DNA from: Chloroflexota bacterium | GTDB taxonomy: Bacteria > Chloroflexota > Anaerolineae > Anaerolineales > Villigracilaceae | Reading direction: 5' to 3' | Assembly: GCA_016235425.1 (NCBI GenBank) | Contig: JACRLC010000013.1 | Coordinates: forward strand, 1 to 49,588 | DNA length: 49,588 bases | Shown: one piece after another, positions 1 to 49,588 of the stretch | How positions within the stretch are numbered: position 1 is the stretch's first letter | Layout of the letters: each line of letters starts with the position of its first letter | Translations under genes and position numbers: made by a program | The notes under the pieces: model-generated | What the model was told of the DNA's origin: nothing | The model's database searches: none | Seen by the model: only the letters and a program-made list of their open reading frames with translations

Positions 1-11
1 GCAAAACCTCA

Positions 12-78
12 GCCGCGGATTTCACGAATTTTCGCGAATTGGTTTTAAAAATCCGTGTGAATTAGCGAAATTCGCGGC
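12..78. repeat. MITE-like dispersed repeat, copy 1
   Basis: A 67-bp AT-rich element with terminal inverted repeats (GCCGCGGAT at the left, ATTCGCGGC at the right) and the internal segment TTTTCGCGAATTGGTTTT. The same internal segment and the same ends occur at 47363-47430, and degraded relatives lie near 22622 and 49170. It has no coding capacity. The family is recognised only from its recurrence within this window. Confidence 0.7.
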
Positions 79-148
79 AGAATGCTCTGGCTTTGAGGCT
101 TTGAATGTCGGATACGGACTTGTGGGTAATCACCAAAAATTTACCCTA

Positions 149-177
149 TTGACATCCGATTTGAAATGTGACATACT
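149..177 (+). promoter_or_regulatory. sigma-70 type promoter of the left-end small RNA
   Basis: The -35 box TTGACA (149-154), a 17-nt spacer and CATACT (172-177) match the housekeeping consensus well. The predicted start is near 184. The nearest downstream features are the structured RNA and 18-codon ORF rather than a long gene. Confidence 0.7.
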
Positions 178-236
178 TTCGTCACTGCATGGGGGTTCGT
201 CAATTCAAGCCTGCCATCCTAAGAAAGGAGGAGGTG

Positions 237-293
237 ATGTCTAACATGGATAGTAGTAACCAACCCAGCGCTGTGGCATCCCTCCTCAAGTAA
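237..293 (+). CDS. 18-aa small ORF with a very strong Shine-Dalgarno
   Basis: The ORF encodes MSNMDSSNQPSAVASLLK and stops at TAA (291-293). Upstream, AGGAGGTGAT (229-238) matches the complement of the 16S rRNA 3' end over ten bases and runs into the start codon. An earlier AAAGGAGG gives a more usual spacing of about 5 nt. The peptide has no recognised motif. Its 3' codons overlap both a long stem arm and an anti-Shine-Dalgarno-like segment, so translation would change the RNA fold. It could be a leader peptide, a free-standing micropeptide, or simply a ribosome-binding feature of an RNA. Confidence 0.45.
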   Translation: MSNMDSSNQPSAVASLLK

Positions 294-344
294 GAACGCA
301 GGAAGTACACCTGCACCTCCGGGAAGCCACAGCGCGAACCCCAC

Positions 345-370
345 GACTGCCACCTGCAAGGGTGGCAGTC
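345..370 (+). terminator. Terminator-like hairpin before the DUF2085 gene
   Basis: A perfect 10-bp inverted repeat with a 6-nt loop, followed by TGGTTTAAGTTATCTTTT. The T-rich tail is interrupted, so termination may be partial. The tail overlaps the extended -10 promoter of the next gene. Confidence 0.5.
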
Positions 371-387
371 TGGTTTAAGTTATCTTT

Positions 388-396
388 TGCTATAAT
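388..396 (+). promoter_or_regulatory. Extended -10 promoter for a leaderless DUF2085 mRNA
   Basis: TGCTATAAT is a consensus extended -10 element. Its last base is 7 nt upstream of the ATG at 404, so the transcript should begin at or next to the start codon. No Shine-Dalgarno precedes this ATG, which agrees with a leaderless message. Confidence 0.6.
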
Positions 397-403
397 GTGT
401 CTG

Positions 404-1246
404 ATGCAAACACAAATCGCAACATCCCGTTTTACAAGTATCACGCGCTGGTTCGTTCCCATCGCCGCGCTTCTCGTCATGGCCGCATGGTTTTACATTG
501 CACCCGAAGGTGCGCTCGGCAAACTGGACGCCATCGGTTACGCCGTGTGCCATCGCATCGACGCGCGTTCCTTTCACATCGGCGACCGCCAACTCCCCCT
601 CTGTGCGCGTTGCACAGGTGAATTCTTCGCCGCAGGTGTGACGCTCATCTTCATGGGTTTCGTCAGCGGCAAACGAAGCAAACTGCCGTCACGCCGCATC
701 ATCGCGGTGCTTGTCCTTTTCTTCCTCGCCTTTGGCATTGACGGAAGCAATTCCTACCTCTATCTCATGAAGCAAACCGCCGAAGGCGCGTTCGACAAAA
801 TTCCCAACATCTACGTTCCGAACAATACCCTGCGTCTCTTCACTGGAAGCGGGATGGGCATCGCGCTCGCGGCTGTACTTTACCCGGTCATCAACCAGAC
901 CCTGTGGCGCGAACTCGACCATCGCCCCGCGCTTAATTGGAAATCATTTGGCATTCTCGTCACGCTCATCATGGTTCTCAATTTATTAATTCTGACCGAA
1001 CACCCGGTCATCCTCTACCCCGCCGCGTACATCAGCGCGCTGGGTACATTATCCCTGCTCGTGATGGTCTTTGCGATTTTGTGGATTATCATCATGAAGG
1101 CAGATAACACCTACGAGAACATTCGTCAGCTTTGGCTGCCTCTCGCCTCCGGCCTGACCCTCGGCCTGCTCCTCGTCGTCAGCATTGATCTGCTCCGACT
1201 CACCCTCACAGGCACGTGGAGCGGATTTCCGGGAATCGGCGGATAA
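404..1246 (+). CDS. DUF2085 family membrane protein
   Basis: A 280-aa integral membrane protein. After a first membrane span (about residues 10-32) it carries the DUF2085 signature: a CHR motif, a phenylalanine-glycine segment, then LPLC-x-RC-x-G with paired cysteines near residues 50-75. Several further hydrophobic spans follow to the C terminus. The family's function is unknown; the conserved Cys/His residues suggest metal or redox chemistry at the membrane face, which is inference. The frame is open upstream to a GTG at 362, but the ATG at 404 is preferred because the extended -10 element lies directly before it and the extra codons would be upstream of transcription. It is followed by a hairpin and then the DUF4126 gene. 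Confidence 0.8.
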   Translation: MQTQIATSRFTSITRWFVPIAALLVMAAWFYIAPEGALGKLDAIGYAVCHRIDARSFHIGDRQLPLCARCTGEFFAAGVTLIFMGFVSGKRSKLPSRRIIAVLVLFFLAFGIDGSNSYLYLMKQTAEGAFDKIPNIYVPNNTLRLFTGSGMGIALAAVLYPVINQTLWRELDHRPALNWKSFGILVTLIMVLNLLILTEHPVILYPAAYISALGTLSLLVMVFAILWIIIMKADNTYENIRQLWLPLASGLTLGLLLVVSIDLLRLTLTGTWSGFPGIGG

Positions 1247-1258
1247 TTAGCGCAGAAC

Positions 1259-1310
1259 GTCCCGAAGGTTTCAGTAATTCTGGCTGGCTTTCCGCTCTAA
1301 CCTTCGGGAC
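1259..1310. terminator. Inverted repeat between the DUF2085 and DUF4126 genes
   Basis: GTCCCGAAGGTT (1259-1270) pairs perfectly with AACCTTCGGGAC (1299-1310) around a 28-nt loop. There is no T-tract, so it could be a factor-dependent stop, an mRNA-stabilising stem or a dispersed palindrome. Confidence 0.4.
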
Positions 1311-1342
1311 GGTGCGTAACATCAGTAAATAAGGAGAAAGAA

Positions 1343-1915
1343 ATGGAACTCCTGCTCGGAATCTTCTCAGCGTTCGGCCTCTCAGCCAGTGCGGGACTCA
1401 ATGCCTACATTCCCTTGCTGGTTGTCGGTTCAGTGGCGCATTATTTCCCCAACCTGCTCACCCTCAACTCACCCTGGGATTTGCTCGCCAACCCGTGGAT
1501 ACTCATCCTGCTCGGCGTGCTCGTCATCATCGAAATGCTCGCGGATAAAGTCCCCGCGGTGAATCACATCAACGATGTCGTCCAGACCGTTGTCCGTCCT
1601 GCCGCGGGCGCGGTCGCTTTTGCCGCAAGTGCGAAGGTCGTCACCGATATCAATCCCGTGCTGGCGCTTGCGTGCGGCCTGCTTGTGGCGGGCAGCGTAC
1701 ACGCTGTCAAGGCCGCGGCAGTCCGTCCGGCTGTGACGGCAACAACCGGCGGCGCGGGAAACGTTCCGGTCAGCATTGCGGAAGACATCATTTCAACCAT
1801 TGTCTCTGTGCTCTCCATCATCATCCCCATCGTCGTGGGAATCCTATTGGTACTATTTGTGGCGTTTTTGCTTTCCTGGTGGTGGAAGCGTACAGACAAG
1901 ACACAAAGTGCCTGA
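1343..1915 (+). CDS. DUF4126 domain-containing membrane protein
   Basis: A 190-aa hydrophobic protein that opens with the DUF4126 signature (SASAGLNAYIPLL near residues 14-26). Spans follow at about 48-65, 90-125 (alanine/glycine rich) and 145-180, then a short basic tail. Family members are small bacterial integral membrane proteins of unknown function, usually 150-200 aa, so the length is normal. The start is supported by AAGGAG about 8 nt upstream. It lies between two other small membrane proteins on the same strand and may be co-transcribed with the 52-aa protein that follows, but nothing in the context gives a specific role. Confidence 0.8.
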   Translation: MELLLGIFSAFGLSASAGLNAYIPLLVVGSVAHYFPNLLTLNSPWDLLANPWILILLGVLVIIEMLADKVPAVNHINDVVQTVVRPAAGAVAFAASAKVVTDINPVLALACGLLVAGSVHAVKAAAVRPAVTATTGGAGNVPVSIAEDIISTIVSVLSIIIPIVVGILLVLFVAFLLSWWWKRTDKTQSA

Positions 1916-1990
1916 TATAATTTGCAAAAATGGTGGTTGTCCCCGCGCAAAATCTATTTGCACGGAACTCTATTCTTGAGGAGAGAAATC

Positions 1991-2149
1991 ATGAATGAAA
2001 TGCCCGTTTCCCCCGAACAGCCGAAGAAGAGCAACACAGGCATCATCATTGCCGTGGTAGTGGTTGTATTGCTGTGTTGTTGTTGTGTGGGGCTTGGTCT
2101 CGCCTGGCAGTTTGGCGATCAAATCATGCAGTCCCTTGGCGGTTTCTAA
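1991..2149 (+). CDS. 52-aa single-span membrane protein with a CCCC motif
   Basis: A short protein with a polar, proline-containing N terminus of about 17 residues, then one strongly hydrophobic helix (about residues 18-41) containing LLCCCCVGLGLAW, and a short tail. The start ATG has GAGGAGAG upstream. Four consecutive cysteines in a membrane helix suggest palmitoylation-like modification, metal binding or just compositional drift; none can be chosen from sequence. A strong hairpin follows the stop at 2164-2196, so this is the last gene of the left plus-strand cluster. I recognise no family. Confidence 0.6.
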   Translation: MNEMPVSPEQPKKSNTGIIIAVVVVVLLCCCCVGLGLAWQFGDQIMQSLGGF

Positions 2150-2163
2150 ACCGTCTCAGCCAC

Positions 2164-2196
2164 AACAAGCCTCCGGCATCATTGCGGAGGCTTGTT
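2164..2196 (+). terminator. Rho-independent type terminator
   Basis: AACAAGCCTCCG (2164-2175) and CGGAGGCTTGTT (2185-2196) form a perfect 12-bp stem with a 9-nt loop, 15 nt after the stop of the 52-aa gene. The T-rich end is inside and just after the right arm. Confidence 0.7.
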
Positions 2197-2200
2197 GCGT

Positions 2201-2229
2201 TTACAGAGTACCGCATAAATATCTAAACC
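2201..2229 (+). repeat. 28-nt dispersed 3' repeat, copy 1
   Basis: This segment, starting TTACAGAGTACC, recurs in inverted orientation at 38715-38742 with a single mismatch over 28 nt. In both places it lies downstream of a gene's 3' end and in the same sense relative to that gene. No known motif was recognised. Confidence 0.65.
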
Positions 2230-2258
2230 AGAATTGCCAAATCTTCTCGTGATTTTTA

Positions 2259-2723
2259 TCAAAAAGTTAAGTTGTTTGTACAGCAGGCGGTAAAACGGGC
2301 TTTCAATTCATCCAGCGCGGCCCATGCCTGGGCACGTGTTTGAGAATCCACCCTCAACTCTTTGAACTCCTCCTCATCCAACACGGTCTGCTGTCCATCG
2401 GCGTTCACCCACAGATCCAGCGCCAAATCCACATACGAGACGGCGCCATCTTCGATGACGGCGGGTCTGCCCACGTTGCAATAATATCCCTTGAAGTGGT
2501 TGTCATCGCGGTCATAAATCTCAAAGACGTTGAACCATTTATCGGCATAAAAGGTTTCGACGAAGCGGTCATCCCTTTTCAGGACAACATCCATAAAAGG
2601 CATATCCTCGCGGTTGAACCGCGCTTCAAGCGTCACCGAGTTTTCTTCGCGACGCAGGACAATGCCATCGTATTGCCAAGTCACTTCACCCGCGGGACTT
2701 TTCTTCAATACCGTGATTTTCAT
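2259..2723 (-). CDS. DUF402 family protein, probable phosphohydrolase
   Basis: A 154-aa protein with the DUF402 core: Y-x2-KWFNVFEIYDR near residues 57-67, FKGYYCN at about 72-78, then YVDLALDLWV and a DG-x-LDEEEF segment at about 94-120. In characterised relatives (the nucleoside di/triphosphatase Ntdp and the fosfomycin protein FomD) these acidic residues coordinate metal for pyrophosphate or phosphate-ester hydrolysis. The start at 2723 shares ATGA with the stop of thiQ, so the two are translationally coupled; an earlier in-frame start at 2732 is less likely. It is the last gene of the TPP-riboswitch operon, so a thiamine-phosphate substrate is possible but unproven. Confidence 0.75.
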   Translation of the reverse strand: MKITVLKKSPAGEVTWQYDGIVLRREENSVTLEARFNREDMPFMDVVLKRDDRFVETFYADKWFNVFEIYDRDDNHFKGYYCNVGRPAVIEDGAVSYVDLALDLWVNADGQQTVLDEEEFKELRVDSQTRAQAWAALDELKARFTACCTNNLTF

Positions 2724-3715
2724 GACAAACACTCCACTGCGACATGCACCGCTATTTCATCCCCAATCTTCGGCGCAGATTTCAAATAAAAATAGAGACC
2801 ATTTTCAAGCGTGACTTTGAATCCATCCTTTTGAAATAACACGTCAGCCACTTTCCCTTTAATTACATTCGCTTCATTCCCGACCTCACGCGGGCGTACC
2901 AATAAATGGGCATTCTCGCCCTTTGAGTGTTTCTGCGCGCACTCGACTGTGAAGACGCCGTAATCCGTTTTAACTTTCGAACCTTCAACTTTCAAACCAG
3001 AAATCACATTTCCCAATCCCAAAAATTTCGCCGTCCACGCGGAGCAGGGATTGGCTGTCACATCCGCGGGACTGCCTTCGCATACGATCTGTCCCTCGTG
3101 CAGGATCAGAATGCGGTCTGCAATGGCGAAGGCCTCCTCTTGATCGTGCGTAACGTAAATCGCGGGGACGTTCGTTCGATGCAAAATCGCTCGCAGTTCA
3201 TTGAGCAAATCTTCCTTCAGGGTACGGTCGAGCGCGCCGAGGGGTTCGTCGAACATCAGCAGGCGCGGATGCGGCGCGAGCGCGCGCGCCAGGGCAACGC
3301 GTTGCTGTTCGCCGCCGGAGAGGTCGGTCACTTTGCGATGTTCAAATCCTGTCAAACCCACTTGCTCCAGAAGGGCGGCTACGCGCAGTCCAATTTCGGC
3401 AAGAGAAACCTTTTGCATCTTCAAACCGAATGCGACGTTGTCGAAAATGCTGAGGTGAGGGAAAAGTGCATAGTCCTGAAAGACCAACCCAAAGTCCCGG
3501 AGGTGAGGCGGTGTGGAAGTGAGGTCAATGTCATTAAACGAGACTTGTCCGGATTCGGGAGATTCCAGTCCAGCGATGATCCGCAATAAAGTTGACTTGC
3601 CGCTTCCCGATGGGCCAAGCAGGCAGATCGTTTCGCCATGGTCAAGAGTGAAAGAGATGCCTTTGAGCAAGGGCTGGCCTTCGTAGGATTTGGTGATGTT
3701 TGAAACGTTGAGCAT
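2720..3715 (-). CDS. thiQ: Thiamine ABC transporter ATP-binding protein
   Basis: A 331-aa ABC ATPase: Walker A GPSGSGKST (about 34-42), Q-loop VFQDYALFPH, signature LSGGEQQR (about 133-140), Walker B LLMFDEP and switch histidine in THD. A C-terminal regulatory (TOBE-like) part of about 100 residues follows, so it is longer than minimal ThiQ and resembles the Fe3+/spermidine/thiamine class of importers. It energises uptake through ThiP. The ATG at 3715 overlaps the thiP stop as TGATG, and its own stop overlaps the DUF402 start. Substrate assignment rests on the riboswitch, thiN and ThiB-like neighbours; iron would be the alternative from sequence alone. Confidence 0.85.
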   Translation of the reverse strand: MLNVSNITKSYEGQPLLKGISFTLDHGETICLLGPSGSGKSTLLRIIAGLESPESGQVSFNDIDLTSTPPHLRDFGLVFQDYALFPHLSIFDNVAFGLKMQKVSLAEIGLRVAALLEQVGLTGFEHRKVTDLSGGEQQRVALARALAPHPRLLMFDEPLGALDRTLKEDLLNELRAILHRTNVPAIYVTHDQEEAFAIADRILILHEGQIVCEGSPADVTANPCSAWTAKFLGLGNVISGLKVEGSKVKTDYGVFTVECAQKHSKGENAHLLVRPREVGNEANVIKGKVADVLFQKDGFKVTLENGLYFYLKSAPKIGDEIAVHVAVECLS

Positions 3716-5517
3716 CAAAATTCTCCCGCGCCGGGCAGGCGGAGTTTTTCAATAAGCAAAATACCGAGAGTTGTAATCACAAGCAGGATGGTCGCCATCG
3801 CCATGGCCTGACCGTAGTTGAGGCCGCCGGGTTGTGAGAGGAAGCGTGAAATGGCGACGGGGATGGTTGGGTATTCGGGGCGTGTGAGCAGGATGGCCGC
3901 GCCAAATTCGCCGAGCGAAACCGTGAAGGCAAAGGTCGCGGCGGAAAGCGTGGCGTGGCTGAGGATGGGCCAATCCACATTTTTCCAGACCTGAAACGGT
4001 GAGGCGCCCAGCGACGCGGCCGCGTGACGGAGCCTATCGGGGATGGAGGCAAGCGCAGGTTGCAGTGTGCGGATCACAAATGGCAATGCAATGAGCGTGT
4101 GCGCGAGAGGGACGAGGAACGGTTGGGCAAGCAGGCGCGGAAACGCGACGAGGAAGCCAAGCCCCAGGGTCACCGCGGACGCGCCGAGGGGAAGCATGAG
4201 GAGCGGGTCGAGGAGGCGTTCGAGGCGCGTGGGCTTGTTCAATGCAAAGGCGGCGGGGAAACCAAGCAGGAGGGAAATGAAGACGGTGGTGATTGCGTAG
4301 CCAAGCGAATTGAGGGTGGCCTGAATCGGCGGGACGTAAAAAACGGAGCCGCGGCGGTTGATGAAAAGTTCGGTGTAGTAATCGGTTGTGAGACCGTATT
4401 GCACTTCGCCGCGCTGGCCGCGGTCGGCTTCGAGGCGGGTGGTGGAACGGAGAGGCAGGGCGAGGAGAGGAAAAAGGAAAAATGCAGAAAGCAGAATGCA
4501 GAATGCAAAAACAAATATAAATTCGCGCAAGCCGCGCGGTTTGCGGACGTTTGACCCGGCGGAGCGCGGCGCGATTTGGGTTGTGTTGCGTGAGACGATG
4601 CGCGTGTAAAGAATGGAAAATATCAACGTGCAAAGCAGTTGAATGAGGGAGAGTAGCGCGGCCAGCGAGAGGTTGAGTCGCTTGACTGCCTGGATATAGA
4701 TTTCCACTTCGAGCGTTGAAAAGGATGGCCCGCCAAGCAAAAGGATTACACCAAAACTTGTAAAGTCAAAGAGGAAGACGAGCAGGGAAGATGCAAGCAG
4801 GGACGGTTTGAGTAGTGGCAATGTGACATGCCACCACGTCCGCCAGCCGTCTGCGCCAAGGGTGCGCGCGGCATGGTCAAGGCGCGGGTCGAGGCGGGAG
4901 AGGGCGTTGCCGACAATGCGAATGACGATGGTCGTGTTGTAAAAGACGTGGGCGATGAGAATGGCGGGAAGAGTACCTTGAAATTGGAGATTGGAGATTG
5001 GAGACTGGAGATTGGTAATCGGTAATTGGTAATTAGAGACTTGAAGCAGGAGATTCATCCAACCACGAGGGCCAAGAAGGGAGTTGAATGCCGCGGCAAC
5101 GACTACTGTCGGCAACATGAACGGAACGGCGGTCAGCGCACGGAGAAGGGGTTTGCCGCGAAAGTCAAAGCGGGCGAAGAGGTAGGCGGAAGGAAGGCCA
5201 ATGATGAGGGTAAGTAAGGTGGAGAGAAGAGCCTGGAAGAAAGTAAAACGCAAAACGGAAAACGCAAGCTGAAGGTTTTCGGCAGTGAGTGTGCTGAGAT
5301 TGAAGGTCAGCGCGATGATGCGGGCAAACGGATAGAAGAAGAATAGGCCGAGGAAGGTGAGAGGAATCAGCCAGAGCAACAAGCGAGTTAACCACGGAGA
5401 CGCGGAGAACACGGAGACTCCAAAAAGGAATCTCCGTGTCCCAGCATCTCCCCGCACGTTTCTTTCAGCATTTTCAGCCGAACGTGCGGGGTCTCTGTGG
5501 TTCAAGGTTTGCTTCAT
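3715..5517 (-). CDS. thiP: Thiamine ABC transporter permease with repeat-derived insertions
   Basis: A 600-aa fused permease with two halves of about six membrane spans, each with a binding-protein-dependent transport loop (HAARTLGADGWRTWW at about 235 and HAAASLGASPFQVWK at about 520). It forms the channel for ThiB and ThiQ. The start at 5517 lies 4 nt after the thiB stop. Three stretches look derived from dispersed repeats. Residues about 6-42 come from a 109-bp element (5392-5500). A proline/glutamine segment (NYQLPIT-NLQSPIS-NLQF) near residue 170 comes from eight 7-bp repeats. FCILLSAF near residue 340 comes from four 7-bp repeats. The frame stays open through all of them, so the gene is probably functional. 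Confidence 0.8.
   Translation of the reverse strand: MKQTLNHRDPARSAENAERNVRGDAGTRRFLFGVSVFSASPWLTRLLLWLIPLTFLGLFFFYPFARIIALTFNLSTLTAENLQLAFSVLRFTFFQALLSTLLTLIIGLPSAYLFARFDFRGKPLLRALTAVPFMLPTVVVAAAFNSLLGPRGWMNLLLQVSNYQLPITNLQSPISNLQFQGTLPAILIAHVFYNTTIVIRIVGNALSRLDPRLDHAARTLGADGWRTWWHVTLPLLKPSLLASSLLVFLFDFTSFGVILLLGGPSFSTLEVEIYIQAVKRLNLSLAALLSLIQLLCTLIFSILYTRIVSRNTTQIAPRSAGSNVRKPRGLREFIFVFAFCILLSAFFLFPLLALPLRSTTRLEADRGQRGEVQYGLTTDYYTELFINRRGSVFYVPPIQATLNSLGYAITTVFISLLLGFPAAFALNKPTRLERLLDPLLMLPLGASAVTLGLGFLVAFPRLLAQPFLVPLAHTLIALPFVIRTLQPALASIPDRLRHAAASLGASPFQVWKNVDWPILSHATLSAATFAFTVSLGEFGAAILLTRPEYPTIPVAISRFLSQPGGLNYGQAMAMATILLVITTLGILLIEKLRLPGAGEF
4482..4509. repeat. Heptad array inside thiP (4 units)
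   Basis: Four 7-bp units close to ATGCAGA (ATGCAGA, AAGCAGA, ATGCAGA, ATGCAAA). On the coding strand they encode FCILLSAF, which falls at the start of a membrane span of the second permease half. Confidence 0.7.
4983..5038. repeat. Heptad array inside thiP (8 units)
   Basis: Eight 7-bp units that drift from ATTGGAG to ATTGGTA (56 bp). Three units make seven codons, so the array encodes a heptapeptide repeat of the NYQLPIT type within a loop of the permease. Confidence 0.8.
5392..5500. repeat. Dispersed repeat forming the thiP N terminus
   Basis: The ends are CCACGGAGAC and GTCTCTGTGG, an imperfect inverted repeat. Inside are two further hairpins, GGAGACTCC/GGAATCTCC and CCCGCACGTT/AACGTGCGGG. 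A related CCACGGAG element lies in elp3 at 48499-48559. Confidence 0.65.
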
Positions 5518-5521
5518 CAAT

Positions 5522-6556
5522 TTACTTGAGGACAGTATCCGTCCACTCGTCAATCCACTTGTCACGATTTGCGGCAATTACATCAGAAGCAAGCGTGGCA
5601 GGTTGTCCAGGAATTTGCGCGTATTTCACAAAGGCCTCAGGCAATTGCGCGGATGGATTCACAGGATAGACGAACATCTGCAATGGCATATCCTCTTGAA
5701 ATTGAGTCGAGAGCATGAAGTCCACAAATTTTTCGGCGAGAGCGCGTTGCTGAGTCCCTTTCAGAATGCCGACGAATTCAATTTGACGGAAGCAGGTATC
5801 CGGCCCGACGATCGAGGCGGTGGGTGCGTCGTCAATTGGAGGGTCTGCGTAAATCACTTCCGCGGCGGGGCTGGACGCGTACGAAACAACCATCGGTTGC
5901 GGGCCTCTGCCGGATGACGCGCTGAAGTTGGTGTAGTACGCGGTTTCCCATCCATCCACAACCACCACACCGTTTTCCTTGAGCGAGCGCCAGTAATCGA
6001 GATAGCCATCGCCGAAGTGTGCGCGCGTGGCAAGCAGGAAGGCAAGCCCAGGCGAGGAGGTGGTGGGGTTTTCCACGACGAGCAAATCCTTGTATTCGGG
6101 CTTCGTCAAATCTTCGAGCGAGCCCGGCACGGTCAAATTGTTATCCGCGAAATAGGCTTTATCGTAATTGATGCACACATCGCCGTAATCAACAGGCGTG
6201 ACCTGATTTGACGTATCAAGTTTAAACTCATCGGGAACGTCGGCAAGCGCGGGCGATTGGTAGGCTTCAAAAATGTCGGCTTCGAGCGCGCGCGAGAGAA
6301 ACGTATTGTCCACACCGAAGAGCAAGGCCGCGAGCGGCGCGTCTTGGCTGAGAATGGTCTTGTTCAACGCTTCGCCCGCGTCACCGCCGGCAAGGAACAC
6401 CACGTCCGCGTTATTTTCCTTTTCAAACGCCGCGACCACTTCTTCGCTGATTGCGAATGAGTCGTGCGTCATGATGGTGAGCGTTTGCGGGCTCGTGGGA
6501 GCGCAAGATGCGAGAAGAAGGAGGAGGGAGGAAAGAAGGAGGGTAAGTTTTTTCAT
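5522..6556 (-). CDS. thiB: Thiamine ABC transporter substrate-binding lipoprotein
   Basis: A 344-aa extracellular binding protein. Residues 1-17 form a lipoprotein signal (KKLTLLLSSLLLLLASC), with Cys-17 the likely lipidated residue. The mature part begins LTIMTHDSFA, a hallmark of the ThiB/TbpA family, followed by ISEEVVAAFEKEN, AAVLFG-type and DYGDVCINYD segments. It captures thiamine or its phosphates for ThiPQ. The start ATG has GGAGA about 6 nt upstream; a TTG four codons earlier is less likely. Eight 7-bp repeats separate it from thiN upstream, and thiP follows after 4 nt. Iron-binding relatives are the main alternative, made unlikely by the riboswitch. Confidence 0.85.
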   Translation of the reverse strand: MKKLTLLLSSLLLLLASCAPTSPQTLTIMTHDSFAISEEVVAAFEKENNADVVFLAGGDAGEALNKTILSQDAPLAALLFGVDNTFLSRALEADIFEAYQSPALADVPDEFKLDTSNQVTPVDYGDVCINYDKAYFADNNLTVPGSLEDLTKPEYKDLLVVENPTTSSPGLAFLLATRAHFGDGYLDYWRSLKENGVVVVDGWETAYYTNFSASSGRGPQPMVVSYASSPAAEVIYADPPIDDAPTASIVGPDTCFRQIEFVGILKGTQQRALAEKFVDFMLSTQFQEDMPLQMFVYPVNPSAQLPEAFVKYAQIPGQPATLASDVIAANRDKWIDEWTDTVLK

Positions 6557-6568
6557 GAGAGTCTCCAA

Positions 6569-6624
6569 TTACGATTTACGATTTACGATTTACGATTTAC
6601 GATTTACGATTTACGATTTACGAT
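6569..6624. repeat. Perfect heptad array between thiN and thiB (8 x TTACGAT)
   Basis: Eight exact copies of TTACGAT occupy 56 bp. The last unit supplies the thiN stop codon (TAA within CGTAA on the minus strand), and the first lies 13 nt before the thiB start. The copy number and length equal those of the array inside thiP at 4983-5038, although the unit differs. Confidence 0.9.
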
Positions 6625-7283
6625 TGGCGGCGATGGATGATAAGCAACAATCCAGAATCAATTTTTATGGACGCCTCTTCGCCGAGCATTTCATTGCTGA
6701 CGCCGCGCGTTTTGTGCGGGTACAAGGTTTCATTGGACAGAGGCCACTTAAGATTTTCGGTGACCACGCCTGTGGCTTCCCTGCCCCACGGGATCAACGA
6801 CACGATGTCACCGCTTCTTCCCCGGACTTGAACCTGACTCCGGCAAAAGAAGATTTCCTCCACCCCATCATCGAGACGAAGGTTGAAGGTTGAAGGCCTG
6901 CCCCGAGCCACGTCGAAGGGTCGAAGGTCGGCGAGCAGGGAGATATTCGCGAGCGTCTGGTCGAGGCGGCCACCGAGCGCGGCGACAATGATAATTTCAC
7001 GATAGCCAGATTCGATGGCGTATCCCAGCGCGAGTTCAAGATCGGTTTCATTTTTGTCCGCGGGGTATCGGCGCATTTCAACATTTGAATTTCCCAACCT
7101 GAGCAGGACAGATTCCTGCATTGAATCCATGTCACCGATGACGATGTTGGGGACAAGTCCCAGGTTGAGGATGTGCATAGTCCCGCCATCCGCGGCGATG
7201 AGGAAATCATCCGGGCGGAGAAGGGCACGGGCAGATTCGGGGTTGGGCAGTTCGCCGTTGGCGAAGATAATGGCGCGAGACAT
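6618..7283 (-). CDS. thiN: Thiamine pyrophosphokinase
   Basis: A 221-aa enzyme that transfers pyrophosphate from ATP to thiamine, making TPP. The family motifs are clear: ANGELP near residue 8, the LIAADGGTMHIL segment at about 30-41, IGDMDS at about 51-56, DKNETDLELAL at about 75-85, and GGRLDQTLANI at about 101-111, which bind thiamine, magnesium and ATP. The ATG at 7283 agrees with the usual MSRAIIFANG start; an in-frame ATG at 7298 exists. It is the first gene after the TPP riboswitch. Its last codons run into the heptad array, whose sequence provides the stop, so the extreme C terminus is probably recent. Confidence 0.9.
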   Translation of the reverse strand: MSRAIIFANGELPNPESARALLRPDDFLIAADGGTMHILNLGLVPNIVIGDMDSMQESVLLRLGNSNVEMRRYPADKNETDLELALGYAIESGYREIIIVAALGGRLDQTLANISLLADLRPFDVARGRPSTFNLRLDDGVEEIFFCRSQVQVRGRSGDIVSLIPWGREATGVVTENLKWPLSNETLYPHKTRGVSNEMLGEEASIKIDSGLLLIIHRRQS

Positions 7284-7285
7284 AG

Positions 7286-7330
7286 GTTTGACCCTCATCC
7301 CCGGCCCCTCTCCCTTGAAGGGAGATGGGA
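7286..7330. repeat. Short GC-rich repeat in the thiN leader
   Basis: CCCTCATCCCCGGCCCCTCTCCC followed by an AGGGAGATGGG arm can form a CTCCCTT/AAGGGAG hairpin. The style is typical of dispersed repeats in many bacteria. It lies between the riboswitch terminator and the thiN start. Confidence 0.4.
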
Positions 7331-7343
7331 AATACAGGGAATG

Positions 7344-7368
7344 AAAAATCCTCCGGGAGGCGGAGGAT
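7344..7368 (-). terminator. Expression-platform terminator of the TPP riboswitch
   Basis: On the minus strand ATCCTCCG (7368-7361), loop CCTCC and CGGAGGAT (7355-7348) form an 8-bp stem followed directly by five T residues (7348-7344). It sits between the aptamer and thiN, as expected for ligand-dependent premature termination. Confidence 0.8.
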
Positions 7369-7385
7369 GGTTTGATTGAAAATAT

Positions 7386-7472
7386 GTTCCCTCCGCTGGC
7401 ATTAACCAGATCAGGTATTGCGGGTCGAGCGGTTACGCTCCTCTCAGCCTGTTTAACAGGCTCCCCGTTCAG
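7386..7472 (-). promoter_or_regulatory. TPP riboswitch (THI element)
   Basis: The minus strand shows the conserved aptamer parts in order: ACGGGGAGCC, GGCTGAGAGG, GACCC, ACCTGATCTGGTTAATGCC and CAGCGGAGGGAA. These are the hallmarks of the thiamine pyrophosphate riboswitch. A short GC stem (GAGCGTAACCGCTC) occupies the variable P3 arm. It controls the thiN-thiB-thiP-thiQ-DUF402 operon and is followed by an intrinsic terminator. Confidence 0.97.
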
Positions 7473-7484
7473 TTGTTACGTTGA

Positions 7485-7512
7485 AATATACTCTAATTCA
7501 ACAAGCTGTCAA
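7485..7512 (-). promoter_or_regulatory. Promoter of the thiamine operon
   Basis: On the minus strand TTGACA (7512-7507), a 16-nt spacer and TATATT (7490-7485) lie directly before the TPP aptamer. The predicted start is near 7478, a few bases before the first riboswitch helix. Confidence 0.8.
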
Positions 7513-7535
7513 TGCAAATATTTGTTGTATTGCAT

Positions 7536-7616
7536 GTCGTTGCGAGGGCGCTTGTTGCCCGCAGCAATCCCCAGTTAAGCCGAGGAGACTGCTTCGCAAC
7601 GCGCGCTCGCAGTGAC
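7536..7616. repeat. GTCRTTGCGAG dispersed palindrome, copy 1
   Basis: The ends GTCGTTGCGAG and CTCGCAGTGAC are inverted, with AGCAATCC and GACTGCTTCG inner segments. The same design occurs at 43588-43651. Its right edge is 5 nt beyond the last stop of the long minus-strand operon, so it may act as that operon's transcript end. Confidence 0.7.
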
Positions 7617-7621
7617 ATTTT

Positions 7622-8407
7622 CTAGCGCACCCTTCGTTTCCATTCTTCCTTCAACTGCAATTCACGCGGGCTGAGGCCGGAATCGAGTGCGAGGAAATCG
7701 GTGAGCAGGCGGTTGAATTTGAGGGAGTCATCGAGCATGGGGAAGTGACCTGTCCCATCGAGGTTGATCTGGTGCATGTGCTGGGGCAGGATGTCGCTTT
7801 CCTGGGGCGGGATGGTCAATGACGGGTCGTTGAGGCCGTAAACAAACAGGCATGGCACGCCCAAATTGCGGACTTCGCTGAACAAGTTGTTCGCCTGGAG
7901 TCCGGCCATTGAAGCGGAGACAGCCTGGGGGTCCGCTTTGGAGGCGTCAGCGAGGGCGGAGGTTGTTTCGGGGGCGCGAGTCCCCAGCCAGTCCACAAGC
8001 TCGCTGAGGGACGCGGTCCTCATGCGCGCGTTGACGGCGTCGTAGTTGAGCGGGCAGTTGATTGCCATGATGCGGTCCACGCTGGTGGGCCATTGCTTGA
8101 TGAAGGAGAAACCCACGAGCGCGCCGAGGTCATGACCCACGATGGCAACTTTGCCGATACCCATTTCCACGAGGAAGCGGTTGACAAGGTCGGCTTGTTT
8201 TTCGAGGGAATAATGCGAGGGATCGCGGGAGGTATCGCCGAAGCCGAAGAGGTCGAGCGCGTAGGCGCGGAAGGAGGTGGATGCGACCTGCATGGCGTTG
8301 ATCCAGTAACGCCACGAGCCGACCCAGCCGTGCAGGAAGACGATGGGACGTCCGCGCCCCAGGGCCTCGTAATGCACTATGGAACCGTCAAGAATAATCG
8401 CGCTCAT
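7622..8407 (-). CDS. Alpha/beta hydrolase with an aspartate nucleophile position
   Basis: A 261-aa alpha/beta-hydrolase: oxyanion segment FLHGWVGSWRYW at about 23-34, nucleophile elbow VGHDLGAL at about 95-102, acid in YGLNDPS and histidine in GTGHFPML. The elbow carries Asp where the paralogue at 20282-21076 has Ser, the arrangement of haloalkane dehalogenases and epoxide hydrolases. Substrate is unknown. The two hydrolases share the HGW-x-GSW segment, so they look like diverged duplicates in one operon. It is the last gene of the long run, 65 nt after the receiver gene, and that gap holds a short repeat. No strong Shine-Dalgarno was seen. Confidence 0.8.
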   Translation of the reverse strand: MSAIILDGSIVHYEALGRGRPIVFLHGWVGSWRYWINAMQVASTSFRAYALDLFGFGDTSRDPSHYSLEKQADLVNRFLVEMGIGKVAIVGHDLGALVGFSFIKQWPTSVDRIMAINCPLNYDAVNARMRTASLSELVDWLGTRAPETTSALADASKADPQAVSASMAGLQANNLFSEVRNLGVPCLFVYGLNDPSLTIPPQESDILPQHMHQINLDGTGHFPMLDDSLKFNRLLTDFLALDSGLSPRELQLKEEWKRRVR

Positions 8408-8472
8408 TGTTTTGCATCATCGCCCTTCGGCAAGCTCAGGATGCGCTCGGCGTCCGCTCGGGCGTATTATTT

Positions 8473-8847
8473 TCACTTTCCAAATTTTGCCAGGATGGCT
8501 TTGACACGATCGGTCAATTGATCGGGGGCAAAGGGTTTGAGCAGGTATTCCTCCGCGCCCACTTCGAGGCCGGTGGCAATCTCCGAATCCTGTCCCTTGG
8601 CAGAGAGGAAGACAACGGGAATATCCTTCAGCGTCGCGTTGGCTTTCAATAGCCGGCAGGCATCGTAGCCGGTCATGCGCGGCATACGCACATCCATGAG
8701 AATGAGATCGGGGACGATCTGGGACGCCATCTGCACCGCTTCCTCCCCGTTGGAGGCGGCGTTAACTTCATACCCCGCAAAACGCAGTGTAAATGCGACC
8801 AGTTCGCGGATATCGGGTTCGTCTTCTGCAATCAGGATTCTCGCCAT
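8473..8847 (-). CDS. Single-domain response regulator receiver
   Basis: A 124-aa stand-alone CheY-like receiver: acidic pair ED at 8-10, phospho-acceptor Asp in LILMDVRMP near residue 52, Thr/Ser switch in VFLSAKGQ and Lys in YLLKPF near 103. There is no output domain, so it probably acts through protein contacts or as an intermediate in a phosphorelay. GAGG precedes the ATG. It starts 10 nt after the stop of the giant GAF kinase, which is its likely partner. Confidence 0.9.
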   Translation of the reverse strand: MARILIAEDEPDIRELVAFTLRFAGYEVNAASNGEEAVQMASQIVPDLILMDVRMPRMTGYDACRLLKANATLKDIPVVFLSAKGQDSEIATGLEVGAEEYLLKPFAPDQLTDRVKAILAKFGK

Positions 8848-8857
8848 TCAAACCTCA

Positions 8858-11800
8858 TCATTTATGGACGGGCAATGTGAACGAGAAGGTGCTTCCTTCT
8901 CCGGGTATGCCCGTGCTTTTCATCCAAATATGTCCATTGTGCATTTCAACCAACTGCCGCACAATCGGCAGGCCAAGGCCGGTTCCCGGCGTGGAGATCA
9001 CCAGCGGATGCTCGCCGCGGAAGAAACGCTCGAATATGCGGTCCTGGTCATCGGGTGCAATGCCCACACCGTTATCCTGCACGTCCACCTGCACTGCGCT
9101 CCCGTTCACAGCGTGGATGCAAACGCGAATGGTGCCGTTGTTGGGTGTGTAGTTATAGGCATTATCCACCAGGTTACCGATGATCTGGCGCACACGCTCG
9201 GTATCGCCATGCACAGGCGGAATATGTTTCGGAGCATCCAAAGATAAAGCCATCGGCTTGTTCTCTTCCTGTGAGCGGCGCAGGACTTCAGCGATCACAT
9301 CCTCGGCCACCTCGCGCAGATCCACGGGCTGGTGATTGAGCACCACACGCCCGGACTCGATGCGGGAAATATCGAGCAGGTCGTTCACCAGGATATTCAA
9401 ACGCTCGATGTTGTTGCCGACGATATCGAGGAAGTGCACCTGGTTTTCGTTCAATGCGCCCGCCGCGCCCATCTTCAAAATATCAACGTAGCCTTTGATG
9501 GCGGTCATGGGCGTGCGGAGTTCGTGACTCACCGTAGCCACGAATTCGGATTTCAAACGATCCACCTCGACCTCGTGCGTGATGTCGCGGAAGATGGAAA
9601 CCGTGCCGAGGAAGTCTTTCTGAAAAATCACCGGCGCAAGGTGCACCAGGGCAATGCGTCCATTTTCAAGCTCCAATTGTTCGGCGTACGAATCGCCCAG
9701 GTGATAAGACGAGGCGTTATCAGACCAGTTGCGGATGGTTTCCATCCACGTGGTCCCGGCCTTGCCGAAGAACCCGCCGAACACATCCAGGGAGCTTCCC
9801 AGAACCTGTGACGTATCCAGCGCCATGATGCGTTCGGTGGATGAGTTTACGAAGGTAATGCGATTGTCAGAACCGGTGACCAGCACCCCGTCCGCGACGG
9901 CTTCGAGGATGGCTTGCGAGCGGCTGGCATCCTCCTGCTCTTTTCGAAGCATCACGCCGAGACGTTCGGCCTGGTCGCGGATCAATTCATAGAGGTGGGC
10001 ATTATTGATCGCGACAGCAACCTGGCTGGCAATGGCTTTCACCAGGTTGAGCATTTCCGCGCTGAAGAATTTGACGGCACGATGGAAAACCATCAACACA
10101 CCGATCACATCCTCACCGACCACCATGGGCACCACGATGGCGCTTCGATGATCCGGTCCGCTGGATTTGGCGCGCACCCAATGCGAATCGACATGCAGGT
10201 CATTGATCAGTGCGGCTTCGCGGGTTTGCACCACCCAGCCGGCGAGTCCCTCACCCACTTTCAGGGTAAAGCCCTGACCACTGCTACCATCCGCCCGTTC
10301 GGACAGATAACCGTAACCGGCGCGATAGTGCAAAAGGTTATCGTCCGCGTGGAGGAGCATGATGGTTCCCTGTTCCGCGCCGATGGCCTCATTGAGCAGG
10401 GACAGCGTGCGATTCAAGGCGCGGTCCAGGTCGAGGCTGGATGACACTTCGGTGAGGATGCGGAGGAGCGTTTCGGTGTTTTGCTGTTCGCGTTGCAATT
10501 GGGCCGTGCGTTCGATCACGCGCTGCTCAAATTCCTGCGCCAGCCGCTGGGTCTCTGCAAAGAGGCGTCCATTTTGAATGGCGACAACTGCCTGGTTTGC
10601 CAGCGTGCCGAGGAGCTGCAGGTTATCCTCCGTGTAAACATTCGGCTGGTAATTCTGGACCGAGAGCATACCGACCGATTTTCCAGCCAGCATCAACGGG
10701 ACGGCCAGGATGGATTCAGGCTGGTCGCCTTCGCCCACGGTGATCGTGCCAAGCGCTTCCGCTTCCTGGATCGAACGCAGGAACAGAGGCGTTCCTGTCG
10801 TGATCACGCGGGTGGTCAGGCCGCTGCCAAAAGGCGCGCGCTGGCTGGGATATCGATGGCCGCGATCCACGAGGTAAACGGCTTCGATCTCGTTTTCCTC
10901 CTCGTGATACAGGCTGATCGCCAGCGCGTCCACGGGCATGAGCCTTTCCGCGGACTTGTGAATGGAGGCATAGATCTCTTCTGTGTTCAGGCTTGCGCCG
11001 ATCTGTGCGCTCGACTGGTTGAGTACGGCGAGACGTTCCGCCGTCCGCAAAGTGGATTCATACAAGCGCGCATTTTCAAGGGCAATGGCGGCCTGGTTGG
11101 CAATGGTGCGCGCGAGTTCAATTTCATTCAGGGCAAAGCGTCCCGTTCCAGTCTCATGGGCAAAAACCAGTGCGCGCAGTTTGTTGCCGCTGGCAAGAGG
11201 CAGGATCAATAAGGCCGTGGTTGAATCACCCACCATTTCAGCGAGGGTGGAAAGGTCCGGCTCACTGCGGGCGTCGTCCGTGTTGAATACACCCAGCGAT
11301 TCTTTGAGGCGGCTGAAGATCGGGGAATCGGGCAGGGTCCTGGGTAATTTGTAGCGAACCTTCGGCGTGGACAAAGCCCAAATGGCCTGACCCCGCTCAA
11401 AGGTCACGACCGAGATGCGGGGGACGGCTAAAGCCTTCAGCAGTTCCTCCGCTGTCAAATGCAGGATTTGGTCGGCATCCAGCAAGCCGCTCAAAGATGA
11501 TGAGAAACGATTGAGCAGGGCAAGGCGTTGTGAACGTTGATCCAATTCGCTGGCGCGGTTCAAGCTGTCTTCGTAAAGGCGGGCATTTTCCAGCGAGACC
11601 GCAAACTGGCTGGCAAACGTGAGCGCGACCTGCATCTGTTCGCGTGAATAGAAATGCGCCTGCCATTTCTCCAGAGCCGCCACACCCGCCAGTTCGCCCT
11701 TCGAGATCAAGGGGATGCCAATCCACGAAAGGTGCGGGGCCTCGACGGGCGGGAAGCGCGGGTCTTCGCGCACGTCACCCACTGAAATGGCTTGACCGGT

Positions 11801-14800
11801 TTGCGCCATTTCCTTGAAGAGGGCGCTGTCTGAAACGGCAATCGTCAAGCCGAGAAGCTGTTCGCTATCTGTGAAACCGCGCGCCGCGGCAACGGCGAGG
11901 CGGTCTTTCTCGCGAAGCCAGAGCGTGGCCGTGTCGTAAGGGATGATGGCGGTCAACTGATCGAGGAGCGAACCAACCAATTGGTCACTCCGCAGGCTCG
12001 AGGTCAGGGATGCGGCGGCGTCGTTGAGGGCTTGCAGTTGTCCGGCGCGTTCCTGCGTCGTCTGCACCAGGCGTACGTTTTCAAGCGATAGCGCAACCTG
12101 TTGGGTCAGGGAAAGCAGCAGGGCTTCATCCTCGGCAGTGAAGGCCGCGGGTGTGTTGAAGTTGACCAGTTCAAGCAGGCCCAGACTTTGATCGCCCGCG
12201 AGGATCGGAACAAACAGGGATGAGACGGGGAGGCGTCCACCCGTGGCCTGGCGATAGATCGCAAGGTTATCCTTGCCCAGGTTGTAATCGCGCGCGAAGT
12301 TGACCTCGTCCACGCGGCGCGCGGTTTTTTTGGCAAAGGCAATGCCGGGCAGGGATTCACCGGCATGGTAATTGATGAACAACATGCTCTTGCTATCGGC
12401 ATAACCGGAGACGACGCGCGGCGCAAGCGTTTCGGTCTGCGGATTCCAGAGCAGGACTGCACCCGCGTGCGCGGCTTGAATGACGCGGCGCGCGCTTTCG
12501 AGCAGGGCATTGATGATCGCATCCGGATCGAGACCCGAGAGCAGGCGGCTGAAATCGAGCAGGAGGTCCACTTCCTGCAAACGCCGCCGGGTTTCATTGA
12601 GCAGGGAGATATTTTGCAGAATGACGGAGGTCTGCCGGGAAATTTGAATGAAGACCTGGCGATCCTCGTCTGTGAGGGAAGACATCGGTTCCGGGCTGAC
12701 AGCCAGCATGGCGGCCACAGGTTTATTTTCAACCGTGACTGGCAGACAGATCATGCCTTTGGCGTGTAGGGCCGTGAGCAGGGGGGCATCGCGCCATTCG
12801 TCATCTTCGTCCACGTTGGCAATGAGCATGGGCTGGCCGGTTTGCAGGCAGGCGCGCAATGGATTACGCTGCCCGAAAAGCGCCTCAACGTTCGTGGAGC
12901 GCGGCAGGCTTCCCAGCACGTGCAGAAGCCGCGGACCCTCCGGTGTATTCTCGGCCACCAATGCAACGGACATCTCCAGCTGGGTCAACGTTTCGCGGCC
13001 AAGCGCCATGAGCGCTGATGAAGCATTCAACTGGCGGCTGACGGATTCGGTAATAGCCAAACCGCCGCGAACGCGTTGGGCGCGGCGATCCAGGTTGTGC
13101 AGGGAAATGGTCTGATCCAAATCCTTGCGAAGGAGAATGGGAAGATCATCCTGCGTGACTTCAAGCAATTTTTGCTGGCGCTGCAAACCCGAAGAGAGTG
13201 AATCGATCCGCTCGCGCAATTCATTGAAACGCACCGAGTTGCTGATCGCCAGCGATGCCTGCGCGGCGAAGACTTCAATCGATTCAATCGTTGCCCTGTC
13301 TGGCCGCAAGCCGTTGGAAGGGTTATCCAGGCTGATCAATCCAAGCGGATTCCCCTCGCCGTCTTCGAGCGGAACGAGGAGAAAATCATCCGGATCCCAG
13401 GCGTTGCGTTTGGAAAGCGCATCCTGTGAGTCAGAACTCACATAGATATAATGCACGTCCGCAGGCAGGACGGGGGTTTGATCCGCCGGGATAAAATAGG
13501 AACGGCTGATCTTGAATTCGGGCCGCATCAATTGCTGCAAGCCTGAGTACGGCTGTTTGCGGGAGATCAACTCGTTCAAGGTTTCCTGGGGGATTCCAAC
13601 CGCAGTGACGCGTCTCAGGAGAGCGTTTTCAACTTCATACAGACTGATCAGCACCACGCGGAACGGGGTCGAATCGCGGACGCCGCGTGCGATCACCTGC
13701 AAGGCCTGTTCCAGCGACTGGTCGGAACCGAGGGTGTAACTCACGTCGGTCAATCGCACGAGCGTCTCTGCGCGGCGGCGCAACAACTCGGCGCGCTGAC
13801 GTTCGCTTTGGTAACGCTGGGCATTGCTCAAAGCGACACTGGCTTGTGCGGCCAACGCCTGGATGATTTCGACAGTATCCTGGGCAAAGAATTCAGGTTC
13901 CCTGGAATGAAGATGAATGATGCCAAGTGTGCGTCCCTGGTACGCGATGGGCATGATCATTGCAGAGCGCACACCCTCATGCGGAGGAAAGATTGTTTCC
14001 TGTGAAAAATCATCAATGATGTGCGTTTCGCCGCTTTGAAGCAGGGAGCGCTCAAAAGAAGACAGTTCACGCGCCCCCAAACAACCGACAGACATAATGA
14101 CGTGCGGATCGGCAGGGTCGCCTTCCGGGTCGATCAGCATGATCGCCGCGCAATCGGAATGAATTGCGCGCAATCCTTCATCATGAAGGACCTGCACGAT
14201 GTGTCTGGTCTCCAGTGTCGCGCCCAACTCGCGGCTGACACGCGCAATGGCGGCCAGTTGGTCCACGCGGTGGCGCAGGGTTTCATCCGTTTGCGCCATC
14301 AGCCCGGCAGATTCAATTGCCGTCGCCAACTGTCCGGCCGCAGTGGAGACCACCTGGATATCGTAACTATTGAAGTGATCGGTTTTATGGCTTCCGAGCA
14401 TCAATTCGCCGATACTGCGTTCACGCGTAATGAGCGGGACAACGATGGCGGATTCGACCTGCAAGGCCGCCGTGATCGAACGATACGCCGAGAGCACGCG
14501 CCGATCCACGCTCAAGCGCCCGGACATGAACGGGCGCTGGCTCCCCGAAACTGTAAGATGGAATTCGGGATCATTGACATAAATCGGCGCAAATGATTTC
14601 GCGGTCTCCTCCGAAAAACCATAAAGGGATTCACGATGAGGGCGCAGTTCGCCGCGTTCTTCATCCATCTGGAAGATCCCACCAACATCCGCCTGGAACA
14701 GATGCGCCAATTCCTGCACAGTAAATTTCAGCTTCTCATCGAGAGTACCGGAGGAAGTCGAAAGACTGGCAATGCGGCGCAGGGCTTCTGCACGCTGGAC

Positions 14801-16285
14801 ACGCGCCCGCGCCTGTTGGACCAGCAGTACATTTTCGATGATTGCCGCGGCCTGATTGGCAACGATATTCATCAGGCGCAATTCTTCCGTTGAAAAAGAA
14901 GCCGGGCCGCGGTGATGATGGGCCACCTGCAAATATCCCAGCATCCGGCCAGTGGAAAGAAGCGGAATAAGGGCCGAATCACGCAGGCTGGCCGCCAGTG
15001 CAATATCCGCCAGGCCAAGCGAACGCCAGTTCTCATCTCCCATTGCGTTCAGGGTCAACACCGGGTGTTGGCCGGTCAACACGCGCTCGGCAGGGCTATC
15101 CGCTGGGATCGATACGCGATAAATTTGCACGAAATGCGGCGGCAATCCGCGGAAAGGAACCTGTCCTTCGAGCGTGCGTTTTTCTTCATCGTAAAGCAGA
15201 AAGCCGATCACATCCGCATCAAAGAGGGGCGCGATGCTTTCAACCAATCGCGTGAACAGATCGCGCGGATCGTGGATCGCGCCAAATGATTGATTCAGGT
15301 TGGCCAGCCCCGCCAGTTCCGAAACACGATGCTGTTCGTCTTCATATAACTTTGAGTTACGGATCGCAACCGCCGCCTGGCCGGCCACGAGCTGCAAAAG
15401 ATCGAGATCATGCTGACCAAAGACCCCGCCTCCGGTCTGACCTGCTTCCAGGGTCCCGACTAATTCGCCGCCAGCCAGCAATGGCAGACCCAGGTACGAC
15501 TGAATGCTGGATAACTCGCCGCTCGCGGAAAGTTCAGGTTGTGTGCGCGCGTCTGCAAGCATCACGGCTTCGCGCCGCGCGATCAATCCGGTAGTCAACC
15601 CTCCAAATTGAGATTGGGAGGCCCGCGCCACGCGTTCCCCGGTGATTACATCCTGAAAGCGGTACGGGATCAACACCTGTTCATCGGAATTCCACAGCTT
15701 CAACTCCAGCACATCCGAAGGCACGAGGCGATTGACGTTCTCAAGGATGGATTGTATGGTCGTTGACAGATCCAGGCTGGTGGCAATTTCCTGCCCAAAT
15801 TCAGTGACCACTTTCAATATCCTTCCCGATGCCTCATACCCGGGTTCAGACAATGCCGGAGAAAGATCGACACTCCGCAAAGAAACCAGCATGGACGGGA
15901 ACGCACCCGGCACTTGATAGGAAGTAACATCCATCAGCTTCCCGCCGATGGAGATGCGCTTCTGCCCTGGAGAAACGCACAAGTCCAGAAAATCATCCGA
16001 AGGGCGGGCGCGGCGTGCCAGCCGCTCCAGATCAAACGGCTCATTTTCGCGCAGATCAAAATAAGTACGCGCCAGGGAATTAATATGGTCCACCCGTCCC
16101 CCCGGTTGGACATGAATGATTGCATCAACAGAATTGGCCGGTTCCGAGTATTCGAGATGCGCAAGGCTCGCCAGGGCGCTGTCTTTTGAGCGCGGCAATA
16201 TACGGATCATAGCCAGGACCAGTAAAACAAGCACCAGTCCGGCGATCATAAAGCCGATGCCCAGGTTTAGCCCGGCGGTTGACAT
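8858..16285 (-). CDS. Giant membrane-anchored multi-GAF sensor histidine kinase
   Basis: A 2475-aa protein. One membrane span (about residues 8-28) is followed by a PAS-like segment, then about eleven GAF domains in tandem. Each is recognisable by a closing Q-x-A-x-A-x-x-N/S-x-x-L/R-x helix (for example NQAAIALENARLY), with coiled linkers between. A PAS domain (AVADGVLVTGSDN) comes next, then a HisKA domain with His-2254 in SHELRTPMTAIK, and a HATPase with N-box DNAYNYTPN, G1 DNGVGIAP and G2 GTGLGLPIV. It should autophosphorylate in response to small ligands or redox signals and pass phosphate to the neighbouring receivers. The GAF domains differ clearly from one another, so this is an old expansion. 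Ligands cannot be read from the sequence. Confidence 0.92.
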   Translation of the reverse strand: MSTAGLNLGIGFMIAGLVLVLLVLAMIRILPRSKDSALASLAHLEYSEPANSVDAIIHVQPGGRVDHINSLARTYFDLRENEPFDLERLARRARPSDDFLDLCVSPGQKRISIGGKLMDVTSYQVPGAFPSMLVSLRSVDLSPALSEPGYEASGRILKVVTEFGQEIATSLDLSTTIQSILENVNRLVPSDVLELKLWNSDEQVLIPYRFQDVITGERVARASQSQFGGLTTGLIARREAVMLADARTQPELSASGELSSIQSYLGLPLLAGGELVGTLEAGQTGGGVFGQHDLDLLQLVAGQAAVAIRNSKLYEDEQHRVSELAGLANLNQSFGAIHDPRDLFTRLVESIAPLFDADVIGFLLYDEEKRTLEGQVPFRGLPPHFVQIYRVSIPADSPAERVLTGQHPVLTLNAMGDENWRSLGLADIALAASLRDSALIPLLSTGRMLGYLQVAHHHRGPASFSTEELRLMNIVANQAAAIIENVLLVQQARARVQRAEALRRIASLSTSSGTLDEKLKFTVQELAHLFQADVGGIFQMDEERGELRPHRESLYGFSEETAKSFAPIYVNDPEFHLTVSGSQRPFMSGRLSVDRRVLSAYRSITAALQVESAIVVPLITRERSIGELMLGSHKTDHFNSYDIQVVSTAAGQLATAIESAGLMAQTDETLRHRVDQLAAIARVSRELGATLETRHIVQVLHDEGLRAIHSDCAAIMLIDPEGDPADPHVIMSVGCLGARELSSFERSLLQSGETHIIDDFSQETIFPPHEGVRSAMIMPIAYQGRTLGIIHLHSREPEFFAQDTVEIIQALAAQASVALSNAQRYQSERQRAELLRRRAETLVRLTDVSYTLGSDQSLEQALQVIARGVRDSTPFRVVLISLYEVENALLRRVTAVGIPQETLNELISRKQPYSGLQQLMRPEFKISRSYFIPADQTPVLPADVHYIYVSSDSQDALSKRNAWDPDDFLLVPLEDGEGNPLGLISLDNPSNGLRPDRATIESIEVFAAQASLAISNSVRFNELRERIDSLSSGLQRQQKLLEVTQDDLPILLRKDLDQTISLHNLDRRAQRVRGGLAITESVSRQLNASSALMALGRETLTQLEMSVALVAENTPEGPRLLHVLGSLPRSTNVEALFGQRNPLRACLQTGQPMLIANVDEDDEWRDAPLLTALHAKGMICLPVTVENKPVAAMLAVSPEPMSSLTDEDRQVFIQISRQTSVILQNISLLNETRRRLQEVDLLLDFSRLLSGLDPDAIINALLESARRVIQAAHAGAVLLWNPQTETLAPRVVSGYADSKSMLFINYHAGESLPGIAFAKKTARRVDEVNFARDYNLGKDNLAIYRQATGGRLPVSSLFVPILAGDQSLGLLELVNFNTPAAFTAEDEALLLSLTQQVALSLENVRLVQTTQERAGQLQALNDAAASLTSSLRSDQLVGSLLDQLTAIIPYDTATLWLREKDRLAVAAARGFTDSEQLLGLTIAVSDSALFKEMAQTGQAISVGDVREDPRFPPVEAPHLSWIGIPLISKGELAGVAALEKWQAHFYSREQMQVALTFASQFAVSLENARLYEDSLNRASELDQRSQRLALLNRFSSSLSGLLDADQILHLTAEELLKALAVPRISVVTFERGQAIWALSTPKVRYKLPRTLPDSPIFSRLKESLGVFNTDDARSEPDLSTLAEMVGDSTTALLILPLASGNKLRALVFAHETGTGRFALNEIELARTIANQAAIALENARLYESTLRTAERLAVLNQSSAQIGASLNTEEIYASIHKSAERLMPVDALAISLYHEEENEIEAVYLVDRGHRYPSQRAPFGSGLTTRVITTGTPLFLRSIQEAEALGTITVGEGDQPESILAVPLMLAGKSVGMLSVQNYQPNVYTEDNLQLLGTLANQAVVAIQNGRLFAETQRLAQEFEQRVIERTAQLQREQQNTETLLRILTEVSSSLDLDRALNRTLSLLNEAIGAEQGTIMLLHADDNLLHYRAGYGYLSERADGSSGQGFTLKVGEGLAGWVVQTREAALINDLHVDSHWVRAKSSGPDHRSAIVVPMVVGEDVIGVLMVFHRAVKFFSAEMLNLVKAIASQVAVAINNAHLYELIRDQAERLGVMLRKEQEDASRSQAILEAVADGVLVTGSDNRITFVNSSTERIMALDTSQVLGSSLDVFGGFFGKAGTTWMETIRNWSDNASSYHLGDSYAEQLELENGRIALVHLAPVIFQKDFLGTVSIFRDITHEVEVDRLKSEFVATVSHELRTPMTAIKGYVDILKMGAAGALNENQVHFLDIVGNNIERLNILVNDLLDISRIESGRVVLNHQPVDLREVAEDVIAEVLRRSQEENKPMALSLDAPKHIPPVHGDTERVRQIIGNLVDNAYNYTPNNGTIRVCIHAVNGSAVQVDVQDNGVGIAPDDQDRIFERFFRGEHPLVISTPGTGLGLPIVRQLVEMHNGHIWMKSTGIPGEGSTFSFTLPVHK

Positions 16286-16302
16286 GGCAAACGAAACCTT
16301 CT

Positions 16303-17208
16303 TTAGGCGGCGGAAGCGGCCGCCGCGTCCTGACGCCGCGCCTCGGCCGCGAGTTCCGTGATCTCACGGATATCCGCGAACGATTGCAGGCTGGGCGAAA
16401 CCAGCCCGGCCGAAAGCGTCATAAACGGCACTTTTTCCACGCCCCCTTCGGTCTTGGGCGCCTGAATGAAGCCCTGCTGACGGTCGATGAAATTGTAATG
16501 GGTCAACACTTCGGCGGCGAAACGTTCCTTCAAACGATCACGGATCTTTCCGGCCGCGTCATTCGTGGTGATGATGATGAAGTTATCGCCTCCCGCGTGG
16601 CCGATGAAATCGCTCGTCGTCCCCAACTCGTCCACCACTTCGCCGATCAACATGGCGGTAAAACGCAGAACGTCATCACCAGCCACAAAGCCGTACACAT
16701 CTTTAAAAGGCTCGAAATGGTTCACGCGCACGTCCAGCAAAGCCCAATCCTTTTCGCGGATGATGCGGCGCAATTGCTCCTCGATCAATCGGCCCGCAGG
16801 CAGACCCGAACGCGGGTCTGTGAGACTCTCGCGTTCCGAGCGGCGGATCGCGCCCTGTACGCGCAGCTTCAACTCTTCTATATCGAACGGCTTCGTAATG
16901 TAATCATCCGCGCCGAGTTCAAGTCCCTGCAATTTATCACTGCGCTCGTCCTTCTGCGTCAGGAAAATGACGGGGATGTGACTGGTACGCGTGCTCGTCC
17001 GCAGTGTGCGGCAGACCTCATAGCCGTCAATGTCCGGCAGCATGATGTCCAGCACGATCAGATGCGGCAGGACCTGCCTGGTCTTATCCAATGCATCCAT
17101 GCCGCGGTTGGCTACATCCACGTCGAACTGCAAACCCGTGAAGTAGATTTTGAGCATATTGGCGATATCGAGATCGTCTTCCACAACCAATAGACGGGCG
17201 TTTCCCAT
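16303..17208 (-). CDS. Response regulator with a degenerate GGDEF domain
   Basis: A 301-aa protein. The receiver domain (1-125) has ED at 10-11, Asp in LIVLDIMLPD near 53 and Lys in DDYITKPF near 106. A GGDEF-family domain follows (about 130-290), starting with the usual DPRSGLPAGR segment. The active-site loop reads AGGDNF instead of GGDEF: the catalytic glutamate is replaced by asparagine, so cyclic-di-GMP synthesis is doubtful and a binding or scaffold role is likelier. The start has GAGGAGG 5 nt upstream. It is directly upstream of the giant kinase gene (17-nt gap), so the two probably form one signalling unit. Confidence 0.88.
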   Translation of the reverse strand: MGNARLLVVEDDLDIANMLKIYFTGLQFDVDVANRGMDALDKTRQVLPHLIVLDIMLPDIDGYEVCRTLRTSTRTSHIPVIFLTQKDERSDKLQGLELGADDYITKPFDIEELKLRVQGAIRRSERESLTDPRSGLPAGRLIEEQLRRIIREKDWALLDVRVNHFEPFKDVYGFVAGDDVLRFTAMLIGEVVDELGTTSDFIGHAGGDNFIIITTNDAAGKIRDRLKERFAAEVLTHYNFIDRQQGFIQAPKTEGGVEKVPFMTLSAGLVSPSLQSFADIREITELAAEARRQDAAAASAA

Positions 17209-17219
17209 GCGAGCCTCCT

Positions 17220-18308
17220 CTATGCGCGCCGTTTGCCAAGTTTTGCGTTACGGCGCACGGCTTCGATCTGTTCAGGTGTCACTTCGCGCTCGAACGAGCG
17301 GAAACCGCTCATGCGAAAACCATGCCTTTCGGCAATCGCGGTGATCTCCTGAACACGTTCGAGCGTAATATCCTTGCCAACGGTGTAATCTTCAAAACGG
17401 CCCTCCAGCGCAAGTGCAATCGTCTCAGCCATACAGGCATACACTTTGCCCTCTGGAAAACCAAAGTTAAAATGGAAATTTACGGGGCCTGGCACGTCAA
17501 CCATTCCGCCGTCAATCACTAATATATCATCTCTTACCGCCGCCACCATTGCAGAAACATCACGGGGGCGGGCCACATCGCAAATCACACTGCCAGCCCG
17601 CAAATCTTCCGCGTGGATGACATCATGGATCGAGCTTGTGACCGTCAAAATTAACTGCGCTTCCTTCAAAACGTTCATCTTCGTGCTGATGCAAATCTCG
17701 CTTCGTGCGCGGACCTTGAGCCTGTCGCGCAAAACTTCGAGTTTTTTCTCATCCCGGGCCACGAGAATGAGTCGGGCGGCCTCACCAGCCAACAGGTCCG
17801 CACAGACGCGGCCGATCGCGCCCGTAGCGCCGACCACCGCCACCGTCGCATCCCTGATGTTAATGTCCATCGCACAGGCAGCGTCCCGAATGGCTTGCAC
17901 CGCCATCGCCACCGTGTACGAGTCACCGGTTGTGACCGGCACATCGAGGGCGTTTGCAATCGTCACGCCTGCATCGCCGATCACCGAAGTGAACGCGCCG
18001 AGGCCGAGGATGTTTGCTCCAAGTTTTTCAGCCATGCGCCCGGTCTGGACGATCTTGCGATAGACCGCGCGTTCCGGCAATTCCATCATCCGCCGCGGAG
18101 TGTATGGGCAGGCGACGAACCAGCCTTTGACGACTTTGCCCGTGCTGGCAGAGGTAATGCCCTCGATTTCGGAGATGTAAACGGGCGGAAAAAACGTGGA
18201 GAAAAAATCAATTTGTCTTTCTGAAAGCACACGTCCTAAAAACGGAAACTTGCGGCTTACGTCACGCTTCGGGTCAACCGGATGAATGATGAAAGCAAAA
18301 CTATCCAT
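17220..18308 (-). CDS. Acyl-ACP reductase-like NAD(P)-dependent oxidoreductase
   Basis: A 362-aa protein resembling cyanobacterial long-chain acyl-ACP reductase (AAR). An N-terminal substrate part contains GWFVACPYTP and LGANILGLGAFTSVIGDAG. A Rossmann fold starts at VVGATGAIGR (about 158-167), followed by LILVARDEKKLEVL. The tail contains YACMAETIALALEGR, with Cys-292 at about the position of the AAR active-site cysteine (from memory), and AERHGF. AAR reduces fatty acyl-ACP to aldehyde. No aldehyde-deformylating oxygenase is nearby. The gene starts directly after the stop of the upstream gene (TAG-ATG). The reaction is inferred by family; a related aldehyde- or shikimate-type dehydrogenase remains possible. 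Confidence 0.7.
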   Translation of the reverse strand: MDSFAFIIHPVDPKRDVSRKFPFLGRVLSERQIDFFSTFFPPVYISEIEGITSASTGKVVKGWFVACPYTPRRMMELPERAVYRKIVQTGRMAEKLGANILGLGAFTSVIGDAGVTIANALDVPVTTGDSYTVAMAVQAIRDAACAMDINIRDATVAVVGATGAIGRVCADLLAGEAARLILVARDEKKLEVLRDRLKVRARSEICISTKMNVLKEAQLILTVTSSIHDVIHAEDLRAGSVICDVARPRDVSAMVAAVRDDILVIDGGMVDVPGPVNFHFNFGFPEGKVYACMAETIALALEGRFEDYTVGKDITLERVQEITAIAERHGFRMSGFRSFEREVTPEQIEAVRRNAKLGKRRA

Positions 18309-19586
18309 CTACCATGACTCCACCTCAGCCTTCAAGTGCCTGTGATATGGGATCTGATGGAGGTGGGCCAGTTTAAGCCGGTGATGATCGCTGTCTTCAA
18401 AATGGACATCGTGATCGATCACGCGGCGGTCTTTCGTTGCCACGAGCACTACATCTGATTCAATCGTACGCGCCGGATAGACGATCATGCCCGAACCGAT
18501 GCGGCAGTTATGTCCCACGCAACTGCCGATCACCGGGCGGTTGGATGGACCGAGTTTGCCATTGCCGTCACGCGCGCGCAAAGGTGCAGGGATCAGGTTG
18601 TAATCTGTGAATGTGGACCCCGCGCCGATAAATGTGTTGCGCCCAACCACGCACATCTGCAAACAGGTGTTTTGCGCGATCATGCTGTTTTCCATCACGG
18701 TGGTCATGAACAGGGCAGAGCGAAACGGAAGGAACGCCCCATCTCCAACGACGGAAAGCATGAGCTGCACATCCTGCGAGATGTTCACGTTATTGCCGAT
18801 GATGCAGTTTTCGATCACCGCGCCGGCGTTGATGGTTACGTTGTCGCCGATAATGGTCGGGCCGTGGATCACCGCATGGGGATCAATCACACAGTTCTTC
18901 CCGACCTGCACAAGTTCCGAACACTCCAGCAACTGGCGCCCTTCGTAAACAGCCTTGCTGATGATCTTCAACTTGAAAGCCCAGTCCTCATTCAGCCGCT
19001 TTTCGAAGCGCGCCCCGCGCCCGAATTGACCGAAGACCGTATCCGCGACGAAGACGTGCACCCACGAATCGATGGCAAGCATGGAGCGAAGCGGAACCTG
19101 AAACACCAGGTCGCCGCTTTGATCGGCCATGTAGGTCGGCACGTGGTAATAACCGATCTCACGCGCCTGCATGTCGATCACGAGCGGGTCGGCATCCGCC
19201 ACTGGGCCGTTGGGGTAATACCATAAGTCCGCCAGGTATACGCTTCCGGCGGGTGTATAGGAAGTGGAAAGCGGCAGGGCATGTTCGCGAAACGCCGGAT
19301 CATCTGTTCGGAACGCGGCGCGCACGGCGCGTTTGCGCTTGAGGGCCTCGTCCATAAAAGCCTTGATGTAGAACTCGTCGAAGAAAAGATTGTCGCGGTA
19401 AACGATGGCAGGCTCACGGACCGGCTGCATACGGTCGCCTGGTTTCAGTTCCAGTTCGCGGGTCACGTAGGGCGCGAGCAAATTCCGCTGGTGCAGCCAC
19501 AACGGGGAATTTTGGATACGCAGTTCACGCGCCGGTTCGCAAAAAGGCGCAATCTGGTTTGGCGCGTGAAGGATGATCTTGAGCAT
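18309..19586 (-). CDS. Left-handed beta-helix (hexapeptide repeat) protein
   Basis: A 425-aa protein. The N-terminal 200 residues are not recognised. From about residue 220 there are hexapeptide repeats typical of acyl- and nucleotidyl-sugar transferases (VIDPHAVIHGPTIIGDNVTI, then NAGAVIENCIIGNNVNI), a break, and a second set (IGSCVGHNCRIGSGMIV). This fold often O- or N-acylates sugars, but no catalytic histidine can be assigned with confidence. It may also be only a scaffold. Its stop is immediately followed by the start of the AAR-like gene, so the pair is tightly coupled, and a lipid or envelope role is reasonable. An extended -10 element sits 8 nt before its ATG. Confidence 0.6.
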   Translation of the reverse strand: MLKIILHAPNQIAPFCEPARELRIQNSPLWLHQRNLLAPYVTRELELKPGDRMQPVREPAIVYRDNLFFDEFYIKAFMDEALKRKRAVRAAFRTDDPAFREHALPLSTSYTPAGSVYLADLWYYPNGPVADADPLVIDMQAREIGYYHVPTYMADQSGDLVFQVPLRSMLAIDSWVHVFVADTVFGQFGRGARFEKRLNEDWAFKLKIISKAVYEGRQLLECSELVQVGKNCVIDPHAVIHGPTIIGDNVTINAGAVIENCIIGNNVNISQDVQLMLSVVGDGAFLPFRSALFMTTVMENSMIAQNTCLQMCVVGRNTFIGAGSTFTDYNLIPAPLRARDGNGKLGPSNRPVIGSCVGHNCRIGSGMIVYPARTIESDVVLVATKDRRVIDHDVHFEDSDHHRLKLAHLHQIPYHRHLKAEVESW

Positions 19587-19594
19587 GATTGGTG

Positions 19595-19603
19595 ATTATA
19601 ACA
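19595..19603 (-). promoter_or_regulatory. Extended -10 promoter before the hexapeptide-repeat gene
   Basis: The minus strand reads TGTTATAAT, then 8 nt, then the ATG at 19586. The expected start is at or next to the ATG, so an internal leaderless transcript could begin here within the long operon. No -35 box at proper spacing was seen. Confidence 0.5.
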
Positions 19604-19658
19604 AAGTAAAACTGAGGCAAGGGAAGGCCACGCCCAACAAAACTGTTAGAGATTTTCG

Positions 19659-20282
19659 TCAGGATATGGGGGTTTTGTCGATCACGATGGTGCAGGCGGG
19701 AGCGCCGCGCGCGATGCAATCGGTCTCTTCCACGTTGAACACTTTTCCCCCGCTCAACCAGTACAGCGACTCCTGCAACAATCCCACCGCCAGGTGGCAA
19801 ACCGGCTCTTCGGCTTTTCTCTGCCAACACAACGGACATTGCTCGATGTGCCACAGGATTTGCGTTTCTTTTTCTTCGATGCGCACGCGCTGGTCGGTTT
19901 GCTTGTTGAAAAGCTCGGCAAATGCCTTCGCACCTGTGTGAAGTTTTGTCGAAAGCGGGAGCATGCGGAAAGCCGCCTCCGTGATGCCGAGCATTGAACC
20001 GTATTCTCTCAAGCCATACTTGAAACACGCGCGCCCGATCCGCAAAGCCAGCCCGCGCCCCCCACGCGGACCGTAAGCCTGCTCCAGCGTACCCTGGATC
20101 AGACTCACCGTTTCAAAAGGGAAAGAACGTTCGGCGCGCGCCGGTGGATAATTTTGGATAAAAGAATCAAGGGACGCAAGACGAAGAACCGCTTCCACCC
20201 CGTTGCGCCCCATCACCTCTTCCATCCCCAAAAGAATGATGCGTCCCATTTTCTGGGGATAGTAAAAGGCAAATGTGCTCAT
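19659..20282 (-). CDS. V4R-type ligand-binding domain protein
   Basis: A 207-aa protein whose C-terminal part has the V4R (4-vinyl reductase) pattern: a WHIEQCPLCWQR segment near 145, CHLAVGLLQESLYWLSG, then VEETDCIARGAPACTIVI. V4R domains bind hydrophobic small molecules or, in some proteins, metals, and often act as sensors; conserved cysteines are present here. Its ATG overlaps the stop of the upstream hydrolase as TGATG, so the two are translationally coupled and perhaps act on the same ligand. No enzymatic or DNA-binding domain is attached. Confidence 0.7.
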   Translation of the reverse strand: MSTFAFYYPQKMGRIILLGMEEVMGRNGVEAVLRLASLDSFIQNYPPARAERSFPFETVSLIQGTLEQAYGPRGGRGLALRIGRACFKYGLREYGSMLGITEAAFRMLPLSTKLHTGAKAFAELFNKQTDQRVRIEEKETQILWHIEQCPLCWQRKAEEPVCHLAVGLLQESLYWLSGGKVFNVEETDCIARGAPACTIVIDKTPIS

Positions 20283-21076
20283 CAGGAGGGCGTCTCTTCA
20301 TCGAGAAATGCTTTTAATTTCTGGCTGAAATCGGTCGGCTCCTCGAGCATGGGAAAATGCCCGCACGTTGGGAAATGTTCAATGCGGGCATTGGAGATGC
20401 CCTTCTGCATGGGCTGCCATTGAAGAGGATCAACGATCTTATCCGTCGCGCCGTACATGCCAAGGGCGGGAACCTGCACCTGGTTGAGCATCGGCGTGAG
20501 GTCCGTGCGGCGAAGCGAGGCGATGGAACGCAGGAAGGATTCCACTGTCGTGCGGGAAAGATCGCGGTCCATCATTTCAGGAAAACGCGGGTCCCGGCAA
20601 ATCACACGTGAATAAACTCTCATCCCGGCGCGAAACGGTCCCATCATATTAAAGAGCATGAAAGCAATGCCGCGATAGCCTGCCAATTTGAGCAACGGTG
20701 CGAGGGATGATCCCATGATGGGAGAACCCACCACAACGACCTTGCTCACGCGTTCCGGATAACGGATGGCAACCGAAAGGCTCACCGTGCCGCCCATGCT
20801 GTGTCCCACCAGCGGCGCGTGGACGATGCCCAACTGCTCCATGAATTGATTTACCAGGCTGACAAAATCGGATACCGCGTACGTCTCGCGCTTCTTCCCT
20901 GATTCACCAAATCCCCAGAAATCCAGGGCATAGGTGCGGTAGAACGCGCCCAGGTAGGCCATGGTTTCCTGCCAAAGGCCCCACGAGCCAAGCCAGCCAT
21001 GTAACAAAATTACGGGCCGCCCGCGCCCGTATACTTCATAATGTACGATACCTTGATCAGTGGTGATTGAAGACAC
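20282..21076 (-). CDS. Alpha/beta hydrolase with a serine nucleophile
   Basis: A 264-aa alpha/beta-hydrolase with a complete Ser-Asp-His triad: VGHSMGGTV at about 95-103, GATDKIVDP near 211 and CGHFPMLE near 240. The oxyanion segment LLHGWLGSWGLW is shared with the operon's second hydrolase. An esterase, lipase or thioesterase-type activity is likely; substrate unknown. The start appears to be GTG at 21076, which begins MSSITTDQGIVHYE and matches the paralogue's N terminus. It follows the GTPase gene by 21 nt and overlaps the V4R gene. Confidence 0.82.
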   Translation of the reverse strand: MSSITTDQGIVHYEVYGRGRPVILLHGWLGSWGLWQETMAYLGAFYRTYALDFWGFGESGKKRETYAVSDFVSLVNQFMEQLGIVHAPLVGHSMGGTVSLSVAIRYPERVSKVVVVGSPIMGSSLAPLLKLAGYRGIAFMLFNMMGPFRAGMRVYSRVICRDPRFPEMMDRDLSRTTVESFLRSIASLRRTDLTPMLNQVQVPALGMYGATDKIVDPLQWQPMQKGISNARIEHFPTCGHFPMLEEPTDFSQKLKAFLDEETPS

Positions 21077-21097
21077 GGCGAATTATCAACCCGCCCG

Positions 21098-21637
21098 TTA
21101 TTTCCCGGCGTCCATCTCTTCAAGAATACTGTAAAGCAGTTCAAGCAAAATGGTCTTGACGGTATTGCGATCGGTGGCTACGCAGGGAAGAAGTTTGGTC
21201 TTCCCATCCAGCCGCAGGGCGTGACGAACATCCTCCAACTCCCAGGCATCGTCGATATCCTGTTTATTGGCGGCCACCACGTACGGAGTAGGGGCATAGG
21301 CGCGGAATGTTTCAAGGATCGAACGCGCTTCGCGGAAAGTCTCCGGGCGGGTGGTATCAACCATCACGATAAAACCCAACATGCCTTCGGAAAGGATTTC
21401 CCACATGAAATCGAAACGCTTCTGGCCGGGAGTGCCGAAGAGGTAGAGAACCAGGTCCTCATCCACGGTGATGCGGCCAAAATCCATCGCCACGGTGGTT
21501 GCGGACTTTACAGCGCGTTCTTCGTCGCTTGAAATCTTGCGTTCGGTCGAGACAACGTCAATTTCACTGACAGACTGAATGAATTGAGTCTTGCCAGCGC
21601 TGAATGGGCCTGTCACTACCATTTTGACCGTTTGCAT
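21098..21637 (-). CDS. Small Ras-like GTPase (MglA/SRPRB-like)
   Basis: A 179-aa single-domain GTPase: P-loop GPFSAGKT (10-17), switch I region with TT at about 47-48, G3 as FGTPGQKRF near 68-76, and G4 as ANKQD near 123. TPGQ in place of DTPGQ is typical of the bacterial MglA/conservon and SRP-receptor-beta-like group. These switches control polarity or membrane signalling complexes, usually with a roadblock or DUF4388 partner. AAGGA precedes the ATG. It lies 23 nt downstream of the DUF4388 gene, which is its likely effector or regulator. Confidence 0.85.
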   Translation of the reverse strand: MQTVKMVVTGPFSAGKTQFIQSVSEIDVVSTERKISSDEERAVKSATTVAMDFGRITVDEDLVLYLFGTPGQKRFDFMWEILSEGMLGFIVMVDTTRPETFREARSILETFRAYAPTPYVVAANKQDIDDAWELEDVRHALRLDGKTKLLPCVATDRNTVKTILLELLYSILEEMDAGK

Positions 21638-21660
21638 AATTGCTATCCTTTTGAGCCTGA

Positions 21661-22467
21661 TTACATCGAACGAATGCGGCCAATTAATTTATTGATCAAT
21701 GATTTCTGTTCTTCTTTGTCCTGCGTGGGGAACATGCGCGGGTTGGGCGCAGTTGCCAGCCCTACCGGACGAATGACTTCCACCAAACCGGCTTGCAATA
21801 AACCATAAACGATCCTGCGAATTTCGAGATCGTTCAATTTATTCGTGCTTGCGATCTGCCGCATGGTGTTTTTCGGGTCCACAAATTTCACCACGCGCCA
21901 TTCTTCCACACTGAGATTCACATTCGTCAGCGGTCGTTCTGTGAACTTGAGCGCCATATCGAGGCTGGGAATTTCATCCTGCAATTGTTCCCACTCGCGC
22001 AACTGCCGTGAGCCTTCGATAATGATATTCTCCAGGTCAAGGCGCACGTTGATGCGGTCTTCCGGCGGGAGCATTTCGTTCTCGAAACGGAAGAAGCCTT
22101 CCACCCAGGTGAACAACTTGCGGACAATCTCGGTGAAATAACCCTGAAGGTTGGCGAGGATATCCTCCTGCGTCACGTAACCGGCATTGATGAGGAGGAG
22201 ACCCAGTTCCTTATCGGTCATCTGCCCGGCGCGGTCTGCGATGGCGCGATATTGATTGACATTGATCTTGTTAGCCTTGTGCAATACTCTCGCCAGAGTG
22301 CCGTCTTCCTGGCCGATGCGCGCATAAGCCAGTTTGCCTTCTCGAAAAGAGACATAGGCCTGCTCCACCGGCCCATCGACGATCAATGTGCCAGTCTTCC
22401 CCGCCAGGTTGATCAAATTGAGAAGTTGAGTGATCGTAAAATCGCGTAAATTTCCACGGAGGGCCAT
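21661..22467 (-). CDS. DUF4388 domain-containing protein
   Basis: A 268-aa cytoplasmic protein. The N terminus MALRGNLRDFTITQLLNLI and then KTGTLIV-x-G with AYVSFREGKLAYA define the DUF4388 (PATAN-like) domain at about 1-110. A region starting NVNLSVEEWRVVKFVD near 180 resembles the winged-helix tail often found in such proteins. In other bacteria these domains pair with small GTPases and receivers as signalling adaptors. The ATG at 22467 has TTGAGG 7-8 nt upstream; the frame stays open to 22539 but those codons overlap the promoter. It is the first gene of the ten-gene run. Confidence 0.8.
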   Translation of the reverse strand: MALRGNLRDFTITQLLNLINLAGKTGTLIVDGPVEQAYVSFREGKLAYARIGQEDGTLARVLHKANKINVNQYRAIADRAGQMTDKELGLLLINAGYVTQEDILANLQGYFTEIVRKLFTWVEGFFRFENEMLPPEDRINVRLDLENIIIEGSRQLREWEQLQDEIPSLDMALKFTERPLTNVNLSVEEWRVVKFVDPKNTMRQIASTNKLNDLEIRRIVYGLLQAGLVEVIRPVGLATAPNPRMFPTQDKEEQKSLINKLIGRIRSM

Positions 22468-22481
22468 GCATGCCTCAAGAA

Positions 22482-22499
22482 AACCCCTTTTCAGGGGGT
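22482..22499 (-). promoter_or_regulatory. 5' hairpin of the DUF4388 operon mRNA
   Basis: On the minus strand CCCCCTGAAAAGGGG followed by TTTT lies within a few bases of the predicted transcript start (about 22504). It may protect the 5' end, attenuate the operon or stop transcription coming from the upstream response-regulator gene. Confidence 0.5.
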
Positions 22500-22510
22500 G
22501 AATGATGAAA

Positions 22511-22539
22511 ATTATACTTGCAAGGTGGTTGTGAGTCAA
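22511..22539 (-). promoter_or_regulatory. Promoter of the ten-gene operon
   Basis: TTGACT (22539-22534), an exact 17-nt spacer and TATAAT (22516-22511) on the minus strand. This is one of the best sigma-70 matches in the window and precedes the DUF4388 gene. Confidence 0.85.
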
Positions 22540-22691
22540 TTAAAGTGCTTAACACTCTTGTATGGAATGTCCCCACTGCAAAAAACAAGCCTCAATGCAA
22601 AGACGCCAAGTCACAAAAAACTTAGCCGCGAATCTCATGAATACGCGTGGATTTGGAAAACGCTTTTCCCAATGCGAGGCAGATGGGTTCT

Positions 22692-23381
22692 TTATTCCAA
22701 ATTGATCAAGCCGGTTCGGATCGCGAACTTCACCAATTCCGTTCGTGAGTGCATATTGAGTTTGTTCATGATCCGCTCGCGATGGCGCGCGATCGTTTTT
22801 GGAGACAGCTCAAGCTTCCTGCCGATCTCATCGTTGTTCAATCCCTGGCCCACCGACTCAAGCACCTGCCGTTCGCGCGCGCTGAGAATATCCAATCCCA
22901 CCACATCCCCGTTCTTCGATGCCGGCATGTGTGCGAACGCGCCGCTTTGCCGGGCAAGCCTTTGATAATCGTCGAGCAACCAGCGGGCCAGCGCGGGTTG
23001 AAGATACACATTCCCGGTGGCCACCGCGCGGATTGCCGCCACCAGTTCATCCGCGGCGGCCTGCTTGGTCAAATACCCCGAAGCGCCCGCCGCAAGCATC
23101 TCCATAAAATATTGTTTGTCTTCGTGAACCGTCAAAGCCAGCACCAGCGACTCAGGGCACAAAGCCTTCAATTGGCGCGTGGCTTCAAGCCCGTCCATGT
23201 GCGGCATCGTAATGTCCATCAAAATAATTTTGGGATGTATTTCCCCTGCCAGCTTGATTGCGTCCGTCCCGTCGCGCGCCTCGGCCACCACCTGCATTCC
23301 GGGTTGTGTTTCGAGATAGGAACGCAAACCTGTTCGCACCACATCGTGATCGTCCACCAGCATAATCGTGATCGTGTCCAT
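22692..23381 (-). CDS. NarL/FixJ-family response regulator
   Basis: A 229-aa two-domain regulator. The receiver has DD at 9-10, Asp in IILMDITMPHMDG near 55 and Lys in GYLTKQAA near 105. A LuxR-type helix-turn-helix follows (LSARERQVLESVGQGLNNDEIGRKL, split here as LSARERQVLE and NNDEIGRKLELSPKTIARHR) at about 165-210. It is the partner of the kinase whose stop codon touches its start (TGA-ATG, with AGGAG inside the kinase end). Targets are probably the adjacent divergent cytochrome genes. It is paralogous to the regulator at 35365-36015. Confidence 0.92.
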   Translation of the reverse strand: MDTITIMLVDDHDVVRTGLRSYLETQPGMQVVAEARDGTDAIKLAGEIHPKIILMDITMPHMDGLEATRQLKALCPESLVLALTVHEDKQYFMEMLAAGASGYLTKQAAADELVAAIRAVATGNVYLQPALARWLLDDYQRLARQSGAFAHMPASKNGDVVGLDILSARERQVLESVGQGLNNDEIGRKLELSPKTIARHRERIMNKLNMHSRTELVKFAIRTGLINLE

Positions 23382-24872
23382 TCAAATCTCCTGCTTTTTA
23401 TTCAACGGGACAATGACCTCAATTGTTGTCCCTGCCCCCGGCACAGACTTTAGGATGAAATCCCCGCCTACAGATTCGATCCGCTCGCGCATGCCCGCCA
23501 ATCCCCAACCGCGCGGCGCGGCAAAACGGCCGTCCGCGTCAAAACCCTGACCCTGGTCTGCCACCGTTAAATGAACATGGTCTCCCTCAAAGCATAACTC
23601 GAGGCTGGCATTGCGCGTCCCCGCGTGGCGGACTATATTCGCCAGGGCTTCCTGCGCCACGCGAAACAGGATTGTTTCCAATAAAGGATCGAGGCGGCGC
23701 ACGTCACCACCCACTTTGAACGCCACGTCAATTTTTTCCGCCGCGTGATACTGGCCCAGTAAATATCTCAAAGCGGCCACCAAACCCAAATCGTCGAGCT
23801 GGGCAGGCCTCAGGTCATGAACGAGGCGGTAAATCCCCTGCGAAATCTGGCGGCTGAGATTCTGCAAATGTTCCACTTTGACGGATGCAGTCTTATTTCT
23901 CTTCAACATGGATTGCAATGCCGCCAGTTCGAGCGAAAAGCCCGAAAGCACCTGTGAAGTCTCGTCGTGCAATTCGCGCGCAATGCGTGCGCGTTCCTCC
24001 TCCTGGGCATGGACGGTGTGTGTCAGGAGGTCGCGGCGGAGATTCTCCTGTTCCTGCAATGCTTCGAGGCGCATCTGTTGCGCCGCAAAAAGTTGTTTCT
24101 TTCGTTCCTTATCCATGACGAATGTGGCGCGCAGCAAACCGATCGTGATCAACACCGCCGTCAACGTGCGAACAATTTGAATGGGAAAACCTGTGAATTC
24201 CAGAAAAGCCTGTTCGTTGATGATTTGCGCCGGGAACATTTCCATCGGATGGACGACAAACTGCGTCAAGGCATAAATGCCGAATCCCAGGGCGGTGATG
24301 AAGAAATTGGAAGCCAGGGTATCGAGTTTCTCTCGATTCGCCTGGCGCGCCCTGGCGCGCAACGCAATCGCTGACAGTACTGAGGCCGGAACTGCCAGCA
24401 GGTAACGCGATAAGCCATCCAAAAATTCGAACCAGGAGATCGCAGAGACTCGATATGTAAGATATGCACTGATGAGGATCGCGCTCGAGTAAAACGAGAA
24501 ACTCATCAAATGGATTATACGCTTGCTGTCATAGCGCGGCGAGACGAGCCGGAGTAAATGGTAAGCAAACAACATCAACGAGGCAAAAGAAGATGCCAAT
24601 AAAACGAGCCGTACCCACGGAAGCCATGATGGTAAATAAGTGCCAAATGACCGCGCCTGGAGAAGATAGGATTCCATCCATTCATGCGTGCCATGGATCA
24701 ACCCAAACGCCGCAAGCGGACGCAGGACGCGCGCTTCCACAAGCGCCGGCGATCTGCCCGACTCCAAAGCCATGGCGATGCCCATGCCAAAGAAAGCAAG
24801 GCCGTATACAAAGAAGACGAAAAAAATCAATTGATCGAGCACTGGATTGCTCTCATTTTCATTGTACAACAA
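23382..24872 (-). CDS. NarX-type sensor histidine kinase with a multi-span sensor
   Basis: About 496 aa. The first 250 residues form about seven membrane spans with the motif FGLIHGTHEWMES near residue 55, shared with the kinase at 35987-37486. A coiled linker leads to a HisKA_3 dimerisation domain (His in ARIARELHDETSQ, about 300) and a HATPase with N-box EALANIVRHAG and GWGLAGM. It phosphorylates the regulator downstream. The listed start is TTG at 24872; alignment with the paralogue suggests a GTG at 24842 could be the true start. It is divergent from the 10-heme cytochrome gene and shares its regulatory region. Confidence 0.88.
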   Translation of the reverse strand: MLYNENESNPVLDQLIFFVFFVYGLAFFGMGIAMALESGRSPALVEARVLRPLAAFGLIHGTHEWMESYLLQARSFGTYLPSWLPWVRLVLLASSFASLMLFAYHLLRLVSPRYDSKRIIHLMSFSFYSSAILISAYLTYRVSAISWFEFLDGLSRYLLAVPASVLSAIALRARARQANREKLDTLASNFFITALGFGIYALTQFVVHPMEMFPAQIINEQAFLEFTGFPIQIVRTLTAVLITIGLLRATFVMDKERKKQLFAAQQMRLEALQEQENLRRDLLTHTVHAQEEERARIARELHDETSQVLSGFSLELAALQSMLKRNKTASVKVEHLQNLSRQISQGIYRLVHDLRPAQLDDLGLVAALRYLLGQYHAAEKIDVAFKVGGDVRRLDPLLETILFRVAQEALANIVRHAGTRNASLELCFEGDHVHLTVADQGQGFDADGRFAAPRGWGLAGMRERIESVGGDFILKSVPGAGTTIEVIVPLNKKQEI

Positions 24873-24911
24873 CGCCCAAGGGATATTGTATAGAAGACAT
24901 CACGTCCACTA

Positions 24912-24927
24912 TGTGACATTTATCACA
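24912..24927. promoter_or_regulatory. CRP/FNR-type operator 1
   Basis: TGTGACATTTATCACA is a perfect TGTGA-N6-TCACA palindrome. It lies about 52 bp upstream of the predicted start of the decaheme gene and also between that gene and the divergent kinase. Confidence 0.7.
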
Positions 24928-24936
24928 ATACGCCGG

Positions 24937-24965
24937 TTTACAGCCCCAATAATTCGGAGTATAAT
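24937..24965 (+). promoter_or_regulatory. Promoter of the decaheme cytochrome gene
   Basis: TTTACA (24937-24942), 17-nt spacer and TATAAT (24960-24965). The -10 box is in the centre of an 11-bp inverted repeat, AATAATTCGGA (24948-24958) and TCCGAATTATT (24967-24977), which looks like an operator covering the core promoter. Confidence 0.75.
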
Positions 24966-24976
24966 TTCCGAATTAT

Positions 24977-24992
24977 TGTGACTTATGTCACA
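24977..24992. promoter_or_regulatory. CRP/FNR-type operator 2
   Basis: TGTGACTTATGTCACA is a second perfect TGTGA-N6-TCACA palindrome, centred about 12 bp after the predicted start. A site there would normally repress. It shares one base with the -10 palindrome. Confidence 0.7.
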
Positions 24993-25157
24993 TACGTTCC
25001 AGCCTAAATTAACTTGCCTTTAATGTTGCATGAACGTAGAATTTGGGGGAAACTACCCAATATGGATCCTTGTCAATCCTTTATCAAAAGGAGGCATCTC
25101 GCTCACAAGTCATCCACCTCCACACTGTTTCAAATAGATGAAAGGAGAATGCTTAAT

Positions 25158-27353
25158 ATGTCGTTCAAGAAAATGCTTGTTTTGACTGGATTGCTGGTTA
25201 TCGCCGCGGTCGTTTTAGCCGCATGCGCTCAAGCAACCGGCACACCCGCCCCAACCGAAGTCCCCGCCCCTCCGGCCCCAGAGATGCCCTATCTCGAGGA
25301 GTGGCAAGGCTCCGGCCACAATGCTGTAGACACTGAGCCATTCCGGCACTGGGATGACGCTACCGAAAACCCCGATGGTGTCCCCGTTACCTGCGCCAAG
25401 TGTCATACCAGCCATGGTTATCAGGATTTCCTCGGTGTTGACGGCTCCGAAGCCCAAAAAGTGGATGCCGCCGTTCCCGCCGCTGAATCTCAGGGCATTC
25501 AGTGTGTGGCCTGCCATAACGCCGGTACCATCTCCAAGACCACGGTTGTCTTCCCCTCCGGCGTCGAGATCAAAGCCGGTGACGACGTTCGTTGTATGGA
25601 ATGCCATCAGGGACGTGAGTCCAAGGTCAGCGTGGATGAGTTCATTGCGAAATTTGGCGAGAACGTCGATCCCGATGCCGTTCCCGCTCCCGTCAAAGAC
25701 GATAAGGGCAACGATGTAAAACTCGGCTTCCGCAACGTTCATTACTTCGCCGCCGCGGCCACCCTATACGGTGGTCAGGCTCACGGTGGCTACGAATATG
25801 ATGGCAAAACCTACGACTCAAAGAACACGCACGTTGACGGTTATGCCACATGCACGGGTTGTCACAACCCGCACACTCTCCAGGTCAAAGTGGAACAATG
25901 CGCCCTTTGCCATGAAGGTGTAGCGACCGTTGAAGACCTCAAGAACATCCGCCAGGTCAGTTCCAACCCGGACTATGACGGCGACGGCGATAACACCGAA
26001 GGCATGTTCTATGAGATTCAGGGCTTACAGGAAGTCCTGCTGGCACAGATCACAACCTATGCCGCGGATACCGCCGGCGCTGAGATCAAATACAGCGCAG
26101 ATACCTACCCCTACTTCCTGGGCGCAGACGACAAGGCGTATCCGAACTGGACCCCGCGCCTGCTCAAGGCCGCCTACAACTACCAGGTATCCCTCAAGGA
26201 TCCCGGCGCGTTCGCCCACGGCAACAAGTACATCGTCCAACTGCTCTTCGACTCAATCGAGGATCTCGGCGGTGATGTCACCGGTTTGGCCCGCACCGAT
26301 GCCGGTCACTTCGCTGGCGATACCGAACCGTTCCGTCACTGGGACGAAGAGGACTACACCGTCTCGTTTGGCTGCGCAAAATGCCACTCCGCTGGCGGCC
26401 TGCCCACCTTCATCAAGGATGGCGGCACCATGGTTGTTACCTCCAGCGGCTCCACTACAGTCACTGGCCTCGGCCCAATGCCTGCCGGTAATGGCTTCAT
26501 GTGCTCCACCTGCCATAACGAAGAAGCCTGGCCCGAGCGCTATTCAGTCGCTTCGGTTGTCTTCCCCAGCGGCAAGGCCGTCAGCTTTGGCGGCAAGGAT
26601 GCCGACGGCAAATTCGTGGCTGACGATTCCAACCTCTGCATCGAATGCCACCAGGGACGCGAGTCCACCACCAGCGTTAACAACTCCCTCAAAGGCAAAG
26701 ACTTGGATGTCGTGGATGCCAAGATCAGCTTCAAGAACATCCATTACCTCAGCGCCGGCGCTACCCTCTTTGGCAACGATGCACAGGGCGCCTACCAGTA
26801 CGAAGGCAAGACCTACTTCGGCCAGAACATGCATGCAGAAGAAACCGGCAAGATGAATAAGTGCCAGGATTGCCATGATGTCCACGCTCTTGAACCGAAG
26901 GTTGAAGCCTGCGAGACCTGTCACGACACCACCGATCCCGAAGCCATCCGCGAAACCGATGTGGATTACGATGGCGATGGTGACGTGACCGAAGGTATTT
27001 CCGGTGAAGTTCAGACTCTGGCCGATGCTCTCTACGCTGAAATCCAGAAGTATGCCGAGACCACAGCAGCCACGCCATTGGTTTACGACTCACACAGCCA
27101 CCCGTACTTCTTTGTGGATGCCGATAAAGACGGCGTTGCCGACGAAAAAGACGGCGCGAAGGTTCGCTTTGCATCCTTCACGCCCCGCCTAGTCAAGGCC
27201 GCCTTCAACTATCAATATATCCAAAAGGATCCGGGCGCGTTCGTACACAATCCGAAATACGTCATTCAGTTCCTGATTGACTCGATTGAGGATCTCGGCG
27301 GCGATGTGACCAAGTACACCCGCCCCGAAGTGCCCGCTCCTCCGGCTCAGTAA
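25158..27353 (+). CDS. Decaheme c-type cytochrome lipoprotein, internally duplicated
   Basis: A 731-aa exported cytochrome. The lipoprotein signal ends in LAAC (Cys-22), so it is anchored to the outer face of the membrane. There are ten CxxCH haem sites: CAKCH, CVACH, CMECH, CTGCH, CALCH in the first half and CAKCH, CSTCH, CIECH, CQDCH, CETCH in the second. The halves align throughout (EPFRHWD at both starts, DSIEDLGGDVT at both ends), so the gene arose by duplication of a five-haem module. Each half has an acidic DYDGDGD loop that could bind calcium, and the second half has one more (DADKDGVADEKDG). The start with AAGGAG 10 nt upstream is preferred to ATGs further upstream. Electron transfer at the cell surface is the likely role; the partner is unknown. 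Confidence 0.9.
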   Translation: MSFKKMLVLTGLLVIAAVVLAACAQATGTPAPTEVPAPPAPEMPYLEEWQGSGHNAVDTEPFRHWDDATENPDGVPVTCAKCHTSHGYQDFLGVDGSEAQKVDAAVPAAESQGIQCVACHNAGTISKTTVVFPSGVEIKAGDDVRCMECHQGRESKVSVDEFIAKFGENVDPDAVPAPVKDDKGNDVKLGFRNVHYFAAAATLYGGQAHGGYEYDGKTYDSKNTHVDGYATCTGCHNPHTLQVKVEQCALCHEGVATVEDLKNIRQVSSNPDYDGDGDNTEGMFYEIQGLQEVLLAQITTYAADTAGAEIKYSADTYPYFLGADDKAYPNWTPRLLKAAYNYQVSLKDPGAFAHGNKYIVQLLFDSIEDLGGDVTGLARTDAGHFAGDTEPFRHWDEEDYTVSFGCAKCHSAGGLPTFIKDGGTMVVTSSGSTTVTGLGPMPAGNGFMCSTCHNEEAWPERYSVASVVFPSGKAVSFGGKDADGKFVADDSNLCIECHQGRESTTSVNNSLKGKDLDVVDAKISFKNIHYLSAGATLFGNDAQGAYQYEGKTYFGQNMHAEETGKMNKCQDCHDVHALEPKVEACETCHDTTDPEAIRETDVDYDGDGDVTEGISGEVQTLADALYAEIQKYAETTAATPLVYDSHSHPYFFVDADKDGVADEKDGAKVRFASFTPRLVKAAFNYQYIQKDPGAFVHNPKYVIQFLIDSIEDLGGDVTKYTRPEVPAPPAQ

Positions 27354-27379
27354 AATAATTTTTATCGGGGGCAACCAGT

Positions 27380-27412
27380 GATGGCGGACGCGATGCGTCC
27401 GCCATCTTTTTT
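27380..27412 (+). terminator. Rho-independent terminator after the decaheme gene
   Basis: A perfect 12-bp stem, GATGGCGGACGC and GCGTCCGCCATC, with a 3-nt loop and six T residues. Confidence 0.95.
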
Positions 27413-27421
27413 ATTCGCATA

Positions 27422-27451
27422 CATCACACCAAATTTGTGATGTTTAGCACT
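27422..27451. promoter_or_regulatory. Palindromic operator region before the 9-heme gene
   Basis: CATCACA (27422-27428) and TGTGATG (27436-27442) are inverted around 7 nt. The right half continues as TGTGATGTTTAGCACT, a weaker CRP/FNR-like site. It lies roughly 100 bp before the predicted transcript start. Confidence 0.5.
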
Positions 27452-27516
27452 ATGTTCACCAGTACAGCCCTCGTAAAATTGGGGCATCTGCCCCATGACA
27501 TCCTGGGCCGCTTGCG

Positions 27517-27539
27517 CCCAACTAATTTGGACACTATAA
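27517..27539 (+). promoter_or_regulatory. Probable promoter of the 9-heme gene
   Basis: TATAAT at 27534-27539, with a weak TTGCGC 17 nt upstream as the -35 box. The predicted start is near 27546, leaving a short leader with TAGGAG before the ATG. Confidence 0.55.
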
Positions 27540-27572
27540 TTCCGATTAACAGTTTAATATTAGGAGAACTGA

Positions 27573-28736
27573 ATGAGACAGCCCCCAAAATTGCTTCACC
27601 CGCCTCAGCGCTGGACCTTCAGCATGGTCATTGGAATTGGGCTTTTTCTTTTCACCCTGATCGCTCTCGTTTCCCCCGCCCAAGCCGCGCCCGCATACCA
27701 GGAAGACAAACCCTCAAATGATTTTTGCCTTGCCTGCCACCAGGAAAAGGGATTGGATAAATCCATCGGCAAAGAAACGCTTCCCGTTACCATCAACCCC
27801 ATCGAATTCGGTCTCTCCGTTCACGCAGAGGAAAATATCGCCTGCGTGGACTGCCACACGAACATCAGCGATTATCCCCACCCTGATGTAAAAGTCAAAA
27901 CCATTCGCGATTTTTCCCTGGAACTCTACACATCCTGTAAAGAATGCCACGAGGACCAGTACGAACTCACACAGGATAGCGTCCACCAGCGCGCCTTCGA
28001 TGAAGGCAACATCAACGCCGCCATCTGTACCGACTGCCACAACCCGCACACCCAAACCCGCCTGACCGGCCAGCAAAGCGGCGAGCTCACCCCAGCCGCG
28101 CGCCTTCACATCCCAGGCGCATGCGCGCAGTGTCATAGCACGGTTTACGATCAATACAAAGACAGCGTCCACGGCACAGCACTAACCGAAGAGAACAACG
28201 TGGACGTTCCCACCTGTATCGATTGTCACGGCGTCCACAACATCCAATCCCCCACCACAGTCACTTTCCGCAACAGCACACCAGGCCTGTGCGCCAAATG
28301 CCACACAGACCCGGATATCATGGACAAATACGGCATCTCCACCCACGTGCTGGATACGTACGTTGCAGACTTCCACGGTTCAACCGTAAAACTCTTTGAA
28401 GAACAATACCCCGATCAACCCACCAACAAACCGGTCTGCACCGACTGCCACGGCATTCACGACATCGTCAAAGTGAATGATCCCGAAGCGGGCATTGCCC
28501 TGCGCGAAAACCTGCTCGCCAAATGCCAGCGCTGTCACCCGGATGCCACCGCCAATTTCCCCGGCGCGTGGATGAGCCATTACGCCGCCAGCCCCACAGA
28601 AAATCCACTCGTCTACTACGTCAACCTCTTCTATAAATTCTTTATCCCGGCCGTACTCGGAGGCATGACATTGTTTGTCATCACAGATATTTACCGGCGT
28701 ATTGTGAACCGCCGAAAGGAAGGGAAACACAAATGA
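27573..28736 (+). CDS. Nine-heme membrane-anchored cytochrome c
   Basis: A 387-aa protein. The signal peptide (about 1-34, ending near AQAAPA) is followed by nine CxxCH motifs in order: CLACH, CVDCH, CKECH, CTDCH, CAQCH, CIDCH, CAKCH, CTDCH and CQRCH. Extra histidines (SVH, NPH, GVH, GIH) are placed as distal ligands, suggesting bis-His low-spin haems. A C-terminal span (FFIPAVLGGMTLFVITDIY) and a basic tail hold it in the membrane. TAGGAG precedes the ATG. The stop overlaps the cytochrome b start as ATGA, so the two products probably form one complex passing electrons between the quinone pool and the outside. Confidence 0.9.
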   Translation: MRQPPKLLHPPQRWTFSMVIGIGLFLFTLIALVSPAQAAPAYQEDKPSNDFCLACHQEKGLDKSIGKETLPVTINPIEFGLSVHAEENIACVDCHTNISDYPHPDVKVKTIRDFSLELYTSCKECHEDQYELTQDSVHQRAFDEGNINAAICTDCHNPHTQTRLTGQQSGELTPAARLHIPGACAQCHSTVYDQYKDSVHGTALTEENNVDVPTCIDCHGVHNIQSPTTVTFRNSTPGLCAKCHTDPDIMDKYGISTHVLDTYVADFHGSTVKLFEEQYPDQPTNKPVCTDCHGIHDIVKVNDPEAGIALRENLLAKCQRCHPDATANFPGAWMSHYAASPTENPLVYYVNLFYKFFIPAVLGGMTLFVITDIYRRIVNRRKEGKHK

Positions 28737-29644
28737 GCAGGCAGACCTCCAACTACGTCCGCTTCCCGCTTGCGCGCCGCATCGAGCACGTCAGCATGCT
28801 GCTCTCCTTCAGCATCCTCGGCCTCACCGGCTTGACACAAAAATTTCTGGATGCCGGCTTCTCCCTGTGGTTCATCAACCTGATCGGCGGCATCGAAAAC
28901 CTGCGCGCCATCCATCACACAGCCGCCATCGTTATGATGTTTGGCACAGCCTGGCACATTCTCGTCATGGGCTATCACGTTTTCGTCATGCGCTCGCGCA
29001 TGTCCATGCTTCCAACTTTGCAGGATGCCAGGGATGGCTGGCAGGCCCTCATGTACAACATCGGCTTCGCCAAGACCTATCCGCAAATGGGACGTTACAC
29101 CTTTGAAGAAAAGATGGAATACTGGGCATTTGTGTGGGGCGCCATCGTCATGGGCTTCACCGGCTTCATCATGTGGAATCCCATCACTGCCACCACACTT
29201 TTGCCCGGCGAATTCGTCCCCGCCGCAAAAGCCGCGCACGGCGGCGAAGCCGTGCTTGCCGTGCTCGCCATCATCATCTGGCACATGTACGGCGTACACA
29301 TCAAACGTTTCAACAAAGCCATGTGGACCGGCACACAAAGTGAAGAAGAGATGCTCCACGAACATCCCCTCGAACTCGCGGACATCAAAGCCGGCATCGC
29401 GGACCGCCGTCCCGACGCGGCCGCCATTCGCAAACGCATGAGGATTTACATCCCTCTCGCTTCCATCCTGACCGTTGGGATGCTGGCCGCTGTATACGGC
29501 TTTGTCAACACCGAAGAGACCGCCATTACCACCGTCCCCCCGCAAGATAGCCAGATCGTGGAGCCGTACGCCCCGCAGACTCCAACCCCAACCCCCGCTC
29601 CGAGCGGTTTCATTCCCTGGACGGATACCGACCCCGGCATTTAA
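28733..29644 (+). CDS. Cytochrome b subunit (formate dehydrogenase gamma/b561-like)
   Basis: A 303-aa membrane protein with four spans. Histidines fit b-haem ligation: RRIEHVSML near 19, IHHTAAIV near 63, TAWHILVMGYH near 77 and IIIWHMYGVHI near 190. This pattern is typical of di-haem cytochrome b subunits that link quinones to periplasmic or extracellular partners. The C-terminal tail (about 245-303) has another hydrophobic segment and a proline/threonine-rich end. The start overlaps the upstream 9-heme gene (ATGA), giving a two-gene quinone-to-multiheme unit. No catalytic oxidoreductase subunit is encoded beside it, so a formate dehydrogenase role is not supported. Confidence 0.85.
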   Translation: MSRQTSNYVRFPLARRIEHVSMLLSFSILGLTGLTQKFLDAGFSLWFINLIGGIENLRAIHHTAAIVMMFGTAWHILVMGYHVFVMRSRMSMLPTLQDARDGWQALMYNIGFAKTYPQMGRYTFEEKMEYWAFVWGAIVMGFTGFIMWNPITATTLLPGEFVPAAKAAHGGEAVLAVLAIIIWHMYGVHIKRFNKAMWTGTQSEEEMLHEHPLELADIKAGIADRRPDAAAIRKRMRIYIPLASILTVGMLAAVYGFVNTEETAITTVPPQDSQIVEPYAPQTPTPTPAPSGFIPWTDTDPGI

Positions 29645-29680
29645 GTGACGCACAAAGTCAACAAACTTTCAGTACGCCCT

Positions 29681-29699
29681 TAATGACAATTTATCATTA
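29681..29699. promoter_or_regulatory. Palindrome similar to the CRP/FNR-type sites
   Basis: TAATGA-CAATTTA-TCATTA has 6-bp inverted arms. The core TGACAATTTATCA differs from the operator at 24912 (TGACATTTATCA) by one inserted base. It is centred 30 nt before the start of the NapC-like gene. Confidence 0.45.
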
Positions 29700-29719
29700 T
29701 GACACTTGGAGGTGTCCGC

Positions 29720-31408
29720 ATGAAGTTTAGTGAACGGTTACAAAAATTCTTTTTTCCACCTGCCGGTTCGCCGCGTTGGATGTTCGTGGTTCCGTACGTT
29801 GTGCTTGGCGTATTGACCATAGCCCTGCTCTTCGGCGGCGTGCATGCCTGGGAATACACCAATTCCCCGGCGTTCTGCGGCACGACCTGCCATACCATGC
29901 CGCCCCAAAATGCGGCCTATGTCGAATCACCGCACTCGAATGTCACCTGTGAAGAATGCCATATCGGACGCGTATCCTTTACAAACCAACTCATGCGCAA
30001 AACGCAGGCATTTCATGAAATTTACTACATGACCTTCTCGCTTTACGAATACCCGATCCGCGCCAAGGCATTGCGCCCGGCAGTGGATACGTGCGAAAAA
30101 TGCCACCGCCCCGAAACGTTTTCAGACGACAGCCTGCGTAACATCAGTCACTTCGACAATGACGTGAATAATACCGCCACCACAACCTATCTCATCATGA
30201 AAACCGGCGGCGGCGCAAAACGCGAAGGCGGCGGGCGCGGCATCCACTGGCACATTGTTAATCCCGTGTACTATTATTCCGAAGATCCCCTCGGCCAGAA
30301 GATCCCGTATGTGCGCGTGATGAACGATGACGGCACGTTCACCGAATACACCGACATCGAATCAGGCTTCGACCCGGCAACAGTTGATGAAAGCCAGCTC
30401 AAGCCAATGGACTGCATTACCTGTCACAACCGCATCACCCACAACTTCATGCCCCCGGTGGAATCCGTTGACTTCGCCATGTCACGCGGATTGATCGATT
30501 CGTCCATCCCGCTCATTCACCAAAAAGCCGTGGCTGTGCTCTCCGCCGAATACGCCTCGCGGGATGAGGCTGTGGCGGCCATTGCACAGATCGAGAACGA
30601 TTACAAAAACAACCTCTTCGATTACTACAGCACGAACGGCGCAAAAATCCAGGGCGCGCTTACCGAGATTCAAGCCATCTATGATCGAACCGTTTTCCAG
30701 GACCAGGAAATTGACTGGACCACGTACCCCAACAACATCGGCCACATCAACTCGCCGGGTTGTTTCCGCTGTCACGATGGCAAGCACCTGGATGCCGAAC
30801 AACAAGCCGTGCGCCTTGAGTGCAACGTTTGCCACTCGGTTCCCGTCGTCAGCGGCACGGAGGATTTTGTCACCAATATCGAGATCAGCCACGGCCTCGA
30901 ACCGGAAACGCATTTCAACGCCAACTGGATCAGTATGCACAACCAGGCCGTTGACGTGACCTGCTCGAATTGCCACACCACCGAAGACATGGGCGGAACC
31001 AGCAACACATCCTTCTGCTCGAACAGCGCCTGCCACGGCACAGTGTTCACATTTGCAGGCTTTGACGCCCCCGCATTACGCGAGATCATCAAAGCGCAAC
31101 TGCCGCCGCTCGTGCTTGAAACGCCGCTCACGCCTCCAACCGGCACACCGACTTATGATAACTATATCGGTGCGCTCTTCACCGCCCGCTGTTCAGCCTG
31201 CCACGGAGAAGACCCATCCGCCGGACTGGTACTCACCACCTACCAGGATGCACTCAAGGGAAGTGAGAATGGTTCCGTGATAAACCCCGGCGACAGCGCC
31301 AACAGCCTCCTTGTTCAAGTCCAAAGCGAACGCCACTTCAAAAACTTCTCGGATGAAGAACTGAACTACATCATCCAATGGATTGACGCAGGCGCGCCGG
31401 AGAAATAG
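29720..31408 (+). CDS. NapC/NirT-like nine-heme cytochrome c with an extra C-terminal haem domain
   Basis: A 562-aa protein. An N-terminal membrane anchor (about 17-40) leads into the NapC/NrfH-type segment FCGTTCHTMPP and CEECHIGR. Nine haem sites are seen: a CX3CH site (CGTTCH), then CEECH, CEKCH, CITCH, CFRCH, CNVCH, CSNCH, a CX4CH site (CSNSACH) and CSACH in a C-terminal monohaem cytochrome c-like domain (about 475-560). NapC proteins take electrons from quinol; the fused tail suggests a built-in exit haem. GGAGGTG precedes the ATG at 29720. It ends just before the shared terminator. Confidence 0.88.
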   Translation: MKFSERLQKFFFPPAGSPRWMFVVPYVVLGVLTIALLFGGVHAWEYTNSPAFCGTTCHTMPPQNAAYVESPHSNVTCEECHIGRVSFTNQLMRKTQAFHEIYYMTFSLYEYPIRAKALRPAVDTCEKCHRPETFSDDSLRNISHFDNDVNNTATTTYLIMKTGGGAKREGGGRGIHWHIVNPVYYYSEDPLGQKIPYVRVMNDDGTFTEYTDIESGFDPATVDESQLKPMDCITCHNRITHNFMPPVESVDFAMSRGLIDSSIPLIHQKAVAVLSAEYASRDEAVAAIAQIENDYKNNLFDYYSTNGAKIQGALTEIQAIYDRTVFQDQEIDWTTYPNNIGHINSPGCFRCHDGKHLDAEQQAVRLECNVCHSVPVVSGTEDFVTNIEISHGLEPETHFNANWISMHNQAVDVTCSNCHTTEDMGGTSNTSFCSNSACHGTVFTFAGFDAPALREIIKAQLPPLVLETPLTPPTGTPTYDNYIGALFTARCSACHGEDPSAGLVLTTYQDALKGSENGSVINPGDSANSLLVQVQSERHFKNFSDEELNYIIQWIDAGAPEK

Positions 31409-31435
31409 CAATCAGCGATCAGTGAAACCAAACGC

Positions 31436-31469
31436 AAAAGAGCCGTTCTCCTTCGAGAGCGGCTCTTTT
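31436..31469. terminator. Bidirectional terminator between convergent respiratory genes
   Basis: AAAAGAGCCG with a TCTC extension pairs with GAGAGCGGCTCTTTT (one wobble, 4-nt loop). The run of A on one side and T on the other lets it serve the NapC-like gene and the NrfD gene on the opposite strand. Confidence 0.9.
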
Positions 31470-31498
31470 CCATTTCACGTGTTTACCCGTCTACTTCA

Positions 31499-32770
31499 TC
31501 ACACTGTTACCACTTCTCCCGCCTTCACATCCACCGTTTCATGCTCCTGTGAAACAAGCGTATGGTCCACCACTCGCAGATACTTCACACCGAGTGAGAA
31601 GGCCAGCAAGCCGTAAGCGATGACGCCGAAGCCTGTCAGCCATTCAACCAGCGACGGACGATAAGACGTGTAGGAAATGGCGGCCCCGGGCAGGTATGAA
31701 ACAACCACGAGCGAACCAACCAGATTTGTATCCCAGCGATAGGCCACAACGCCCGCGGCCACGAGGAAGAGCGCCATCATCCTCCAAAACCGGTGTTGCC
31801 TGGTCTTGTTATAGAGCAGGAGCACCATTGGGATCAGGATGCCAAGGAGCATCTCGCCGATCCAAAAGTTGAAGGAGAGGACTCCTGAGGTAACGAGATG
31901 CAGGCCCTCGGTCCGGCCCGGATCGTATGTGTAGGTTTGGGCGAAGGTGTCCCAGGCGCGGAAGTAGAAGTAGCCGATAAGTAACCAGGCTAAAAATCCT
32001 GCCACGCGTTCAATCAGTGCATCGTTGACTTTGGCCTTCGGGGTCAAGCGTGAGGCCAGCATCGAAGCGAAGAGAGTCAACGCAATGCCGCCCACAAGGG
32101 CTGAGAACATGAACAGGACGCTCATTTCAGGCTTGAACCAGAATGGGCGGGCCTTGATCACGCCATACATTGCGCCCAGCGAAGATTGATGCAGACTCGA
32201 AAGGCCGAGACCGAGGATGGCGAGGATGGGCGCATAATAATGAAGGTGTTCCATCTTCCCGGCAATCTTTGGCCAGCGGGCACGGAACCATTCAAAGCCC
32301 GCGAAGACCGGCATGGCTTCAAAGACCAGCACGGTGAGATAAAGCACTACACACATCGTCACTTCCCACATCAGGGAGTGCATGTTCCAGTAAACCACCG
32401 CGTGCCAGAAACGATCCGGGCGGCCAATGTCGAGCACGAGGGCGAGCATGGCCATGGTGTAACCGATCAGACCGACGAAAGTGGCGGTGCGTGCAATCGG
32501 CTGGTAGCGTTTGAGGCCGATCAAATAAACACCGGCACAGAGACTGAACGCGCCCGCGCTCAACGCAATGGACGAGAGGTCAATCGTGATCCATAAACCC
32601 CACGGAACGAGGTCGGTCAGGTTCGTGATCCACAGGCCTTGCCAGAACACGAGGATACCCGTTACCAGTGCGCTCAAGAGCAGGAGGCCGAGGAAACCCA
32701 GCCAGAGCATCCAGGGAGTGACCTTGACTGAGGCGGGCTTACCGAGTTTCGCGCGTAAATTCTTGAACAT
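31499..32770 (-). CDS. NrfD/PsrC-type quinone-interacting membrane subunit
   Basis: A 423-aa polytopic protein with about ten spans, of the NrfD/polysulfide reductase family. Typical segments are WITIDLSSIALSAGAFSL near 67, DIGRPDRFWHAV near 118, MLWEVTMCV-type and HQSSLGAMYGV near 195. NrfD proteins exchange electrons between menaquinol and a bound iron-sulfur subunit. The ferredoxin subunit gene ends 2 nt upstream, and the octaheme gene precedes that, giving a cytochrome-FeS-NrfD module. No molybdopterin subunit is encoded, so electrons probably pass directly between quinone and the multihaem protein. Confidence 0.9.
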   Translation of the reverse strand: MFKNLRAKLGKPASVKVTPWMLWLGFLGLLLLSALVTGILVFWQGLWITNLTDLVPWGLWITIDLSSIALSAGAFSLCAGVYLIGLKRYQPIARTATFVGLIGYTMAMLALVLDIGRPDRFWHAVVYWNMHSLMWEVTMCVVLYLTVLVFEAMPVFAGFEWFRARWPKIAGKMEHLHYYAPILAILGLGLSSLHQSSLGAMYGVIKARPFWFKPEMSVLFMFSALVGGIALTLFASMLASRLTPKAKVNDALIERVAGFLAWLLIGYFYFRAWDTFAQTYTYDPGRTEGLHLVTSGVLSFNFWIGEMLLGILIPMVLLLYNKTRQHRFWRMMALFLVAAGVVAYRWDTNLVGSLVVVSYLPGAAISYTSYRPSLVEWLTGFGVIAYGLLAFSLGVKYLRVVDHTLVSQEHETVDVKAGEVVTV

Positions 32771-32772
32771 GG

Positions 32773-33546
32773 CTACGCCTCCATTTCTTCAGGATCAGCG
32801 GGGAGGTAATAAACGCGCGGCCCGGTTCCCAAATTTTCGCGCAGGCGGAAGTGCGCGTGCTTTTGCAGTACCTGGCTGACATTTGAGTTCGGGTCGTTCA
32901 AATCGCCAAAAATGCGCGCGCCGGTCGGGCAGACGTTGCAACAGGCAGGCGTCGCATCGCGGTCAACGCCGGGGGTAAGCCCTAGCGAAAGGCCGCGGTC
33001 AATGGTCTGATAACAGAAGGAGCATTTCTCCGGCACGCCGCGCGGACGGCGTTCCACTTCGGGTTCGCCCCATTCAGGCACAACGGGATTCGGCTCTTCA
33101 AAGGCCTTCCAGTTGAACGAACGCGCGTCGTACGGGCATGCAACCTGGCAATACCGGCAGCCGATACAGCGGTCATAGTCCATCATCACGATGCCGTCGT
33201 CGCGATAATACGAAGCCTTCACCGGGCAGACTTCCACACACGGGGCTTTCTCACAGTGCATACACGGGCGGGCAATATAAACGATGTGACCGTCCAACTG
33301 CCCAACCTCACTGACTTCGTTCCACGAAATATCGGGTGGCACATCGTTGTGTGCGCGGCAGGCAAGCGTGCAATATCCGCATCCCGTGCATTTGGACTGG
33401 TCCATGACCATCGCCCATTGGTGTTCGCCCTTCGGTCCTTCGCTGGAAGCCTCGGCAGGCTTGATCGCCTTTGTTCCCGCGGCAGCCGCAACACCGATGG
33501 CGGCCAGTTTCAGAAAATCGCGGCGGTTGACGTTCTTATTATCCAT
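32773..33546 (-). CDS. Tat-exported 4x[4Fe-4S] ferredoxin subunit
   Basis: A 257-aa iron-sulfur protein. The Tat signal NRRDFLKLAAIGVAAAAG (about 7-24) shows that it folds before export. Four cysteine sets follow: CTGCGYCTLAC, CMHCEKAPCVEVCP, CIGCRYCQVACP, and CSFC with CCNVCP further on, enough for four [4Fe-4S] clusters as in NrfC/PsrB/DmsB. It bridges the NrfD subunit and the 8-heme cytochrome on the outer face of the membrane. The start overlaps the end of the octaheme gene (ATGGATAA), implying coupled translation. Confidence 0.92.
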   Translation of the reverse strand: MDNKNVNRRDFLKLAAIGVAAAAGTKAIKPAEASSEGPKGEHQWAMVMDQSKCTGCGYCTLACRAHNDVPPDISWNEVSEVGQLDGHIVYIARPCMHCEKAPCVEVCPVKASYYRDDGIVMMDYDRCIGCRYCQVACPYDARSFNWKAFEEPNPVVPEWGEPEVERRPRGVPEKCSFCYQTIDRGLSLGLTPGVDRDATPACCNVCPTGARIFGDLNDPNSNVSQVLQKHAHFRLRENLGTGPRVYYLPADPEEMEA

Positions 33547-34519
33547 TCTTCTCCTCCTGGCCGTGTTCGTGTTTCACCACGCGATGATAGAAACGCTCAA
33601 GCCACGGAGCCAGCACCATGCCAGCGGCCAAACCCATCAGTCCCGCGAGACCCGCATACCCGATCGGGCTGACCGGGGTCGGCTGGGGGGTGACGGGAGT
33701 CTCTTCCATAACGGGAGCAGCTTCGGCGGCGGCAGGAGGCGTTGTGTCCTCCGTGGTAACCGCTTCGGCGTCCGCATGCATTTGGTTCGCATGGCAGGTG
33801 TTACAAGTCTCCAGGCTTGCCTTGAAGGAATGGTCTGGCACAGTGTGCGCGGCATAATCCTGTGTTTCCAAATGTTCGAGATGGCAATCCACACACGAGA
33901 TACCTTCCTTATGGTGCGACGTGTATGGGAAGTTCATGCTGGCTTCCTGGTGGCAGTTGATGCACAACTGTGAGGCATCACGGTAGCCAGTGCCGTCGCG
34001 GTTGTAAATGATCTTCAATGAGGCGCTGTGCGGATCGTGGCAGGTGATGCAGTTCATGCCGCGCTGATAGTGCGTGCTTCCCTGCCAGTCCTGCCAGCCA
34101 AAACGCGTATCGCTGTGACAGCGCCCGCACAAGTCCGGGCTGGTATCGGTGGGCATGGTGGATTTCGGGTGATCGCCATCGCCGCCGCTGTGGCAGGCTT
34201 CACAGGTTACGCTATCCGATTCCCAGGTGGCTGTCGCCGGGTCGTAGCCGGTGGTATGGCAAACGAGACATGCGCCCGGCTTGCCCTGGCTTTCCCAATC
34301 TGCAAGAAAGATCGGGTCGCTTCCAGCCTGACCATGCGGGCCGTTCATCCACGTCATCTGGAATTCAGTGTGGCATTCCGTGCATCCCTCATTACCCTGA
34401 GTCTGTACGACAGGTATATCCCCGCCGCCATCCTGCGCCTGCGCCACCATGAGCGTAACCCCCGCGGCAAGCAGGGCAAAAACCAGGGCGATCAAAATGC
34501 GTTCAATTCGGGAAAACAT
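33539..34519 (-). CDS. Octaheme c-type cytochrome, membrane-anchored
   Basis: A 326-aa exported cytochrome. The signal peptide (1-28, ending MVAQAQ) is followed by eight CxxCH sites: CTECH, CLVCH, CEACH, CGRCH, CITCH, CINCH, CVDCH and CNTCH. A proline/threonine/alanine-rich linker (about 255-290) and a C-terminal span (GLAGLMGLAAGMVLAPW) with a basic tail follow. The haem order and the GPHG and CHDPH segments recall DmsE/MtrA-like and NrfB-like carriers. The start at 34519 has GAGGAGGTG upstream; the longer frame to 34582 lacks one. It should take or give electrons to the FeS-NrfD pair encoded next. Confidence 0.9.
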   Translation of the reverse strand: MFSRIERILIALVFALLAAGVTLMVAQAQDGGGDIPVVQTQGNEGCTECHTEFQMTWMNGPHGQAGSDPIFLADWESQGKPGACLVCHTTGYDPATATWESDSVTCEACHSGGDGDHPKSTMPTDTSPDLCGRCHSDTRFGWQDWQGSTHYQRGMNCITCHDPHSASLKIIYNRDGTGYRDASQLCINCHQEASMNFPYTSHHKEGISCVDCHLEHLETQDYAAHTVPDHSFKASLETCNTCHANQMHADAEAVTTEDTTPPAAAEAAPVMEETPVTPQPTPVSPIGYAGLAGLMGLAAGMVLAPWLERFYHRVVKHEHGQEEKNG

Positions 34520-34550
34520 CAATGCACCTCCTCGGTGTAGTAGTGAAATA

Positions 34551-34889
34551 TTAAGCGTGAGAGTGCGCCGGAAGGGGCGCATTACGAAAGACCTTGCAGG
34601 TCAAACATTCGTTGCTCAAGTAACCATTGGGCAGGCGGTGCACCTGCCAGCAGGGAAAATTGGAAACGAGCATGGGAGAGGCGTTGCGCTGCTCGATCGG
34701 ACAGTTCTTGAGATCCCATGATCCTTCGAACTGGACGATAGGCTCATGCTGTTCACGCTCCGCCTCGGCCTGCCAGTGCTCATCCAGTTTCCGCAAGAGA
34801 GCGATTACCAGGAGCGTGAGGCCAATCGGCAATACCAGCCGCAATATCAGGCCGATCACGATCGCCAGCAGTGAATATCCATCATTCAT
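34551..34889 (-). CDS. Small membrane protein with a cysteine-containing tail
   Basis: A 112-aa protein of unknown family. One span or hairpin (about residues 6-32, LLAIVIGLILRLVLPIGLT) is followed by a charged linker and a soluble tail with four cysteines: NCPIEQ, PCWQVH, ECLTCK. The spacing C-x19-C-x14-C-x2-C could bind a metal or an FeS cluster. GAGGTGAG precedes the ATG. It lies between a 40-aa membrane protein and the octaheme gene, all on one strand and within 31 nt, so it is probably an assembly factor or accessory subunit of the NrfD complex. Confidence 0.65.
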   Translation of the reverse strand: MNDGYSLLAIVIGLILRLVLPIGLTLLVIALLRKLDEHWQAEAEREQHEPIVQFEGSWDLKNCPIEQRNASPMLVSNFPCWQVHRLPNGYLSNECLTCKVFRNAPLPAHSHA

Positions 34890-34897
34890 AGCTCACC

Positions 34898-35020
34898 TCA
34901 CCGGCGAAACCAATACTTCGCATCGCGGCGATTCACCCATTCACCAATCAAGATCAAGGTAACGATTGGAAAGACTACACGGGTCAAAACCAGGGTCAGG
35001 ATTACTTCAGTGCCGTTCAT
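34898..35020 (-). CDS. 40-aa single-span membrane protein at the head of the NrfD cluster
   Basis: The product starts MNGTEVILTLVLTRVVF and continues as a hydrophobic helix (PIVTLILIGEWV) with a basic end (NRRDAKYWFRR). AAAGGAGAC lies 4-5 nt before the ATG, a strong ribosome-binding site, and the stop is 8 nt before the next gene. Small one-helix proteins are common in respiratory complexes as assembly or stabilising subunits, which is the likely role here. No family recognised. Confidence 0.6.
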   Translation of the reverse strand: MNGTEVILTLVLTRVVFPIVTLILIGEWVNRRDAKYWFRR

Positions 35021-35364
35021 GTCAGTCTCCTTTCATGTCTCTTCTTTCTTCTTTTGACTTCTAATCACAGTTTAATGTACTGGGGCATGAGAAGTAAATT
35101 AGGACACTAACCCAACTTTAATTGACACTCCTGCGCCTCCCACCCGACCCTCAGCCTGGGTGCGCCACCCCATACATTCCCACCTCCGTGGGGGATTTGC
35201 CCCATATTAGTTGGATAGTTGAGTAGTTTCGTAGTTGAATAGTCTGGTAGTGTGAAAAAGCCCCCACTTCGGCAAAAGACAAATTGGTAGTCCAATTGCA
35301 ACAGAACAAAAACTCCCGCTTTTCAGCAGGAGCTCGTTACGAATTACGGAACACGCAACACGGA
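35021..35364. other. Intergenic region with a low-complexity repeat
   Basis: This 344-bp gap holds the unassigned promoter of the NrfD cluster, a TAGTTGAATAGT-type low-complexity repeat near 35211-35253 and the terminator of the two-component genes at 35308-35332. The GGGGCATG and TGCCCC-type segments near 35084 and 35201 resemble part of the leader at 27480, but too weakly to call a site. No gene was seen. Confidence 0.5.
35308..35332 (-). terminator. Terminator of the second two-component operon
   Basis: On the minus strand CTCCTGC (35332-35326), loop TGAAAA and GCGGGAG (35319-35313) form a 7-bp stem with one wobble, followed by TTTTT. It lies 33 nt beyond the response-regulator stop. Confidence 0.8.
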
Positions 35365-36015
35365 CTACGCCTTGATGATCCCCTTCCGTATCGCGTATCT
35401 CACCAACTCCGCCCTCGAATGGAGGTTCAGCTTCTTCATGATGTTCTCGCGGTGACGTTCCACCGTCTTCGGGCTGATGACCAGCGACTTGGCGATCTCG
35501 TCGTTGCTCGAGCCTTCGGCCAGGTGCGTGAGCACTTCGCTTTCGCGATCCGTCAAACCATCGAGGCCGCCTTTTTCATCGGCGGGATGGTCCACGCTCA
35601 GATAATCGCGCACCAGCAACTTGGCAAGTGACGGATACAAATACACCTCCCCTGCCGCGGCCACCTGGATCGCGGAGAGCAGTTCCTCCGGCGCGGCGCG
35701 TTTGGGGACGTAACCCGATGCGCCCGCATCCAGCATCTTGAAGAAATATTCCTCGTCTTCGTGAATGGTCAACGCGACGACAGCCACATTTGGAAACCGC
35801 CCTTTGATCTCACGCGTGGCCTCAATCCCGGATTTGTCCGGCAAGCCAATGTCCATCAGGATCACATCTGGCTTCACCTCTTCGACTGCCTTCAATGCTT
35901 CCGCCGCGGTGCCTGCCTCGCCTACGATTTCCATGTCGCGTTGACTGCTCAACAACATCCGCAGACCCGAACGGACAACCGCGTGATCATCCACCAGTAA
36001 CAGGCGTGTGGTCAT
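35365..36015 (-). CDS. NarL/FixJ-family response regulator
   Basis: A 216-aa regulator. The receiver has DD at 8-9, Asp in VILMDIGLPDKSG near 54 and a Lys in GYVPKRAA near 104. The LuxR-type helix-turn-helix spans about 148-205 (LTDRESEVLTHLAEG, SNDEIAKSLVISPKTVERHR). Its start overlaps the kinase 3' end by 29 nt, with GAGGTGAAG as ribosome-binding site. It is paralogous to the regulator at 22692-23381 and lies on the other side of the cytochrome locus, which it probably controls jointly. Confidence 0.92.
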   Translation of the reverse strand: MTTRLLLVDDHAVVRSGLRMLLSSQRDMEIVGEAGTAAEALKAVEEVKPDVILMDIGLPDKSGIEATREIKGRFPNVAVVALTIHEDEEYFFKMLDAGASGYVPKRAAPEELLSAIQVAAAGEVYLYPSLAKLLVRDYLSVDHPADEKGGLDGLTDRESEVLTHLAEGSSNDEIAKSLVISPKTVERHRENIMKKLNLHSRAELVRYAIRKGIIKA

Positions 36016-37486
36016 TCTTCACCTCGTTTGCAATGGAATACGGGATAACCGCTTCAACTTCCGTGCCGTAGCCCGGGCGCGATTGGACTGACACCGTGCC
36101 GCCGAGCAGGGCCGCGCGTTCCTCCATCCCGGCCAACCCAAGCGACGCACGTCCAATACGCGTGAGGCGGACGATGTCCAGGTCAAAACCAACGCCGTTA
36201 TCGCGCACACGGATACGCGCGTCCTTCTCTTTGAACTCAAGGCTCAAATCCACGTGGCTGGCCTGGGAATGTTTGATGATGTTATTCAGCGATTCCTGGA
36301 TGATGCGGAAGATCGTGATCCGCACGGCTTCATCCAATGAACGCTCCTCGCCCATAATATCCACGCGGACCGTCAACGGAGTCAATTCCTGCAAACGGCC
36401 TGCGTACCATCTCAAAGCCGCCGCGAGACCCAAATCGTCGAGGTGCGAGGGCCTCAGGTCCGATATGATGCGTTGCAGTTCCTTGAGGGTATCCGCCGTC
36501 AGTGACTGCAATCGCCGCAGGGTCTCAATCGCAGGCTTGTTACGCGGGCTGAGGCTGGATGAGAGTCCGCGTAATCCCAGGCCAATGGCAGTCAGCGATT
36601 GGCCGGTTTCGTCGTGCAGGTCACGCGCGATGCGCTGGCGTTCAGCTTCCTGTGCGCCCACCACGCGGCGGAACAGGTCGCCGCGCAGGGCTTCGCGTTG
36701 CTGCGCTTCCTGCACGCGCGCTTCCTGAAGGTCCGCGATCTTGCGGTCGCTTTCCACCTGAAAGGCGCGCAAGAAACGAATGACGAAGATCGCCGAAAAA
36801 ATCGCCGTGGCCGCGCGCAAGGTTTGCACCGGAAAACCGAAAAGTTCAAGGAACAAATTCTCATTCAGAAAATCGGAGGGGGGCAGGTGGCTGGCCTGCG
36901 TAAACAACTGTCCCACCAGGCTGTACCACGCGAACGCGATTGCCGCCCACAAACTATCCTGCCCAAAACGCACCAGCCCCGCCCGGCGGAAGGCGCGTTG
37001 TTGCGCCACGAGTCCCACTGCCGCCAGCAGACCGGCCGGTATCGCGAGGCTGTAGCGCGTCCAAACATTGGCGATCACAACCATTTCTTCCGGGAGGTAT
37101 TGCCCCTTGAATGTGACCAGCCCAAACACCCATATCGCTTCCAAACCAAGCGGAATGATCAGGCTGACGCGCCACGTGGATTCTTCGCCCAACAAAACGT
37201 ACGCTCCGAACGCCGCCAGTGAAAGGAAAGAGAAAGCCAGCAGGACCAATTCGATTGCGGAAAGGAGCGGGGGTTCCGTAACAAAACTATAGCCCGCGAT
37301 CATCTCGAACATTTCCAGCCATTCATGCACGGCATGGACAAGCCCAAAACCTGCCAGCGGACGCAGTGCCATACGCAAGCGCGCATCTGTGGAACGCCCT
37401 CCCTCAATTGCCACCATCAGCCCCATGCTGAAAAACGCAAGGCCGTAGAAAAAATAGATGGCGATCATGGATGGAATGAGATGCAC
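35987..37486 (-). CDS. NarX-type sensor histidine kinase with a multi-span sensor
   Basis: A 499-aa kinase. About seven N-terminal spans include FGLVHAVHEWLEM near residue 52, the same motif as in the kinase at 23382-24872. The HisKA_3 histidine is in RQRIARDLHDETGQS near 290, and the HATPase has ESLNNIIKHSQA, RDNGVGFD and LGLAGMEER. The listed start is GTG with CGGAG upstream; an ATG six codons later is possible. The sensor domain has no recognised name and may respond to a membrane or redox signal. Confidence 0.9.
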   Translation of the reverse strand: MHLIPSMIAIYFFYGLAFFSMGLMVAIEGGRSTDARLRMALRPLAGFGLVHAVHEWLEMFEMIAGYSFVTEPPLLSAIELVLLAFSFLSLAAFGAYVLLGEESTWRVSLIIPLGLEAIWVFGLVTFKGQYLPEEMVVIANVWTRYSLAIPAGLLAAVGLVAQQRAFRRAGLVRFGQDSLWAAIAFAWYSLVGQLFTQASHLPPSDFLNENLFLELFGFPVQTLRAATAIFSAIFVIRFLRAFQVESDRKIADLQEARVQEAQQREALRGDLFRRVVGAQEAERQRIARDLHDETGQSLTAIGLGLRGLSSSLSPRNKPAIETLRRLQSLTADTLKELQRIISDLRPSHLDDLGLAAALRWYAGRLQELTPLTVRVDIMGEERSLDEAVRITIFRIIQESLNNIIKHSQASHVDLSLEFKEKDARIRVRDNGVGFDLDIVRLTRIGRASLGLAGMEERAALLGGTVSVQSRPGYGTEVEAVIPYSIANEVKNDHTPVTGG

Positions 37487-37585
37487 AGTGTTTGCTCCGA
37501 TTTACCCGGAAGATTTCGGATGGCTTTTCAGAATCGCCCACACAATGGAGTCATCAAGGAGGCATCCGAAGCCTGGCAAAACTTG

Positions 37586-38476
37586 TTAACTTTCCTGCCG
37601 CAGTCTTGAACCGCACACACGGCAAAAGCGGTCGCTTGATTTGGCGCGCGTGCCGCATTGATGGCAATAGACTTCGCTGAGTTCCTCCTCGGCCTGCGCG
37701 TGATTCCTGCGCCGCGGCTTGATACCGGGCCTCCTGCCGGATTGCCAATAATAGATGATGCCGCCCATAATGAACGCCACACCCAGGCCGCCCAGGATGT
37801 AGGGCAGGTAATTGGCAAGCGAGATGCGCCCCAGAGTATTATCGTCCACTGGATCGGCGGGTTGAAGTCCCTGCTGTGGAAGGATTAGCGTGTCCGTCGT
37901 TTTTTCGTATTGCAGGTTCAACACGAATTGCTCGCCGTCCGCCAGGGCAAAGGGGGCGCCTCCATAATAGGTATTGCCATCGTTGCCCGCCGTCGGTTCC
38001 AGCGGCGGATCGACGATAAAAGAAACGGTATCGAGCGGTTCAAGCACACTGGCCGTAAAGGCATTCACCGCGTAAGAACCATCCCACAGATAATTAAATG
38101 AGCGCGCATTTCCATTGAACGTCAGCGGCTGATAATATTCAAAGTGATACGTTGTCATGACATCCACAGTGATCGTGAAGGACTGCCATTCACCACTGTT
38201 CGCCGGCCCGTCAATTGGAATATTGACCAGCCCGCCATCTTGAAGCGAGGCGGCCGCGATCAAATTGGCATCCAATGGAATTCGGAACGTCACCTGCACG
38301 GGCAATTGAGTATCAGGCTCAATGGTAAAATCATAGATCACCAGCATACTGGGCTGGTCGTATTCGGGCCATAACTGTACGTTCAAAGTGGAAAGCTTCG
38401 TCCCGGCTTGGGCGGCCGAAACGGACGGAAATGCAAAAAATATCCCCACGGCTATTATCAACAACCACTTGCGCAT
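37586..38476 (-). CDS. Secreted/membrane protein with a C-terminal zinc ribbon
   Basis: A 296-aa protein. The signal peptide (1-22) is followed by a beta-rich extracellular domain of about 180 residues with no recognised family. One span lies at about 225-245 (YILGGLGVAFIMGGIIYYW), then a basic linker and a zinc ribbon (CHQCGTRAKSSDRFCRVCG) in the cytoplasm. Such proteins often accompany respiratory or cytochrome-maturation genes, but the role is unknown. GGAGG lies 6 nt before the ATG. It is downstream of the pantothenate genes and separated from them by a repeat-rich 348-bp gap. Confidence 0.7.
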   Translation of the reverse strand: MRKWLLIIAVGIFFAFPSVSAAQAGTKLSTLNVQLWPEYDQPSMLVIYDFTIEPDTQLPVQVTFRIPLDANLIAAASLQDGGLVNIPIDGPANSGEWQSFTITVDVMTTYHFEYYQPLTFNGNARSFNYLWDGSYAVNAFTASVLEPLDTVSFIVDPPLEPTAGNDGNTYYGGAPFALADGEQFVLNLQYEKTTDTLILPQQGLQPADPVDDNTLGRISLANYLPYILGGLGVAFIMGGIIYYWQSGRRPGIKPRRRNHAQAEEELSEVYCHQCGTRAKSSDRFCRVCGSRLRQES

Positions 38477-38824
38477 CGGAAACCTCCAAACATTACCGCT
38501 TGTTGCATAAATAACCGATCTTGCTGGAATAAATTACAGGCAAAATCATAATTCCAGTTTCAGTAAATCACGGATTTGTTTCGGAGCGCGGACTTCCCTG
38601 GCACCGCCCGCCAGCCTGTCCTGGACAGACAGTCCAGGGGGCAGGTGTAGTCCGCTTTGGCCTCGAAGAATCGCAGACTGAAGTCTGCATTCCGTGCAAT
38701 CTGTGATTTACTGAGTTTAGCTATTTATGCGGTACTCTGTAATGGTTTCCACTATCTTACCATGCGCTCAATTTGGCGGATATGCCTTAACTACATAATC
38801 TGTCGTGGAAGAAAGTCACCCTTT
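38477..38824. repeat. Repeat-rich intergenic region
   Basis: This gap holds a composite repeat CCCTGGCACCG ... GCAGGTGTAGTCCGC (38596-38655, related to 48558-48592), a small hairpin GCAGACT-GA-AGTCTGC near 38669 and the second copy of the 28-nt repeat at 38715-38742. No coding sequence was found. Confidence 0.6.
38715..38742 (-). repeat. 28-nt dispersed 3' repeat, copy 2
   Basis: The reverse complement of this segment matches 2201-2228 with one mismatch. It lies about 80 nt downstream of the panE stop, the same orientation relative to its gene as copy 1 has to the 52-aa gene. Confidence 0.65.
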
Positions 38825-39847
38825 TTATCCGATTGAGACGGCGGCCTGCACCAATTTCCAGCAGGCGCGATTATACGGAGTGGCGACCCCATGCCTTTCT
38901 CCGCGCCTCGTCACCGCGCCGCAGATGGCATCGATCTCCGTCGGCGCGCCGCGGCGCACATCCTGGAACATCGACGAATGATTTGCCGCCGTCTTGCGCG
39001 CCACATCCTCCGCCGCATGGACCGGATTACTGAACGGCAAATGGACCCGCTCCGCTTCAGCCACCGAAGCCGCCTCACGCGCCAGAGCGCCCATCACCTC
39101 ACGCGCCGCGGGACGCGTCAATAACTCACCGTTCGACACGCGCAGTAACGCCGTCAGCGGGTTGATCGCGGCATTGATGACCAGCTTACCCCAGATAAGG
39201 GATTGGGCATCGTCGACCACCTGCACATTGAATTTTGCCTGACGAAGAGCCGCCTCAAGCGGACCGACAGCCTGATTCCGTTCAATCGAAATGATCCCCT
39301 CCCCGCCCGCTCTCACCAACCCCGGCCCAAGCAGGGTCGCGCCGGTGGTGGTGGTTCCGAGGGCAACACGGGATGGAGTCGAGGCGCTTACCGGAATCCG
39401 AAGTCTCCTGACTTCGGATAGGGTTCCAGACTCCAACGTCTCTTGACGTTGGAGTCCTCTGTTGTTCTTCGCAGTTAATACCTGGTTATCCAAAACTTCT
39501 GCCAATATCTCGCGGTTGCCAAGACCGTTTTGCAGGGTTACTGCAAGTCCATTCTCCGCGAGGCAATCATTTAGCTGATGCGCGGCGCGTTCCGTCTGCC
39601 AGGATTTGACCAACACGAGCGCATGTCCCGCCCCCTCACATTCACGCGGATCATCCGTCGCGTGAACTCGATAGGTGCGCTCATCTCCATTTGCATCCAC
39701 AATGCGCGCACCTTGTTTTTTCAACGCATCGAGTCCATGCTTCCAAGTTCCGAGCATGTGAACGGAAATCCCCGCCTCGCTCAAGCGCGCCGCGAATAAA
39801 GTAGCTAAAGCGCCCGTGCCGACAATCAAGAGACTTTCTTTATTCAT
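38825..39847 (-). CDS. panE: Ketopantoate reductase with an in-frame repeat insertion
   Basis: A 340-aa NADPH-dependent enzyme that reduces ketopantoate to pantoate. It has a Rossmann motif GTGALATLFAARL near 10-22, LVKSWQT near 78, NGLGNREIL near 110, then VALGTTTTGATLLGPG and the helical domain with LINAAINPLTALL and AAREVMGAL-type residues. Between LDNQVL and RVALGTT, about 34 extra residues are encoded by two palindromes (39396-39419 and 39429-39456). The usual protein passes directly from one to the other. The frame is intact, so the enzyme may tolerate the added loop. It is 58 nt downstream of panB, so the two form a short pantothenate operon. Confidence 0.88.
   Translation of the reverse strand: MNKESLLIVGTGALATLFAARLSEAGISVHMLGTWKHGLDALKKQGARIVDANGDERTYRVHATDDPRECEGAGHALVLVKSWQTERAAHQLNDCLAENGLAVTLQNGLGNREILAEVLDNQVLTAKNNRGLQRQETLESGTLSEVRRLRIPVSASTPSRVALGTTTTGATLLGPGLVRAGGEGIISIERNQAVGPLEAALRQAKFNVQVVDDAQSLIWGKLVINAAINPLTALLRVSNGELLTRPAAREVMGALAREAASVAEAERVHLPFSNPVHAAEDVARKTAANHSSMFQDVRRGAPTEIDAICGAVTRRGERHGVATPYNRACWKLVQAAVSIG
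39396..39456. repeat. Double hairpin repeat within panE
   Basis: ATCCGAAGTC-TCCT-GACTTCGGAT (39396-39419) and GACTCCAACGTC-TCTT-GACGTTGGAGTC (39429-39456) are perfect palindromes with 4-nt loops. The same family lies at 43694-43763 and 45415-45448. It is translated as residues about 131-151 of PanE. Confidence 0.85.
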
Positions 39848-39905
39848 AATCCATCCGCATATTACGTGTTTCGTATCAAGTCATCAAAACGGAAAATGCA
39901 ACACG

Positions 39906-40784
39906 TTACAGCCCTTTGACCAACGACTCCCATTCTTTATCGTCCATTTCAACACTGTGCTCCTGTGCCGGGAATCGTTTCGTCTCCACGTCCTCGATGT
40001 AATCCGAAAAAGCCTTGTTCATCTCGGCGTGGAAATTGGCATACTTCTTGACGAACTTCGGCGTGAAACGGTCAAAGAGACCAAGCAGGTCATGTGTAAC
40101 CAGCACCTGACCATCACAGCCCGTGCCCGCGCCGATGCCAATGGTTGGGATGGAAAGTTTTTGGGAGATCAATTCGGCCAGCCGGGCAGGGACCGATTCA
40201 AGCACAATGCTGAAACAGCCTGCTTCCTCGAGAAGCAAGGCATCCTCCACCAGGCGTTTCGCGGCGGAGGCAGTTTTACCCTGTGCGCGGAAGCCGCCCA
40301 GTTGATGCACGGACTGCGGCGTGAGCCCGAGATGTCCCATCACGGGAATGCCTGAGCCGGTGATGGCGCGGATCGCGTCCACGCGCTCGCGCCCGCCTTC
40401 AAGTTTGACCGCGTCCATGCCGCCCTGCTGGAGGAATCGGCCTGCGTTACGCGTGGCATCCTCCACCGAAACTTGATACGACATAAACGGCATATCGCCG
40501 ACCAGGAGCGCGTGCTTCGCGCCGCGTGAGACCGCGCGCGAATGGTGCAGCATTTCCTCCATTGTGACAGGCAGTGTGTTTTCATAGCCAAGCACCACCA
40601 TGCCAAGCGAATCGCCGACGAGGATGGAGTCAATGCCTGCGTTGTCAATCGCAAGCGCCGTGGGATAGTCGTACGCGGTCAGCATGGTGATCGGCTCGCC
40701 GCGTTCCTTCTTCTGGCGGAATCCCAGGGTGGTCATTTTTTTGCGCGTTACCGCGCCGGTTGAGATGGTTGGAACAGTAGACAT
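39906..40784 (-). CDS. panB: 3-methyl-2-oxobutanoate hydroxymethyltransferase
   Basis: A 292-aa enzyme that transfers a hydroxymethyl group from methylene-THF to alpha-ketoisovalerate in pantothenate synthesis. The family motifs are ITMLTAYDYPTA near 33, VGDSLGMVVLGY near 57 with metal-binding Asp, VKLEGG near 126, GHLGLTPQSVHQLGG near 150, and IGIGAGTGCDGQVLV near 210. The body is of normal length with a slightly long N terminus (about 15 extra residues). It is upstream of panE on the same strand. Confidence 0.95.
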   Translation of the reverse strand: MSTVPTISTGAVTRKKMTTLGFRQKKERGEPITMLTAYDYPTALAIDNAGIDSILVGDSLGMVVLGYENTLPVTMEEMLHHSRAVSRGAKHALLVGDMPFMSYQVSVEDATRNAGRFLQQGGMDAVKLEGGRERVDAIRAITGSGIPVMGHLGLTPQSVHQLGGFRAQGKTASAAKRLVEDALLLEEAGCFSIVLESVPARLAELISQKLSIPTIGIGAGTGCDGQVLVTHDLLGLFDRFTPKFVKKYANFHAEMNKAFSDYIEDVETKRFPAQEHSVEMDDKEWESLVKGL

Positions 40785-41001
40785 GGTACCCTCCGGTAAG
40801 GTAGAGTCCGCTTTCGCGCCGCCCCCATTCTTGCGCTTGTGCGTTTTGTGGATTTACGTATTACGCCGCACGCAATACGTTCGCCGTCGCGTTCACCTGG
40901 ATACACGCGGCATGGCCGTATTATTCCATAGAATCAATTTTTCGACTACGGTGAATTGAGGTGTGCGCGTAAAACTGTCAGATAAGTTGCACGCACGCGG
41001 C

Positions 41002-41055
41002 CGGTAAAACAAAAACAGCGCGGACCATTTGGATCGCGCTGTTTTTGTTTTACCG
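41002..41055. terminator. Perfect 21-bp inverted repeat, bidirectional terminator
   Basis: CGGTAAAACAAAAACAGCGCG and its exact reverse complement enclose a 12-nt loop, giving T-rich tails in both directions. It stands alone, about 130 nt beyond the stop of the FAD oxidoreductase and over 200 nt from panB. Confidence 0.75.
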
Positions 41056-41148
41056 AGAGAATTCTTTTGTTCATCCAATTGTCATCTTGCAGGCGTAGAA
41101 TAAAATTACAAGATGCAAAGAACAAGCATCACATTCTCCTCTCAGGAA

Positions 41149-41178
41149 CATCCGAAGTTGACAGGAACTTCGGATGTT
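41149..41178 (-). terminator. Hairpin after the FAD oxidoreductase gene
   Basis: ACATCCGAAGTT and AACTTCGGATGT form a perfect 12-bp stem with a 6-nt loop, directly after the minus-strand gene ending at 41183. CCGAAGT is shared with the panE hairpin. Confidence 0.6.
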
Positions 41179-41182
41179 TCGT

Positions 41183-42466
41183 TTAACCCAACATCAATCG
41201 AGCCGCCCTTCGCCCGATTTCCACCGCGAAGTTCGTGCCTCTGTCCCACGGATAAACCTGACTCATCGAAGCGAAATACAATCCATCAATCGGCGTTTGG
41301 ATTGCGGGAATATTTTTCGAATGATTCACCAGTGGCACAGGCTGGGCGTAATTCGTCTTGAACACCCAAACCTTCTTCACCCAATCACGCTTGAACTCAG
41401 GGTTGATCCTCTCGAACGCAGGCAAATACACTTCCAGCAATTGTTCATCACTCAACGAAAAATATTCGTGCCCCGCTTCCAGATAATCGCCTGCATACAC
41501 AATGCGGTCGCCGCCAAAATGTTCAGGCGGGACAAAATTCGTATGCTCCACCAGCGCCAGCATCGGGAAGCCCGCTTCCTTCGGCAGGTTGAACCAATAA
41601 TAGCCGTCCTTCGACAACTGCTCCTTCAGCGACAGCACCATCACCACCGCGCCCATGGACTTCAACTCAAGCAAGCCCTTCAAATAATTTTCAGGCAAAT
41701 CGGGACTTAACTTTGCCATCAGATTCGGCGATGTCGTGACCAGAATCTTGTCGAACGACTCGGTCTTTCCATCGCTTCTTACCGACAACCCAGCCTGCTC
41801 CCGTTTAATGGACTCGACCTTCACCCCCAGCCTAATCTCTACTCCCCAATCTCTAAGCCTATCCGCGAACAAATCAGCAAATCTCTGAAAACCTCCCTCG
41901 AACGTGCCGAGACGCGTCGTGCGCGCTTTGATGCGCGCCCACATCCACGCCATGTTGACATCCCGATAAAACGGACCAAACTTCCCGATCAACAGAGGCT
42001 TCCACATCTTCTCGTACACGTTTTTGCCAGCCCATTTCATCATCCATGAGTCGGCGGTGACTGTTTCGAGGGCTTTCCAGTTATTCGTTAAACGGAGGAA
42101 TAACCCAACGAAGCCGAATCTGATTTTATCGAGACCAAATCCAAGTCCAGGAAAAAGAAGCGCTTTGAGGATTGAGTCGAAAGGATAGAATTTTCCCTCG
42201 TGATACATCACAGTCAATGGACGCGGAAAAATCACCTTATCGTCCAAATCCAGTTCGCGGATCAAGCTCATCATCTCCGAATCAGTTTGAAACCAGTGAT
42301 GATAAAACTTCTCCACCGACCAGTCCCAGTGCGGCTCCTTGAACCCGCTCGCCAGCCCGCCGACAAAATCAGCGGACTCGAAAATGGTAACTTCGTGACC
42401 TGCTCTTTTCAAATCCCACGCGGCGGCCATGCCGCCATAGCCTGCGCCAATGATTGCGATTTTCAT
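41183..42466 (-). CDS. FAD-dependent amine-oxidase/desaturase-like oxidoreductase
   Basis: A 427-aa flavoprotein. The FAD-binding fingerprint GAGYGGMAAAWDLKRAGHEVTIFE is near the N terminus (split as GAGYGGMAAA and GHEVTIFES), followed by FVGGLASGF and EKFYHHW. A C-terminal part (DGLYFASMSQVYPWDRGT) closes the FAD site. The family includes protoporphyrinogen oxidase, phytoene desaturase and UDP-galactopyranose mutase-like enzymes; the exact reaction is not evident. It lies downstream of a flippase-like gene on the same strand, hinting at a cell-envelope glycan or lipid role. AAGGA lies about 8 nt before the ATG. Confidence 0.8.
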   Translation of the reverse strand: MKIAIIGAGYGGMAAAWDLKRAGHEVTIFESADFVGGLASGFKEPHWDWSVEKFYHHWFQTDSEMMSLIRELDLDDKVIFPRPLTVMYHEGKFYPFDSILKALLFPGLGFGLDKIRFGFVGLFLRLTNNWKALETVTADSWMMKWAGKNVYEKMWKPLLIGKFGPFYRDVNMAWMWARIKARTTRLGTFEGGFQRFADLFADRLRDWGVEIRLGVKVESIKREQAGLSVRSDGKTESFDKILVTTSPNLMAKLSPDLPENYLKGLLELKSMGAVVMVLSLKEQLSKDGYYWFNLPKEAGFPMLALVEHTNFVPPEHFGGDRIVYAGDYLEAGHEYFSLSDEQLLEVYLPAFERINPEFKRDWVKKVWVFKTNYAQPVPLVNHSKNIPAIQTPIDGLYFASMSQVYPWDRGTNFAVEIGRRAARLMLG

Positions 42467-42502
42467 TCATTATCCTTCGTTGGGGCAGAGGATAGGAGCG
42501 AA

Positions 42503-42531
42503 GTAGGGGCGAAGCATTGCTTCGCCCCTAC
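42503..42531. repeat. Dispersed hairpin GTAGGGGCGAA
   Basis: GTAGGGGCGAA (42503-42513) and TTCGCCCCTAC (42521-42531) form an 11-bp stem with a 7-nt loop between two minus-strand genes. It looks like a short mobile-type palindrome; it has no T tail. Confidence 0.6.
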
Positions 42532-42552
42532 GCGCCCATACGCCCAATGCAA

Positions 42553-43557
42553 TTAATTTTCCGTTTCAGTGCGAAGTGAATCACTCCATTTGATTCCTTC
42601 GCGCGTTAAATAATACGCGCCCAGCAAGGTGACGGGAAGCCACAACGCGACGTGCAACGTGAGCGTATATCCCGCCGCGGTGGCCTGGTCAATGCCATAA
42701 GCGCCAAGGACTGCGATGCCTGGGGCGTCGAACGTGCCGATGTAGCCTGGCGCGGACGGAATCGTCGTGGCGAGATTCACGATGCCGTTCATCAACATCA
42801 GCGCAAAGAACGAGACGCTGAAATCGAAGGCGTGCATAACGAACCAGTACTTGCCCGTTTCGAGAAGCCAGATGATGACCGAGGTGAAGAAAACCATCAG
42901 CACGTTGAACGGCGAACGTAACGAGGCCAGCCCATCCAAAAACTTGTTCATGATGCTGATGATTTTTGTGTGCAGTCGTTTCGGCGTGAGGCGTTCAATG
43001 AACCACAACCCTGCTTTCGCTGTGACGTGCGGGTACATCGCCGCCAGCAAAAAGATGACCAGCGCGCCGATGAACACGCCCGTTCCAATCACCGCGGCCT
43101 GTTGAATGTTGCCGACGAAACCCGATTCACCCGTGAGTTTCGCCAGTTCAGGCAGGTTGACGAACACGAACGCCAGCATCACCACGCCGTCGAAGATGCG
43201 CTCAACGATGATGGTTGCCAGTGAGGCAGAGACAGGCACGCCTTCTTTGCGCTTCAGAATCACGGCACGCAACACTTCGCCCGCGCGTGCGGGATAGATA
43301 TTGTTGCCCATGTAACCGATCGTCGTGATGGGAAACATTGTTTTGGTGGGAATCTTTTTGATGGGACCCAGCAGATAATGCCAGCGCCACGCCCGCACCC
43401 ACACCCCTACGAAATACACCGCTATCCCTGGAACGAGCCAGATATAGTTTGCCTTTTGAACCGCTCCCCAGAATTCATCGAGCCTGAGGCCGCGCAGGGC
43501 CATCCAAATAAAAAGGATGCTGATCAGCACCCCGAGCCAGAACTGCCATTTTTTCAT
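42553..43557 (-). CDS. Flippase-like integral membrane protein (UPF0104/LPG synthase type)
   Basis: A 334-aa protein with about eight spans. The conserved family segments are RAWRWHYLL near 48, YMGNNIYPARAGEVLRAVILKR near 76 (split as YMGNNIYPARAGE and VLRAVIL) and VPVSASLATIIVERIFDG near 98, followed by IPSAPGYIGTFDAPGI near 270. Relatives include the flippase domain of MprF and dolichyl-P-glycan flippase-like proteins. It probably moves or modifies lipids; the substrate is unknown. The start at 43557 is preferred to the longer frame (43647), which would run through the promoter and a repeat. Confidence 0.82.
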   Translation of the reverse strand: MKKWQFWLGVLISILFIWMALRGLRLDEFWGAVQKANYIWLVPGIAVYFVGVWVRAWRWHYLLGPIKKIPTKTMFPITTIGYMGNNIYPARAGEVLRAVILKRKEGVPVSASLATIIVERIFDGVVMLAFVFVNLPELAKLTGESGFVGNIQQAAVIGTGVFIGALVIFLLAAMYPHVTAKAGLWFIERLTPKRLHTKIISIMNKFLDGLASLRSPFNVLMVFFTSVIIWLLETGKYWFVMHAFDFSVSFFALMLMNGIVNLATTIPSAPGYIGTFDAPGIAVLGAYGIDQATAAGYTLTLHVALWLPVTLLGAYYLTREGIKWSDSLRTETEN

Positions 43558-43565
43558 CGGCGCTG

Positions 43566-43574
43566 ATTGTACCA
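43566..43574 (-). promoter_or_regulatory. Extended -10 promoter of the flippase-like gene
   Basis: The minus strand reads TGGTACAAT, then 8 nt and the ATG at 43557. No Shine-Dalgarno is present, so the message is probably leaderless. A dispersed palindrome begins 14 nt upstream. Confidence 0.6.
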
Positions 43575-43587
43575 TTCTCTCTTTTAT

Positions 43588-43651
43588 GTCATTGCGAGCC
43601 CCGTAGAGGCGAAGCAATCTCCAACACCGCGAGGGCTTCCTTCGCAATGAC
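43588..43651. repeat. GTCRTTGCGAG dispersed palindrome, copy 2
   Basis: The ends GTCATTGCGAG and TCGCAATGAC are inverted, as at 7536-7616. It lies between two divergent genes. Its right end supplies the -35-like ATGACG of the yitT promoter. Confidence 0.75.
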
Positions 43652-43674
43652 GTAATTTATCTTTCAGCTATAAT
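43647..43674 (+). promoter_or_regulatory. Promoter of the YitT-family gene
   Basis: ATGACG (43647-43652), 16-nt spacer and TATAAT (43669-43674). The predicted start is about 43681, so the double hairpin at 43694-43763 would be in the 5' leader. Confidence 0.55.
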
Positions 43675-43693
43675 GTTGCGGCGCAAGCTGTTT

Positions 43694-43763
43694 GAGTCCA
43701 ACGTCAGGAGACGTTGGATTTAGATTTTTTCAGGCGTAGCCAAAGTCGGGAGACTTTGGACTC
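43694..43763. repeat. Double hairpin repeat in the yitT leader
   Basis: TCCAACGTC-AGGA-GACGTTGGA (43697-43718) and CAAAGTC-GGGA-GACTTTG (43741-43758), with outer GAGTCC/GGACTC ends, belong to the same family as the hairpins in panE and near 45415. Confidence 0.8.
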
Positions 43764-43791
43764 CGTAAGGCACCTCGAAAGGTAACAAAAC

Positions 43792-44682
43792 ATGAAAAAA
43801 TACTGGCCCACAATACTGGACTATATCCTCATTGCCCTCGGTTCATTGATTCAGGCTGTCAGCCTGCGATTATTCTTTGTCCCCGCGAATCTTGCTTCGG
43901 GCGGTGTGACAGGTGTTTCCCAGTTGCTCAATCACTTCACGGGCTGGCCGATTGGTTTGATGGTGTTGATTGGCAATATCCCGCTGTTTTTGCTCGGCTG
44001 GCGGTTCCTCGGCGGACGCCGCTTTGCCATGCGAACTGCGCTTGCCATTCTGACTTATTCCCTGTTCACCGACCTGTTGTTGAAACTACCGATGTTTGGC
44101 GCAAACGGCGCGGCAACCATTCTCATCAATGACTTGAAGGGTGACATTTTCCTGAATTCCCTCTATGGCGCAATTGTCAGCGGTATTGGCTATGGATTGG
44201 TCTATCGCGCCCGCGGCACGAGCGGCGGGTCAGATATTCTGGCGCGCATTCTTAACAACTGGCGCGGGGTTTCGATGACGCAAAGTTATTTGATGGTGGA
44301 TACGGCGGTTATTCTCTCGGCTGGATTTATCTTCGGTTGGAAGCAGGCTTTGTACGCGATGATTACCCTCTACGTGAGCGGACTTGTTTCTGAAACCGTC
44401 CTCGAAGGCGGCGGGACTGTCCGCACGGCGATGATTGTGACGACCCAGCCTGAGGCGATTTCAAACCGCGTAATGGAAGATTTGGAGCGCGGCGTCACGT
44501 TTTTGGAAGGCACAGGTGCATGGACGGGCGCGTCAAAGCCCGTGTTGTATTGCGTGATTTCGCGTGCTGAAGTCGCCACGCTGAAGGCAATTGTCCACGA
44601 GGCAGACCCGGACGCGTTTATGGTGATTGGCGTCGCGCACGAGGCGCTGGGGGAAGGGTTCAGGCCGTTGAAGGCGCAGTAA
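43792..44682 (+). CDS. YitT family membrane protein
   Basis: A 296-aa protein. Six spans with FVPANLASGGVTGVSQLL near 29 and RGTSGGSDILARILN near 140 define the YitT family, and the C-terminal DUF2179 domain (ISRAEVATLKAIVHEADPDAFMVIG, split as SRAEVATLKAIV and DPDAFMVIGV) is present. The role is unproven. AAAGGT precedes the ATG. It is the only plus-strand gene in the right third, convergent with the YhhN gene through a shared hairpin. Confidence 0.9.
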   Translation: MKKYWPTILDYILIALGSLIQAVSLRLFFVPANLASGGVTGVSQLLNHFTGWPIGLMVLIGNIPLFLLGWRFLGGRRFAMRTALAILTYSLFTDLLLKLPMFGANGAATILINDLKGDIFLNSLYGAIVSGIGYGLVYRARGTSGGSDILARILNNWRGVSMTQSYLMVDTAVILSAGFIFGWKQALYAMITLYVSGLVSETVLEGGGTVRTAMIVTTQPEAISNRVMEDLERGVTFLEGTGAWTGASKPVLYCVISRAEVATLKAIVHEADPDAFMVIGVAHEALGEGFRPLKAQ

Positions 44683-44689
44683 AGGTGAT

Positions 44690-44728
44690 ATGTCGTTGCC
44701 CCGCCAAATTACGGCGGGGCAACGACAT
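44690..44728. terminator. Hairpin between convergent genes
   Basis: ATGTCGTTGCCCCGCC (44690-44705) pairs perfectly with GGCGGGGCAACGACAT (44713-44728), a 16-bp stem with a 7-nt loop. There is no T tail in either direction, so it is a probable but not certain terminator. Confidence 0.55.
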
Positions 44729-44730
44729 GA

Positions 44731-45393
44731 TTACGAGAATTGAGTAATCACACCCGATACGAGCAATATCTGTCCCAGGTGATACAAGCCAATATTGAGC
44801 ATTCGTCCCTTGGTGATGGGGGAGACGAATTTATTCCAGGCAAGAACGATATCTGAAACAAAAAAGAAGAACGCGCCCGCGGCCACGAGCAGGGATGCGC
44901 TGGCATTCCACGTCACGTCAAAGAGCGTGAGCATGGCCGCGTAGAGCATAACTGAGATGGCGGCCGCGTACACTATCACAGGCACGGCCATGCGCGTCTG
45001 TCCCTTCGCGCGGATGGATGTAATGATGCGTCTCATCACGCGCACGGCGCTGACGCCGAGAATCACTGCGAGAAGCAATGACCACATCGAGACGGCCGCG
45101 AGCTCATCTTTGAAGCCGATGATGTAAAAGATGTGCGCGAATAAGAATGAAATTAGCCCGAAGATAAACATGCGGTCGAGCCATAAGAGAAATGTATCCC
45201 CTGCCAGCGAAAACAAAACGCCGAGTCCAAACCAAAGCGCCGCGCCCTGCAAACCCGTTTCGAGCAAGAGCCAGATGAACAGGCAAATCATCACGGCGGG
45301 CTTGGCGATGAATTCGATTTTGAGCAGGCCTTTGTTTGTGGCGTAGGCTTCCAATGCTGCGAAGGCAATGGCGAGGATCAACAGAAAGTACAT
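44731..45393 (-). CDS. YhhN/TMEM86-family membrane protein (lysoplasmalogenase-like)
   Basis: A 220-aa protein with about eight spans. Acidic motifs FSLAGDTFLLW near 60 and FFFVSDIVLAWNKF near 180 are typical of YhhN/TMEM86, whose animal member hydrolyses lysoplasmalogen. The bacterial role is not established. The start at 45393 has GGGAGGG 7-8 nt upstream. A longer frame to 45450 is read through a palindromic repeat, so it is not used. The gene follows era. Confidence 0.82.
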   Translation of the reverse strand: MYFLLILAIAFAALEAYATNKGLLKIEFIAKPAVMICLFIWLLLETGLQGAALWFGLGVLFSLAGDTFLLWLDRMFIFGLISFLFAHIFYIIGFKDELAAVSMWSLLLAVILGVSAVRVMRRIITSIRAKGQTRMAVPVIVYAAAISVMLYAAMLTLFDVTWNASASLLVAAGAFFFFVSDIVLAWNKFVSPITKGRMLNIGLYHLGQILLVSGVITQFS

Positions 45394-45414
45394 TGCGTCC
45401 CTCCCGAAAGTTCT

Positions 45415-45448
45415 GCGGAGTCCAACGTCTCCCGACGTTGGACTCCGC
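45415..45448. repeat. Single hairpin repeat between era and the YhhN gene
   Basis: GCGGAGTCCAACGTC (45415-45429), loop TCCC and GACGTTGGACTCCGC (45434-45448): a perfect 15-bp stem. It begins 4 nt after the era stop and is the same family as the hairpins in panE and yitT. Confidence 0.85.
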
Positions 45449-45452
45449 ACGC

Positions 45453-46349
45453 TTACTTCTTCACATATCCAAACTTTTTCAGCGCGTTTTCATTATCGCG
45501 CCAATCTTTTTCAACCTTCACGCGCAACTCCAAAAATACCTTGCGCCCGCCCATCTCTTCGATTTCCTTGCGCGCCGCGCTCCCAATCGCCTTCAACATT
45601 TTTCCGCCCTCGCCGATCACGATTCCCTTTTGCGACTCGCGCTCAATGAAAATCGTCGCGGCGATGTAAACCATGCCGTTGCCGCGCTCCTTGAACTCGT
45701 CAATGCGAACCGCGAGGCTGTGCGGCACTTCGTCGCGCAGTTTGAACAGGCACGCTTCGCGAATCAAATCTGCGGCGATGTCGCGCTCGTACGCGTCGGT
45801 GATTTGTTCTTCTGGGAATTCAGGCGGACGCGTGGGAAGCAGATTTATCAGCGCTTCGAGCAATTGACCAAGCCCAGTCCTTTTCGCGGCGGACACTTTC
45901 TGGACCTGGGCTTGATTCAGCATCTTTGAGTACATCTCCGCCCGAGCAGACTCTGCGTCGGGGTTGAGCAGGTCAATTTTGTTTAGGACCAGCATTCGGG
46001 GAGTCCGAGGCGAAATCTGGTTAAGCAGGGAAGAGATGCGGGCGTCGTCTTCCGTTGGTTCAACGGAGGAGTCCACGAGCCAGAGAATCACATCCACTCC
46101 ATCAAGGGCTTCTTCGGCTTCCTGATTTAGAAACTCGCCAAGTTTGTGACGCGGGTTGTGAATGCCTGGCGTATCCACAAAAACGAGTTGGGCGTTTTCG
46201 ATGGTGAGAATGCCGAGTTGACGGCGGCGCGTGGTCTGCGGACGCGGCGAAACGGCCGCGACCTTTTGTTCGAGAAGCGCGTTGATGAGCGTGGACTTGC
46301 CGACATTCGGGCGTCCGATGATGGCGATAAAACCTGAACGATGTGTCAT
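45453..46349 (-). CDS. era: GTPase Era
   Basis: A 298-aa ribosome-assembly GTPase that binds 16S rRNA. The G domain has GRPNVGKST (11-19), DTPGIH near 57, NKIDLL near 126 and a VSAAKRTG segment. The KH domain has the GEGGKMLKAIG loop near 232. The start at 46349 shares ATGA with the EamA gene's stop, giving coupled translation. The longer frame (to 46628) has no support in family alignment. A hairpin repeat follows its stop. Confidence 0.95.
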   Translation of the reverse strand: MTHRSGFIAIIGRPNVGKSTLINALLEQKVAAVSPRPQTTRRRQLGILTIENAQLVFVDTPGIHNPRHKLGEFLNQEAEEALDGVDVILWLVDSSVEPTEDDARISSLLNQISPRTPRMLVLNKIDLLNPDAESARAEMYSKMLNQAQVQKVSAAKRTGLGQLLEALINLLPTRPPEFPEEQITDAYERDIAADLIREACLFKLRDEVPHSLAVRIDEFKERGNGMVYIAATIFIERESQKGIVIGEGGKMLKAIGSAARKEIEEMGGRKVFLELRVKVEKDWRDNENALKKFGYVKK

Positions 46350-47263
46350 ATCTGTTTGGGTTTCCCCGCGCGTTCCACTAAATCGGAAGGAGATGTGCGG
46401 GGTGTCCAGTTTGCAACGACCAGGCTGACGATGATGAGGACAGCGCCAGCGAGAAGCTGCCAGGTAAGTTGTTCGTGCAGGAAGAGCACGCCAAGGATAA
46501 CACCACCCAACGGAAAAATATATGTCACCATGGTTGTGCGGGTTGGGCCGATCTCGTGGATGAGGTAGTAGCTCATGATGAAGGCAACCCCTGAACCGAA
46601 GACACCCAGCCAAAGCAAAGCGATCCACGTGATGGAAAGTTGCGGGACATTGACGGGCGCTTCAATGAAGAAGGTGGCCGGCCACATGACTATCGTGGAT
46701 GAAATCAGCGGCCCGACGCTTCTAAAAATTCCCGGCGTGTTTTCGGTGGATTTGCGCGCATAGACTGAACTGCCCGCATAAAAAACGCAAGCCAGAACGA
46801 CTGCTCCCTGGCCAAGCAGGGAACCTGTCGACGCGCCGATGTCTTTGCTCATCAGGATGACCACGCCTGCAAACCCAAGAAGCAGACCGAGTACTTTCGA
46901 AAATGTCATCTTGTCGTCGTGGAGAAGGAAGTGCGCGATGACGATGGTGAAGAGGGGAACCGTTGAATCGAGAATGGCCGCGACCGCCGAGTCAATGACT
47001 TGTTCCCCCCATGAGATCAGGAAGAATGGGATGGCAACATTGACAATGCCCAGGATGAGCACAGGAAACCACTCATTGAATGTACGCGGCCATTGGGCCC
47101 GTTGAATAAAGACGACGGCAATACCGAATAAGAGTCCGAACAGGACGCGATAGGCAACCAGTGTGATCGGACCTACTTCCTGCACTGCAATTTTGATCCA
47201 GAGGAAGGATGAACTCCAAATGAGTCCGAGGAGGATGAAGACGATCCAGTGTTTGGTTTTCAA
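46346..47263 (-). CDS. EamA/DMT-family transporter
   Basis: A 305-aa protein with ten spans in two repeated five-span halves (WSSSFLWIKIAVQEVGP near 15, and a second EamA unit from about 150). The first residues read LKTKHWIVFILLGLIW. The start is a TTG at 47263 with AGGAG 6 nt upstream. Upstream ATG codons would include sequence that looks like a repeat. DMT proteins export metabolites; the substrate is unknown. It is translationally coupled to era. Confidence 0.85.
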   Translation of the reverse strand: MKTKHWIVFILLGLIWSSSFLWIKIAVQEVGPITLVAYRVLFGLLFGIAVVFIQRAQWPRTFNEWFPVLILGIVNVAIPFFLISWGEQVIDSAVAAILDSTVPLFTIVIAHFLLHDDKMTFSKVLGLLLGFAGVVILMSKDIGASTGSLLGQGAVVLACVFYAGSSVYARKSTENTPGIFRSVGPLISSTIVMWPATFFIEAPVNVPQLSITWIALLWLGVFGSGVAFIMSYYLIHEIGPTRTTMVTYIFPLGGVILGVLFLHEQLTWQLLAGAVLIIVSLVVANWTPRTSPSDLVERAGKPKQI

Positions 47264-47362
47264 TTTTTCTCCTGAAGGATTTTTTAAACACGAAGTACAC
47301 CAAGGGGGGTATTGGGCTGTCCCGTTTTTTGGCCGGGTTGAAACGTGAAGAGCCAATTCTCT

Positions 47363-47430
47363 GCCGCGAATTACGCTAATTTTCGCGAATTGGTTTTGAT
47401 AAATCCGCGCATATCCGTGAGATTCGCGGC
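47363..47430. repeat. MITE-like dispersed repeat, copy 2
   Basis: 68 bp with GCCGCGAAT and ATTCGCGGC ends and the core TTTTCGCGAATTGGTTTT. It is nearly identical in its left half to the copy at 12-78. It lies between the Elp3-like and EamA genes. Confidence 0.75.
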
Positions 47431-47449
47431 AAGGGTTTTCCCCTTGTGT

Positions 47450-49159
47450 TTAACCGATTTTCTTCACCAAATAATACTCGCCGCGTTCGAAGCCGCGCTC
47501 CAGGTAGTATTGACGCGTTCCGACAGCAGATATTACTGCCAGGCGCGAAAAACCCTTCTCGCGCGCTATCTTTTCCGCCTCTTCGAGCAGACGCGTTCCC
47601 AAACCTGAGTGTTGCGCCGCGCCAATTTTTTCTGAGCCGACGGGGAGGGATTGCCCATACACGTGGACTTCTCGAATCAGCGCCGCGGCACGTGTGCCCG
47701 CCAGGGTATCCAAATCGGACATGCCTGTTTGGGGTGAGTCCCTGCCCGGCAATGACAGGCGCACGAAGCCCGCAAGTTTATCATCCTTTGTGACGAAGGA
47801 GAGGAAATGTTCCTCCGCCGCACCTGCGGGATAGATGAGGTCGTCAAGTTTCAGGGATTCAGATTCAACAGGTTTGCCGCGCACTTCCCGGCAACGGACA
47901 CATTCGCAGTGCGTGCCGCGGCGTTTCATTTCGTTGTGGATGTCCTGCCGCAGACTGGTGCGGCGGTTGCCCTCGACCACGTTGGTGGACGGAATGTCGC
48001 GAATCACGCGGTTGACGCGGCAGTAGCGCGGGATGGTCGGTTTGATGCCGGCGATGAGGTCAACAAGGTCTGCGGTGGTGTACGGATGAAATTCGCCGCG
48101 TTGCCAGTATTCGTACAGTTCCGCGTTGGCGAGCAGTTGATTGGGGTAGATTTTGATTTCGTCAGGGCAGAAATCATTCCACAGACGGGCGAAGTCTGCG
48201 CGGTCTGATTGCGGAGTCGCACCGAGCAGGTTGGGCATCCAGTGCAGGACGATTTTGAAACCTGCCGCGCGCAACAGGGCTGTGGCTTTGCGCGTGCACT
48301 CCACGTCGTGTCCGCGCTTGTTGAGCTCGAGGATGCGGTCGTCTAGGCTTTGCGCGCCCATCTGGACTTTGGTCACGCCGAGGTGACGGAGCCAGCGCAG
48401 TTCGTCGGGCGTGATTTCGTCGGGGCGCGTCTCGATGACAAGGCCAACGTTGCGGTGAGGGGCAGATTCGTTTTGTGTCTGAACTTCAGAGAGATTTGCC
48501 ACGGAGCCACTGAGTTCGCGGAGATTCTTTTTTTCTTTCTCTGTGTTCTCTGTATCTCCCCTGGCACCGTCCGCCAGGGCAGGTGTGCGGCTAATTTCGT
48601 TCATGGCATCGAAACATCTAGCGATAAACCATTCCTGATAATCGCGCCGATACGATGACCACGTGCCGCCGAGAATCAGCAGTTCGATTTTGTCCGTGGG
48701 ATGGCCGAGATTCGTCAGCGCGCGGATGCGCGACTCGACCTGCGTGTACGGGTCGAATTCATGCTCGAGGGCGCGCATCGCGCCGGGTTCGTCGGGCAGA
48801 TAACTCTTCGGCATTCGCACGTCGGTCGGGCAGAAGATACATTTTCCCGGGCAGGGATAGGGTTTGGTGAGCACAGTCACCGTCGTCACGCCGGAAAGTG
48901 TCCGCACGGGTTTCATGCGGATTCGTTCGAGCAGGCGCGAATCGGGGTGAATCGTGCCAGAGTCCACCATTTGGTGATACGCGGCAACGACCGCGGCCTT
49001 TGTCAGGTAACCGCCGCCATCCAGCGGATAACTGCGGAGCGCGCCCATCACATCGCGGCCCGCGCGGATTTCATCCAGCACGCGGTGCGCGAGGTCGAGT
49101 TTTTCGGGGGTGAGGGTGTTGGCTTGCCGCCAACGTTTTTGTCGTTCGGTGAGGGTCAT
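47450..49159 (-). CDS. Elp3-type radical SAM/GNAT tRNA-modifying enzyme with a repeat-derived insertion
   Basis: A 569-aa protein. The radical SAM domain has TKPYPCPGKCIFCPTD near 95-110 (three cysteines for [4Fe-4S]), SYLPDEPGAMRA near 116, and LILGGTWSSY near 160. The C-terminal acetyltransferase domain has an acetyl-CoA loop (QHSGLGTRLLEEAE) and a YYLERGFERGEYY tail. Relatives make 5-carboxymethyl groups on tRNA wobble uridine. Between FDAMNE and LSEVQTQNES about 30 residues (roughly 190-220) come from two repeats, CCACGGAG-type and CCTGGCACCG-type. The start at 49159 is preferred to 49261, because the upstream codons read through another repeat. Confidence 0.85.
   Translation of the reverse strand: MTLTERQKRWRQANTLTPEKLDLAHRVLDEIRAGRDVMGALRSYPLDGGGYLTKAAVVAAYHQMVDSGTIHPDSRLLERIRMKPVRTLSGVTTVTVLTKPYPCPGKCIFCPTDVRMPKSYLPDEPGAMRALEHEFDPYTQVESRIRALTNLGHPTDKIELLILGGTWSSYRRDYQEWFIARCFDAMNEISRTPALADGARGDTENTEKEKKNLRELSGSVANLSEVQTQNESAPHRNVGLVIETRPDEITPDELRWLRHLGVTKVQMGAQSLDDRILELNKRGHDVECTRKATALLRAAGFKIVLHWMPNLLGATPQSDRADFARLWNDFCPDEIKIYPNQLLANAELYEYWQRGEFHPYTTADLVDLIAGIKPTIPRYCRVNRVIRDIPSTNVVEGNRRTSLRQDIHNEMKRRGTHCECVRCREVRGKPVESESLKLDDLIYPAGAAEEHFLSFVTKDDKLAGFVRLSLPGRDSPQTGMSDLDTLAGTRAAALIREVHVYGQSLPVGSEKIGAAQHSGLGTRLLEEAEKIAREKGFSRLAVISAVGTRQYYLERGFERGEYYLVKKIG
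48499..48592. repeat. Composite repeat inside the elp3-like gene
   Basis: Two joined modules: CCACGGAGCCACTGAG (related to the thiP element at 5392) up to 48559, then CCCTGGCACCG ... GGCAGGTGTGCGG (related to 38596-38655). Both are translated in frame. Confidence 0.75.
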
Positions 49160-49588
49160 ATCTATAAATTCTTTGCCACGGATTACGCGGATTTTCACGG
49201 ATTGTTTTTGATTCATACTTCGGCGGTTGAGTAGGCGGCGAGGACTTGAATATGTCTTCAACCTGCTTCGGCCTAAGCCGCCGTATCGCCTGTCATGGCC
49301 GACAGGCCAGGGAAACCACCAGTAACTTGTAAACAGAAATTTTCCTGAAGCGTGCTGGTTTCGATACGCCCCTCAAAGCCTGCACTGAGCTTGTCGAAGT
49401 GGCATTCGGGGCTACTCAACCAGCAGAATTACTTCGAATTCGTTATCTCTAGCAGTTTGTCGGAGAGAGGAGTGAATTGATCACGCGGGCTACCATGTCG
49501 AGGCGGGTTAGCTTCTGTGGACTGTGAAAAAGGCAGAAATGAGTGCGCTTCTTCTTCATTATCTCCGTTTTTCTCGAACTCCAGGCGC
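49160..49588. repeat. Right-end intergenic region with dispersed repeats
   Basis: This 429-bp region holds a degraded MITE-like segment (about 49170-49214), a CCTGTC/GACAGG hairpin near 49289 and a GGTTTCGATACG ... GGGCTACTCAACC repeat at 49358-49422 with an inner GAGCTTGTCGAAG. No gene is visible at the right edge, although a truncated one cannot be excluded. Confidence 0.55.

What the first reader, a model, noticed from the sequence alone, without database searches (positions are those of the whole stretch)
149..396. Unclassified structured RNA with a micropeptide and competing anti-Shine-Dalgarno segments
A consensus promoter leads to a 200-nt RNA with an 18-codon ORF, an exceptionally long match to the 16S anti-Shine-Dalgarno (AGGAGGTGAT), a perfect 10-bp long-range stem and a terminator-like hairpin. 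Two separate segments, CCTCCTC (281-287) and CACCTCC (314-320), can each pair with the ribosome-binding site, and translation of the ORF would disrupt one of them. This is the architecture of a translation-controlled attenuator or a ribosome-binding sRNA. I cannot link it to a known family.
Basis: partly seen in the sequence, partly recalled or inferred. Interest (0 to 1): 0.72.

Follow-up and report, generated by a model that had tools for sequence, protein, structure and literature searches.

The report
Stand-alone RNA switch with tiny gene
A short stretch of DNA appears to make its own small RNA that carries a 15-codon gene and can fold in two ways, one hiding and one freeing its very strong ribosome-binding site; relatives occur across the phylum Chloroflexota, yet it matches no catalogued RNA family and its job is unknown.

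Summary
Window 149-370 is an autonomous unit: consensus promoter, extended Shine-Dalgarno (A, 223-239), 15-18-codon ORF, an anti-SD inside the ORF (B), a 3' arm that takes B back (C), and a covarying terminator-like hairpin. A model of it hits 233 of 396 genomes of its class and 88 of 301 of a phylum sample at 36 bits or more (my count). Look-alikes occur in Bdellovibrionota. Rfam 15 has no family for it.
Stem B:C is proven by covariation. A:B reaches 10 bp or more in 22 of 25 deeper loci found without reference to it, with modest covariation. Predicted folding: SD paired to B in nascent RNA (about 0.8), B:C once C is made (over 0.9).
The attenuator reading fails: neighbours vary, and the downstream gene is often convergent pfkA. 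The second anti-SD (314-320) is a rare insertion. The peptide is probably not the product, since B is read in three frames. Best reading: a stand-alone, co-transcriptionally timed, ribosome-gated RNA switch. No expression data; its cellular output is unknown.

The parts
149..177 (+). sigma-70 promoter TTGACA-17-CATACT with extended -10 TGA (169-171); predicted start near 184
   Evidence: 61 of 62 order-level loci score at least 10 of 12 (23 of 1240 shuffles do); TGn in 54 of 61
213..219 (+). 5' anti-SD GCCATCC (GCYAUCC in relatives), weak mask of the SD
   Evidence: conserved in A1; GCCAUCC/GGAGGU pairing; duplex about -8.6 kcal/mol
223..239 (+). A: extended Shine-Dalgarno GAAAGGAGGAGGTGATG, complementary to the 16S 3' tail
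   Evidence: -19.6 kcal/mol for the whole of A (-17.9 in the 22 nt before ATG 237; best of 38 genes -18.3); core invariant in A1
246..293 (+). micro-ORF MDSSNQPSAVASLLK* (conserved start ATG 246; alternative in-frame ATG 237); stop TAA 291-293 inside the hairpin loop
   Evidence: open frame in 64 of 64 order-level and 70 of 70 deeper loci; stop in loop 59 of 59 and 53 of 58
268..277 (+). B, upstream part: 5' arm of the B:C stem GCGCTGTGGC
   Evidence: 8 of 10 pairs (A1) and 7 of 10 (A5) with changes on both sides
278..287 (+). B: anti-SD ATCCCTCCTC (common deeper form GCATCACCTC), pairs with A in nascent RNA
   Evidence: prediction and conservation
298..320 (+). accessory inserted hairpin GCAGG..CCTGC followed by CACCTCC; few relatives
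   Evidence: 3 of 63 rows (L001, L009, L011); also L020
326..335 (+). C: 3' arm GCCACAGCGC that takes B back from A
345..370 (+). terminator-like hairpin GACTGCCACC/GGTGGCAGTC with a weak T-tract (371-381)
   Evidence: 10 of 11 pairs with changes on both sides; no strict terminator

Best explanation
It is a stand-alone small RNA gene with its own strong promoter. The transcript is a three-way switch on its own ribosome-binding site. Step 1: while the RNA is being made, B (inside the ORF) pairs with A (the SD) and keeps ribosomes off (conserved complementarity, predicted, not measured). Step 2: once the 3' arm C emerges, C captures B, and A is left with only a weak 5' mask (GCYAUCC), which a 30S subunit can displace (predicted). 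Step 3: a ribosome translates the short ORF; because the stop lies in the loop of B:C, the ribosome must melt that stem, so ribosome transit resets the RNA's fold (inferred from geometry). Open frame, start and stop position are conserved, but B is read in three frames, so the act of translation probably counts more than the peptide (inferred). Most likely role: an RNA whose fold, and so the exposure of its anti-SD B, reports on or buffers translation initiation and termination. The output in the cell is not shown. I put the switch architecture at about 0.85 and this functional reading at about 0.35.
For: Covariation of B:C (99.5% of cells paired, 53 cells changed on both sides against 9.0 in shuffles; 8 of 10 pairs in A1). 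A:B: 22 of 25 deeper loci found by the model, not by a pattern, have 10 bp or more; 98.8% of cells paired and covariation score above all 500 shuffles in A5. Mean duplex energies over those 25 loci: A:16S -20.4, A:B -23.2, B:C -23.7. SD paired to B in nascent RNA 0.81 (58 deeper loci) and 0.82 (59 order-level), in full RNA 0.06 and 0.01, B:C 0.91 and 0.97; ORF-body-shuffled control 0.19 and 0.14. Open ORF in 64 of 64 and 70 of 70, the other frames far less often. Stop in the B:C loop 59 of 59 and 53 of 58. B in three frames, 41/7/3. Conserved promoter, no fixed neighbour.
Against: No expression or translation data. A:B has only one column with changes on both sides, and on that measure 368 of 500 shuffles do as well. 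33 of the 58 deeper loci were found with a pattern that demands 8 bp of A:B, so only the 25 others and the order-level loci test it. The nascent A:B value beat all 8 shuffles in only 41 of 58 deeper loci, and all 20 in 13 of the 25. Even in full-length RNA the SD is predicted mostly paired (unpaired 0.15-0.16; 0.01 for the window itself). A:B is absent in most Bdellovibrionota look-alikes. The folding program does not model A:B plus B:C as a pseudoknot.
Confidence: 0.5

Rival explanations
1. The micropeptide is the product, and the switch only times or limits its translation.
For: ORF open in 64 of 64 and 70 of 70 loci with conserved start; M-D/S-S-S N-terminus common; very strong SD.
Against: The conserved C-terminal residues follow from the B RNA, which is read in three frames in different lineages; codons 5-7 vary widely; no hydrophobic or signal segment by reading.
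Confidence: 0.27
2. A trans-acting sRNA: the C-rich anti-SD loop (CCCUCCUC or CAUCACCUCC) represses target mRNAs by pairing with their SDs.
For: Stand-alone promoter and terminator-like hairpin; the anti-SD is among the most conserved parts.
Against: B already has a cis partner (A) to which it is matched beyond the SD core; ORF conservation is unexplained; no targets were sought.
Confidence: 0.2
3. A translation-controlled attenuator (leader-peptide type) of the downstream gene.
For: Leader-ORF-like anatomy with the stop between two pairing arms.
Against: Convergent pfkA downstream in 31 of 66 loci; no fixed neighbour elsewhere; C is not complementary to the terminator's 5' arm by inspection.
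Confidence: 0.04
4. A type I toxin mRNA, masked in the nascent state as in hok or aapA3.
For: Co-transcriptional SD masking is the same principle (PMC6733600, abstract and passages read); antisense promoter-like scores of 9 or more occur in 16 of 64 loci against 101 of 640 shuffles, and one such site lies in the window.
Against: Peptides of 13-21 mostly polar, Ser-rich residues; antisense scores of 10 or more are not clearly raised, 2 of 64 against 12 of 640.
Confidence: 0.06
5. Chance or artefact.
For: The window is a draft assembly and the contig begins 148 bases upstream.
Against: Conservation and covariation across the phylum.
Confidence: 0.01

Closest known systems
Type I toxin mRNAs with metastable SD-masking hairpins (aapA3/IsoA3, hok/Sok)
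   Same: An anti-SD masks the SD while the RNA is nascent and a later 3' segment rearranges it (PMC6733600, abstract and passages read)
   Different: There the final full-length form is translationally inert and an antisense RNA exists; here the late arm frees the SD from B, the peptide is not toxin-like and no antisense RNA is known (inconclusive)
Leader-peptide attenuators and translational attenuators (trp, ermC type; recalled)
   Same: Short ORF whose translation melts one of two exclusive stems; stop between pairing arms
   Different: No regulated downstream gene; ends in its own terminator-like hairpin
Extended SD of rpsU in Flavobacteriales (PMC9976891, start of abstract in the search listing only)
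   Same: An unusually extended SD in an mRNA, tied to anti-SD availability
   Different: A normal protein gene; no anti-SD/anti-anti-SD switch known to me
SD-targeting C-rich sRNAs (RsaE/RoxS, 6C; recalled)
   Same: Short RNA with a C-rich, anti-SD-like segment
   Different: Here it lies inside a conserved ORF and has a cis SD partner
Chloroflexi-1 RNA (RF01698; table row of PMC2864571 seen as a passage)
   Same: Listed for Chloroflexus aggregans
   Different: No Rfam match at gathering score on the element in the loci scanned, including one from a genome I take for C. aggregans

Membership tests
Transcription or translation attenuator with leader peptide | Regulated gene immediately downstream on the same strand, conserved with the leader | tested here: not met
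   convergent pfkA in 31 of 66; no fixed gene elsewhere
Transcription or translation attenuator with leader peptide | Short ORF overlapping one of two exclusive stems | tested here: met
   (open frame and pairing; translation itself not measured)
Type I toxin-antitoxin mRNA | Hydrophobic small toxin of about 20-60 residues (size recalled) | tested here: not met
   Peptides of 13-21 mostly polar residues by reading
Type I toxin-antitoxin mRNA | Antisense RNA gene overlapping the mRNA | tested here: inconclusive
   antisense scores of 10 or more in 2 of 64 loci against 12 of 640 shuffles, 9 or more in 16 of 64 against 101 of 640
Type I toxin-antitoxin mRNA | SD masked in nascent RNA | tested here: met
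   by prediction only
Any Rfam 15 family | Covariance-model score at or above gathering | tested here: not met
   (window, 5, 20 and 10 loci); best sub-threshold match on an element rnk_pseudo in L149, 36.4 against 55 bits
SD-targeting C-rich sRNA | Base-pairing with target mRNA SDs in trans | not tested
   No target search was made
Riboswitch | Ligand-binding aptamer controlling a gene | not testable with these tools
   No fixed downstream gene

The most novel reading that the evidence does not exclude
An ancient, stand-alone ribosome-gated RNA machine: a regulatory RNA with no regulated neighbour that offers the ribosome a near-ideal SD, carries an imitation of the 16S anti-SD (B) to compete for it and a third strand (C) to arbitrate, so that its fold reads out free 30S subunits or the rate of termination at a micro-ORF (early AGU serine codons, UAG/UAA stop). 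Its core (extended SD, micro-ORF, stop in a hairpin loop, terminator) would be shared by Chloroflexota and Bdellovibrionota.
Probability: 0.22. Interest if true: 0.9.

Novelty: new variant of a known kind. Interest (0 to 1): 0.74.

Why it matters
A phylum-wide structured RNA that is not in Rfam, covaries strongly and is short enough to probe in full is uncommon. It sets a cis anti-SD against 16S rRNA and against a third strand, with mean duplex energies within about 3 kcal/mol of each other, so it is a natural test system for co-transcriptional folding, SD competition and ribosome-driven refolding. If it does report on ribosome status, it would show that bacteria use a free-standing RNA for that. 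If the micropeptide is the product instead, it adds a conserved peptide gene that annotation is likely to miss.

Tried and rejected
Rejected: cis-attenuator (gene order); type I toxin-antitoxin (peptide character; inconclusive on antisense); known Rfam family; plasmid or phage element (blastn of 184-375: no match in 72,556 plasmid and 50,697 phage records; the 3 viral contigs do not read as elements); missing 6S RNA (a 6S RNA lies in the same locus as one element, L250).

False positives: L322 scored 35.6 bits without an SD, so I use 36 bits as floor; L152 (23.8 bits with R1) has no element. Of the 21 weak-hit loci re-read, two have an SD-like run at the hit that needed a look: L299, which I read as the end of a protein gene, and L341, a different small ORF. 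In one search I printed the wrong stretch for L300 and L302; one search reads them at the hit. One search used a wrong frame and was replaced. Dropped before counts: L020 (no SD half), L023 (repeat of L022), L073 (no match), L324 (no ORF). A5 holds 43 of the 58 deeper Chloroflexota loci; most of those left out have irregular hairpins or B in another frame, which favours A:B. Five loci that one search failed to parse were read by a second rule but left out (59 of 64). L148 has a 43-codon ORF and was miscounted as a one-codon ORF in the 'other classes' stops.

Full report
WHAT IS THERE. The window's first 400 bases hold a small transcription unit: promoter TTGACA-17-TGA-CATACT (149-177; 10 of 12), a leader with GCCATCC (213-219), the extended SD GAAAGGAGGAGGTGATG (223-239), an ORF (ATG 237 or, as conserved, ATG 246; TAA 291-293), stem 268-277/326-335 and a hairpin 345-370. 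The fold is far more stable than shuffles (z -4.63). Rfam 15 gives nothing convincing here.

HOMOLOGUES. blastn of 140-400 over 101 genomes gave 81 with some match at E <= 1, many of them short. I took 66 loci with a recognisable element (L001, L008-L072; L073 gave none). Most genomes show one match; genome G060 also has a partial copy lacking the SD (L020). Model R1, built from 63 loci, matched 233 of 396 genomes of the class at E <= 0.01 and 58 of 301 of a phylum sample. Model R2, built from 64 deeper sequences, matched 136 of 301 of the phylum sample at E <= 0.05. With a floor of 36 bits I count 88 of 301, 56 of them outside the class; some of these were in R2's training set. Of the 20 weak R1 hits fetched, 19 lie outside the class: 18 of those show the element by eye and one (L152) does not; the twentieth (L144, same class) shows it. 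L148 departs by a 43-codon ORF.

HOST. L124 and L128, from genomes told as same class as the window, carry elements identical to those in records named Anaerolineales and Anaerolineae. So the window belongs to Chloroflexota, class Anaerolineae.

OUTSIDE THE PHYLUM. One hit of the pattern scan, L212, is from a Bdellovibrionales MAG. In its phylum 34 of 144 genomes matched at E <= 0.001; of 19 loci fetched, 11 show SD, short ORF and terminator-like hairpin by eye and 8 do not; L212 makes 12. L212 was in R2's training set, so its 50.6 bits are partly by construction. Most of these 12 lack A:B; 6 of 12 have GAGGTG or GAGGCG in the last 8 codons. Common descent is possible but not shown. Controls: 28 other genomes reached by handle, best 32.0 bits; 3 more, from a Desulfatitalea, a Planctomycetota and a Microbacterium record, best 31.6 bits; Actinomycetota 0 of 119 at E <= 2e-5; Bacillota 3 of 119 at 31-34 bits. 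None of the control loci read shows the element. Other phyla were not sampled widely.

PAIRING. B:C: in A1, 8 of 10 pairs have changes on both sides and the terminator hairpin 10 of 11; in A5 (43 deeper sequences) 7 of 10, 99.5% of cells paired, 53 cells changed on both sides against 9.0 in shuffles and 3-7 in slid controls. A:B: 98.8% paired, covariation score 0.140 against 0.116 (0 of 500 shuffles), but only one pair with changes on both sides (6 sequences A-U to G-C), a measure that 368 of 500 shuffles match. A is also held by the 16S tail, so little change is expected. Bias: 33 of the 58 deeper loci came from a pattern that demands 8 bp of A:B. In the 25 found by model R1, 22 have A:B of 10 bp or more; on the 21 of them in A5, 98.1% of cells pair against 96.3% in shuffles (0 of 500). 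The match runs past the SD core in lineage-specific letters (13-15 bp in L120, L124, L104, L127), and two order-level loci re-match A and B (L061, L072). The window pairs GAGGAGG with CCTCCTC (about -22 kcal/mol with a bulge).

BALANCE AND TIMING. Mean duplex energies are -20.4 (A:16S), -23.2 (A:B) and -23.7 (B:C) in the 25 unbiased loci and -21.0, -22.8, -23.1 in 57 deeper loci; A:16S and A:B do not correlate (0.02). Partition-function folding with 30 nt upstream gives SD paired to B with mean probability 0.81 (58 deeper) and 0.82 (59 order-level) when the RNA stops before C, and 0.06 and 0.01 when C is present, with B:C at 0.91 and 0.97. Shuffling the ORF body drops the first to 0.19 and 0.14; the observed value exceeded all 8 shuffles in 41 of 58 and 53 of 59. 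In the 25 loci: 0.84 nascent, 0.05 full, 0.15 shuffled, above all 20 shuffles in 13 of 25. Against a simple 'open' state: the SD stays mostly paired even then (unpaired 0.15-0.16, window 0.01), presumably with GCYAUCC, a weak duplex (about -8.6 kcal/mol).

TRANSLATION. 64 of 64 order-level and 70 of 70 deeper loci have an open frame at the right distance from the SD, while the other two frames are open in 37 and 7 of 64 and in 3 and 0 of 70 (the frame is chosen, so the contrast, not the 100%, is the evidence). Lengths in those sets are 13-21 codons apart from one of 9. The stop lies in the B:C loop in 59 of 59 and 53 of 58. B is read in three frames, 41, 7 and 3 loci, so the peptide's C-terminus looks like a by-product. 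Two oddities: AGT supplies 124 of 170 (order-level) and 82 of 117 (deeper) serine codons at codons 2-8, against 7.7-9.1% of serine codons in genes; and UGA stops are rare (6 of 64, 2 of 58, 0 of 12; 3 of 19 in other classes) against 83 of 163 neighbour genes and 12 of 38 window genes. Shared ancestry makes these counts non-independent.

CONTEXT. The order-level arrangement is a DUF4153 gene (divergent, 28 of 66), element, pfkA (convergent, 31 of 66), DUF2085 gene (same strand, 20 of 66) (many loci are too short to show all). In the window DUF2085 follows the element directly. Elsewhere the neighbours mostly differ, though a LysM-like ORF upstream recurs in L155 and L156 and one downstream ORF in L167 and L172 (my reading). 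Promoter and spacing are conserved (61 of 62; SD 39-76 nt after the -10).

MECHANISM. Shown: a conserved autonomous unit, stem B:C, an open ORF, long A:16S and A:B complementarity. Predicted: nascent closure by A:B and release by C. Inferred: ribosome-driven resetting, and a role in sensing or buffering translation. The nearest working analogue is co-transcriptional SD masking in aapA3 mRNA, with hok as a cousin (PMC6733600, abstract and passages read); there the end state is closed, here B is given up. Searches for Chloroflexi or Chloroflexota with small or noncoding RNA, anti-SD, RNA motif, uORF and structured-RNA terms, and for Bdellovibrio small RNA with leader peptide, listed no description of it that I could see (listings only, save passages of PMC2864571); most subscription journals are not held, so this is weak evidence of absence.

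Noticed in passing
window 7370-7477 (-): TPP riboswitch (69.9 bits) ahead of a minus-strand run that reads as thiamin-related genes (pyrophosphokinase-like ORF, solute-binding protein, permease, ATPase; names by reading only).
   Followed up: no
window 391-404: TATAAT at 391-396 lies 7 nt before the ATG (404) of the DUF2085 gene, so that gene may be transcribed leaderless from its own promoter.
   Followed up: no
L020 (G060:C212) against L070 (G060:C192): One genome carries a second, partial copy of the element without the SD half.
   Followed up: partly
elements across the phylum: Serine codons near the ORF start are nearly all AGT/AGC and stops avoid UGA; unexplained, either an RNA motif (UAGUAGU) or a tRNA and release-factor preference.
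   Followed up: partly
L317-L334 and L212 (Bdellovibrionota): Half of the look-alike ORFs have a second SD-like GAGGTG/GAGGCG in their last 8 codons (6 of 12).
   Followed up: partly
L155 (G570): The element sits about 300 nt from the 3' end of a convergent 23S rRNA gene.
   Followed up: no
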